This document shows, one piece after another, positions 1-39,359 of a stretch of DNA of 39,359 bases. The stretch spans positions 1-39,359 of the forward strand of contig JAOAPV010000123.1 of the NCBI GenBank assembly GCA_025463055.1, in the 5' to 3' direction. Position 1 is the first letter of the stretch; every line of letters starts with the position of its first letter. Source of the DNA: Candidatus Acidiferrum typicum. GTDB taxonomy: Bacteria > Acidobacteriota > Terriglobia > Acidiferrales > UBA7541. The notes beneath the pieces are model-generated. The model worked only from the letters and a program-made list of their open reading frames with translations, ran no database searches and had not been told where the DNA came from. The translations under genes and the position numbers were made by a program.

Positions 1-973
1 GCATATGCCGGCGGTGGAGTTTGGATTGAAGGCTGCTGACGCAGGGCGGCAGATGCGGTATGTCGATCAGGATCTGACGCTGGTGGCTTGCGGATCGAGC
101 GGTCCAGGGATGAGCACGTACCTGGAATGGGATCGCGCGGTGCTTGAGCAGTGCTATCCGTACGTGGATGCTATTTCGCTGCACCGGTACTTTACAAATG
201 AAGGCGCGGAAACCGGAGGCGACAGCTCCAAATTTCTCGCTTTGAACTTGAGCATGGAGCGGCAGATCGCTGAGGTAGCCTCGGTTTGCGATTTCGTGCG
301 TGGACGGCTGAAGTCGCCAAAAAAACTTTGGCTATCGTTTGACGAGTGGAATGTTTGGTATCGGGCGCGGAGTGGAGCAGCGGTGAATGGGAATCGGCAA
401 GAGGCGCCGCATTTACTCGAGGAAGTGTACAACCTGGAGGACGCACTGCTGGTTGGCGGGTGCATCAATACGCTGCTGCGTTCGGCGGACCGCGTGCGCC
501 TCGGCTGCCTGGCGCAGTTGGTCAACGTGATTGCGCCGCTGATGACGAATGCGAATGGACTGGTGCGGCAGACGATTTTGTATCCATATAGCTGGGCTTT
601 GCGGTATGGCAGGGGCGAGGTGCTGGACCTGGCTGTCCAAAACGGAGCGGTGTATGAGGTTTCGGCTAAGGAGAAAGCGCCTTATCTGGATATCGCTGGA
701 ACTCGCCAACCGGAGAATGGAATCGTATCGCTCTTTATTTTGAACCGTGATCTGGTGAAGCCGCGGCAATTGGAGCTGAATTGGGAAGACAAGCCTGCTA
801 CGAAAATGCTTACTTCGCTGGTGCTGACAGGCGCGGATCTGAAGGCTAGCAACGATTTCGGCGCGCCGAATCGCGTCGTGCCTAAAGAGGCGGAGAAGCC
901 CGTCGTAAGTGGAGACCGCACCATGATTGAGTTACCGCCGAGATCTTATTCCGTGTTTCAGTGGCAGGGTTAG
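1..973 (+). CDS. Alpha-L-arabinofuranosidase, GH51 family (3' part, 5' end outside window)
   Basis: C-terminal part of a GH51 retaining arabinofuranosidase, which releases terminal arabinose from arabinan or arabinoxylan. The frame is open to the left edge (the codon before the first ATG at 5 is His), so ATG 5 is probably internal. Seen: the family stretch LVACGSSG followed by TYLEWDR, then ISLHRYF, then LSFDEWNVWY, whose Glu (codon 344-346) matches the GH51 nucleophile. The acid/base Glu (NE motif) should lie upstream, outside the window. The last third is the beta-sandwich domain, ending in PRSYSVFQW, typical of the family terminus. The aldose 1-epimerase gene starts 22 bp downstream in the same direction, suggesting a sugar-utilisation operon. 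Family call is secure; exact substrate is not. Confidence 0.9.
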   Translation, partial: HMPAVEFGLKAADAGRQMRYVDQDLTLVACGSSGPGMSTYLEWDRAVLEQCYPYVDAISLHRYFTNEGAETGGDSSKFLALNLSMERQIAEVASVCDFVRGRLKSPKKLWLSFDEWNVWYRARSGAAVNGNRQEAPHLLEEVYNLEDALLVGGCINTLLRSADRVRLGCLAQLVNVIAPLMTNANGLVRQTILYPYSWALRYGRGEVLDLAVQNGAVYEVSAKEKAPYLDIAGTRQPENGIVSLFILNRDLVKPRQLELNWEDKPATKMLTSLVLTGADLKASNDFGAPNRVVPKEAEKPVVSGDRTMIELPPRSYSVFQWQG

Positions 974-995
974 GAGCACACGCAGGAGAGGATTA

Positions 996-2159
996 ATGAC
1001 CGCGAAACAAGTAGCGCGCAGGTTGCTCTATGCTTTAATACTCGTCGGCGAATTGACGCTTGCCGGCTCGCTGAGCTCGGAAGGAATGCGAGGAACCATT
1101 CGAAAACAATCGTTTGGCAAGACGAGTAGTGGAGAACCGATTGATCTGTATTCACTATCGAACAAAAAGGGGATGGAAGTTTCGATCACCAATTTTGGGG
1201 CTACTGTGGTCACTCTGCGCGTTCCTGATCGGGATGGGAAACCGGCAGACATTGTTCTGGGGTTTGACACATTGGAAGGCTACGAGAACGGAAAAAGTTA
1301 TTTTGGTGCGACCGTCGGAAGATATGCGAATCGCATTGGGGGCGGGACATTCTCTATTGATGGAAAGATTTACACACTGCCGAAGAATAATGGCAATAAC
1401 ACGCTGCACGGCGGAATCGTGGGATTCAACAGAAAAGTCTGGAAGGCGCGCGAGATCGCCTCAAAGGACGGCGAATCACTGGAGTTGTCGTATTTGAGCG
1501 CCGACGGAGAAGAGGGATTTCCGGGAAATCTTTCGGTCAAGGTTGTGTTCACGGTGCCCGCGGATCGCAACGAATTGAAAATAGACTACGCGGCCACGAC
1601 GGACAAGGACACCGTCCTCAATCTGAGTAATCATTCCTATTTCAATCTTGCGGGCGAAGGCAATGGCGACATCCTGGATCACGTAATAGCGATGCATGCG
1701 AAGCAATTCACGCCGGTGGATAAGACTTTGATCCCCACGGGTGAGTTGCGCGATGTGGCAGGCACGCCGATGGATTTCACGACTGCTACGCCGATTGGAA
1801 AGCGCATCAACGATAACTACGAGCAGCTCGTTTTCGGCAAAGGCTATGACCATAACTGGGTGATCGCGCGCTCTGGCGGCGGGACTGATTTGACGATCGC
1901 GGCGCAAGCGTCTGATCCGAAAAGCGGGCGCACGCTTGAGGTATTAACAACCGAACCGGGAGTCCAGTTCTACAGCGGAAATTTCCTCGACGGCTCCGCT
2001 AAGGGGAAAGGGGGCAAGGCTTACGGTCAACGGGCAGCTTTTTGCTTGGAAACACAGCACTTTCCGGATTCTCCCAACCATCCTAATTTCCCGAGCACAC
2101 TTCTAAAACCGGGCGCGGCTTTTCATTCGGAGACGGTGTTTCGCTTTTCCGCAAAGTAG
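996..2159 (+). CDS. Aldose 1-epimerase (galactose mutarotase), exported
   Basis: Interconverts alpha and beta anomers of aldoses such as galactose, arabinose or glucose. About 387 residues. An N-terminal hydrophobic stretch (residues 9-25) looks like a signal peptide, so the enzyme is likely periplasmic. Seen: FGATV near 68, GRYANRI at 108-114, NNTLHGG with His138, SNHSYFN with His213 (catalytic acid), and CLETQHFPDSPNHPNFP with Glu352 (catalytic base). This set defines the GalM family. The start at 996 is chosen over a longer frame from 927 because AGGAGAG at 984-990 is well placed and the protein then begins just before the signal peptide. It follows the GH51 gene by 22 bp, consistent with processing of sugars released outside the cytoplasm. 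Confidence 0.93.
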   Translation: MTAKQVARRLLYALILVGELTLAGSLSSEGMRGTIRKQSFGKTSSGEPIDLYSLSNKKGMEVSITNFGATVVTLRVPDRDGKPADIVLGFDTLEGYENGKSYFGATVGRYANRIGGGTFSIDGKIYTLPKNNGNNTLHGGIVGFNRKVWKAREIASKDGESLELSYLSADGEEGFPGNLSVKVVFTVPADRNELKIDYAATTDKDTVLNLSNHSYFNLAGEGNGDILDHVIAMHAKQFTPVDKTLIPTGELRDVAGTPMDFTTATPIGKRINDNYEQLVFGKGYDHNWVIARSGGGTDLTIAAQASDPKSGRTLEVLTTEPGVQFYSGNFLDGSAKGKGGKAYGQRAAFCLETQHFPDSPNHPNFPSTLLKPGAAFHSETVFRFSAK

Positions 2160-2193
2160 GCGCAAGCAAAAAACTTAATTGGCGGCAAGAGAG

Positions 2194-2244
2194 TGGCGCG
2201 CCCCGGGGAGATTCGAACTCCCGACCCTCTGCTTAGAATGCAGA
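2194..2244 (-). pseudogene. tRNA-Arg(TCT)-like 3' half, remnant
   Basis: Read on the minus strand, this has a perfect 5-bp anticodon stem (TCTGC/GCAGA) around loop ATTCTAA (anticodon TCT), a 5-nt variable loop, a perfect T-arm (GGGAG-TTCGAAT-CTCCC) and a 3' end finishing in CCA. Nine bases lie between T-stem and CCA instead of eight. Upstream on the minus strand I find only a weak TCAG-CGAT-CTGA hairpin and no 5' acceptor strand complementary to GGGGCGC. It therefore appears to be a detached or decayed 3' half, not a working tRNA. It could be an att-like remnant of an element that once integrated at a tRNA-Arg gene, but no integrase is visible. Confidence 0.6.
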
Positions 2245-2290
2245 TCGTCAGATCGCTGAGCAACCATATTTATTTGCTAGAATTGGAGCA

Positions 2291-2367
2291 GACCCCGTAG
2301 CTCAATCGGATAGAGCGCCAGCCTTCTAAGCTGGATGTTGTCGGTTCAAGTCCGACCGGGGTCGCCA
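2291..2367 (+). tRNA. tRNA-Arg (anticodon TCT)
   Basis: Complete 77-nt cloverleaf: acceptor GACCCCG pairs with CGGGGTC, D-stem GCTC/GAGC, anticodon stem CCAGC/GCTGG around loop CTTCTAA (anticodon TCT, reads AGA/AGG), 5-nt variable loop, T-stem GTCGG/CCGAC with loop TTCAAGT, discriminator G and an encoded CCA at 2365-2367. All stems are perfect. It lies between two tRNA-like fragments on the opposite strand. Confidence 0.97.
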
Positions 2368-2371
2368 TCGT

Positions 2372-2391
2372 TCCCGCTGAGCTACGGCCGC
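2372..2391 (-). pseudogene. tRNA 5'-half-like fragment
   Basis: On the minus strand this reads GCGGCCG, TA, GCTC, AGCGGGA: a plausible 5' acceptor strand, the invariant T8-A9 and the first D-arm strand. The sequence then runs into the antisense of the intact tRNA-Arg, so the rest is missing. The acceptor does not pair well with the 3'-half fragment at 2194-2244, so the two need not come from one gene. At 20 nt a chance match cannot be excluded. Confidence 0.35.
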
Positions 2392-2478
2392 TCCGAGGCT
2401 ACAAATACAGCGTGAGCCGGATGTGCTCGAGGCCTTTGGCTGGCTACGCTCTTTATAGTGGATCGCTAGGAGAACACT

Positions 2479-2709
2479 ATGAAGACACCTCGCAAAGGCC
2501 CTTCGGACTCTGCCGCTGAGAGTTCACCTGCTCGCGGCAAAGGACGAACCGAGAGCTCCCAGCGCAGTAAGAAGAAAGCGACTTCTAGCGACGGCGGTCA
2601 GCGGCCCAACTCAAAAATACAAGACCTCCCTCCAAACGAGAATATTCGTAAGCGCGCCGACGAGGTTTACGGCGACACCGAAATTCCTGAGCGCAAACCG
2701 GGTACTTAG
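2479..2709 (+). CDS. Small hydrophilic basic protein, unknown function
   Basis: A 76-residue protein, rich in Ser, Lys, Arg, Gly and Pro and without hydrophobic stretches. It is probably disordered for residues 1-50, followed by a charged segment NIRKRADEVYG. A good ribosome binding site, AGGAGA at 2468-2473, precedes the ATG, which supports translation. I do not recognise a family. It lies just upstream of the polymerase gene of the end-joining operon. A DNA- or RNA-associated role would fit the composition but is only a guess. Confidence 0.6.
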   Translation: MKTPRKGPSDSAAESSPARGKGRTESSQRSKKKATSSDGGQRPNSKIQDLPPNENIRKRADEVYGDTEIPERKPGT

Positions 2710-2801
2710 TCCAGTTCCGTCGCCCGCGTGGTGCTCTCCGGGCGCGATTGGGGAAAAGAACCTGCCAGCCTGCGGCAGAGTCTAAGAATTGGGCGCACGG
2801 C

Positions 2802-3794
2802 ATGGTTCCAGTTGCAGCGACGAAAGGCCAAACGAGCACACGCTCTCGTCCGCGTGTGAAGAACCGAGCCGCGCCGGTTCAGATCCCTGAAAATGTGACG
2901 GACGCCGAAATCACGGTGGAGGGCGGCACCGTAAAGCTCACCAATCTGCAAAAGATTTTCTGGCCCAAGCTGCGGCTGACCAAGCGCGACCTCTTGCAAT
3001 ATTACGCAGATGTCTCACCTTGGCTGTTGCCACACGTAAGAGACCGCGCCATGGTGATGAAGCGCTATCCCAACGGGATTAACGGTCCATTTTTCTTTAT
3101 GAAGCGCGCGCCCGCGCCGCGGCCTTCTTCGATTCCAATCTGTCCCATCGAGCACGCTTCGGGCAACGTCATCGGCTTCCCGGTGATTCAGCATCTTGCG
3201 TCCTTGCTCTGGCTGGTGAACCTCGGGTGCATCGATCTGAATCCGTGGTACGCGCGATGCGATGACGTTCACCGCCCGGACTATCTACATTTTGATCTCG
3301 ACCCGGTGGAGGGGACTCCATTTCCGCGCGTGCTGGAGACGGCTCTGCTGGTCCGTGATGCGCTGGCCTCGATGGAAATCACCAGCTATGCGAAGACGAC
3401 TGGCTCGCGGGGCGTCCACGTGTATGTTCCCATCGTGCGAGGACCGGATCAAAAGCAAGTCTGGAGCTTCGCCAAGAAATTCTCGAAGGAGCTAGAGAAA
3501 CAGCATCCGAAAATTGTCACCGCAGAGTATCGCGTCGCCAAACGCCCCAAGGGGCGAGTTCTAGTCGACTACAACCAGAACGCGTGGAACCGCACGCTTG
3601 CCTCGGTCTATTCGGTTCGGCCAAAACCGCTGGCGACCGTTTCAACTCCGGTGACCTGGAAAGAAGTCGAACGCGGCGTGCGCATCGAGGACTTCACGAT
3701 GATGAACGTGCCGCAACGACTTAAAAAGCTCGGCGATTTGTGGGAGCCGCTGCTCTGGGAAAAAGAGCGCGTGCGCCTTGAACGCTTCCTATGA
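2802..3794 (+). CDS. ligD: LigD-type polymerase domain protein (non-homologous end joining)
   Basis: Stand-alone primase-polymerase of the archaeo-eukaryotic primase superfamily, as in the LigD polymerase domain. It fills and extends ends during Ku-dependent double-strand break repair. Seen (about 330 residues): LTNLQKIFWP at 46-55, KRYPNGI at 87-93, HFDLDP with metal-binding Asp165 and Asp167, TGSRGVHVYVP with His206, and VLVDYNQN with the third Asp near 256. The phosphoesterase and ligase domains of three-domain LigD are absent here. The frame extends to a TTG at 2748, but ATG 2802 is preferred; neither has a strong ribosome binding site. The stop overlaps the ligase start by 4 bp (ATGA), implying coupled translation. 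No Ku gene is in the window. Confidence 0.93.
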   Translation: MVPVAATKGQTSTRSRPRVKNRAAPVQIPENVTDAEITVEGGTVKLTNLQKIFWPKLRLTKRDLLQYYADVSPWLLPHVRDRAMVMKRYPNGINGPFFFMKRAPAPRPSSIPICPIEHASGNVIGFPVIQHLASLLWLVNLGCIDLNPWYARCDDVHRPDYLHFDLDPVEGTPFPRVLETALLVRDALASMEITSYAKTTGSRGVHVYVPIVRGPDQKQVWSFAKKFSKELEKQHPKIVTAEYRVAKRPKGRVLVDYNQNAWNRTLASVYSVRPKPLATVSTPVTWKEVERGVRIEDFTMMNVPQRLKKLGDLWEPLLWEKERVRLERFL

Positions 3795-4816
3795 GCCTGC
3801 CGATCAGCAAGAAATTTTTGCCAATGGAGGCGCAACCGGCAACCGAGCTTCCTGCCGGCCCCGAGTGGCACTACGAGCCAAAGTGGGACGGATTTCGCTG
3901 CTTGGCATTTCGCGACGACGGGAAAGTCGAACTCGTATCAAAATCACAAAAGCCTCTGACACGCTATTTTCCGGAACTCGTTGCCGAACTGAGCTCTCTC
4001 AAGGCTAAGAACTTCGTGCTGGATGGCGAAATTGTGATTCCCGTCGATGGCAAGCTTTCGTTCGACAATTTGCTGATGCGCATTCACCCTGCGGAAAGCC
4101 GCATTCGAAAGCTAAGCGCAGAAACTCCTTGTGTGTTTATCGTGTTTGATCTGCTTGTGGATGAGTACGGCAAGCCGCTGATCGGGCTGCCGCTTCACGA
4201 GCGCCGGCGTAAGTTGGAAGCTTTCGCGAAAAAGTATTTCAAGAAAGAGGGACTAATCCGCCTGTCGCCGATGACTCGCGATCTTTCGGTTGCGCGCAAA
4301 TGGTTCCACATGGGCGTGGGCCTGGACGGTATTGTCGCTAAGCGCGAGGATCTGCCTTATCAGTCCGGTGAGCGCACTGGCATGCAGAAGATCAAGAAGC
4401 AGCGTACGGCAGACTGCGTGGTGGGAGGTTTTCGTTACCTGGAAAAGAAAAAGCTGGTCGGCTCATTGCTGCTAGGTCTTTACAATGACGAGGGTTTGCT
4501 CGATCACGTCGGCTTCACATCTTCGATTCGTAACGAAGACCGGCAGCAGTTGACGAAGAGATTGGAGAAAATGATTAAGCCTCCCGGCTTCACGGGAAAA
4601 GCTCCCGGCGGCTTGAGTCGCTGGAGCACGAAGCACTCCATGGAATGGCAGCCGCTTGAGCCGAAGCTCGTCGCCGAGGTGCAATTCGATCATTTCACCG
4701 GGGGCCGATTTCGGCACGGCACGAAGTTCCTGCGTTGGCGACCTGAGAAGGACCCACGGCAATGTACGATGGAGCAGGTTCAGCGAGAGGATCGTTCGGC
4801 GCTAGATTTGCTGTGA
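3791..4816 (+). CDS. ATP-dependent DNA ligase (LigC/LigD-type)
   Basis: Seals nicks or ends by adenylating an active-site Lys, partner of the preceding polymerase. Seen (341 residues): motif I YEPKWDGFR with Lys31, motif III FVLDGEIVI with Glu80, motif IIIa VFIVFDLL near 115, motif IV LDGIVAKR at 178-185, motif V KIKKQRTADCVV, and a C-terminal OB-fold ending in FDHFTGGRFRHG and FLRWRPEKDP (motif VI region). Length fits a two-domain ligase with only nucleotidyltransferase and OB folds. Motif IV has Asp instead of the commoner Glu, as I recall for LigC-like enzymes. It overlaps the polymerase gene by 4 bp, and its 3' end overlaps the convergent gene by 37 bp. Confidence 0.93.
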   Translation: MSLPISKKFLPMEAQPATELPAGPEWHYEPKWDGFRCLAFRDDGKVELVSKSQKPLTRYFPELVAELSSLKAKNFVLDGEIVIPVDGKLSFDNLLMRIHPAESRIRKLSAETPCVFIVFDLLVDEYGKPLIGLPLHERRRKLEAFAKKYFKKEGLIRLSPMTRDLSVARKWFHMGVGLDGIVAKREDLPYQSGERTGMQKIKKQRTADCVVGGFRYLEKKKLVGSLLLGLYNDEGLLDHVGFTSSIRNEDRQQLTKRLEKMIKPPGFTGKAPGGLSRWSTKHSMEWQPLEPKLVAEVQFDHFTGGRFRHGTKFLRWRPEKDPRQCTMEQVQREDRSALDLL

Positions 4817-5511
4817 TTTTGCATAGGCCGGCTGACAACTATCTTTGGAAGCTTTGCGGGCCTAGGGCCGTGCCGTTCACCAGTGGCAATTGCCACGTAA
4901 TTTAATTCCACTTTCTCTCGCACGCACCGCAGCATCAGTCCGCCCCGGCTCATGTCGCCGCGCCCGGCGAATTCTGTAGGGAAAACTAGCTTGTCGCCGA
5001 AAATAGCCAGCAGTGGCTCCACATATTTTGGTGTCGCAACGCTGCCTAGTAGTACAACATCGCAATCATTGCCGAGCTGCTTGTGAAGACGGCGTGCGTC
5101 GCGCTCCAGCGGAATTCGGTAGCGTGGTTCAGACGCATCGACGGGCACGGCTGAAATTTCGCAAAGGTCGGACTGAGTAATGAGTGCGTCAGGGGACATT
5201 AGTCCGCCGCAGGCCGTGATGACCAGCACTCCGGGCGCACCATCGGGAGGAGCCGCGAACGTGCTCGCGTATGCCAGCTTGCCGCGAAAATAGAGCCCGC
5301 TGATGAAGCTAAACGCCTCGCCAAGCGCGAGTCCCCCATTCCTTAGCCGGAGCGCCAGCCCGAACATCGCGCCTTCCCGCAGGAGCAATTGTGCGCGCTT
5401 GCCGGCGGCGTTCGCCGGGGAGAGAAGGAACACCCGGTTTGGGCGCAGCGCAGCCCCTCGCTTTGATTTTGGCTTTATCGGATGATCCCGCACCTCTAAA
5501 TAATATCCCAT
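4780..5511 (-). CDS. Conserved protein of unknown function
   Basis: A 243-residue soluble protein beginning MGYYLEVRDHPIKPKSKRG and continuing with RPNRVFLLSPANAAGKRAQ. A glycine-rich central part (FSFISGLYFRGKLAYA) is followed by LVITACGGL and VVLLGSVATPKYVEPLL, which looks like an alpha/beta fold, then FVG-like FAGRGDMSRGGLMLRC near 190-205. I have the impression of a conserved bacterial family with this N-terminus but know no function for it. No signal peptide or membrane segment. It is convergent with the ligase gene and overlaps it by 37 bp. Mixed alpha/beta, Cys-containing motifs and the GRGDMSRGG loop suggest nucleotide or nucleic-acid handling, but that is speculative. Confidence 0.8.
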   Translation of the reverse strand: MGYYLEVRDHPIKPKSKRGAALRPNRVFLLSPANAAGKRAQLLLREGAMFGLALRLRNGGLALGEAFSFISGLYFRGKLAYASTFAAPPDGAPGVLVITACGGLMSPDALITQSDLCEISAVPVDASEPRYRIPLERDARRLHKQLGNDCDVVLLGSVATPKYVEPLLAIFGDKLVFPTEFAGRGDMSRGGLMLRCVREKVELNYVAIATGERHGPRPAKLPKIVVSRPMQNHSKSSAERSSR

Positions 5512-5751
5512 CGCAAAGAGCGGGCCTAACCGACTGAATTTTCCGTTTTCGAGCCGAACTGAAGACGCTTACCGGATGTTCCGCCCGCGCCTGCCGGAAA
5601 AGGTGGATGGAGCTGTGTGCACGCGGAGAGTTCAAGCGCAGACTAACTTCCGGCGCTGGGATCACCATAAAATTTACTGGATGCAACGAAGCAAAGAGTT
5701 CACACTGGGCAGCGCAAAAATTGCAAGCGTAATGCTAAAGCCGATGCCTAG

Positions 5752-6717
5752 ATGACCCGAACCCTTCTGATTGATACCGACACAGCTTCCGACGATGCTG
5801 TGGCGCTCATTATGGCGCTGCGCTCACCCGACGTTCGGGTTGCCGCCATAACCGTGGTCGCCGGTAACGCACCCGTCGCGCAGGCCACCAGCAATGCTTT
5901 ATTCACCGTGGAACTGTGCGGCGCGAATGTCCCGGTTTACTCTGGGGCGGAAGCTCCTCTCCTGCGAAAACTCGTAATCGCGGACTGGTTTCACGGGGCC
6001 GACGGCTTAGGTGATCATGGCTACAAGCCTGCCAAGCGCCGTGCGGAGCCCGGCCACGCCGTCGACGCGCTGATTCAAACCGTGCGCGATAATCCGGGCA
6101 TAGAGATCGTCACTTTGGGTCCGCTCACGAATTTGGCGATGGCCTTGCTCCGCGAGCCGAAACTCGCCGCTTCCGTGAAGCGCTGCGTCGTAATGGGCGG
6201 CGCACCGTGCTGCGTAGGCAACGTGACGCCCGCCGCCGAGTTCAACCTTTGGGTGGACCCCGAGGCTGCGCGCATTGTCTTCCGCTCTGGGCTGCCTCTC
6301 GAAATGGTAGGCTGGCAATTGTGCTGCGGAGGCGCTGCTCTCGATGAGAAAGATGTGGCTCGAGCGCTTGCGCTCAAAAATCCGGTTGCGGAATTTGCGA
6401 TACGTTGCAACAGCGCCGCGTCCGAGGCATTTTTCAAGCAGACGGGGCAAAGAGGCATCTCGTTGCCCGATCCGGTGACGATGGGCATTGCGCTAAATCC
6501 TGCGCTTTGCACTTCATGGAGCGCGCATTATGTCGAAATCGAAGTCTCGAGCGATCTCACCCGCGGTATGACCCTTGTCGATCGCCTGAACGTTGCCACG
6601 GATCCGAGGAATAGGGATGTCTGGGCGAATGCCATCGAACAAGATCGCAAGGTGCATTTGTGCTGGAGCCTTGACATCCCCAAGTGGAAGGAACTCCTAT
6701 TTTCTGCGCTGACCTGA
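5752..6717 (+). CDS. Nucleoside hydrolase (IU-NH family)
   Basis: Hydrolyses the N-glycosidic bond of ribonucleosides to base and ribose, a Ca2+-dependent salvage reaction. About 321 residues, normal for the family. Seen: the signature DTDTASDD (Asp8, Asp10, Asp14, Asp15), HGADGLGD at 81-88, LGPLTNLA at 122-129, and EFNLWVDPEAA at 163-172. The C-terminal metal-binding Asp is present in SLPDPVTM (Asp240). The residue before it, a catalytic His in classical inosine-uridine hydrolases, is Pro239. A different leaving-group activation or substrate is therefore likely. The HIT gene follows 35 bp downstream, so both may be co-transcribed in nucleotide salvage. Confidence 0.92.
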   Translation: MTRTLLIDTDTASDDAVALIMALRSPDVRVAAITVVAGNAPVAQATSNALFTVELCGANVPVYSGAEAPLLRKLVIADWFHGADGLGDHGYKPAKRRAEPGHAVDALIQTVRDNPGIEIVTLGPLTNLAMALLREPKLAASVKRCVVMGGAPCCVGNVTPAAEFNLWVDPEAARIVFRSGLPLEMVGWQLCCGGAALDEKDVARALALKNPVAEFAIRCNSAASEAFFKQTGQRGISLPDPVTMGIALNPALCTSWSAHYVEIEVSSDLTRGMTLVDRLNVATDPRNRDVWANAIEQDRKVHLCWSLDIPKWKELLFSALT

Positions 6718-6752
6718 CGCATACTCTTTTCAAAGTTCTCTTCTGATCGCTC

Positions 6753-7211
6753 ATGAGCCTGCAATTCCGCACATTTGACGAAAACTGCGCGTTCTGTAAA
6801 GTCGTTCGAGACGACGACGGCTTTCGCGTTTTCGAGGATGAGCATACGATTGCATTCCTCGACCATCGCCCTCTCTTTCCGGGCCATTGCCTCCTGATCC
6901 CCAAGGCACATCTCGAAACAATCACGGACTTGCCGGATTCGCTGCTTACGCCACTGTTCGCCAACGTGCGCATGCTTTCGGCCGCCGTCGAACTGGCCAT
7001 GCACGCACAAGGCACCTTCATCGCCGCCAACAATCGTGTCAGCCAGAGCGTTCCGCACTTCCACGTGCACATCGTCCCTCGAACGAAAGGCGACGGCCTA
7101 AAAGGGTTCTTCTGGCCGCGGCGCAAATACAAAAATCCCGAAGAGATCGCTTCGGTAATAAGCGAGCTGCATGCGGCCATTGCTCAGGTTCGACTTCCCA
7201 AAAGCGACTAG
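6753..7211 (+). CDS. HIT family nucleotide hydrolase/transferase
   Basis: Histidine-triad protein of 152 residues. Such enzymes hydrolyse or transfer nucleotide phosphates (for example AMP-lysine, diadenosine polyphosphates). Seen: CAFC at 12-15 (a possible half zinc site as in many bacterial HIT proteins), HRPLFPGHCLLIPK at 38-51, NNRVSQSVPHFHVHIVPR with the triad His102, His104, His106; the middle His is the expected nucleophile. It is downstream of the nucleoside hydrolase and 120 bp upstream of galE. The galE neighbour is suggestive, since GalT belongs to the same superfamily, but the short length and motif fit a Hint/Fhit-type protein rather than GalT. Confidence 0.93.
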   Translation: MSLQFRTFDENCAFCKVVRDDDGFRVFEDEHTIAFLDHRPLFPGHCLLIPKAHLETITDLPDSLLTPLFANVRMLSAAVELAMHAQGTFIAANNRVSQSVPHFHVHIVPRTKGDGLKGFFWPRRKYKNPEEIASVISELHAAIAQVRLPKSD

Positions 7212-7331
7212 CGTCCCAACTCGAGCACCTGATTCCGGCCGCCCGCTGGCGCTCGCGCTCGATTCTTGATGTAATTCCTTGGGCCTTCGGACCGCACAAA
7301 AGTCTGACGTCGTCGCAAAGGGAAAAGCTAA

Positions 7332-8315
7332 ATGGCCGATCGCGTTCTTGTTACTGGAGGAGCCGGATACATTGGCAGCGTCGTGACGTCGCAACTCCTC
7401 GCTAAAGGCTACGAGGTCATCGTTTGCGACAACCTTTCACACGGCACCAAGAAGGCTGTCCCCGCCGGCGCAAAGCTGATCATTGCCGACACCGCGGACC
7501 GAGGCGCGCTGGATAGGATCTTTCAGGAACATCATATTGATGCGGTGATGCACTTCGCGGCATTCATCGAAGCCGGCGAATCCATGCAAGTTCCCGAGAA
7601 GTATTTCCGCAATAATACGGTCAACTCCCTCACATTGCTGGAAGCCATGCTGGCGCACAAAGTGCAGCGCCTCGTGTTTTCTTCGACGGCTGCGCTCTAC
7701 GGCACGCCCGATCGCACGCCTATCGAGGAAACCGCTCCGCTCCATCCCACGAACGCCTACGGCGAATCCAAATTGCTCGTTGAACAAATGCTCGCTTGGT
7801 TTCACCGCATCCACGGTTTGCGTTATGCGTGTCTTCGTTATTTCAACGCTGCGGGAGCCGCCGGCGATCTTGGTGAAGATCATGTGCCGGAGTCGCACTT
7901 AATTCCGCTCACGTTGCAGGTCGCGCTCGGGAAGCGCGAGTACGTATCAATCTTCGGCACCGACTATCCCACGCCCGACGGCACATGCGTCCGCGATTAC
8001 ATTCATGTCAGCGACCTCGCCAGCGCGCACATTCTGGTCCTCGATGCATTGCGTCAGAGCGGCAAGCTTATCTACAATCTCGGTACCGGTCGCGGCTTCA
8101 GCGTTCGCGAAGTCGTGGAAACTGTGCGCCGCGTAACTGGACATCCCATTCCTGCGCGCGAGGTGGCGCGGCGGCCTGGTGATCCGGCGGTTTTAGTGGC
8201 CGGCTCCGAAAGCATCAAGAATGATTTGCATTGGCAACCGCAGTTTCCAGAGGTCGAGTCCATCGTACGCAGCGCATGGGAATGGCGCCGCAAACACCCC
8301 GATGGCTACGCGTGA
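7332..8315 (+). CDS. galE: UDP-glucose 4-epimerase
   Basis: Interconverts UDP-glucose and UDP-galactose with bound NAD; short-chain dehydrogenase fold, cytosolic. Seen (327 residues): Rossmann motif GGAGYIG at 9-15, HFAAFIEAGESM near 74-85, SSTAALYG with Ser118/Thr119, catalytic YGESK with Tyr143 and Lys147, RYFNAAGA near 173, and the C-terminal YNLGTGRGFSVREV. Length and motifs match GalE closely. It supplies UDP-galactose for surface polysaccharide or feeds galactose into central metabolism, which would fit the mutarotase upstream in the window. The isomerase pair begins about 50 bp downstream on the same strand. Confidence 0.95.
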   Translation: MADRVLVTGGAGYIGSVVTSQLLAKGYEVIVCDNLSHGTKKAVPAGAKLIIADTADRGALDRIFQEHHIDAVMHFAAFIEAGESMQVPEKYFRNNTVNSLTLLEAMLAHKVQRLVFSSTAALYGTPDRTPIEETAPLHPTNAYGESKLLVEQMLAWFHRIHGLRYACLRYFNAAGAAGDLGEDHVPESHLIPLTLQVALGKREYVSIFGTDYPTPDGTCVRDYIHVSDLASAHILVLDALRQSGKLIYNLGTGRGFSVREVVETVRRVTGHPIPAREVARRPGDPAVLVAGSESIKNDLHWQPQFPEVESIVRSAWEWRRKHPDGYA

Positions 8316-8364
8316 TGTGTGACGTGCGCCCTCGGCGAAACGTCCAATGGATAAAGGAGAACGC

Positions 8365-9315
8365 ATGACCCATCGCATGCCGCGACGCGAATTCCTCGGC
8401 GCAATGAGCGCGTTGGCAGCCGCCTCCGCATTTCCTTGCAAGACTCTTCTGGCACGCGACCTCCTCTATCCGCCCATGGACCTCTCGCACTTCGACACCC
8501 CCATAACTCCCGCGCCTTCCGAGATTCATTTCGGCTATGCGTCGATCACCTGGGGCGGCAATGATCGCCAAGCAATAGCGGACATCGCCGCCGTCGGATT
8601 TCGCGGGATACAACTGCGCTCCAACAGCATCGCGGAGTTCGGCGCTCCCGCAGCCGTGCGCGATCTGCTTAGCCAGCACGAGTTGAAATTTGTGGCGCTT
8701 TCCAGCGGCGACCTGCTCAGTGACTCTGCTTCCTCGAAAAAGAGCATCGCGGAGCACACCGCTCACGCCAAATTCTTGCGTGACGCCGGCGGCTTGTACC
8801 TCCAAATTTTGGACAATCCCCCAAAGGGCCGCATGGCAGTTCCTGATGACTACAAACAGTTGGGCAAAACCCTGACGGAACTTGGCAAACGCACGGCTGA
8901 TCTTGGAATCCCTCTCGGATATCACAATCACGTGGGCTCATTAAGCGAGCGACCTGAAGGACTCGATCAAATCATGAGCGCCTCTGATCCGCGTTACGTC
9001 AAATTGGAACTAGATGTTGCGCATTATTTCCAGGGCGGAGGGGACCCTGTGAAAGCCATAGAGAAATATGGTGATCGACTGCTCTTCTTGCATATCAAAG
9101 ATGTCGAGCGCGTCTCAAAGAGTGTCTATCGCTTCGTCGAGCTTGGGCGCGGCTTGGTGGACGTCCCGGCGGTTTTTGAGTCTCTGAGCAAAGTGGGTTT
9201 CCGCGGCTGGGCGGTCGTCGAGCTCGATGAAGTTCCTGAAAATGCTCACAGCCCTAAGGAAGCCGCTGCGGCTAACAAGGAATATCTTCAGGAAAAGCTG
9301 GGACTAACCGTATGA
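8365..9315 (+). CDS. Tat-exported sugar phosphate isomerase/epimerase-like TIM barrel
   Basis: Xylose-isomerase-like TIM-barrel protein (AP endonuclease 2 superfamily), about 316 residues. The N-terminus RREFLGAMSALAAASA is a twin-arginine signal, so it is folded in the cytoplasm with its metal and then exported. Barrel motifs seen: FGYASITWGGND, GYHNHVGSLSER (metal-ligand His), VKLELDVAHYFQGG, LLFLHIKDVER, and AVVELDEVP near the end. The start at 8365 is preferred over ATG 8347 because AAAGGAGA (8353-8360) sits just upstream and the Tat motif is then close to the N-terminus. It overlaps the next gene by 4 bp (ATGA). Substrate unknown; inositol or keto-sugar isomerisation is typical of the family. 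Confidence 0.9.
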   Translation: MTHRMPRREFLGAMSALAAASAFPCKTLLARDLLYPPMDLSHFDTPITPAPSEIHFGYASITWGGNDRQAIADIAAVGFRGIQLRSNSIAEFGAPAAVRDLLSQHELKFVALSSGDLLSDSASSKKSIAEHTAHAKFLRDAGGLYLQILDNPPKGRMAVPDDYKQLGKTLTELGKRTADLGIPLGYHNHVGSLSERPEGLDQIMSASDPRYVKLELDVAHYFQGGGDPVKAIEKYGDRLLFLHIKDVERVSKSVYRFVELGRGLVDVPAVFESLSKVGFRGWAVVELDEVPENAHSPKEAAAANKEYLQEKLGLTV

Positions 9316-10193
9316 ACTCGCGATTCCGGATTACGGTCATCACCGATGAGCTTGGACAAGATTTTGGCCGCGCTTGCGAAGTCGCGTCACGCGAATTTGG
9401 TATGGACTGGGTCGAGCTCCGCGGCATGTGGAACAAAAATATTCTCAAGCTCGATGCTACGGAAGTCGCCGAAGCCCGCCGTATTCTCGAAAAATACAAG
9501 CTTCGCGTGACCGATATCGCCAGCCCGCTCTTTAAGGTGGACTGGCCCGGAGCGCCCAAATCAAAGTTTAGCCCCACGGGCGCGCAATTTAACGCCGACT
9601 TCACGTACGACCAGCAAGGCGAGGTTCTTGAGCGTAGCATCGCCCTGGCGAAGGCGTTTCACACGGACCGGGTACGTTGTTTTGATTTCTGGCGCCTCGA
9701 AGATCCCGCACCGTACCGCGCCGCAATGAACGCGAGATTGCTCGAAGCGGCAAACATGGCAGGCAAGCAGGGAATCATCCTGATCATCGAAAACGAATTC
9801 GCATGCAACACCGCTACCGGCGCCGAAGCCGCGCAAACTCTAGCCGCCGTGCAGTCACCTTCTTTCATGCTCAATTGGGATCCCGGCAATGCCGCGGGAC
9901 GCGGCGAAACGCCTTACCCTGGCGGATACAATCTCCTGCCGAAAGATCGCATTGGTCATTGCCACTGTAAGGACATTGCCAAAATCACCGATGCTAAAGA
10001 GCCGCCTTGGGCAGCCATGGGCAGAGGCGCGATTGATTGGGTGGGCCAATTCACTGCGCTAAAGCGCGAAGGCTATCACTACGCCGTGAGCCTGGAAACC
10101 CACTGGCGCGGCGCCGGCACTCCAGAAGAATCGTCTCGTCAGAGCTGGGCCGGAATGAAGGAACAGTTGCGCAAAGCCGGCGCTCTCACTTAG
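9312..10193 (+). CDS. Sugar phosphate isomerase/epimerase-like TIM barrel, cytosolic
   Basis: Second xylose-isomerase-like TIM barrel, 293 residues, without a signal peptide. Seen: VITDELGQDF near the N-terminus, WVELRGMWNKN, IILIIENEFACNTATG (metal Glu), FMLNWDPGNAAGRGE, IGHCHCKDIAK and YAVSLETHWRG. These correspond to the metal-binding strands of the superfamily. Its ATG lies within the stop region of the previous gene, so the pair is translated in a coupled way. One exported and one cytosolic member in one operon suggests successive steps on one sugar on either side of the membrane. The proteins are not close paralogues by eye. Substrate not identifiable. Confidence 0.9.
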   Translation: MNSRFRITVITDELGQDFGRACEVASREFGMDWVELRGMWNKNILKLDATEVAEARRILEKYKLRVTDIASPLFKVDWPGAPKSKFSPTGAQFNADFTYDQQGEVLERSIALAKAFHTDRVRCFDFWRLEDPAPYRAAMNARLLEAANMAGKQGIILIIENEFACNTATGAEAAQTLAAVQSPSFMLNWDPGNAAGRGETPYPGGYNLLPKDRIGHCHCKDIAKITDAKEPPWAAMGRGAIDWVGQFTALKREGYHYAVSLETHWRGAGTPEESSRQSWAGMKEQLRKAGALT

Positions 10194-10200
10194 AAACCGC

Positions 10201-10941
10201 CTAAGCTACAGACAGCTCTTTCAGAAGGGTCTTGCCTTTGCGGAACCACGGCCGTTCCACTCTCTGCATGTAACGCGGCAGCGTCCGCTTTTTGGCCAGC
10301 AGCTTCTGCGTCCACTCTCTCGCTTCGTCACGGCGATTCTGCAGGCGCAGAAAATTCGCGTAATTGTAAAGCGTTTCGGGAGTCGTTGAAAACTGGGTGG
10401 CCTCGGCAAAGTATGGGGCGGCACGCTCAAGCTGCCCGGTTCGGGCGTATGCATCGGCCAACAAACTAGCCGCGCGGTAATAATCGAACTTGCCGTCAAT
10501 CCTAACCACGTACTCGAGATCGGGGATCGCACCCGCAAAGTCGCCCTGGCCCAAATAGCATTTTGCGCGATTGTAAAACGCGTGAGGCGAATCGCTGCGC
10601 GCCGCGATCGCCTTGTCAAACGCGTCGCGCGCCTTCGCGAATTGTTTTTGCTCCAGGCAGAGCTCGCCCAGTTCCTCGTAATTTCCGGCCGAGGGATTGT
10701 CGATAATTTGCAATTCCAGAGCTTGGATGCGCGATCTACGTCCGAATCCCTGGAACACGCCGCGAAGAAGACCCGCGTCCGGCAGCACTTCCACTACGAT
10801 GTACGCGCTGGCGCCCACGAAACCACCGAAGAGAATTACGTACAGCCAATAGCCCTCCGGACGGCGCCGCGCAAAGTGCACCAGCGCCACGATCTGCAGC
10901 AAAAAGCCCCAAGGATAAAAAAGTTGTCGGAGTCCGAACAT
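10201..10941 (-). CDS. Membrane-anchored TPR protein
   Basis: A 246-residue protein with two N-terminal membrane segments (about residues 9-24 and 31-52) followed by a soluble region of tetratricopeptide-like repeats. Repeat signatures seen: NYEELGELCLEQKQFAKARDAF, HAFYNRAKCYLGQGDFAGAIPDL, SLLADAYARTGQLERAAPYF and TLYNYANFLRLQNRRDEA. It probably acts as a membrane-bound scaffold for protein assembly. The context is uninformative: it converges on the isomerase operon with only 7 bp between stops. Its ATG (10939-10941) is clear. Specific function unknown. Confidence 0.85.
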   Translation of the reverse strand: MFGLRQLFYPWGFLLQIVALVHFARRRPEGYWLYVILFGGFVGASAYIVVEVLPDAGLLRGVFQGFGRRSRIQALELQIIDNPSAGNYEELGELCLEQKQFAKARDAFDKAIAARSDSPHAFYNRAKCYLGQGDFAGAIPDLEYVVRIDGKFDYYRAASLLADAYARTGQLERAAPYFAEATQFSTTPETLYNYANFLRLQNRRDEAREWTQKLLAKKRTLPRYMQRVERPWFRKGKTLLKELSVA

Positions 10942-11062
10942 GGCATGGCCACGCAGTTAACAGCATCTATTTTCTGCCCAATGGAATCAAACGGAACATT
11001 GCCGCCTTATACGCAGAAAGTTACGCCCTTCGAGATTGGCCACCGCTGCTACCATGTAGATT

Positions 11063-11644
11063 GTGAACCCGCTGCAAACCCTTGGTCTGGCCCTCGGTGC
11101 CGGATTCTCTTCCGGCCTCAATCTCTACGCCACGATCGCGACCCTTGGCCTTCTCCAGCGCTTTGGCGTCATCCACTTGCCGGCCTCGATGCAGGTGCTC
11201 TCGCATCCCTGGGTTCTCGGGATCGCGCTCGCCCTTTACGCCATTGAATTTCTCGCCGACAAAATTCCTTACGTCGATACCGTTTGGGATGCCGTCCACA
11301 CATTAATCCGTCCGCCCGCCGCAGCTCTTCTTGCGTATAGCGCCACGGTTGCCGCTCCGCCGGAATGGCGTTGGAGCGCCGCGCTGCTAGCCGGTGGCGT
11401 GGCGCTGACCTCGCACAGCACGAAAGCGAGCACGCGCGCCGCCGTTAATACCAGTCCCGAACCTTTCAGTAATTGGCTGCTCAGCTTAGGAGAAGACGCG
11501 CTGGCAGTTTGGCTCACCTGGATGGCTACGGTCCATCCCACCGCAACGATCGTAGTCGTGGCGTTTCTAATCGCGCTTGCCGGATTCCTTCTGTTCCATC
11601 TCTTTCGATTCTTGCGCCGTTCCCTGCAGCGGCTGTTTGCTTAA
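11063..11644 (+). CDS. DUF4126 family integral membrane protein
   Basis: A 193-residue protein with about five hydrophobic segments, starting at GTG 11063 (MNPLQTLGLALGAGFSSGLN). The pattern GLNLYATIATLGL, then FLADKIPYVDTVWDAVHT, then THSTKASTRAAVNTSPEPFSNW is what I recall for DUF4126 proteins. It ends with a basic C-terminus (FRFLRRSLQRLF). Function of the family is unknown; it lies in the cytoplasmic membrane. It converges on the S9 peptidase gene with 27 bp between stops. Confidence 0.85.
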   Translation: MNPLQTLGLALGAGFSSGLNLYATIATLGLLQRFGVIHLPASMQVLSHPWVLGIALALYAIEFLADKIPYVDTVWDAVHTLIRPPAAALLAYSATVAAPPEWRWSAALLAGGVALTSHSTKASTRAAVNTSPEPFSNWLLSLGEDALAVWLTWMATVHPTATIVVVAFLIALAGFLLFHLFRFLRRSLQRLFA

Positions 11645-11671
11645 CATCCGCCGAGCGCTCCGATTGGCGCA

Positions 11672-13732
11672 CTACTTCATCCATTGCGCGAGCCAATCAA
11701 AAAACGTCTTGTACCAAAACTGCGAATTCTGCGGCTTCAATACCCAGTGCCCCTCATCCGGAAATATCATCAACTTCGAAGGCACACCCTGCCTCTGCAG
11801 CGTGTTAAAAAATTCCAGTGACTGCGTGTACGGCACGCGATAGTCGCGCTCACCGCAAATCACGAGGGTCGGTGTCTTGAATTTTCCCAACTCCGCCGCA
11901 TACGTCAGCGGCCCCCACTTTCGATAACTCTCCGGATTCGTCCACGGCGTGCCCTGCATGTCGTGCTCTTCGAACCACAGCTCTTCCGTCGCATACATCG
12001 AAAATTTGTCATAAATGCCCGCATGGCTGATGATTGCCTTGAAGCGCCCGCTATGCGTGGCGATCCAATCCGCCAGATACCCGCCGTAAGAGCCGCCCGC
12101 CGCCGCCATCCGTGATCCGTCAATGAACTTGAATTTCGCCAGCGCCGAGTCCACGCCCGTCATCACGTCTACATACGCCTTGCCGCCCCAATCGTTCGTA
12201 ATTTCGTCCGTGAATTTCTGCCCGTATCCGGTTGATCCACGTCGATTGATCATCAGCGTCACATACCCACCCGCCGTGAATACCTGCGCGTTCCACCGGT
12301 ATCCCCACGCGTTCGCCCACATCGTCTGTGGTCCCCCATGCAGCAGCACGAGCAGCGGATACTTCTTCGATGCATCAAAATGCGGCGGACGAATCATCAT
12401 CGCCTGCACGCGCGTACCGTCCTTGCTTTCGAACCAAAACGTTTCGGGGGCATTCATCTCCAATTTCGCCAGGACCGCTTCATTTTGGTGAGTAAGCTGC
12501 CGCGCACCGGAGCCGTCAGCGCCCGCAACAAACACCTCCGCCGGCATCGTCAAACTTGTGCGCTCAAATGCCAGCGTCTTTCCGTCGCCGCTGATCGTCA
12601 AACCCGTGTTGAAGCTGTCCGCGACGACCTTCTTCGGTTCCGCTCCCGCTCGCGCCGCCATCGCATACACCGGTTGCAGCGTCTCGTTCTCCGCCGTAAA
12701 GAAAATTGTCTTGCTGTCGGCGGACCAATGCAATTCGTTCGCGCTGCGGTCAAATCCCTCGGAAAGATTCTCGATTTTCCCACTCTGCCGGTCGTACAAC
12801 ATCACCCGCCAACGATCTGACTCGTATCCCGGCGTCAGTTGCGCGTGATACGCGATTAACCGACCATCCGGCGAGTACGCCGGATTGCCATCGAAGGCAG
12901 GATTTGTAGTGATCTTTTTCGCGTCGCCTCCCGTGACCGGCACCAGAAATAAATCCCCGTTTGTGCTGATCGCTTCCACTTTGTCCGTCACCGCCGTGAA
13001 ACAGATCTCCTTCGAATCCGGCGAAAAATTAATGTCATCAGGCCCGCCCCTCTGGTCCGGAGGCACGTCGTAATTTGCCCCCGCATTCAAATCCCGCGCC
13101 TCGCCGCTGCCGTCCGCGGGCTCCACAAACAAATGGCTGCGCTTGCCTTCAAACCAATGGTCCCAATGGCGGTACAAAAGCTGCTCGTACACGCGCGCCT
13201 TTACCTTGTTTTTCTCCTTCTCCTCGTCGCGCTTCTTGTTGCACGCATCGTCTTTGCAATCCGGGTAGACCGATGATGTAAACGCAATGGCCTTTCCATC
13301 CGGCGACCACTTCACCAAATCCGCTCCGGTAGAGAGATGCGTCACCGCATGCGCTTCGCCGCCCTCCATCGACAGCACATACACCTGCGAAGTTCCCTCG
13401 CGTGACGACAAAAACGCCAGCGTCTTCCCGTCCGGCGACCACGTCGGCGAAGAATCATGCCCGCTCTGCGTAAGTTGCATCGCCTCTCCGCCGCTCGTGG
13501 AAACAATCCAGATATTGCTGGCGTTGCGATTTGCGCTCATGTCCGGAGTGGCCACAACGTACGCCACCCATTTTCCGTCTGGCGAGATCTTCGGATCGCC
13601 CACGCGACGCATCTGGATCATGTCGTCAAACGTGATCGCATGTTTTGCCGAATCCTGCGCGAGCGTAGTCGCAGCACTACAGAAAACGAGCACCGCCGCC
13701 GCACTTGCGCTTCGCAGAGCTGTCCTAATCAT
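11672..13732 (-). CDS. Secreted S9 family peptidase (prolyl oligopeptidase / acylaminoacyl peptidase type)
   Basis: Serine peptidase that cleaves short peptides. About 686 residues: signal peptide (residues 1-24, ending AAATTLAQ-like), an N-terminal seven-bladed propeller with WD40-like repeats such as DPKISPDGKWVAYV, HDSSPTWSPDGKTLAFLS and NPAYSPDGRLIAY, and a C-terminal alpha/beta hydrolase domain. The catalytic triad is visible: GGSYGGYL with Ser548, CGERDYRVPY with Asp630, and DEGHWVLK with His662. The start at 13732 is chosen over 13804 because a GAGGGG ribosome binding site precedes it and the signal peptide then begins the protein. The amino-acid permease gene lies 68 bp upstream on the same strand, suggesting peptide breakdown plus uptake. 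Confidence 0.94.
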   Translation of the reverse strand: MIRTALRSASAAAVLVFCSAATTLAQDSAKHAITFDDMIQMRRVGDPKISPDGKWVAYVVATPDMSANRNASNIWIVSTSGGEAMQLTQSGHDSSPTWSPDGKTLAFLSSREGTSQVYVLSMEGGEAHAVTHLSTGADLVKWSPDGKAIAFTSSVYPDCKDDACNKKRDEEKEKNKVKARVYEQLLYRHWDHWFEGKRSHLFVEPADGSGEARDLNAGANYDVPPDQRGGPDDINFSPDSKEICFTAVTDKVEAISTNGDLFLVPVTGGDAKKITTNPAFDGNPAYSPDGRLIAYHAQLTPGYESDRWRVMLYDRQSGKIENLSEGFDRSANELHWSADSKTIFFTAENETLQPVYAMAARAGAEPKKVVADSFNTGLTISGDGKTLAFERTSLTMPAEVFVAGADGSGARQLTHQNEAVLAKLEMNAPETFWFESKDGTRVQAMMIRPPHFDASKKYPLLVLLHGGPQTMWANAWGYRWNAQVFTAGGYVTLMINRRGSTGYGQKFTDEITNDWGGKAYVDVMTGVDSALAKFKFIDGSRMAAAGGSYGGYLADWIATHSGRFKAIISHAGIYDKFSMYATEELWFEEHDMQGTPWTNPESYRKWGPLTYAAELGKFKTPTLVICGERDYRVPYTQSLEFFNTLQRQGVPSKLMIFPDEGHWVLKPQNSQFWYKTFFDWLAQWMK

Positions 13733-13800
13733 TTTGTTCGTCCCCTCAATTTCAAAAGGTGAGTCGTTGCTGAGGATCGATTGTGAACTCGTGGATATTG

Positions 13801-15153
13801 TCACGATTCCGAGCGCTTTCCAAGCAGACTAGTGTAGTCGGTCGTCGCTGCTTGTGCCGTCCGTCGGCGAGCCCAAAACCAATTCGCCGCCGCAATCGCT
13901 AATGTCGCGAGCACCACGGCGCCTTCTTTCCAACGCGCCGTCGTAAGCAGCGAGCTTGTGAAGACCAGCGCTACCACCGCAAACGCAGTGCCTCCCGGCA
14001 ACCGAAAAGCCGCTTCTCCCGGCCTTTTTCGCCGCAAAGCCGGCAAAGCTGCCGCTACCGCCCCGTACATGAACAGACGCGCTACAGCCGACAAAGTTGC
14101 ATTCCACCGAAAATCTCCGAGCACGGAAAACACAATCAGCAACATTGCGAACGCCACGATCGAAATATACGGCGTTCGAAACCGCGGATGAATCGCCGCG
14201 AAAAAAGCCGGGAAATCCCCGCGCTCTCCCATCGCAAACGTCACCCGCGGCGTATGGAGCATGTTCGCGCTCAAATATCCGTACACGGAAACCAAGGTGC
14301 CCGCAGCCACCAGCGACACGCCTACCGGCCCCATAAACTGCCGCGCCGCATCCACGGCCGGCTTCGTCGTCGCCCCCGGATTCGCCAGCGTGTAAATCAC
14401 TACGTACTGCACTGCAACGTACATCAGGGTAGCCGTCACGAGTGCAATCGCCAGCGCCACCGGGGCATCCTTCTTCGGATTGCTCGCCTCTCCCGATGCA
14501 AACAGCGCCGCCTCGAATCCTCCATACGCATAGACCATCAGCAGCACCGCCGCAAACCAATCCGCGGAATGGGCGGGCACCTCCGCCGGAGTGACGCGAA
14601 TCTCCGGATGCAGCGACAATGCCGCCAGTCCCGCCGCCACGAAAAGGGTCAGCAGCAGCAGCTTCGTGATCGTAAAGAAGTTGCTCAACCATTTTCCATC
14701 CGTAACGCCGCGATAGTTCACCGCCGCCAAAAATCCGATCAGCACGGTTAAGATCCCGGCGCGAACCAGTGGCGCTCTCGCCGCCGGCACAAACGCAGTG
14801 AGATACGTAATGAAAAGGTTCGCCACCCCCGAGCAAGCCGAAATGCGCGACAACCAGGTAAGCCAACCAATCTGAATCCCCACAAATCGCCCGAACGCCT
14901 CGCGCGCGTAAAGATAAGGGCCGCCGGCCTCCTGAAAATACGACGCCACTTCCGCCAAACACGCCGCAATCACCGCCACTCCCGCAAACGCAACGAAGTA
15001 AGCGATGGGACTCAACCGCCCCAGTCGCGCCGCAATCAGCGAAGGCAATCCAAAAATGCTCGCCCCAATCATCGTGTTGAGCATCAGAGCCGCCAAGCTC
15101 CATCGCCCAATCGTCCGCACCAATCCGCGTTTTTGTTCCGCCACTCGCTGCAC
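13801..15153 (-). CDS. APC superfamily amino-acid permease
   Basis: Inner-membrane amino-acid or amine transporter of about 450 residues and about 12 hydrophobic segments. Seen: the first helix motif LNTMIGASIFGLPS with the GxG-type substrate-binding break near residue 28, AEVASYFQEAGGPYLYAREAFG after helix 2, and YGGFEAALFASGEASNPKKDAP in helix 6, all typical of the APC family. It begins with GTG at 15153. It reads toward the S9 peptidase gene and is divergent from the class III aminotransferase at 15299. Likely imports products of peptide degradation; specificity unknown. Confidence 0.92.
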   Translation of the reverse strand: MQRVAEQKRGLVRTIGRWSLAALMLNTMIGASIFGLPSLIAARLGRLSPIAYFVAFAGVAVIAACLAEVASYFQEAGGPYLYAREAFGRFVGIQIGWLTWLSRISACSGVANLFITYLTAFVPAARAPLVRAGILTVLIGFLAAVNYRGVTDGKWLSNFFTITKLLLLTLFVAAGLAALSLHPEIRVTPAEVPAHSADWFAAVLLMVYAYGGFEAALFASGEASNPKKDAPVALAIALVTATLMYVAVQYVVIYTLANPGATTKPAVDAARQFMGPVGVSLVAAGTLVSVYGYLSANMLHTPRVTFAMGERGDFPAFFAAIHPRFRTPYISIVAFAMLLIVFSVLGDFRWNATLSAVARLFMYGAVAAALPALRRKRPGEAAFRLPGGTAFAVVALVFTSSLLTTARWKEGAVVLATLAIAAANWFWARRRTAQAATTDYTSLLGKRSES

Positions 15154-15201
15154 CTAAGGTCCGAAAAACGTGCGTCAGCCTATCACGCTTTGTTTGTTGT
15201 G

Positions 15202-15243
15202 TAGGGGCGCAGCACTGCCGCGCTGCCCCAGTTCGGCAAGATC
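15202..15243. repeat. REP-like intergenic repeat, copy 1
   Basis: TAGGGGCGCAGCACTGCCGC followed by GCTGCCCC, then a GGCAAGATC tail. GGGGCGCAGC and GCTGCCCC are near-complementary and can form a hairpin. A second copy lies at 18041-18079 in the same orientation with the same TAGGGGCGCAGCAC core and a GGCAGAATC tail. Both copies are intergenic and flank the aminotransferase and DmpA genes. No transposase is nearby. Confidence 0.7.
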
Positions 15244-15298
15244 GCAAATTCGTGCAGTCCATCCGAATCTTTTCCTCTGGTACAATTCGCCCATCGTC

Positions 15299-16636
15299 AT
15301 GCCGTCAAACTCCGCGCTATTCCCCCGAAATTTCCGCAAAAACTATCCCGTCGCCGTGCGCGGCGAAGGCTGCTGGATAATCGATCAAAGTGGGCGCCGT
15401 TTCCTCGACGCGAGCGGCCAAGCCGCTGTTATCAGCATAGGTCACGGCGTCGCCGAAATTGGTCAAGCCATGGCCGAGCAGTCCGCCCAACTCGCCTTCG
15501 CTCACACCACGCAATTTCACTCCGACCCCGCCGAAAAACTAGCGCATCGCTTCCTCGCGCTCGCCCCGCCGAATTTCCGCTCCGGAGGCCGCGTCTATTT
15601 CACGTCGGGCGGCTCCGAAGCCACAGAAACCGCCATTAAGCTCGTCCGCCAATTTCATCTTGAAAGCGGCCAGCCCGCGCGCTATCGCGTTGTTTCGCGC
15701 CGTCAGAGCTATCACGGCAGCACCCTCGGCGCCATGACCGTCAGCGGCAACGTCGCCCGCCGCGCGCCGTATCATCCGCTACTCGCCGAGTGGGGCCATA
15801 TCGCCCCGTGCTTCTGCTATCACTGCCCCTTCGATAAAAAATTCCCTGACTGTGCCATCGCCTGCGCAAACGATCTGGATAATTTTCTAGACGCGAATGA
15901 CGCCCCGAGCGTAGCTGCCTTCCTCTTCGAACCGATAGTCGGCGCCACTCTCGGCGCCGCGGTCCCTCCCGAAGGCTACGTCCAGCGCATCGCAGAAATT
16001 TGCCGCAAGCACGGCATCCTCCTCATTGCCGACGAAATCATGAGCGGCATGGGCCGCACGGGAAAGCCCTTTGCAATCCAGCACTGGAATGTCGAGCCAG
16101 ACATCATCTTGGTCGGGAAGGGAATCGCCAGCGGCTACGCTCCCCTCGGCGCAGTTCTGGTGGCGCCGCGCGTCGTCGAAGCATTCGAACGCGGCTCCGG
16201 CGCCTTCCAGCACGGGTTCACCTACCAGGCGCATCCCGTAACCACCGCCGCAGCGAACGCCGTTCTCGATTACATCGAATCGCACAAGCTATTCGAACGC
16301 GTGCAGCCTGCAGCAGAAATTCTTCGTGCCGAACTATCCGCGCTCAGCTCTCATCCCAACGTCGGCGAAATCCGAGGACTCGGCCTTCTCGTCGCTATCG
16401 AATTCGTAAAAAATAAATCCACCCGCGAGCCATTCCTCAAAGAACAGAATATTGCCGAGCGCATCCGCCAAGCCACCCTCGACCAAAACGTCCTCACCTA
16501 CCCCACGCAAGGCTGCGTCGACGGCATCAACGGCGACCACATTCTGCTCGCTCCGCCCTTCATCATCTCTCAGTCAGAATCTGCGCAAATCGCCCGCGCT
16601 TTACATTCCGCTCTCCAGAAAGTTTTTCCCACTTGA
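15299..16636 (+). CDS. Class III PLP-dependent aminotransferase
   Basis: Fold-type I transaminase that moves the amino group of an omega-amino acid, beta-amino acid or diamine to an oxo acid. About 445 residues. Seen: FTSGGSEATETAIKLVRQF (PLP phosphate site), SYHGSTLGAMTVSG, LLIADEIMSGMGRTG (Asp binding the pyridine N) and IILVGKGIASGYAPLGA with the Schiff-base Lys274. The longest frame starts at 15170, but MPSNSALFPRNF at 15299 matches family N-termini and the upstream part contains a REP-like repeat, so 15299 is chosen; no clear ribosome binding site is visible. Divergent from the permease and upstream of the DmpA gene. Substrate unknown. Confidence 0.93.
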   Translation: MPSNSALFPRNFRKNYPVAVRGEGCWIIDQSGRRFLDASGQAAVISIGHGVAEIGQAMAEQSAQLAFAHTTQFHSDPAEKLAHRFLALAPPNFRSGGRVYFTSGGSEATETAIKLVRQFHLESGQPARYRVVSRRQSYHGSTLGAMTVSGNVARRAPYHPLLAEWGHIAPCFCYHCPFDKKFPDCAIACANDLDNFLDANDAPSVAAFLFEPIVGATLGAAVPPEGYVQRIAEICRKHGILLIADEIMSGMGRTGKPFAIQHWNVEPDIILVGKGIASGYAPLGAVLVAPRVVEAFERGSGAFQHGFTYQAHPVTTAAANAVLDYIESHKLFERVQPAAEILRAELSALSSHPNVGEIRGLGLLVAIEFVKNKSTREPFLKEQNIAERIRQATLDQNVLTYPTQGCVDGINGDHILLAPPFIISQSESAQIARALHSALQKVFPT

Positions 16637-16771
16637 ACCTGCCGCTGCTTTCTGTGAACGTAGTTCGGTTCGGTCATGTCGCACGGATCTGTAGTGGCCG
16701 CCTTCTTCTTGCCCTGAACTCGAAGGAATGCGGCGCCTGTTGCTTAATTCATCTTGGGAGAACCGAAAATC

Positions 16772-17962
16772 ATGCGGAAGGTTCTGTGCCGAAGCTTCGC
16801 TTTTATCTGCCTTGCGTCTTTCATTGCATCAGCAAATGCGCAGGACAAATCCGCCGTCAAGCCTCGCGCACGTGACCTTGGAGTGCCCTTCGATGGCACG
16901 CCCGGCCCGCTGAACGCGATCACAGACATCTCTGGCATTACCGTTGGCCACACCACTCTCGTTTCTGGCGAAGGCAAACTCCAAATCGGCAAAGGCCCCG
17001 TCCGCACCGGTATAACCGCAATCCTTCCGCGCGGCAAAGATTCCATGAGCAATCCGGTTTTCGCTGGCTGGTGGTCGCTAAACGGCAACGGCGAGATGAC
17101 CGGCACAACCTGGGTGGAAGAGTCTGGCTTCCTCGAAGGCCCGGTGATGATCACCAACACGCACAGCGTCGGCGTAGTCCGCGACGCAGTCATTCAGTGG
17201 CGCGTAGCCCACGGTCAGCCCGATCCCACCGGCTACTGGTGGTCGCTACCCGTAGTCGCCGAAACCTGGGATGGCTGGCTCAATGACATCAACGGCTTCC
17301 ACGTAAAGCCCGAGCACGCCTTCCACGCCATCGACTCCGCGAAATCCGGCCCAGTCGAAGAAGGCAATGTCGGCGGCGGCACCGGAATGATCTGCAATGA
17401 ATTCAAAGGCGGCATCGGCACCTCATCCCGCAAAATCGATTCGAAAGCCGGCGCCTTCACAGTAGGCGTTCTCGTGCAATGCAATTATGGCTCGCGCGCC
17501 AATCTCCGCATCGCCGGCGTTCCTGTCGGCAAAGAGATTTCCGAAGACCGCGCCTACTCCTCCACGTCCTTCGCCGAAGCCGATCGCGGCTCCATCATCG
17601 TAGTCGTTGCGACGGACGCTCCACTCGTCGCGCATCAGCTCAAGCGCCTGGCCCGCCGCGTCTCTCTCGGCCTCGGCCGTGACGGCAGCATTTCCGGCAA
17701 CGGTTCCGGCGACATCTTCATCGCCTTCTCCACCGCGAATTCCGGTGCAGCAGCCACCGATCACGTGGTCGATCTAAAAATGCTGCCCAACGACATGATC
17801 GAGCCCATCTTCGCCGCCACAGTCCAAGCCACCGAAGAAGCCGTAATCAACGCCATGGTCGCCGCCGAAACCATGACCGGCATCGAAAATCACAAAGTAA
17901 TCGCCCTACCACACGACCGCCTTCGCGCCGTCCTAAAAAAATACAACCGACTAAATCAATAA
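16772..17962 (+). CDS. Secreted P1 family aminopeptidase (DmpA/BapA-like)
   Basis: N-terminal nucleophile hydrolase that removes N-terminal D- or L-residues, or beta-amino acids, and matures by self-cleavage. About 396 residues with a signal peptide (residues 1-23, ending ASANA). Seen: DGTPGPLNAITDISGITVGH, TAILPRG, ITNTHSVGVVRDA, and GNVGGGTGMICNEFKGGIG followed by TSSR; self-cleavage is expected between Gly216 and Thr217 or at the adjacent Ser. ATG 16772 is preferred over TTG 16754; GGGAGA lies just upstream. It follows the aminotransferase by 135 bp on the same strand. DmpA-type peptidases beside class III aminotransferases would suit degradation of unusual (beta or D) amino-acid peptides, but this is inference. 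Confidence 0.93.
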   Translation: MRKVLCRSFAFICLASFIASANAQDKSAVKPRARDLGVPFDGTPGPLNAITDISGITVGHTTLVSGEGKLQIGKGPVRTGITAILPRGKDSMSNPVFAGWWSLNGNGEMTGTTWVEESGFLEGPVMITNTHSVGVVRDAVIQWRVAHGQPDPTGYWWSLPVVAETWDGWLNDINGFHVKPEHAFHAIDSAKSGPVEEGNVGGGTGMICNEFKGGIGTSSRKIDSKAGAFTVGVLVQCNYGSRANLRIAGVPVGKEISEDRAYSSTSFAEADRGSIIVVVATDAPLVAHQLKRLARRVSLGLGRDGSISGNGSGDIFIAFSTANSGAAATDHVVDLKMLPNDMIEPIFAATVQATEEAVINAMVAAETMTGIENHKVIALPHDRLRAVLKKYNRLNQ

Positions 17963-18040
17963 ACGTGGCACAGCTAATCGTGGCTATGCTTGCCGATCCG
18001 CAGACCACATCGCATCTGATAAGCAGCCTCATACAAAAAG

Positions 18041-18079
18041 TAGGGGCGCAGCACCGCTGCGGCCCATCTCGGCAGAATC
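18041..18079. repeat. REP-like intergenic repeat, copy 2
   Basis: TAGGGGCGCAGCACCGCTGC then GGCCCATCTCGGCAGAATC. It shares the core and the tail with the copy at 15202-15243 in the same orientation. It lies between the converging DmpA and GcvT-family genes, where a hairpin could also help end transcription. Confidence 0.7.
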
Positions 18080-18124
18080 TAAGATATTGAGGAAATTACT
18101 GCGTCACCTGGAAAAAGTTACGCC

Positions 18125-19324
18125 TCACACCACCGGCACCGCCGTCTTCCTCACCGGATTAAAAAATGGCATCGCCACCACCTTCGCAGAAACCGTCCGC
18201 CGCACCGCCTCGACCGTCATCTCGATCGCTAACATCGTCCCCACCGCCGAGTGCTCCCGCTTAACGCAAGCCAGCGCAATCATCTTCTTCAGCGTCGGCG
18301 ACCACGTCGTAGAAGTCGCCTTTCCCACCTGCTTCCCAGCCCGATACACTGGCACCGCCACCCGCGACGCCATGCTCGGCACCTGCGGCGCCATTTCCAT
18401 CTGCTCGTACAGCGCCTCGACTTCGTTCCAGTCGATCTCCAAGCCGACGAGCGCCCGCTCCGGACCCTTCTTCGCCTCCGCCGCTAGCGCCTCGCGGCCT
18501 ACAAAATTATCTTTCTTCAAATCGACCAATTTCCCCAGCCCAATCTCCGATGGCGAATATTTCTGCGAGTCGATCAGCGCCTTCTTGCTCGACGTGTAAT
18601 CCACCTCGATCAAGATCAGCCCTGCCTCGATTCGGGCCACGTCCAGCGCAATCATTCCCGCCGGATGAATATCAAACACCTCGCCCTCATTCACCAGCTT
18701 GTCCCAAACGCGCAGCGCATCCTTCCAGGGCATCCAAATCTCAAATCCCAAATCTCCCGTGTAACCCGTCCGCGAAATATCCACCGGCACGCCCGCAATC
18801 TTTCCGCGCGTAACGCGAAAATATTTCAGGTTTGCGATGTTTGCATCCGTCACCGCGCGCAACAGCTTCCCTGAAGTTGGCCCCTGGAGCGCCAGCGCCG
18901 CCACTTGCTCCGAAATATCCTCAATCTTCACGTCCAAGCCCAGCGCATTCTGCTGAAACCACCGCAAGCTAGGATCGGCCGCCGTCCACCGATACTCATT
19001 CTCGCCCAGCCGCGTGATCGTCCCGTCGTCAATCACTTTCCCCTCGGGATCGCACCAGCAGCAGTAAATCACCTGATCCACGGCCACTTTGTTGATGTCG
19101 CGTGAAATGACGCGGTTCACAAATTTCGTGGCATCGCCACCTGTTACTCGGTACTTAAATAATGGCGAAATATCGATCAGTGCCGCCGAATTCCGTATCG
19201 CGTTGTACTCATGCTCGTGGTGCATCTCATACACGCTGACCGTGTAGTAGCCCGACCACTCGCGATAACTCAAACTCTCGCAAAGCGCCAAAGTCCGCTC
19301 ATGAAACGCAGTCCCAACCGGCAC
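18125..19324 (-). CDS. GcvT-family aminomethyltransferase (folate-dependent)
   Basis: Folate-binding protein of the glycine-cleavage T family, 399 residues. Such proteins move a one-carbon unit from an aminomethyl group or N-methyl amine to tetrahydrofolate. Seen: NSAALIDISPLFKYRVTG near 45-62, NRVISRDI, GKVIDDGTITRL with Asp99/Asp100 (folate-site Asp), LALQGPTSGKLL, SRTGYTGDLGFEIWMP at 184-199, and the C-terminal barrel domain. It starts with GTG at 19324, preceded by a perfect AAGGAGG four bases away. No gcvH or gcvP is near, so a demethylase role (sarcosine or dimethylglycine type) is as likely as glycine cleavage. The FAD oxidoreductases 0.9 kb away would fit that. Confidence 0.9.
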   Translation of the reverse strand: MPVGTAFHERTLALCESLSYREWSGYYTVSVYEMHHEHEYNAIRNSAALIDISPLFKYRVTGGDATKFVNRVISRDINKVAVDQVIYCCWCDPEGKVIDDGTITRLGENEYRWTAADPSLRWFQQNALGLDVKIEDISEQVAALALQGPTSGKLLRAVTDANIANLKYFRVTRGKIAGVPVDISRTGYTGDLGFEIWMPWKDALRVWDKLVNEGEVFDIHPAGMIALDVARIEAGLILIEVDYTSSKKALIDSQKYSPSEIGLGKLVDLKKDNFVGREALAAEAKKGPERALVGLEIDWNEVEALYEQMEMAPQVPSMASRVAVPVYRAGKQVGKATSTTWSPTLKKMIALACVKREHSAVGTMLAIEMTVEAVRRTVSAKVVAMPFFNPVRKTAVPVV

Positions 19325-19398
19325 ACTGCCTCCTTATTAATCCTGGGAAACGCGATTATAGAAGGTACACCAAACACGGACAAAGATTCCGGCACTCG

Positions 19399-19427
19399 TT
19401 GACACTACACAAAACAGTGTGTAGAAT
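19399..19427 (+). promoter_or_regulatory. Sigma70-type promoter of vapBC
   Basis: TTGACA at 19399-19404, a 17-bp spacer, and TAGAAT at 19422-19427, near the consensus and at optimal spacing. The predicted transcription start (about 19433-19436) is only a few bases from the vapB ATG at 19439, so the message would be leaderless or nearly so. No ribosome binding site is visible before that ATG. Confidence 0.8.
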
Positions 19428-19437
19428 AGTGTGTAGA
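19405..19437. promoter_or_regulatory. Probable VapB autoregulatory operator
   Basis: An inverted repeat CTACAC (19405-19410) and GTGTAG (19419-19424) fills the promoter spacer. The 10-mer AGTGTGTAGA occurs twice in tandem (19416-19425 and 19428-19437), 12 bp apart, covering the -10 box and the start site. Direct and inverted repeats over a TA promoter are the usual target of the antitoxin-toxin complex. Confidence 0.65.
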
Positions 19438-19438
19438 T

Positions 19439-19645
19439 ATGCCGACCAACCTCGCCATTGACGATCGCCTCATCGCAGAGGCCCAGAAACTGGGGCGCCA
19501 CCGCACCAAGAAAGATGCGGTTAATGCCGCATTGGACGAATATGTCCGTCGCCGCAAGCAGCAAGAAATAATCTCGCTCTTTGGCACCATCGACTACGAC
19601 AAAGACTATGATTACAAGCGCGCTCGCCGCATGAAACGCAGTTGA
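19439..19645 (+). CDS. VapB-type antitoxin
   Basis: A 68-residue antitoxin of a type II toxin-antitoxin pair. The N-terminal part (MPTNLAIDDRLIAEAQKLG, then RTKKDAVNAALDEYVRRRK) reads as a ribbon-helix-helix DNA-binding domain. The C-terminal part, with SLFGTIDYDKDYDYKRARR, is the acidic and aromatic segment expected to wrap the toxin active site. Translation likely begins at the very 5' end of the message. The TGA stop overlaps the TTG start of the toxin by 4 bp, the usual coupling. The repeat operator upstream suggests self-repression. Confidence 0.88.
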   Translation: MPTNLAIDDRLIAEAQKLGRHRTKKDAVNAALDEYVRRRKQQEIISLFGTIDYDKDYDYKRARRMKRS

Positions 19646-20061
19646 GTTGCCTGGTTGACACGTCGGTTTGGTCTCTGAGCCTGCGCCGTAACGCCTCCGA
19701 TTTGAATTCGACACAGCGGTCAACAGTTGCTGAACTTACTGCATTGATCGGGGAAGACCGCGCTTGTCTGATTGGCCCAGTCCGTCAGGAAGTCTTGTCC
19801 GGCATTCGACATCAAGCTCAGTTCGAGAGGCTTCGTTCACTCCTCCGCACATTTCGAGACGTTGCTATAGAGTCCGCCGACTGTGAAGCCGCCGCTCAGG
19901 CGAGCAATCAATGCACAAGCAAAGGCATTACTATTTCAGTTGTGGACGCTCTGATTTGCGCCGTCGCTCTGCGACGAGACTGGACCATATTCACGTCAGA
20001 CAGCGATTTTGAGCACCACGCTCGCATCTTATCGATCAAACTCCACAAACCCCGGAAGTAA
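19642..20061 (+). CDS. VapC-type PIN-domain toxin ribonuclease
   Basis: PIN-domain endoribonuclease of 139 residues, expected to cleave tRNA or rRNA when free of its antitoxin. Seen: LVDTSVW with Asp6, VRQEVLSG with Glu50, SVVDALICAVA with Asp102, and FTSDSDFEHHA with Asp120 and Asp122, the complete acidic metal site, so it appears active. It starts with TTG at 19642 inside the antitoxin stop codon; a weak start plus coupling would keep the toxin below the antitoxin. The module lies between the GcvT-family gene and the FAD oxidoreductases and may have been inserted there. Confidence 0.9.
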   Translation: MSCLVDTSVWSLSLRRNASDLNSTQRSTVAELTALIGEDRACLIGPVRQEVLSGIRHQAQFERLRSLLRTFRDVAIESADCEAAAQASNQCTSKGITISVVDALICAVALRRDWTIFTSDSDFEHHARILSIKLHKPRK

Positions 20062-20074
20062 GCTCGCTTCTCTT

Positions 20075-20115
20075 CTCTGTGTCCTCTGTGCTCCGCCCTC
20101 AGTGCCCTCTGTGTT
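20075..20115. repeat. Degenerate short tandem repeat of CTCTGTG-type units
   Basis: The stretch contains CTCTGTGTC, CTCTGTGCT, then CTCAGTGCC and CTCTGTGTT with about a 9-base period. It lies 14 bp past the vapC stop in the gap before the FAD oxidoreductase. I recall similar pyrimidine-rich CTCTGTGT strings in intergenic regions of other bacterial genomes, but no function is known to me. Confidence 0.5.
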
Positions 20116-20231
20116 GAATCTTCCTCTTTCTTGCAGCCCCTTGTACCCCATCGCCTCCTCCCAGTAAACTGTCTTGCTCTTCCAGTCTAAGCACTATCTT
20201 TCATTCGCGTATTTGTGTGGAGTCTCACTGC

Positions 20232-21935
20232 ATGCCTCAGCATTACGACGCAATCGTCATCGGCGGTGGCCACAACGGCCTGGTCAACGCCGCTTACCTC
20301 GCCAAAGCCGGCAAAAAGGTCCTCGTCTTAGAACGCCGCCACGTCCTCGGCGGCGCTGCCGTCACCGAAGAAATCGTCCCTGGCTTTCTCTTTTCCGAAT
20401 GCTCCTATGTAGTTTCACTCCTGCGACCCGAAATCATTCGCGAACTTGATCTTCCCCGCCACGGCCTCGAAATCCTCCCGCTCGATGGCACCTTTACTCC
20501 CATGCCGAGCGGCGATTATCTCTGGCGCATGAACGACCACGCCCGCACCCAGCGCGAAATCCGTCGCCATTCCCGCCTAGACGCTGAAGCCTACGACGAA
20601 TTCTCCAAGATGATGACCCCGATGTGCCGCTTCGTGAAGCCCATCCTCTCCATGATCCCGCCGGATCCGACGACGCTGAACCCGCGCGATCTGCAGCGCC
20701 TTTATTTTCTCGGCCAGCGTTTCCGTGAACTCTCCTCCGATGAACGCTACACACTGATCCAGCTCATGACCATGAGCGCCGCCGATTTCCTCGACCAATG
20801 GTTCGAGACCGACGTCCTCAAAGCCACGATGTCCGCCTCCGGAATCATCGGCACCTTCCTCGGCATCCGCTCGCCCGGCACCGCCTACGTCCTCTTGCAC
20901 CATTACATGGGCGAGATCGACGGCGCCTTCCGCTCCTGGGGCTTCAGCCGCGGAGGCACCGGCGCCATCAGCAACGCCATCGCTGCAGCCGCCCGCGAAC
21001 TGGGCGTAGAAATCCGCACGCAAGCTCCAGTCGACAAAATCCTCGTAAAAAACGGCCGCACCTCTGGAGTTGTCCTCAAGTCCGGCGAAGAAATCTCCGC
21101 CAACGTAGTCTCCTCCAGCGTCGACCCGCATCTCACTTTCGAAAAATTTCTCGAGCCCCGCGAGCTCCCCTCCGACTTCCTCGAAAGCGTCCGCCGCTAC
21201 AAATTCCGCGGCTCCTCCGGCAAGGTGAATCTCGCTCTCGACGCGCTCCCCGATTTCAAATCCATGCCCGGCCAGGGCGCGCACCTCCGCGGCGCAATAT
21301 CCATCTCCCCCAGCATCGAGTACATGGAGCGCGCCTACGACGATGCCAAGTACGGCCGCTACTCCCGCAAGCCGTACATTGACATGGTCATCCCCAGCCT
21401 CACCGACCCCAGCGTCGCCCCTCCAGGCAAGCACGTCATGTCCTGTTTCGTGCAGTACGCGCCGTACAAACTCGCGCAGGGCACCTGGGACGATCACAAG
21501 GAAGCCTTCGGCGATACCGTTATCAACACAATCGCGGAGCACGCCCCCAACATAAAAAAAATCATCATTGGGCGCCAAATCCTCACCCCGCTCGATCTCG
21601 AGCGCGAATTCGGTCTGACGCAAGGCAATATCTTCCAAGGCGAGCTCTCTCTCGAGCAGCTTTTCTTCCTCCGCCCCGTTCCCGGCTGGGCCTATTACCG
21701 CACTCCGATCGACAATCTGTACATGTGCGGTTCGGCGACGCATCCTGGCGGCGGCATCATGGGCGCTCCCGGCCGTATCGCCAGCCAAGTCATTCTCAAA
21801 GATTGGAGCAAAAGCTCTAAGTCCTCGCGCTCAAATTCAGTGAAGTCTTCTTCCAACTCTCATCCGGCACCGCGCGTCTCACAGCCGTCATCCGAAGTTG
21901 CCGTTTCCTCTCCCGCCCCGGTCGAGAAAAACTGA
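20232..21935 (+). CDS. COG1233-type FAD-dependent oxidoreductase (phytoene-desaturase-like), first of pair
   Basis: FAD flavoprotein of the phytoene dehydrogenase/amine oxidase superfamily, about 567 residues. Seen: dinucleotide-binding motif IVIGGGHNGLVNAAYLAKAG at residues 8-27, LERRHVLGGAAVTEE, GGTGAISNAIAAAARELG with EIRTQAPVDKIL (second FAD strand), and the C-terminal CGSATHPGGGIMGAPGR flavin motif. The last 45 or so residues are a Ser-rich, probably disordered tail (KSSKSSRSNSVKSS) not usual for the family. The frame extends to GTG 20217; ATG 20232 gives the standard N-terminus. No crt synthase is nearby, so a carotenoid role is unlikely; oxidation of an amine or hydroxy compound is more plausible. 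Confidence 0.9.
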   Translation: MPQHYDAIVIGGGHNGLVNAAYLAKAGKKVLVLERRHVLGGAAVTEEIVPGFLFSECSYVVSLLRPEIIRELDLPRHGLEILPLDGTFTPMPSGDYLWRMNDHARTQREIRRHSRLDAEAYDEFSKMMTPMCRFVKPILSMIPPDPTTLNPRDLQRLYFLGQRFRELSSDERYTLIQLMTMSAADFLDQWFETDVLKATMSASGIIGTFLGIRSPGTAYVLLHHYMGEIDGAFRSWGFSRGGTGAISNAIAAAARELGVEIRTQAPVDKILVKNGRTSGVVLKSGEEISANVVSSSVDPHLTFEKFLEPRELPSDFLESVRRYKFRGSSGKVNLALDALPDFKSMPGQGAHLRGAISISPSIEYMERAYDDAKYGRYSRKPYIDMVIPSLTDPSVAPPGKHVMSCFVQYAPYKLAQGTWDDHKEAFGDTVINTIAEHAPNIKKIIIGRQILTPLDLEREFGLTQGNIFQGELSLEQLFFLRPVPGWAYYRTPIDNLYMCGSATHPGGGIMGAPGRIASQVILKDWSKSSKSSRSNSVKSSSNSHPAPRVSQPSSEVAVSSPAPVEKN

Positions 21936-21937
21936 CC

Positions 21938-23536
21938 ATGCCCATCGGACAACGTGTAGTCCTCATCGGTGGCGGTCACAACGCGCTCGTCACCGCCTTT
22001 TATCTCGCCAAAGGCGGCTTCAAGCCTCTCGTTCTGGAGCGGCGCGAATTCGTCGGCGGCGGCGCCATCACCGAAGAATTCCATCCGGGCTTCCGTGCCT
22101 CCACGCTCGCCCACACCGTCGGCCCCCTTCGCTCCGATGTCGCGTCCGACATGCAGCTCGAGAAATTCCAATGCCACATGGTGCATCCCAACCCCCGCCT
22201 CTTTGCTCCTACGCCCGACGGCAAGGCACTGCTCTTCTACAACGATCACGCCAAAACCGCCGGCGGCATCGCCCGCTTTTCCGCCAAAGACGCCGCGAAA
22301 TATGCCGAGTTCGCGGACACTCTCGAGCATCTCTTACCCGTTCTCAATCAACTCCTCTCCACCACGCCTCCCTGTATTGATTCTCCGTCGCCGGAAGATC
22401 TGTGGAATCTTCTCAAGACCGGTCGCGGCATCCGTAGCCTCGGCAAAAAAGGCATGTTCGACCTCATCCGCTGGGGCCCCATGGCCGCCGCCGATTTCGT
22501 CGCCGAATTTTTTGATACGGAGCTCCTTCGCGCTGTAATCGCGGCGCGCGGCATTTTCGGCACTGCGTTAGGGCCGTGGTCTGCAGGCTCCACAGCCGTT
22601 CTTCTCCTCCGCGCCGCCGCCGACCCGCATCCCGTCGGCTCCGCATCGTTCCCGCACGGGGGACTCGGTTCTTTCACGCGCGCCCTCGCCGAATCCGCGC
22701 GGCATGCCGGCGCGGAAATTCGCACCGACTCCGAAGTCCGCCACATCCGCGTAAAAAATGGCGCCGTCATCGGTCTCGTTCTCGCCAACGGCGAAGAAGT
22801 CTCCGTCAACGCCGTCGTCTCCGGCGTAGACCCCAAGCGCACCTTCTTCAATCTCCTCGACCCGTCACAGCTAGATCCCACCTTCGCCCTGCGCATCAAG
22901 AATTTCCGTTCGAACGGCACGGTGGCCAAAGTCCATCTAGCCCTCGGCGATCTCCCCAATTTCCCCGCGCTCACCGACGCCGTCGGCTCAGACGGCTTCA
23001 TCAAAGCGCTCTCCGGCCGCATTCACATCGGCCCCGAAATCGATTACCTCGAGCGCGCCTTCGACGCTTCCAAGTACGGCGAATTTTCCTCCGCCCCCTA
23101 TCTCGACGTGACCATTCCCACACTCCTCGATCCCACGTTAGCGCCCGAAGGCAAACACGTCCTCTCCGCCTACGTGCAATTCGCGCCATTCAAATTGAAA
23201 GAAGGGAATTGGGACGACCGCCGCAAGCAATTAGGCGACACAGTAGTGAAAACTCTTTCGAACTACGCGCCAAATCTTCCCGGCCTAATCGAAGCCATCC
23301 AGGTAATCACGCCGCAAGATCTAGAGACCTCCTACGGCTTCACCGGCGGCCACATCTTCCACGGCGAACTAGCGCTGGACCAACTCTTCACCATGCGTCC
23401 CGTCCTCGACTGGGCCCGCTACAAAACGCCCATCCGCAATCTCTTCCTCTGCGCCTCCGGCACTCACCCCGGCAACGGCCTAACCGGCGCCTCCGGAGCC
23501 AACGCCGCCCGCGAAATAATCCACGCCCTCCGCTAA
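21938..23536 (+). CDS. COG1233-type FAD-dependent oxidoreductase, second of pair
   Basis: A 532-residue paralogue of the preceding protein, starting 2 bp after its stop. Seen: VVLIGGGHNALVTAFYLAKG at 7-26, LERREFVGGGAITEEFHPGF, GGLGSFTRALAESARHAGAE, and CASGTHPGNGLTGASGANAA at the C-terminus. The two share order and motifs but differ clearly in the middle region, so the duplication is old. Tight coupling suggests equal amounts and a heterodimer. This copy lacks the Ser-rich tail. Substrate unknown; neighbours (GcvT family, class III aminotransferase) point to amino-compound oxidation. Confidence 0.9.
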   Translation: MPIGQRVVLIGGGHNALVTAFYLAKGGFKPLVLERREFVGGGAITEEFHPGFRASTLAHTVGPLRSDVASDMQLEKFQCHMVHPNPRLFAPTPDGKALLFYNDHAKTAGGIARFSAKDAAKYAEFADTLEHLLPVLNQLLSTTPPCIDSPSPEDLWNLLKTGRGIRSLGKKGMFDLIRWGPMAAADFVAEFFDTELLRAVIAARGIFGTALGPWSAGSTAVLLLRAAADPHPVGSASFPHGGLGSFTRALAESARHAGAEIRTDSEVRHIRVKNGAVIGLVLANGEEVSVNAVVSGVDPKRTFFNLLDPSQLDPTFALRIKNFRSNGTVAKVHLALGDLPNFPALTDAVGSDGFIKALSGRIHIGPEIDYLERAFDASKYGEFSSAPYLDVTIPTLLDPTLAPEGKHVLSAYVQFAPFKLKEGNWDDRRKQLGDTVVKTLSNYAPNLPGLIEAIQVITPQDLETSYGFTGGHIFHGELALDQLFTMRPVLDWARYKTPIRNLFLCASGTHPGNGLTGASGANAAREIIHALR

Positions 23537-23755
23537 CCATCTTCCTTTTCAACCCTTACGACAACCATGGGCATTCGGCCGCTCATGTAGCGGCGGCCTT
23601 CTGAGATGCGAACGCTTTCCGCGATATTCATTGAGCCTGACTCTCGGTGGCCATTTCCTGCCAACTCCCCAATATTGACTTCTGGCCTCCCAAGAGCGTA
23701 CTTTCCTGCTATACCCTCCCGGTCAGCCGCAAATTTCCTCCCAAGGGGCTGTCTG

Positions 23756-24208
23756 ATGATCAAAATAACCGGCACGGTTGGCTCGGTTCTGAAACGTAAA
23801 GGGAGCGAAGTCTGGTTTGTCACGCCAGATAAAACCGTCTACGAGGCCATTGAAAGAATGGCCGACAAGGCAGTGGGGGCGTTGCTGGTGATTTCAGACG
23901 GCAAGCTCGTGGGCATCATCTCGGAGCGCGATTACGCTCGGAAGGTCATCCTCAAGGGAAGATCTTCGAGGACGACCCTCGTCAAGGAGATTATGACGAG
24001 CCCGGTGATTTTCGTGACTCCTGGCCAAACTGTGGACCAATGCATGGATATCATGACCAGAAACCGCATACGTCATCTTCCGATTATCGAAAGCGAGAAG
24101 GTGCTAGGCGTTATCTCCATCGGCGATGTGGTGAAGTGGGTTGTCTCAGAGCAGGAAGAAACTATCGAGCACCTGCAAAACTACATCTCGTCTAACTACC
24201 CTACCTGA
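23756..24208 (+). CDS. Two-CBS-domain protein
   Basis: A 150-residue protein made almost entirely of a CBS pair (about 18-70 and 82-135), which binds adenine nucleotides and reports energy state. Seen: [50 protein letters not shown], and [20 protein letters not shown]. It has a C-terminal helix ([13 protein letters not shown]). ATG 23756 with AAGGGG upstream is preferred over the long frame from 23606, whose first 50 residues look random. Free-standing CBS pairs often control a partner protein; which one is unknown here. Confidence 0.9.
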
Positions 24209-24326
24209 TATCTTTGCCTCCAAGCTGTTTTCGCGCCCGAAGGAAGCCAATCGTACGGCTCCATTGCCCTCGCACCTCCTTGCTCATTCCCTCGATTCCG
24301 ACTATCTTTTCTCCTCCAAATCCATC

Positions 24327-25682
24327 ATGACCACCATCGATCGCAAAAAACTCCATGCACTCCACGAACGCGAATCGGCTTGCTTCGTCGCCGATCATAC
24401 TAGCTCCGCTGCCCTCTACCAGCGCGCCCAATCCTCCCTCCTAGGCGGCGTCCCCATGAACTGGATGAAAAAGTGGGCCGGTGCCTTCCCCATCTTCGTA
24501 AAGTCCGCCAAAGGCGCGCACTTCACCGACGTCGACAATCGCGACTACATCGACCTTTGCCTAGGCGACACCGGCGCCATGACCGGCCACTCCCCCGAAG
24601 TCGTCGCCGAAGCGATAGCCCGCCGCGTCCGCGAAGGCATCACGTTAATGCTCCCCACCGAAGACGCCCTCTGGGTCGGCGAAGATTTAAAGCGCCGCTT
24701 CGGCCTACCCTACTGGCAGTTCACTCTAACCGCCACTGACGCCAACCGCTTCGCCATTCGAATCGCCCGCGAAATCACCCAGCGTCCGAAAATCCTCGTG
24801 TTCCATTATTGCTACCACGGTACGGTCGACGAATCCTTCGCCTCGCTCCTCGACAAAGACGGCACAGTCGGTCCGCGCCGCGGCAACATCGGCCCGCCCG
24901 TAAATCCGGCGGAAACCACGCGCGTAGTCGAGTTCAACGATCTCAACGCCCTCGAATCCGCGCTCAAGCATCACGACGTCGCCTGCGTTCTCGCCGAGCC
25001 CGCCATGACCAATGTCGGCATCATCCTCCCCGACGCCGGCTACTGGCGCGCCGCCCGCGAGCTAACCCGCCGCTATGGCACGCTCCTAATCGCCGACGAA
25101 ACGCACACGATCTGCGTCGGCCCCGGCGGCTGCACCCGCGAATGGAAGCTCGATCCCGATTTTGTTGTCTTTGGAAAACCGATCGGCAGCGGCATTCCCG
25201 GAGCCACCTACGGCGTCACCGCAGAAGTCGCCCAGCGCATCTCCGCCCGCATTCAACTGGAAGATTGCGACGTAGGCGGCATCGGCGGCACGCTAGCGGG
25301 CAACGCGCTTTCGTTAGCCGCCATGCGGGCCACGCTAGAGCACGTCCTAACTCCAGCCGCATTCGAAAAAATGATCCCGCTAGCCAAGCGTTTCACCGAC
25401 GGCGTAGCCCAACACATCCGCGCCGCCAATCTCCCCTGGAACGTCCAGCAACTCGGCGCCCGCGCCGAATACACCTTTGCCACGAAACCTCCGCGCAACG
25501 GCGGCGAATCCGCGGCGGCCGCCGACTTCGAGCTAGAGCGCTTCCTCCACCTCTACGCCCTAAATCGCGGCGTCCTGCTAACGCCATTCCACAATATGGC
25601 CCTAATGTGCCCCGCCACCACACCAGCCGACATAGACCAACACACTAAAATCTTCGGAAGCGCAGTAAGCGAGCTAGTCTAG
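24327..25682 (+). CDS. Class III PLP-dependent aminotransferase (glutamate-1-semialdehyde aminomutase-like)
   Basis: Fold-type I PLP enzyme of about 451 residues, related to HemL-type aminomutases and aspartate aminotransferase family proteins. Seen: YQRAQSSLLGGVPMNWM near 31-47, DYIDLCLGDTGAMTGHSP, FTLTATDANRFAIRIAR (phosphate site, here ATDAN rather than the usual GTEA), YCYHGTVDE, LLIADETHT (Asp for pyridine N) and FVVFGKPIGSGIPGATYG with the PLP Lys284. The start at 24327 is preferred because the frame from 24141 overlaps the CBS gene and its extra residues look random. It differs enough from the aminotransferase at 15299 to have another substrate. True heme-pathway HemL is unlikely given the altered motifs and context. 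Confidence 0.9.
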   Translation: MTTIDRKKLHALHERESACFVADHTSSAALYQRAQSSLLGGVPMNWMKKWAGAFPIFVKSAKGAHFTDVDNRDYIDLCLGDTGAMTGHSPEVVAEAIARRVREGITLMLPTEDALWVGEDLKRRFGLPYWQFTLTATDANRFAIRIAREITQRPKILVFHYCYHGTVDESFASLLDKDGTVGPRRGNIGPPVNPAETTRVVEFNDLNALESALKHHDVACVLAEPAMTNVGIILPDAGYWRAARELTRRYGTLLIADETHTICVGPGGCTREWKLDPDFVVFGKPIGSGIPGATYGVTAEVAQRISARIQLEDCDVGGIGGTLAGNALSLAAMRATLEHVLTPAAFEKMIPLAKRFTDGVAQHIRAANLPWNVQQLGARAEYTFATKPPRNGGESAAAADFELERFLHLYALNRGVLLTPFHNMALMCPATTPADIDQHTKIFGSAVSELV

Positions 25683-25735
25683 AGGCCACCTTTAGATGGC
25701 CCAGTAGCACTTATCTCCTGACTATTCGAACGCTG

Positions 25736-26494
25736 TTACTTACGCGAACTCGATGGGCCATCAGCCCGTGCTAAGCCAAAACAAACAAGCCTTACTTCTG
25801 TAGCGCTGTCGTTCAGAAAGGCTTCTCCCGGTTTCCCATTATCAAGCCACACAAAATCCCCGCTACGCAGCGCCTCCGCCACTCCATTCTTTCCTGAATG
25901 CTTAGCTCCTGCGTCCACCGCCACAATCAAAGTCGCGCGTCCGGGCTCTCCGATCATCACCCGCTCAAGCGGTTTCAACTGAAGAATCCCAACGTATGTC
26001 TGCTCCGTCTCGAACTGCGGCTTCCCTAGGCCCACCGTGCCATGCGGACCCTCGCAATGCAATGGCTGTGCGGCCATCACCTGACCGCAACCATTGCGCT
26101 CCCCCGTTTGCGGCTTCAACAACTCCACAGTGACATTCCGGAAAGGCGTGTCGCCGTCCACCGAAGTCGAATGCACATACCCGCGCGCCTGCAACCGTAT
26201 TTGTCCTGTCGTCAGTTTCTGCTGCACGTCCGGTTTCCCGGGGAAATGAACGGTCACCAAGGACTCGCTCAGCGACAAGCTAATCGCATCCGTATCATGC
26301 CGATGTAACTTCACAGCATCATGCGGCGCCACTTCAACTTGATACACCTTTACGTAATCATTCTTCAGTGCGAGATGATGATGCGGTTCGGCATCGAGTG
26401 CCAGCACCGCCGGCTCCTGTCCGGAAACTGCAGCGCCAAGAAACCCTGTCGCAAGAGACAGAATCAAGAAAACACCTTGAAAGTTCATTCGCAT
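25736..26494 (-). CDS. Secreted cupin-like protein, unknown function
   Basis: About 252 residues with a signal peptide (hydrophobic stretch FLILSLATGFLGAAVSG). Mature part begins with HHHLALKNDYVKVYQVEV and continues with KLHRHDTDAISLSLSE, a His-rich beta pattern like a cupin fold, and a second similar half (ETEQTYVGILQLKPLERV, then ATLIVAVDAG). A bicupin-like fold is my reading, but metal ligands are not certain. ATG 26494 lies 2 bp after the stop of the DUF1080 gene, so the two are coupled and both exported. An alternative ATG at 26488 is equally possible. Confidence 0.75.
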   Translation of the reverse strand: MRMNFQGVFLILSLATGFLGAAVSGQEPAVLALDAEPHHHLALKNDYVKVYQVEVAPHDAVKLHRHDTDAISLSLSESLVTVHFPGKPDVQQKLTTGQIRLQARGYVHSTSVDGDTPFRNVTVELLKPQTGERNGCGQVMAAQPLHCEGPHGTVGLGKPQFETEQTYVGILQLKPLERVMIGEPGRATLIVAVDAGAKHSGKNGVAEALRSGDFVWLDNGKPGEAFLNDSATEVRLVCFGLARADGPSSSRK

Positions 26495-26496
26495 AA

Positions 26497-27252
26497 TCAC
26501 CGTTTCAGCGGAAACAATTCGATCTTCCGGAAGAACACCTCGGCGCCTTCGGACTGCAACAATATCTTCCCGTTCGCAGGAAATGCCTGCGACCCTTCGT
26601 TCGCCAATTTCCCGTTCACAAATTGCTTGACGTGATCTCCTTGTGCCACCAACTCCAGCAAATTCCATTCGCCGTGCGGCTTTTCCAATTCACCCACGGG
26701 ATCACGATAACCCGTCACGTTATTCCACGGTCCTTTCCCGATGCGGTCGATTTTCAGCGCCGTCCCTGGAGGTCCCGTGACGCGCACACCGTCGCGCCCG
26801 GTGATCGCTCCTCCATCCGTCATCCAAAAATCCCCTGTTCCCCCCTCGATAATCTGAAATTCCACCGACCGCGGCCAGACCTTCTGCTCGCCTTGCACGT
26901 GGTACAAAATTCCGCTGTCACGCGCCTGTCCCTCGCGCGGCGCGTACGTACCTTCGCCCCATTTGAACTCCGCATGCAAATAGTAATTCGCAAACTCTTT
27001 TTTGGTGATGACGTATCCGAATTCCTTTCCCGAAACATGAATGGTCCCATTCTCGACCAGGAAAACGTGATCGGGATCGTTATTCAGTCCATGCTCCTTC
27101 AGGAACGTATCGAAATTTGTGAGATCACGGCCATCGAACAGGACCACGGCCTTACCGTGCGACGGAATGTCGCTCTTTGCGCCCCCGGAAAGGGTTCCAA
27201 CCAATGCCAAGGCGCCAAGCACGCAGAGTGCTGCTAGCTGTGAAATTCGCAT
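26497..27252 (-). CDS. Secreted DUF1080 (3-keto-disaccharide hydrolase-like) protein
   Basis: About 251 residues with a signal peptide (MRISQLAALCVLGALALVG). The body is a concanavalin-like beta-sandwich of the DUF1080 family: AVVLFDGRDLTNFDTF, FLVENGTIHVSG, FANYYLHAEFKWG, RDSGILYHVQG, SVEFQIIEGGTGDFW, GEWNLLELVAQGDHVKQFVNGK, and ILLQSEGAEVFFRKIELFPL, in canonical order. Members are linked to periplasmic breakdown of 3-keto-glycosides. ATG 27252 is preferred over 27297 because the signal peptide then starts the protein. Coupled with the cupin-like gene downstream. Confidence 0.9.
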   Translation of the reverse strand: MRISQLAALCVLGALALVGTLSGGAKSDIPSHGKAVVLFDGRDLTNFDTFLKEHGLNNDPDHVFLVENGTIHVSGKEFGYVITKKEFANYYLHAEFKWGEGTYAPREGQARDSGILYHVQGEQKVWPRSVEFQIIEGGTGDFWMTDGGAITGRDGVRVTGPPGTALKIDRIGKGPWNNVTGYRDPVGELEKPHGEWNLLELVAQGDHVKQFVNGKLANEGSQAFPANGKILLQSEGAEVFFRKIELFPLKR

Positions 27253-27317
27253 GGCCGTAAAGATATCATGACCATCTTCACTCTGAAGTACGGACATCGA
27301 TCGAGGATATTTCTCGG

Positions 27318-27845
27318 CTAATAGGCCCGCGAGAGACGCTCGTATTCTTGGCCGGAATGTTCAGGCCAAAGCACCCAAAGCGTGTAAATGCCCAGCGCTG
27401 TGCCAAATGGCGGCCGTAGCAGCGACAAGATTCCCAGCACTAGTCCCAGCACGCGTGCCCACGGCTGACGTTGAAATAGACCCCACGCCAAGACGATGTA
27501 CGCGACGCCAAAAAACGCCAGAAATCCACCAATGGAATACAGTCCGAACGGCAGAAAATTAAAAGGCCAGTTGCCGTTGTGCCCTGGAACTCCCCAGCCC
27601 ATCAAAAAAGGAAGCATTTGTCCCGCGATGAAAATCGACCCGACTTCCGCGAACCGCAGGATTCCATTTGCCAGCCAAAGACTCGCCAGAATCTGAATGT
27701 GCCGCCGTACCCGGCCATCCGCAGGGGTGCCTGTTGTGGACGCAATGGCGTGCGGTGCCGGAGGCGTCGCAACCACCGCCTTCCCGCAGGAACTGCAGAA
27801 TTGCGCGCCGGAGCCGATAGCCACTCCGCATTTATCGCAAAACAT
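27318..27845 (-). CDS. Zinc-ribbon membrane protein
   Basis: A 175-residue protein with an N-terminal zinc ribbon (Cys3, Cys6, Cys17, Cys20: FCDKC and FCSSC) followed by a Pro/Thr linker and about three to four hydrophobic segments (ILASLWLANGILRF, FGLYSIGGFLAFFGVAYIVLAWGLF, VLGLVLGILSLL). A GGGAG ribosome binding site precedes the ATG. The layout is common among small bacterial membrane proteins of unknown function. Its downstream end is near the DUF1080 start region. Confidence 0.85.
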   Translation of the reverse strand: MFCDKCGVAIGSGAQFCSSCGKAVVATPPAPHAIASTTGTPADGRVRRHIQILASLWLANGILRFAEVGSIFIAGQMLPFLMGWGVPGHNGNWPFNFLPFGLYSIGGFLAFFGVAYIVLAWGLFQRQPWARVLGLVLGILSLLRPPFGTALGIYTLWVLWPEHSGQEYERLSRAY

Positions 27846-27924
27846 GAATGGTCACTCCCTGTATATCAAGATACGCCAACCGCAGCGCGAAGGTTCCCTC
27901 GCGAACCGCCTGTATGCCACGCTC

Positions 27925-28446
27925 CTAGTGCAAGCTCTCCAGTAATTCCTTGGCCCCCGGTGAATGGCGGCGTAGCAGCGTGATCGAGAGCACCAACACT
28001 GGGATCAGGATCACTAGCATCCCCAGTTCGATCATCGAAGAATGAAATATGCTTGCCCCATCGGCCGACCATCTTCCCTCCCGCGTGAGGTTGGTCAACT
28101 CCAAGCTGATGATGAGCACCCGCCGAATGGAAGCAATCAGTCCAACCACCAGGAACGGCTCTGCGGCGAACAGAATGTGCGAGTGGATGGAGATGCGGAT
28201 GGTATGCAAAATCTCCACCAGCATCAGAACGACCAGCAGTTGGTCGAGCACGCGCAGCGTTTCGGTGGCAATAGTCCAGTGAACCAGCCCCTTCCACAGC
28301 GTGGTGGCGGCGTAGGCGATGGCCGCGGCGGCGCTGAGGCAAAGGAGCACCGCAACGATGTAATAGATGAACAGCTCCGCTTTGCGGAGAAAGTCGCTAA
28401 GGTACCGGTCGACACCCTCTTCCGGTTCCTTGGGCTCGTCGGGCAT
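27925..28446 (-). CDS. PsiE family (phosphate-starvation-inducible) membrane protein
   Basis: About 173 residues with four hydrophobic segments: FIYYIVAVLLCLSAAAAIAYA, a second around VLDQLLVVLMLVEIL, a third around PFLVVGLIASIRRVLII, and ELGMLVILIPVLVLSITLL. The pattern LVEILHTIRISIHSH followed by EPFLVVGLIASIRR is what I recall for PsiE proteins. Function is unclear even in model species. ATG 28446 is preferred over a TTG at 28482, neither with a strong ribosome binding site. Divergent from the metallo-hydrolase gene. Confidence 0.85.
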   Translation of the reverse strand: MPDEPKEPEEGVDRYLSDFLRKAELFIYYIVAVLLCLSAAAAIAYAATTLWKGLVHWTIATETLRVLDQLLVVLMLVEILHTIRISIHSHILFAAEPFLVVGLIASIRRVLIISLELTNLTREGRWSADGASIFHSSMIELGMLVILIPVLVLSITLLRRHSPGAKELLESLH

Positions 28447-28603
28447 GGCGCGGATGGTAGCAGACCCCAACGGTCTATTCAATTAACGTAAATGGTATCT
28501 CCCGCCCGGCGCGCTGCAGCAACATCAACCCCCGCTTTCGGTCCGCGCTTCCCCTGTAGTACCCTCTCCGCCCATCAGCCTCAACCGCCCGGGGGTCGCG
28601 CCC

Positions 28604-29629
28604 ATGAAATTGCGCTTCTTGCTATTCCTCGTCCTCTTGCTTCCCGCCACCTGCGTCGCCGGTGTGGAAGACCTCTTCGACATAAAGCCCATCGCCGACG
28701 GCGTCTACGCCGCCATCGCCAAGCCCGCCTACAAACTAAATTGCAACGCCGCCATCATCATCCTCGGCGATGGCGTCCTCGTCGTCGACACGCACTCCAA
28801 ACCTTCCGCCGCCCGCGCGCTCATCGAGCAAATCAAGAAGCTCACGCCCAAGCCTGTGAAATTCGTCGTCAACACCCATTTTCATTGGGATCATTACCAG
28901 GGCAACGAAGCCTATCCCAGCTCCTGGCCCGCCGGCGTCGAGATCATCTCCTCTGAAGCGACGCGCGAAAATATTGAGCGCATCGGCATTCCGCGCATCA
29001 AAAACGAAATCGTCACCATGCCCCAGGAAATCGCCAATTTGAAAAAGGATTTGGAAAAAGCCTCTAGCGCGGAACAGAAAAGCGCGATCCAAGGAAACAT
29101 CCGCCAAGCCGAAGCCTACTTCGCCGAGTTGAAACTAATGCAAGTCACCCTGCCCACCATGACCTTCGACCGCAGCCTCATCCTCCGCCGCGGCGGCCGC
29201 ACCGTAGAAATTCTCTGGCTCGGCCGCGCTCACACCGATGGCGACGTCTTCGTCTTCCTCCCCAACGAAAAAGTCATAGTCACTGGCGACGCCCTCCACG
29301 GCTGGACTCCTTTCATGGGCGACTCCTATCCCTACGACTGGATCCAAACCCTCGACGCCGCAGAAAAACTCGATTTCAACTCCGTACTCGGCGGCCACGG
29401 CGACGTAATGCACGGCAAACTCCGCTTCGAACTCTGGAAGTCCTATTTCCGCGACCTCATGGATCGTACCGCAGCCGTCTACGCCGAAGGCGCCACCCTG
29501 GACGAAGCAAGAAAAACCGTCTCCGACTTCCTCACAAAAAAATACGCCGACAAATTCGACCCCAACTTCCCCAAATCCGTGACCGCCAACGTAACCAAGG
29601 CCTACGAAGTAATATCTTTCCCCCGCTAG
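28604..29629 (+). CDS. Secreted metallo-beta-lactamase-fold hydrolase
   Basis: About 341 residues with a signal peptide (residues 1-20, MKLRFLLFLVLLLPATCVAG). Seen: THFHWDHYQGN with His92, His94, Asp96 and His97 (zinc site), LGRAHTDGD (third zinc His), VIVTGDALH (bridging Asp) and LGGHGDVM (last His). Binding of two metals in the periplasm is expected. The residues 133-170 insertion (ANLKKDLEKASSAEQKSAI) is helical. Relation to B3-type or SoxH/Ari-type hydrolases rather than a true beta-lactamase is likely; substrate unknown. The small membrane protein gene starts 17 bp downstream. Confidence 0.92.
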   Translation: MKLRFLLFLVLLLPATCVAGVEDLFDIKPIADGVYAAIAKPAYKLNCNAAIIILGDGVLVVDTHSKPSAARALIEQIKKLTPKPVKFVVNTHFHWDHYQGNEAYPSSWPAGVEIISSEATRENIERIGIPRIKNEIVTMPQEIANLKKDLEKASSAEQKSAIQGNIRQAEAYFAELKLMQVTLPTMTFDRSLILRRGGRTVEILWLGRAHTDGDVFVFLPNEKVIVTGDALHGWTPFMGDSYPYDWIQTLDAAEKLDFNSVLGGHGDVMHGKLRFELWKSYFRDLMDRTAAVYAEGATLDEARKTVSDFLTKKYADKFDPNFPKSVTANVTKAYEVISFPR

Positions 29630-29646
29630 CGTTTTGTGAACCACAC

Positions 29647-29964
29647 ATGAGCAGTCTCCGTTCCATATACGAGGACGCCCGCACAACTCTTCGGGGTTGG
29701 GCGAAATACAAGCGGCAAACTGGAAAGCTGCCCTGGCTCTCGATCATCGTTCACACGTTGCATTGGATTGTCATGCTTTCCGGTATCGGTGCAATCGTTT
29801 GGTTGAGCGGAAGATTTCGTTGGACACGCTGGCAATTCTTAGGTGCGTTTTTTGCCGCAGGGTTGCCTTACGGAATTCTGTCACTGGTAATAAAGAGAAG
29901 AGTCCTGCTCAACCAGATCCGCAATGGCAGACGTCTTGCCATGCAACGCAAGCTTACCAGCTAG
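29647..29964 (+). CDS. Small membrane protein, unknown function
   Basis: A 105-residue protein with an amphipathic basic N-terminus and two membrane segments (about 30-54, LSIIVHTLHWIVMLSGIGAIVWL, and 63-82, FLGAFFAAGLPYGILSLVI), then a basic C-terminus. No family recognised. It follows the metallo-hydrolase by 17 bp. A stem (CAAGCTT/AAGCTTG, 11-nt loop, 29949-29973) covers its stop codon. Confidence 0.7.
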   Translation: MSSLRSIYEDARTTLRGWAKYKRQTGKLPWLSIIVHTLHWIVMLSGIGAIVWLSGRFRWTRWQFLGAFFAAGLPYGILSLVIKRRVLLNQIRNGRRLAMQRKLTS

Positions 29965-29970
29965 CGAAGC

Positions 29971-30000
29971 TTGTCATCCCGAGCGCAGCCGAGGGACCCG
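29971..30000. repeat. Dispersed intergenic repeat (GTCATCCCGAGCGCAGCC type)
   Basis: TTGTCATCCCGAGCGCAGCC followed by GAGGGACCCG. Strings of the GTCATCCCGAGCGNAGCGAGGGAC kind are, to my memory, abundant in intergenic regions of acidobacterial and some other genomes. Only one copy is seen in this window, so repetition within this genome is inferred. Confidence 0.5.
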
Positions 30001-30023
30001 CTTTTTCCCTCACACGGCCGCCG

Positions 30024-30500
30024 CTATTCCAGCACCAGCTCCATCACCACCGTCGCCTCCCCATCCTCATAATATCCGGGCGTCCGTCGTATCACCCTGA
30101 ACCCATACTTCTCATTAATCGTGATCATCGCCGCATTCCCCTCGCGACAGTTCGTCACAACGCGCCGGAACCCATTCCGCCGCGCGTACTCAATCTCCCA
30201 CTCCTTAACGCGCCTTCCCAATCCCCGCCCGCGATAAGCACGCAGCAGCCCAGTAGTCTGGATGTAAACCGTCCCTCGTCGAGGCACATTCTCATCGTCC
30301 TCTCGCAGGTCTTCCTCAAAATCCACATCGTGAACAAACGCCGCGCATCCCGCCACCCGCCCGTCCACCACTATCCAATACGGCTCCACGCTGAACCAAA
30401 GCTCTTCCTCAAAAGCATCCTTCCCAAATATCTCCACGTCCACCCGGCGCAGCTCATCAACCTCGTCCGGCACCATTGCCTTCCGAAACTCGAGCACCAT
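30024..30500 (-). CDS. GNAT family N-acetyltransferase
   Basis: Acetyl-CoA-dependent acyltransferase of about 158 residues. Seen: the acceptor half with EIFGKDAFEEELWF, a central beta strand (YWIVVDGRVAGCAAFV), TVYIQTTGLLRAYRGRGLGRRV with the acetyl-CoA phosphate loop R90-G-R-G-L-G95, and VVTNCREGNAAMITINEKYGFRVI, the characteristic Asn-rich fourth motif. ATG 30500 is preferred over 30536 because the family usually starts near the first beta strand (VLEFRKA). Substrate unknown. Stands alone. Confidence 0.92.
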   Translation of the reverse strand: MVLEFRKAMVPDEVDELRRVDVEIFGKDAFEEELWFSVEPYWIVVDGRVAGCAAFVHDVDFEEDLREDDENVPRRGTVYIQTTGLLRAYRGRGLGRRVKEWEIEYARRNGFRRVVTNCREGNAAMITINEKYGFRVIRRTPGYYEDGEATVVMELVLE

Positions 30501-30659
30501 GCCGGAATTATATCCGCGGTCTCGACTTTCCCACACTGCTCTCGAGCGCCAGCAACCCGTAATGGCGGATCTTTAGATCCGTCACCTGAGCGATCGCCCT
30601 CCATTGCGGTCTCTCGTGGTGGGTCCGCATCCAAGCCAAGGCTGACACGTAGATCCTAT

Positions 30660-31319
30660 CTATCGTTCTCTGGTCCCGAACGTATAGGCCACGCCGATAC
30701 CCACTCTCAGGCGGCTCTGGCCCGTATTCGCAAAGTGTGTGCGCAGGAGGTCCAGCTTGCCGCGTGCAGTCCAATGCCGCGTTATGGTGTAGTCAGCGCC
30801 GCCTCCCAGCATCCACGAGAAGGAGTTGTCCGTCGTGGAAATGTTGGGCGTACCAACCAGTTGGATTTGTGACTTCAAGTGGGAAAAACCGAACTGTGCT
30901 TCACCGAAGACATTGACCCTGCGCTTGTGAACCTCTGTATTGTAGAAAAAGACGCGTGGACCAAACAGCCAGTTCTGCAGATGGCTTTTGGAAGTCACTG
31001 TGCCTAGCGACGTCAGCTGGAATGTGCCGATGATGCTACTGTCCCAGGTGGTGTCATAGTCGGCTGCGAGCTGAACGTGGTTGGTGAAGTACCAGCCAGC
31101 CCCAAAGTTGAAACCGTCCGTGCCATTGTTGCCGGTGATGTGCGCCCATCCACCGGCGAGCTCCAGCCCTTGGGCGGATACCCCTGCCGGGACCGCCAGC
31201 CAGCAAAGCAAGAGCGCGAGCAGTATCAGAGTGACGTACAGTGGCTGGTGTTGAGCGGATGGTGCGTGGGTTCGGGCGTGGTCTGAGGGTGTATGGGTGG
31301 TATGACAGTACGTGTGCAA
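30660..31319 (-). CDS. Outer-membrane beta-barrel protein
   Basis: About 219 residues: an N-terminal region, a signal segment LYVTLILLALLLCWLAVPAGVSAQ, and a mature part of alternating beta strands typical of small eight-stranded OmpA/OmpX-like barrels (LELAGGWAHITG, FNFGAGWYFTNHVQLAADYD, FLFGPRVFFY-like, FGEAQFGFSHL, SWMLGGGADYTITRHWTARGKLDLLRT, LRVGIGVAYTFG). The start is uncertain: TTG 31319 with an AGAGGA ribosome binding site is preferred; a GTG at 31361 in frame is an alternative. The signal segment lies unusually far (about 28 residues) from this start. Confidence 0.8.
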   Translation of the reverse strand: MHTYCHTTHTPSDHARTHAPSAQHQPLYVTLILLALLLCWLAVPAGVSAQGLELAGGWAHITGNNGTDGFNFGAGWYFTNHVQLAADYDTTWDSSIIGTFQLTSLGTVTSKSHLQNWLFGPRVFFYNTEVHKRRVNVFGEAQFGFSHLKSQIQLVGTPNISTTDNSFSWMLGGGADYTITRHWTARGKLDLLRTHFANTGQSRLRVGIGVAYTFGTRER

Positions 31320-31361
31320 TATGGTTCCTCTTTCTGGATTCCTTCCCGTGGGGTAAGTCAC

Positions 31362-31873
31362 GGACTGACCGAGAACCGCTTAACGATTGCGATCGAATCC
31401 GGCGACTCTCTCGGTCAAAGGGCCAACCGTTCAAGCAGCCGAGCGGAAAGGTGGGAGGGTGAGACGAGGACCCGTGAAGCATTGGGACTCGTGGTCGGCG
31501 TTGGCCCTCCTATGGGTCCGCGGTCGCCCGAAGCCATAATCGGCACTTTGATGAGCACGATTGTTCTATCAAGGTCGAAACCGGCTCGCACTACCGTCAA
31601 GAATGCATTGTCATGGGAAAATGTCGGGTTTTCGCCCTATGTGCGTGCGTCGAGGAGCGCGAACCGAGAGGCAGACTGAATGCCTTGTCGGTCTGGCGAG
31701 GGGCGCAGTAGAATCGATGCAGATCACAGGGATGGCTCTTTAGGGACTAAATCTGTTGAGAGCAGAGGCTTTATGTCGAGCTAAGCTCCGACCCCCAAAA
31801 CGAGACGGACCGACATTGAGCCCCGAGCCTCAGGTAAACTGAGGCTTCGATCCACGAAATAGGAGAACTCAAC
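31362..31873. other. Gene-poor interval upstream of pruA
   Basis: About 510 bp with no convincing gene. Open frames here (for example 31293-31679, plus strand) have no ribosome binding site, no recognisable domain and a composition unlike the neighbours. The last 100 bp hold an 11-bp odd palindrome (GAGCT-A-AGCTC, 31778-31788) and the hairpin at 31826-31846 before the pruA ribosome binding site. The length suggests a sizeable untranslated leader, a small RNA or a decayed gene. Confidence 0.5.
31826..31846 (+). promoter_or_regulatory. Hairpin in the pruA leader
   Basis: AGCCTCAG (31826-31833) pairs perfectly with CTGAGGCT (31839-31846) around a 5-nt loop. It is not followed by a T-run, so it is not a standard terminator. 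It ends about 15 bases before the AGGAGA ribosome binding site (31862-31867) and could affect translation or mRNA stability. Confidence 0.5.
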
Positions 31874-33448
31874 ATGGCGACTGCTGAGACCAAAGTGCAG
31901 GTTTCCGAGTTTGTCAACGAGCCGTTCATTGATTTTTCCCAGCCCGCAAACCGCAGCCGGATGGAAGAAGCCCTGAAGAAAGTCGCGGGGGAGCTCGGAC
32001 GCGAGTACCCAATGTACATCGGCGGGCAAAAGGTGATCACGACCGAGAAGAAGGCTTCGACGAATCCCTCGCATCCTTCCCAGGTGATCGGCGTGTTCCA
32101 GTCGGCGAGCGTCGACCAAGCGAATCAGGCCGTGGAGGCGGCGAGCAAAGCATTCGACACCTGGAAGCGAGTGCCAGCGGAGCAGCGCGTGCAGTGCTTG
32201 TTTCGCGCGGCACAGATCTTGCGCGAGCGAAAGTATGAGATGAACGCCCTGATCGTTTACGAAGCAGGGAAGTCGTGGCCGGAGGCCGACGCGGACACGG
32301 CGGAAACGATCGATTTCCTGGAATTTTATGGGCGCGAAATGCTGCGGCTGTCCGGCCCGCAGAAAGTTGTGCCGATGAAAGGCGAGAAAAATTATCTCGT
32401 CTATATTCCGCTAGGCGTAGGCGTAGTGATTCCGCCATGGAATTTTCCCGCCGCAATCATGGCCGGCATGACCATGGCATCCCTGGTGACAGGAAACACT
32501 GTGGTGCTGAAGCCCGCGGGCGACACCATGACCGTGGCGGCGAAATTCGTGGAGATCGCTTACGAAGCAGGAATCCCTAAGGAAGCGCTGAATTTTGTAA
32601 CCGGCGCGGGCGCTACGGTCGGCGACGCGCTGGTCCAGCATCCGAAGACGCGCTACATAGCTTTCACGGGATCGAAAGAAGTAGGCCTGCGCATCAGTGA
32701 ACTCGCCGCGAAAACAGTGCCGGGTCAGATGTGGATCAAGCGCACGGTGCTCGAAATGGGCGGCAAAGATTCCATCATCGTGGACGAAGAGGCCGACGTC
32801 GAAGCTGCCGTCGAAGGCGTAGTGCAATCCGCGTTCGGCTACCAGGGGCAGAAATGCTCGGCGTGCTCCCGCGCGATCGTGTCGCAAAAGATCTACGACA
32901 ACTTCGTACAAAGGTTGGTCGAGCGAACGAAACAAATCAACGTAGGACCAAGCGAAGATCCCAACAATTATATGGGCCCGGTCGTAAGCAAGACCGCGAT
33001 GACCACGATCTTGGGCTACATCGACGTAGGAAAGAAGGAAGGGAAGTTGCTCCACGGCGGCGACCGCGCGCCAGGAGATGGCTATTTTGTCCAGCCAACG
33101 ATTATTGCCGACGTCGATCCCAAGGCCCGGATTTCGCAGGAAGAAATTTTTGGCCCAGTGCTAGCGGTAATCAAGGCGAAAGATTTCGATCATGCGCTCG
33201 AGATTGCAAACAACACAGAGTTTGGGCTAACCGGCGGTGTCTATTCGCGGAACAAAGAAAAATTAGAAAAGGCCCAAGAAGTATTCCACGTCGGTAATTT
33301 GTATTTGAACCGAAAGTGCACCGGCGCAATGGTAGGCGCCCACCCCTTCGGCGGCTTCAATATGTCCGGCACCGATTCCAAAACAGGCGGCAAGGATTAC
33401 CTGCTTCTCTTTTTGCAAGCAAAGACGGTAGCGGAGAAAGTCAGTTAA
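31874..33448 (+). CDS. pruA: L-glutamate gamma-semialdehyde (delta-1-pyrroline-5-carboxylate) dehydrogenase
   Basis: Oxidises glutamate gamma-semialdehyde, in equilibrium with pyrroline-5-carboxylate, to glutamate with NAD; last step of proline and arginine breakdown. 524 residues, family-typical. Seen: VGVVIPPWNFPAAIMAGM, VLKPAGDT, AFTGSKEVGLR (NAD site), VLEMGGKDSIIVDEEAD with Glu294, and FGYQGQKCSACSRAIV with nucleophile Cys328; EEIFGPVLAVI and the C-terminal GGFNMSGTDSKTGGKDYLL match the group-2 RocA/PruA form. AGGAGA at 31862-31867 precedes the ATG. Its stop overlaps that of the convergent permease gene. Proline dehydrogenase is not in the window. Confidence 0.95.
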   Translation: MATAETKVQVSEFVNEPFIDFSQPANRSRMEEALKKVAGELGREYPMYIGGQKVITTEKKASTNPSHPSQVIGVFQSASVDQANQAVEAASKAFDTWKRVPAEQRVQCLFRAAQILRERKYEMNALIVYEAGKSWPEADADTAETIDFLEFYGREMLRLSGPQKVVPMKGEKNYLVYIPLGVGVVIPPWNFPAAIMAGMTMASLVTGNTVVLKPAGDTMTVAAKFVEIAYEAGIPKEALNFVTGAGATVGDALVQHPKTRYIAFTGSKEVGLRISELAAKTVPGQMWIKRTVLEMGGKDSIIVDEEADVEAAVEGVVQSAFGYQGQKCSACSRAIVSQKIYDNFVQRLVERTKQINVGPSEDPNNYMGPVVSKTAMTTILGYIDVGKKEGKLLHGGDRAPGDGYFVQPTIIADVDPKARISQEEIFGPVLAVIKAKDFDHALEIANNTEFGLTGGVYSRNKEKLEKAQEVFHVGNLYLNRKCTGAMVGAHPFGGFNMSGTDSKTGGKDYLLLFLQAKTVAEKVS

Positions 33449-34917
33449 TTTAAGGAATCCGTGTCCGCGCGATGCGTGAACCACGTCATCACCCGGAACA
33501 CCGGATAACTGAGAAGCAGGATTAACAGCGCCAGCATCGCAGGGCTGGGCGGCCAGACTTTCCCCGTCGTGAAGGCCGCCTTCAAATCTGGAACAATCGA
33601 CGCAATTAGAAATAGCGCCGACGCGAACAGCGCAATCCCCGTCGTCCACGGATAACCCCACGCGCGATAAGGCCGCTCCATTTCCGGCTCCTTGTTGCGC
33701 AGCGCGAATAGTGAGAAGTAAGAAAGCGTGTAATTTGCCACAAAGAAGAACGAAAGCATAGCGATCACAATCTCGAAGGAGCCAAGCACGAAGAGCACAC
33801 CCACAAGCGTGCTGAGCAGGAGAGAAAGAGTAGGAGTCCCGCCTCGGTTGACGCGCGTGAAGCTTCGGAAAAATAGGCGATCGCAGCTCATCGCGTACAA
33901 CGTGCGCGAACAGAAAAGTTGGTTCGCATTCAGGCAACTGAGCAGCGAAATAACCATAATGGCGCGGATGATTGTATCGCCGTAAGGTCCAAAGATTTTT
34001 TCCGCGGCAGCGCCAAGCACAAACGTATTGCCGGCGATTTGCGACATGGGCAGAACGTAGAGCACCGCGGCGTTGATGAGCAGGTAGATCCCCATTATGG
34101 TCGCGACGCTGCCGAAAATCGCGCGGGGAATATCGCGCCCCGGATTGCGCACCTCTTCGCCGAAGTAAATGATGCCGTCCCAGCCGTCGATGCTGTAAAA
34201 GACTGCTTGCAGTCCAAATAAGATCGCAAGCGCAAGCGGCCAACCCGCAGGGAGCGGAGGCGCAGCAGCGACAGAAGCGGAAGCGGCGGCGCGCGCGTGT
34301 CCTCCCCAAAGGAAACAAGCAGCCACAACGATAACAAACGCGAATGTTTTCATCGCAGCAGTCGCAAGTTGTGTCCCGCTGCCCCACTTGATGCCACGCC
34401 ACTGCAAAACAAAAAATCCAGCAATGATAAGCACGGCGATCAACTTCACGTGCCCCGCGATCGCCGGAAAAAGCTCGCCGCTGTACTCGCCGATAACAAT
34501 AGCCACGGCCGCGGCAGTGCCGCAGGTGGAAAGCCAATCACTCCAGCCGACAATGAAGCCGGCGTATTCCCCGAGCGCGCGACGCGAAAAATTATATTGG
34601 CCTCCGCTACGAGGGATCGCCGCGCCAAGTTCCGCCATGGACGAAGCGCCGGAAAGCGCGTAGAGTCCGCCGACGACCCAGACGCCGAAAAACAGATAAA
34701 CGTTAGGAAGCCACTGCGCGATGTCGCCGGGAGCTCTGACAATTCCCGCGGCGATGGTGTTGCCAATTGCGGCGGAAATTCCGAACCACATGCCGAGAAC
34801 CTTGAGGAGACGGCCGCGGCTACTTGGCGTCCGGAGGGCCTTGAAAGTGCCACTCGACGCGGAGGCGCTGGGTGTGGAAGATAGGTCCGATGGATTCGGC
34901 AATTGGTGGAGTCTCAA
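33445..34917 (-). CDS. APC superfamily amino-acid permease
   Basis: Inner-membrane permease of about 490 residues and 12 hydrophobic segments. Seen: MWFGISAAIGNTIAAGIVRAP with the GNT/IAAG substrate loop in helix 1, SSMAELGAAIPRSGGQYNFSRRALGEYAGF, VFYSIDGWDGIIYFGEEVRNPGRDIPRA in helix 6, then NANQLFCSRTLYAMSCDRLFF. This fits the LAT/AGT-type amino-acid exchangers within APC. It starts with TTG at 34917; the first 35 residues are Ser/Pro-rich and non-hydrophobic. Tail to tail with pruA, with overlapping stop codons. Uptake of proline, arginine or ornithine for PruA would be logical but unproven. Confidence 0.92.
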   Translation of the reverse strand: MRLHQLPNPSDLSSTPSASASSGTFKALRTPSSRGRLLKVLGMWFGISAAIGNTIAAGIVRAPGDIAQWLPNVYLFFGVWVVGGLYALSGASSMAELGAAIPRSGGQYNFSRRALGEYAGFIVGWSDWLSTCGTAAAVAIVIGEYSGELFPAIAGHVKLIAVLIIAGFFVLQWRGIKWGSGTQLATAAMKTFAFVIVVAACFLWGGHARAAASASVAAAPPLPAGWPLALAILFGLQAVFYSIDGWDGIIYFGEEVRNPGRDIPRAIFGSVATIMGIYLLINAAVLYVLPMSQIAGNTFVLGAAAEKIFGPYGDTIIRAIMVISLLSCLNANQLFCSRTLYAMSCDRLFFRSFTRVNRGGTPTLSLLLSTLVGVLFVLGSFEIVIAMLSFFFVANYTLSYFSLFALRNKEPEMERPYRAWGYPWTTGIALFASALFLIASIVPDLKAAFTTGKVWPPSPAMLALLILLLSYPVFRVMTWFTHRADTDSLN

Positions 34918-34993
34918 GGACTTTCGAAACTACGCTCGGGAACTTCGCCATAATAATGGGCGCGGGAGAAAATGCAAGCTGGAAGTGAGGAGT

Positions 34994-36250
34994 ATGCGAG
35001 GCAGCGTGGAAACTGAGGAGTCGAAGGCGAGGAATGCCACGCGCGCGGCAACGGCTACGGCGAAACCGGGCGCGGAGGACGGCACCGAACTCTCGGTGGT
35101 GATTCCTTGCTTGAATGAGGCGAATTCGATTGGGATTTGCGTTTCGAAAGCAATCACCGCGTTCGGCGCCGCGGGCCTGCGCGGCGAAGTGATTGTGGCG
35201 GACAACGGATCGACGGACGGATCAATCGAGATTGCGGAGAAGCTGGGCGCGCGTGTAGTGCGCGTGGAGGCGCGCGGGTATGGCTCCGCCTTGCGCGCTG
35301 GAATTGCCGCCGCGCGCGGCGCGTTTATCGTGATGGGCGACGCAGACGACAGTTATGATTTCACCGAAGTGCCGCGATTCGTCGAGAAATGGCGCCAGGG
35401 GAATGACGTAGTGATGGGGAATCGCTTTCGAGGGGAGATCAAGCGGGGCGCGATGCCGTGGCATCACAAATATGTAGGGAATCCCGCGCTATCCTCTTTG
35501 CTAAATTTGTTTTTTCGCACGGGGATCGGCGATAGTCACTGTGGGATGCGCGGATTCACACGTGCTGTGTACGACCGTATGGATTTGCGCAGCACCGGTA
35601 TGGAGTTCGCGTCGGAGTTTGTGATCAAGGCCGCACAGCTAGGCGCGAAGATCACCGAGATTCCCATTACGCTTTGGCCGGACAAGCGAGGGCGCCCGCC
35701 GCACCTGCGGAGCTTCCGCGATGGATGGCGGCACCTGCGATTTATGTTGTTGTACGCGCCAAACTGGCTGTTTGTGTTGCCGGGTGCAACGTTCATGTTT
35801 GTGGGACTGGCGCTCGTGTTCTGGTTGCTGCCCGGGCCAAGGGCGATCACGCCGCGAATTACACTGGACGTGCACACGATGATCTTCGGCGTGATTTTTA
35901 CTTTGTTGGGAGCGCAGATTCTTTCGATTGGAGCGTTTGCGAAAGTGTTCAGCTATGCCGAGCGATTTGATCGCAGCGGCACTGTTTCGCTGAAGCGAGT
36001 GCTGAAGCGGGTGACGCTTGAATCGGGACTCCTGCTGGGCGGCGTTTTATTTCTTGCGGGATTGGCGGGCTGCGCGTGGGTAACGTGGCAGTGGGTGGCC
36101 AGCGGATTCGGCCCGCTGGCGCAGGTTCGCCAGGTCTTGTTTTGGGCCATGTGGCTGTTTTTAGGATTGCAGATTATCTTTGCGTCGTTTTTCTTGAGCA
36201 TGCTGGGAATCAGCCGCGGAACTTATATCGGCGACTACGATTTGAAATAA
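34994..36250 (+). CDS. Family 2 glycosyltransferase with C-terminal membrane segments
   Basis: About 418 residues. A GT2 domain (about 33-240): LSVVIPCLNEA, VADNGSTDGS at 68-77, GYGSALRAGIAAARG, and GDADDSYDF with the metal-binding Asp116/Asp118. This is the DPM1/DolP-mannose-synthase-like subgroup, which transfers sugar from a nucleotide to a lipid carrier. About four membrane helices follow (250-410). ATG 34994 with GTGAGGAG upstream is preferred over the frame from 34721, which runs antisense into the permease gene. The methyltransferase ATG overlaps its stop by one base (TAATG), so both are coupled in lipid-linked glycan assembly. Confidence 0.92.
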   Translation: MRGSVETEESKARNATRAATATAKPGAEDGTELSVVIPCLNEANSIGICVSKAITAFGAAGLRGEVIVADNGSTDGSIEIAEKLGARVVRVEARGYGSALRAGIAAARGAFIVMGDADDSYDFTEVPRFVEKWRQGNDVVMGNRFRGEIKRGAMPWHHKYVGNPALSSLLNLFFRTGIGDSHCGMRGFTRAVYDRMDLRSTGMEFASEFVIKAAQLGAKITEIPITLWPDKRGRPPHLRSFRDGWRHLRFMLLYAPNWLFVLPGATFMFVGLALVFWLLPGPRAITPRITLDVHTMIFGVIFTLLGAQILSIGAFAKVFSYAERFDRSGTVSLKRVLKRVTLESGLLLGGVLFLAGLAGCAWVTWQWVASGFGPLAQVRQVLFWAMWLFLGLQIIFASFFLSMLGISRGTYIGDYDLK

Positions 36251-36804
36251 TGTCCTACACCGCATTGGATCAATTCATCGCGCGGCAGCGGTTTCGCGCG
36301 GCTTATCCGCACATTCGCAAAGGCGCACGCGTGTGCGATTTGGGATGCGGGCTGGACGCTGCATTTTTAGACTATGCGTCAGAGCGAATTGCGCACGGTG
36401 TCGGCGTGGACGATCAGGTGCGAGACGGTACCGGCGGACGTTGGCAGCGCGTGCGCGCGGACATTCGCCAGCCACTGCCGTTAGAATCGAGTCAATTCGA
36501 CAATGTTGTGATGCTAGCGGTCTTGGAGCATCTGGCCGAGCCGGAGCCGGTGCTGCGCGAGGCGTACCGCATCTTAGCGCCGGCCGGATCCTTAATTTTG
36601 ACGTGGCCGTCGTCGATGGTAGATCCCATCTTAAAGCTGCTGCACGGGCTGAGATTTGTTAGCGATGAGATGGAAAGCGATGAGCATCAGAAGCGCATCC
36701 CAGTAGGCACTTTGCAGCACATGCTGCATCGCATCGGATTCACCGAACTCACTCATTACACGTTCGAACTAGGCCTGAACAATTTGATGGTGGCGACTCG
36801 CTGA
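36250..36804 (+). CDS. Class I SAM-dependent methyltransferase
   Basis: A 184-residue Rossmann-fold methyltransferase. Seen: ARVCDLGCGLDAAFLD at 26-41 (SAM motif I), GVGVDD (motif II acidic residues), PLPLESSQFDNVVMLAVLEHL (motif IV), and EAYRILAPAGSLILTWP (motif VI). The start ATG 36250 shares its A with the stop of the glycosyltransferase. A role in modifying a lipid-linked sugar or polyisoprenyl compound follows from context only. The next gene converges from the opposite strand 28 bp away. Confidence 0.92.
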   Translation: MSYTALDQFIARQRFRAAYPHIRKGARVCDLGCGLDAAFLDYASERIAHGVGVDDQVRDGTGGRWQRVRADIRQPLPLESSQFDNVVMLAVLEHLAEPEPVLREAYRILAPAGSLILTWPSSMVDPILKLLHGLRFVSDEMESDEHQKRIPVGTLQHMLHRIGFTELTHYTFELGLNNLMVATR

Positions 36805-36832
36805 GCAACGCTGACGTATTAGCGATTGCTGG

Positions 36833-38551
36833 CTACCGGTCGGAATCGTTTTGGGGAGTGCTCAGCGGGGCGTAGGGTTCGAGATAAGTGTTGTCCGTGT
36901 CGGGGGTTACTAGCCAGATTTTGCGGTCTTGGAAATAAGCGAAGAGTTTCGCGTTTTGTTCCGGATCGAGTTCGCGGGCCCAGAGGACTTTCGCGTTGTC
37001 GATTTCCGCGCCGTTGTAAACCCATTCGTCGTGGATATTGTGATCATCTTTTTCGTAGCGGACCATAATCAGGTGCTTGCCGGGCGTGTGCTCGAGGTTT
37101 GATATAACGGCAACGCGGCTCGGGTCGCCTTGGCATGCCCAAAGGAGCGGGTCGCAGATGCCGCGCGCGGTGTTTATGCTTGTGTCGAGCACAAGCAGGA
37201 GCACAATGGCGCGCGATAGCGCGACGCCAATAGGCCGCTGCTTTATTCGAAACGTACGCAAGTAGCGAATGGCCTGCACGATTAGCGCGACAACCACGCA
37301 GGTGAGCGGCGCGGCGTAATGCGCGTTGGACCAAATCACAACAAGCGCGCCAGCGCTCACAAGCAGGAACGTGACAAGCAGGAGGCGCACCTTGCGGTCG
37401 CGAAATAAAAATGGGACGGCGGGTAGGGCGAGAAGCCCTCCGATCCAAAAGTAGGTGAGCCCGTAACGAACGGCTTTTTCTCGAGTGACGCGCACAATAT
37501 CCGCCCACGTGTTTTCGTAATTCTCGCGCGCCCATCCATTGTAAAAATCCTCGAATTGCTGATTGCGATAGTGCATTTCGGGACCCTTGTGATCCCAAAG
37601 AAAGAGCCCGGTAGTGTGATACACGCGCGTGTTCAAGACGTGTGGCAGCACTAGCGGATTTCCGGTGAGGCGCCAGTTGTAGTAGCCCATGAACGCGACC
37701 GTAACGAGCAACATAGCAGTGAGAGGAAGCAAGACGCGGCGTAGCCGCACGTTCAGCGGCTGCGGTGATTTGTTTTTTCCGGCGAGCCACCAAAGAAACC
37801 AGAGACCCGCAGGAATGCAGAAGAGGAATCCTTCGTACGGTCGGCTATTAGCGAGAATAGCGACGCCAAGACCGAGAAGAACGGCATCGCGCACTCTCGC
37901 ACGTTTCGTAATTCGCGGGAGCGCGCCTAAAACCAATGCGCCGCCGATTGCGGCGGTGGCACCCCCCCAATAACTATTCATCCAGTAGCTGGCCGCCCCG
38001 AATTTCAGGGCCGCGAGCGTGCCGCCGAGGAATGCCCAGCGGGCGGGCAGCCAACCTTGCAGCATCCAGAGAATTGCAGCGCACATGGCGGCATCGCTGA
38101 GCAGCACGCCAATCCAAGGATGGCCGAGCAGTTGGCCGATGGCGAGCGCGAAACCTTGCGCGGGCGGATACATCGAGGCGTATTTGGGGAACCAGTTGAC
38201 GTGGAACGTTTCGAAGCTGACCCACATGGGGTGCGGCGGATTGGCCAGGCGGCCGTGCGCGAAGGTGTCGCCCATCAGCAGGTAGCTGAATTCATCGTGA
38301 ATGCCGGGAGCTGGCACATGCAGAAGCGGAAGAGCGAGAAGGCGAAGAACGATTACAGAGAAGAATAGGACGATGACGGCGAAGCGTTTGCGTTCCGCGA
38401 ATCGCGAAAGGGATTGCTCAATGCGGCGGAGCAAATTGTCAGCGGCTCGCGGGTAAATCAGAGCGATTGCGCCGAATACAAACGTGAGAACAGCGGAGAT
38501 TACAACGATGTTGAATGTCTTCAGATCTGTCGCGTCCTGGAACACGGGCAT
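36833..38551 (-). CDS. GT-C-type integral membrane glycosyltransferase (PMT/ArnT-like), probable
   Basis: A 572-residue membrane protein with about 12 hydrophobic segments. After the first segments, PAPGIHDEFSYLLMGDTFAHG contains the acidic Asp86-Glu87 in the first extracytoplasmic loop expected of GT-C enzymes that use polyprenyl-phosphate sugars. ANSRPYEGFLFCIPAGLWFLWWLAG and a central block of helices follow. The last 100 residues form a soluble domain (KHLIMVRYEKDDHNIHDEWVYNG, WARELDPEQNAKLFAYF). Clear ATG at 38551. Lies beside the GT2/methyltransferase pair on the opposite strand, which would make and use lipid-linked sugars together. Exact activity unknown. Confidence 0.8.
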   Translation of the reverse strand: MPVFQDATDLKTFNIVVISAVLTFVFGAIALIYPRAADNLLRRIEQSLSRFAERKRFAVIVLFFSVIVLRLLALPLLHVPAPGIHDEFSYLLMGDTFAHGRLANPPHPMWVSFETFHVNWFPKYASMYPPAQGFALAIGQLLGHPWIGVLLSDAAMCAAILWMLQGWLPARWAFLGGTLAALKFGAASYWMNSYWGGATAAIGGALVLGALPRITKRARVRDAVLLGLGVAILANSRPYEGFLFCIPAGLWFLWWLAGKNKSPQPLNVRLRRVLLPLTAMLLVTVAFMGYYNWRLTGNPLVLPHVLNTRVYHTTGLFLWDHKGPEMHYRNQQFEDFYNGWARENYENTWADIVRVTREKAVRYGLTYFWIGGLLALPAVPFLFRDRKVRLLLVTFLLVSAGALVVIWSNAHYAAPLTCVVVALIVQAIRYLRTFRIKQRPIGVALSRAIVLLLVLDTSINTARGICDPLLWACQGDPSRVAVISNLEHTPGKHLIMVRYEKDDHNIHDEWVYNGAEIDNAKVLWARELDPEQNAKLFAYFQDRKIWLVTPDTDNTYLEPYAPLSTPQNDSDR

Positions 38552-38715
38552 CGGTTCAGAAATTGTACGACAGAGCGCGACAAGTCACAGCGGCGGCAGT
38601 CAAATTTCTGTTTTTCAGTTTGCGGATCAGGCGCGGATCAGGCTGCACTGACGGAAGCGGTCTTTGCCATTAGCGTGGGCTCGAGAATGGCGGGTAGACC
38701 GCCGCAGTCCAAAAT

Positions 38716-39359
38716 TTAGCGTTCGACTTCCACTTCAGTGGCGGCGGGGTCCGGCTGTTTGGCATTACCGCCGCTTTCGAGATAGTCGGCTACTTCGAGG
38801 CGGAAGTTACCGGGATTGGTGGAGTAGGCGAGGGCGGTGTCGTAATCGATGGTGCCAGCGCGAAGCAATTTTTCCAGCTCGCCGTCGAAATGCTGCATGC
38901 CGTCGGTGTCGCCATCGCGCATAGCGTCCAGCAGGGTTTTGCCCTCGCCTTCACCCTTTTCGACATAGTCACGGGTGCGCAGGGTGGACTTCAGGATTTC
39001 GATGGCGGCGATGCGGCCTTTGCCGTCCTTCTTCGGAAGCAGGCGCTGGGAAACGATAAAGCGGAATGCTTTGGCGAAGCGGGTGCGCACTGACTGCTGG
39101 TCGGCGATCGGAAAGACGCCGATGATGCGTTCGACGGTTTTAGAAGCGTCAATGGTGTGCAGCGTTGACATAACGAGGTGGCCGGTCTCGGCGGCCTCGA
39201 GAGCGATCTCAATGGTTTCTTTATCGCGCATTTCGCCGACGAGGATGACTTTGGGGGCCTGGCGCAGGGCGCCGCGAAGCGCGAGCGCGAATGTGGGAGT
39301 GTCGCTGTGCAGCTCGCGTTGATGAATGGTGGCCTTTTTGTGACGGTGCAAAAACTCGA
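38716..39359 (-). CDS. PilT/PilU-family type IV pilus retraction ATPase (3' part, start outside window)
   Basis: C-terminal part of a secretion-superfamily ATPase that drives pilus retraction (twitching). The frame is open to the window edge. Seen: [20 protein letters not shown] (start of the His-rich region near the Asp box), [20 protein letters not shown] with the Walker B region, [15 protein letters not shown] (His box), and [23 protein letters not shown]-terminal tail after about residue 140 ([19 protein letters not shown]) is like that of PilT/PilU. The Walker A is upstream, outside the window. Whether it is PilT or PilU cannot be told. Confidence 0.92.

Follow-up and report, generated by a model that had tools for sequence, protein, structure and literature searches.

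A tRNA-Arg(UCU) gene probably replaced in place by another of the same specificity in a draft genome of Candidatus Acidiferrum typicum

In Candidatus Acidiferrum typicum, a tRNA-Arg(UCU) gene was probably replaced in place by another tRNA gene of the same specificity, a case seen once, in a single draft genome. From the arrangement described below we infer that a single insertion event placed a 110-bp stretch, bearing a tRNA-Arg(UCU) gene of another type that probably came from another lineage, in the D arm of the resident gene, on the opposite strand and with an 11-bp duplication. The two minus-strand pieces that now flank the intact gene would be the two parts of that one resident gene, which was of the type usual in the genus. 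The inserted gene would afterwards have taken over the reading of AGA, and this take-over would have left the old gene free to decay.

The intact gene and the pieces on either side of it

The DNA analysed (the window, 39,359 nucleotides) is the complete contig C38 of the draft genome G000 (5.33 Mb, 98.9% complete, 146 contigs). ARAGORN called a single tRNA in the window, a tRNA-Arg(TCT) at 2291-2367 on the plus strand, which has a full cloverleaf, the TCT anticodon and CCA and which scored 72.6 bits against the Rfam tRNA family, confirming the complete gene that the first-pass annotation had proposed at this place. Comparison within the genus showed that it is not of the usual type: the tRNA-Arg(UCU) of the genus starts with GCGCCCG and ends with CGGGCGCGCCA, and the acceptor, D loop, anticodon stem, variable loop and T arm of the intact gene all differ from it. 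The gene lies in a 110-bp stretch (2265-2374, plus strand) delimited by two copies of a repeat, with 26 bp upstream and 7 bp downstream of it. Among the listed matches of G000 to 2255-2410, which were the query locus itself and a tRNA-Arg(TCG) gene, there was no second copy of this stretch. A TAGAAT motif was spotted by eye upstream of the intact gene (2278-2283), and a simple consensus scan of 2150-2500 gave no sigma-70-like site for either tRNA gene. A Plastid-ycf2 match in Rfam (30.1 bits, cut-off 65.7) was dropped, being the antisense of the intact tRNA.

The left piece, at 2194-2253 on the minus strand, is the 3' part of a decayed gene and comprises the end of the D arm, the anticodon arm, the T arm, the 3' strand of the acceptor with an inserted G, and CCA. 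Within 2194-2244 the anticodon stem (TCTGC/GCAGA), the T stem (GGGAG/CTCCC), the TCT anticodon, the CCA end and the extra acceptor base were all found as first described, and this sequence departs from the tRNA-Arg(UCU) of the genus at only two points, a substitution in the anticodon loop and the G inserted in the acceptor. The match extends through the anticodon stem (2239-2244), and the piece may reach 2264; the tRNA-likeness of 2245-2290 by itself was not significant, its score being equalled in 398 of 5000 shuffles. When the genome was searched with 2186-2270, it returned the query itself and a tRNA-Arg(TCG) with 86% identity; six further matches were weak (E >=0.06). A complete tRNA fold on the minus strand was looked for and none was found, as ARAGORN gave no call there and the Rfam tRNA match at 2198-2255 reached 23.5 bits, below the gathering score of 29.

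The right piece, at 2375-2391 on the minus strand, corresponds to the 5' end of a gene of the genus type, with one mismatch in 15 positions. When the region 2368-2480 was aligned with the 5' end of a tRNA-Arg(UCU) of the genus, one having the CCGGAAAGA D loop, the score was 33, which none of 5000 Markov-1 shuffles reached, showing that the 5'-half-like piece noted earlier is real. Against the two genus UCU types that were tried it scored 25 and 33, and against the 41 tRNA sequences of G000 its best scores were 30 (tRNA-Arg(TCG)) and 27 (a tRNA-Met). Both minus-strand pieces belong to the genus type with the TCTGCCTTCTAAGCAG arm, which is common to 20 of the 22 genus relatives, out of 35, that gave a perfect tRNA-Arg(UCU) pattern match; a looser pattern added G006, and the 12 relatives with no complete match include several incomplete assemblies.

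The repeat finder placed the two 11-bp copies at 2254-2264 (GTTGCTCAGCG) and 2375-2385 (GTAGCTCAGCG), both read on the minus strand. They are identical at 10 of 11 positions, and the motif CGCTGAGC(A/T)AC was the only direct repeat reported in 2150-2480. This could be a target-site duplication, yet it is a D-arm sequence common to tRNAs, and the right piece resembles the gene with the CCGGAAAGA D loop beyond the repeat as well, so a clean duplication is uncertain. Terminal inverted repeats, which would be expected of a transposon, were absent (no pairs of >=8 nt in 2150-2480). When the pieces were joined at the repeat, the product measured exactly 77 nt, the usual length, and in gapped alignment it shared 70 identities with one genus type and 68 with another. 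The first 32 nt of the joined product scored 12, and none of 20000 shuffles scored equally; the left piece alone scored 0, and the right piece run on into the insert also scored 12, so that this shuffle test is no proof of the join. What speaks for a single gene is the repeat, together with the order and orientation of the pieces and the exact length.

The old gene looks dead, to judge from its sequence: the acceptor carries an extra base, the D arm is ruined and the joined product was not accepted as a tRNA by ARAGORN. Homology to a functional gene was thus found together with disabling changes, the combination by which a decayed tRNA gene is recognised. Of the three readings of the fragments offered at first, the data support the one in which the intact gene disrupted a second tRNA-Arg gene and the latter decayed, through the match to the genus type, the repeat, the joined length and the relative G022 described below. 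Nothing was found in favour of a tRNA-derived regulatory RNA, as no Rfam family but tRNA was over its cut-off in 1-6000; the att-site scar is not supported for this site, on evidence given with the integrative elements below.

The locus, its relatives and the reading of AGA

The tRNA site lies 2.2 kb from the end of the contig. On its left are a gene with an arabinofuranosidase C-terminal domain (5-973) and an aldose epimerase gene, here named galM (978-2159). On its right, between the 5' end of the old tRNA gene and a nucleoside hydrolase gene (5752-6717), there is a block made of a LigD-type primase-polymerase (2802-3794) and an ATP-dependent DNA ligase (3791-4816), followed by a minus-strand ORF without family (4780-5511). 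The ligase matched the DNA ligase family only, no phage family was found for the 76-aa, LigD-polymerase and 4780-5511 ORFs, and no integrase was present among the 20 window proteins scanned with Pfam, all of them inside 5-26668. A clear step in GC content was absent at the ligase block, the polymerase of which is 76% identical to one in G002. The LigD-type polymerase and the ATP-dependent ligase (NCBIfam PRK08224) at 2802-4816 are stand-alone genes, and a frame of 920 aa that matches LigD polymerase occurs on contig C139 of the same genome. An old promoter or 5' half was sought at 5400-5680 and none was located.

Two contigs of one relative, G022, suggest that the order galM, tRNA, hydrolase is likely ancestral. 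One of them carries galM (82% amino acid identity) and ends 271 bp beyond it, where a 12-nt 3' tip of a tRNA, TGGCGCGCCCGG, was recognised by eye. On the other, which matches the window at 5671-10184 and 11063-13699, a tRNA 5' half is found roughly 290 bp away from the nucleoside hydrolase gene (86% amino acid identity), in the divergent orientation seen in the window. The promoter region of G022 showed no similarity to the window apart from the tRNA itself.

All 48 tRNA matches in G000 were inspected, those of the window directly, from a search that scored 150 of 170 candidates, and they gave 41 distinct ARAGORN sequences, one of them with TCT. Neither of two pattern searches nor ARAGORN on the tRNA matches disclosed another UCU gene in this incomplete assembly. 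The 41 sequences are without some expected members (there is no Tyr, and Thr appears only as CGT), so an old-type copy may lie inside an assembly gap. One odd tRNA-like gene with a 6-nt anticodon loop was seen at G000:C60:29293-29365, and ARAGORN offers either Arg or Glu for it.

AGA is rare in 13 genes of the window, where it accounts for 7 of 5663 codons. A cell that lost its sole UCU tRNA would be expected to die, and for this reason an insert of the same specificity is what would be expected under selection. The anticodon shared by the fragment and the intact gene, called suggestive at first, can be understood in this way, since DNA that interrupts an essential tRNA gene present in one copy could persist only by providing that function itself. 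A bolder reading is that a bare tRNA gene can move as a small self-rescuing insertion, which kills a single-copy gene of the same specificity and replaces it at one stroke, any insert unable to make good the loss being eliminated, and that this locus has caught such a swap; we consider this extension of the replacement reading quite unlikely. The 110 bp may have arrived by end-joining of captured DNA.

Origin of the inserted gene and other explanations

The best matches of the intact gene (65 of 74 positions) were to one Latescibacterota and one Rhodospirillales record, found with a pattern that fixes its acceptor and so preselects such genes, and the next ones (62-64 of 74) were to other records and a viral contig. 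The TCTGC-type UCU genes of the genus reached at most 57 of 74 among the best 45 matches. Two phage matches had 84.4 and 86.7% identity over 75-77 nt. Within the phylum, where no preselection was applied and two candidates were scored in each of 396 genomes (G000 included), the top match had 82% identity over 74 nt and a shorter one 88% over 58 nt. A near-identical copy was not found in these 396 genomes with two candidates scored each, nor in phages (best 86.7%), nor among eight genome-contig stretches from the pattern scan, a set which may exclude G000 and very near genomes. The intact gene is likely of foreign origin on these comparisons; the preselection by pattern and the moderate matches in the phylum make the case for it weaker than the scores imply. 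Three genus members have a tRNA-Arg(TCG) with the same GACCCCG acceptor, which agrees with the intact gene at 58-59 of 74 positions, so the latter could also derive from such a gene by a change of anticodon.

The gene may instead be what is left of an integrative element. In this view a phage, or an island, with its own tRNA-Arg(UCU) would have integrated here and lost everything but the needed tRNA, and the repeat would be its att core. At least 120 stretches of viral contigs match the tRNA-Arg(UCU) pattern, 132 phage records match at E 1e-5, and the gene has the look of an integration hot spot in the genus: 21 loci preselected by earlier matches yielded 17 lone 5' halves, which come from 13 genomes. 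This count of halves includes three (L243, L245 and L250) that ARAGORN calls as tRNA-Arg(tct) of 86 nt with no CCA. In G032 an ORF of the Phage_integrase family directly precedes an intact copy of tRNA-Arg(UCU), an arrangement that points to elements which supply the tRNA gene with a fresh promoter and 5' half. According to the accessible text of a review (PMC8371274), such elements are seldom met in bacteria, and tRNA-Arg(TCT) is among the most used integration sites in archaea. However, the breaks in the relatives lie in the anticodon loop or a few bases from it, whereas the break here lies in the D arm; this difference, the lack of a second tRNA end in the search of the assembly and the Pfam scan of the 20 window proteins, with no integrase among them, also told against the att-site scar of the first-pass annotation. 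The reduction of an element to exactly one tRNA gene would moreover be extreme, the three ORFs with no phage family give it no help, and no obvious integrase was seen by eye among the ORFs of >=200 aa at the element ends of L232 and L243. We judge an integrative-element fossil unlikely.

The anticodon-loop breaks of the genus include L249:6814-12321 (G032:C11), L247 (G017:C349) and L232 (G023:C7). In G023, ARAGORN found no replacement tRNA in the stretches retrieved from what is presumed to be an island. A further decayed 3' remnant of a tRNA-Arg(UCU) of the genus, its anticodon loop altered, occurs in G025 (L009, G025:C12:6546-6609), a genome in which two patterns gave no intact UCU gene. At L240:12845 (G029:C162:30847) a tRNA-Arg(UCU) extends as far as the T loop and then gives way to other DNA.

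A different explanation is that three unrelated pieces came to adjoin, namely the old 3' half, the intact tRNA and a 5' piece of some other tRNA-Arg, in a region much visited by mobile elements. The frequency of lone 5' halves in the genus and the scores of the right piece with tRNA-Arg(TCG) and tRNA-Met are in keeping with it, but the pieces have the right order and orientation and join to exactly 77 nt at the only direct repeat reported, which makes a chance assemblage highly doubtful. It is very improbable that the assembler set the intact tRNA inside the old gene by mistake, as could happen in a draft of 146 contigs at a site so near a contig end, because the left and distal right flanks match two G022 contigs that bear, respectively, the 3' and the 5' end of one and the same tRNA gene.

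Comparison with known systems

If the replacement reading is true, the locus is a snapshot of a needed tRNA gene being exchanged at the same spot, and it suggests that insertions into such genes survive by bringing the missing function. A genus in which tRNA-Arg(UCU) is repeatedly split would then be a good setting for the turnover of tRNA genes. Displaced tRNA fragments, the disruption of a tRNA gene with another version present (PMC3293823, as far as its accessible text goes) and phage tRNAs are already known. Searches of a literature with few subscription journals brought up no case in which what remains of a tRNA gene encloses, on the opposite strand, a complete gene for the same isoacceptor.

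The tRNA-gene islands catalogued by Islander, in the part of the source available (PMC4383910), resemble our case in having an intact tRNA beside fragments of the same identity and in the use of a hot-spot gene of the genus. In contrast, no island or integrase was found here, the fragments are on the opposite strand and on both sides, and the break is in the D arm. In the tRNA-Thr(GGU) of Caldiarchaeum, as described in the accessible portion of PMC3293823, the gene is likewise disrupted, its 5' fragment is kept and a different version of the tRNA is present. The disrupting DNA there is an element of 1.8 kb that has a recombinase, and introns are involved, whereas the insert here is 110 bp long and brings a bare tRNA gene. 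Finally, phage-borne or horizontally acquired tRNA-Arg(UCU) genes are comparable in that the intact gene is near phage genes and genes of other phyla in sequence, but unlike them it is lodged within the gene that it has apparently superseded.
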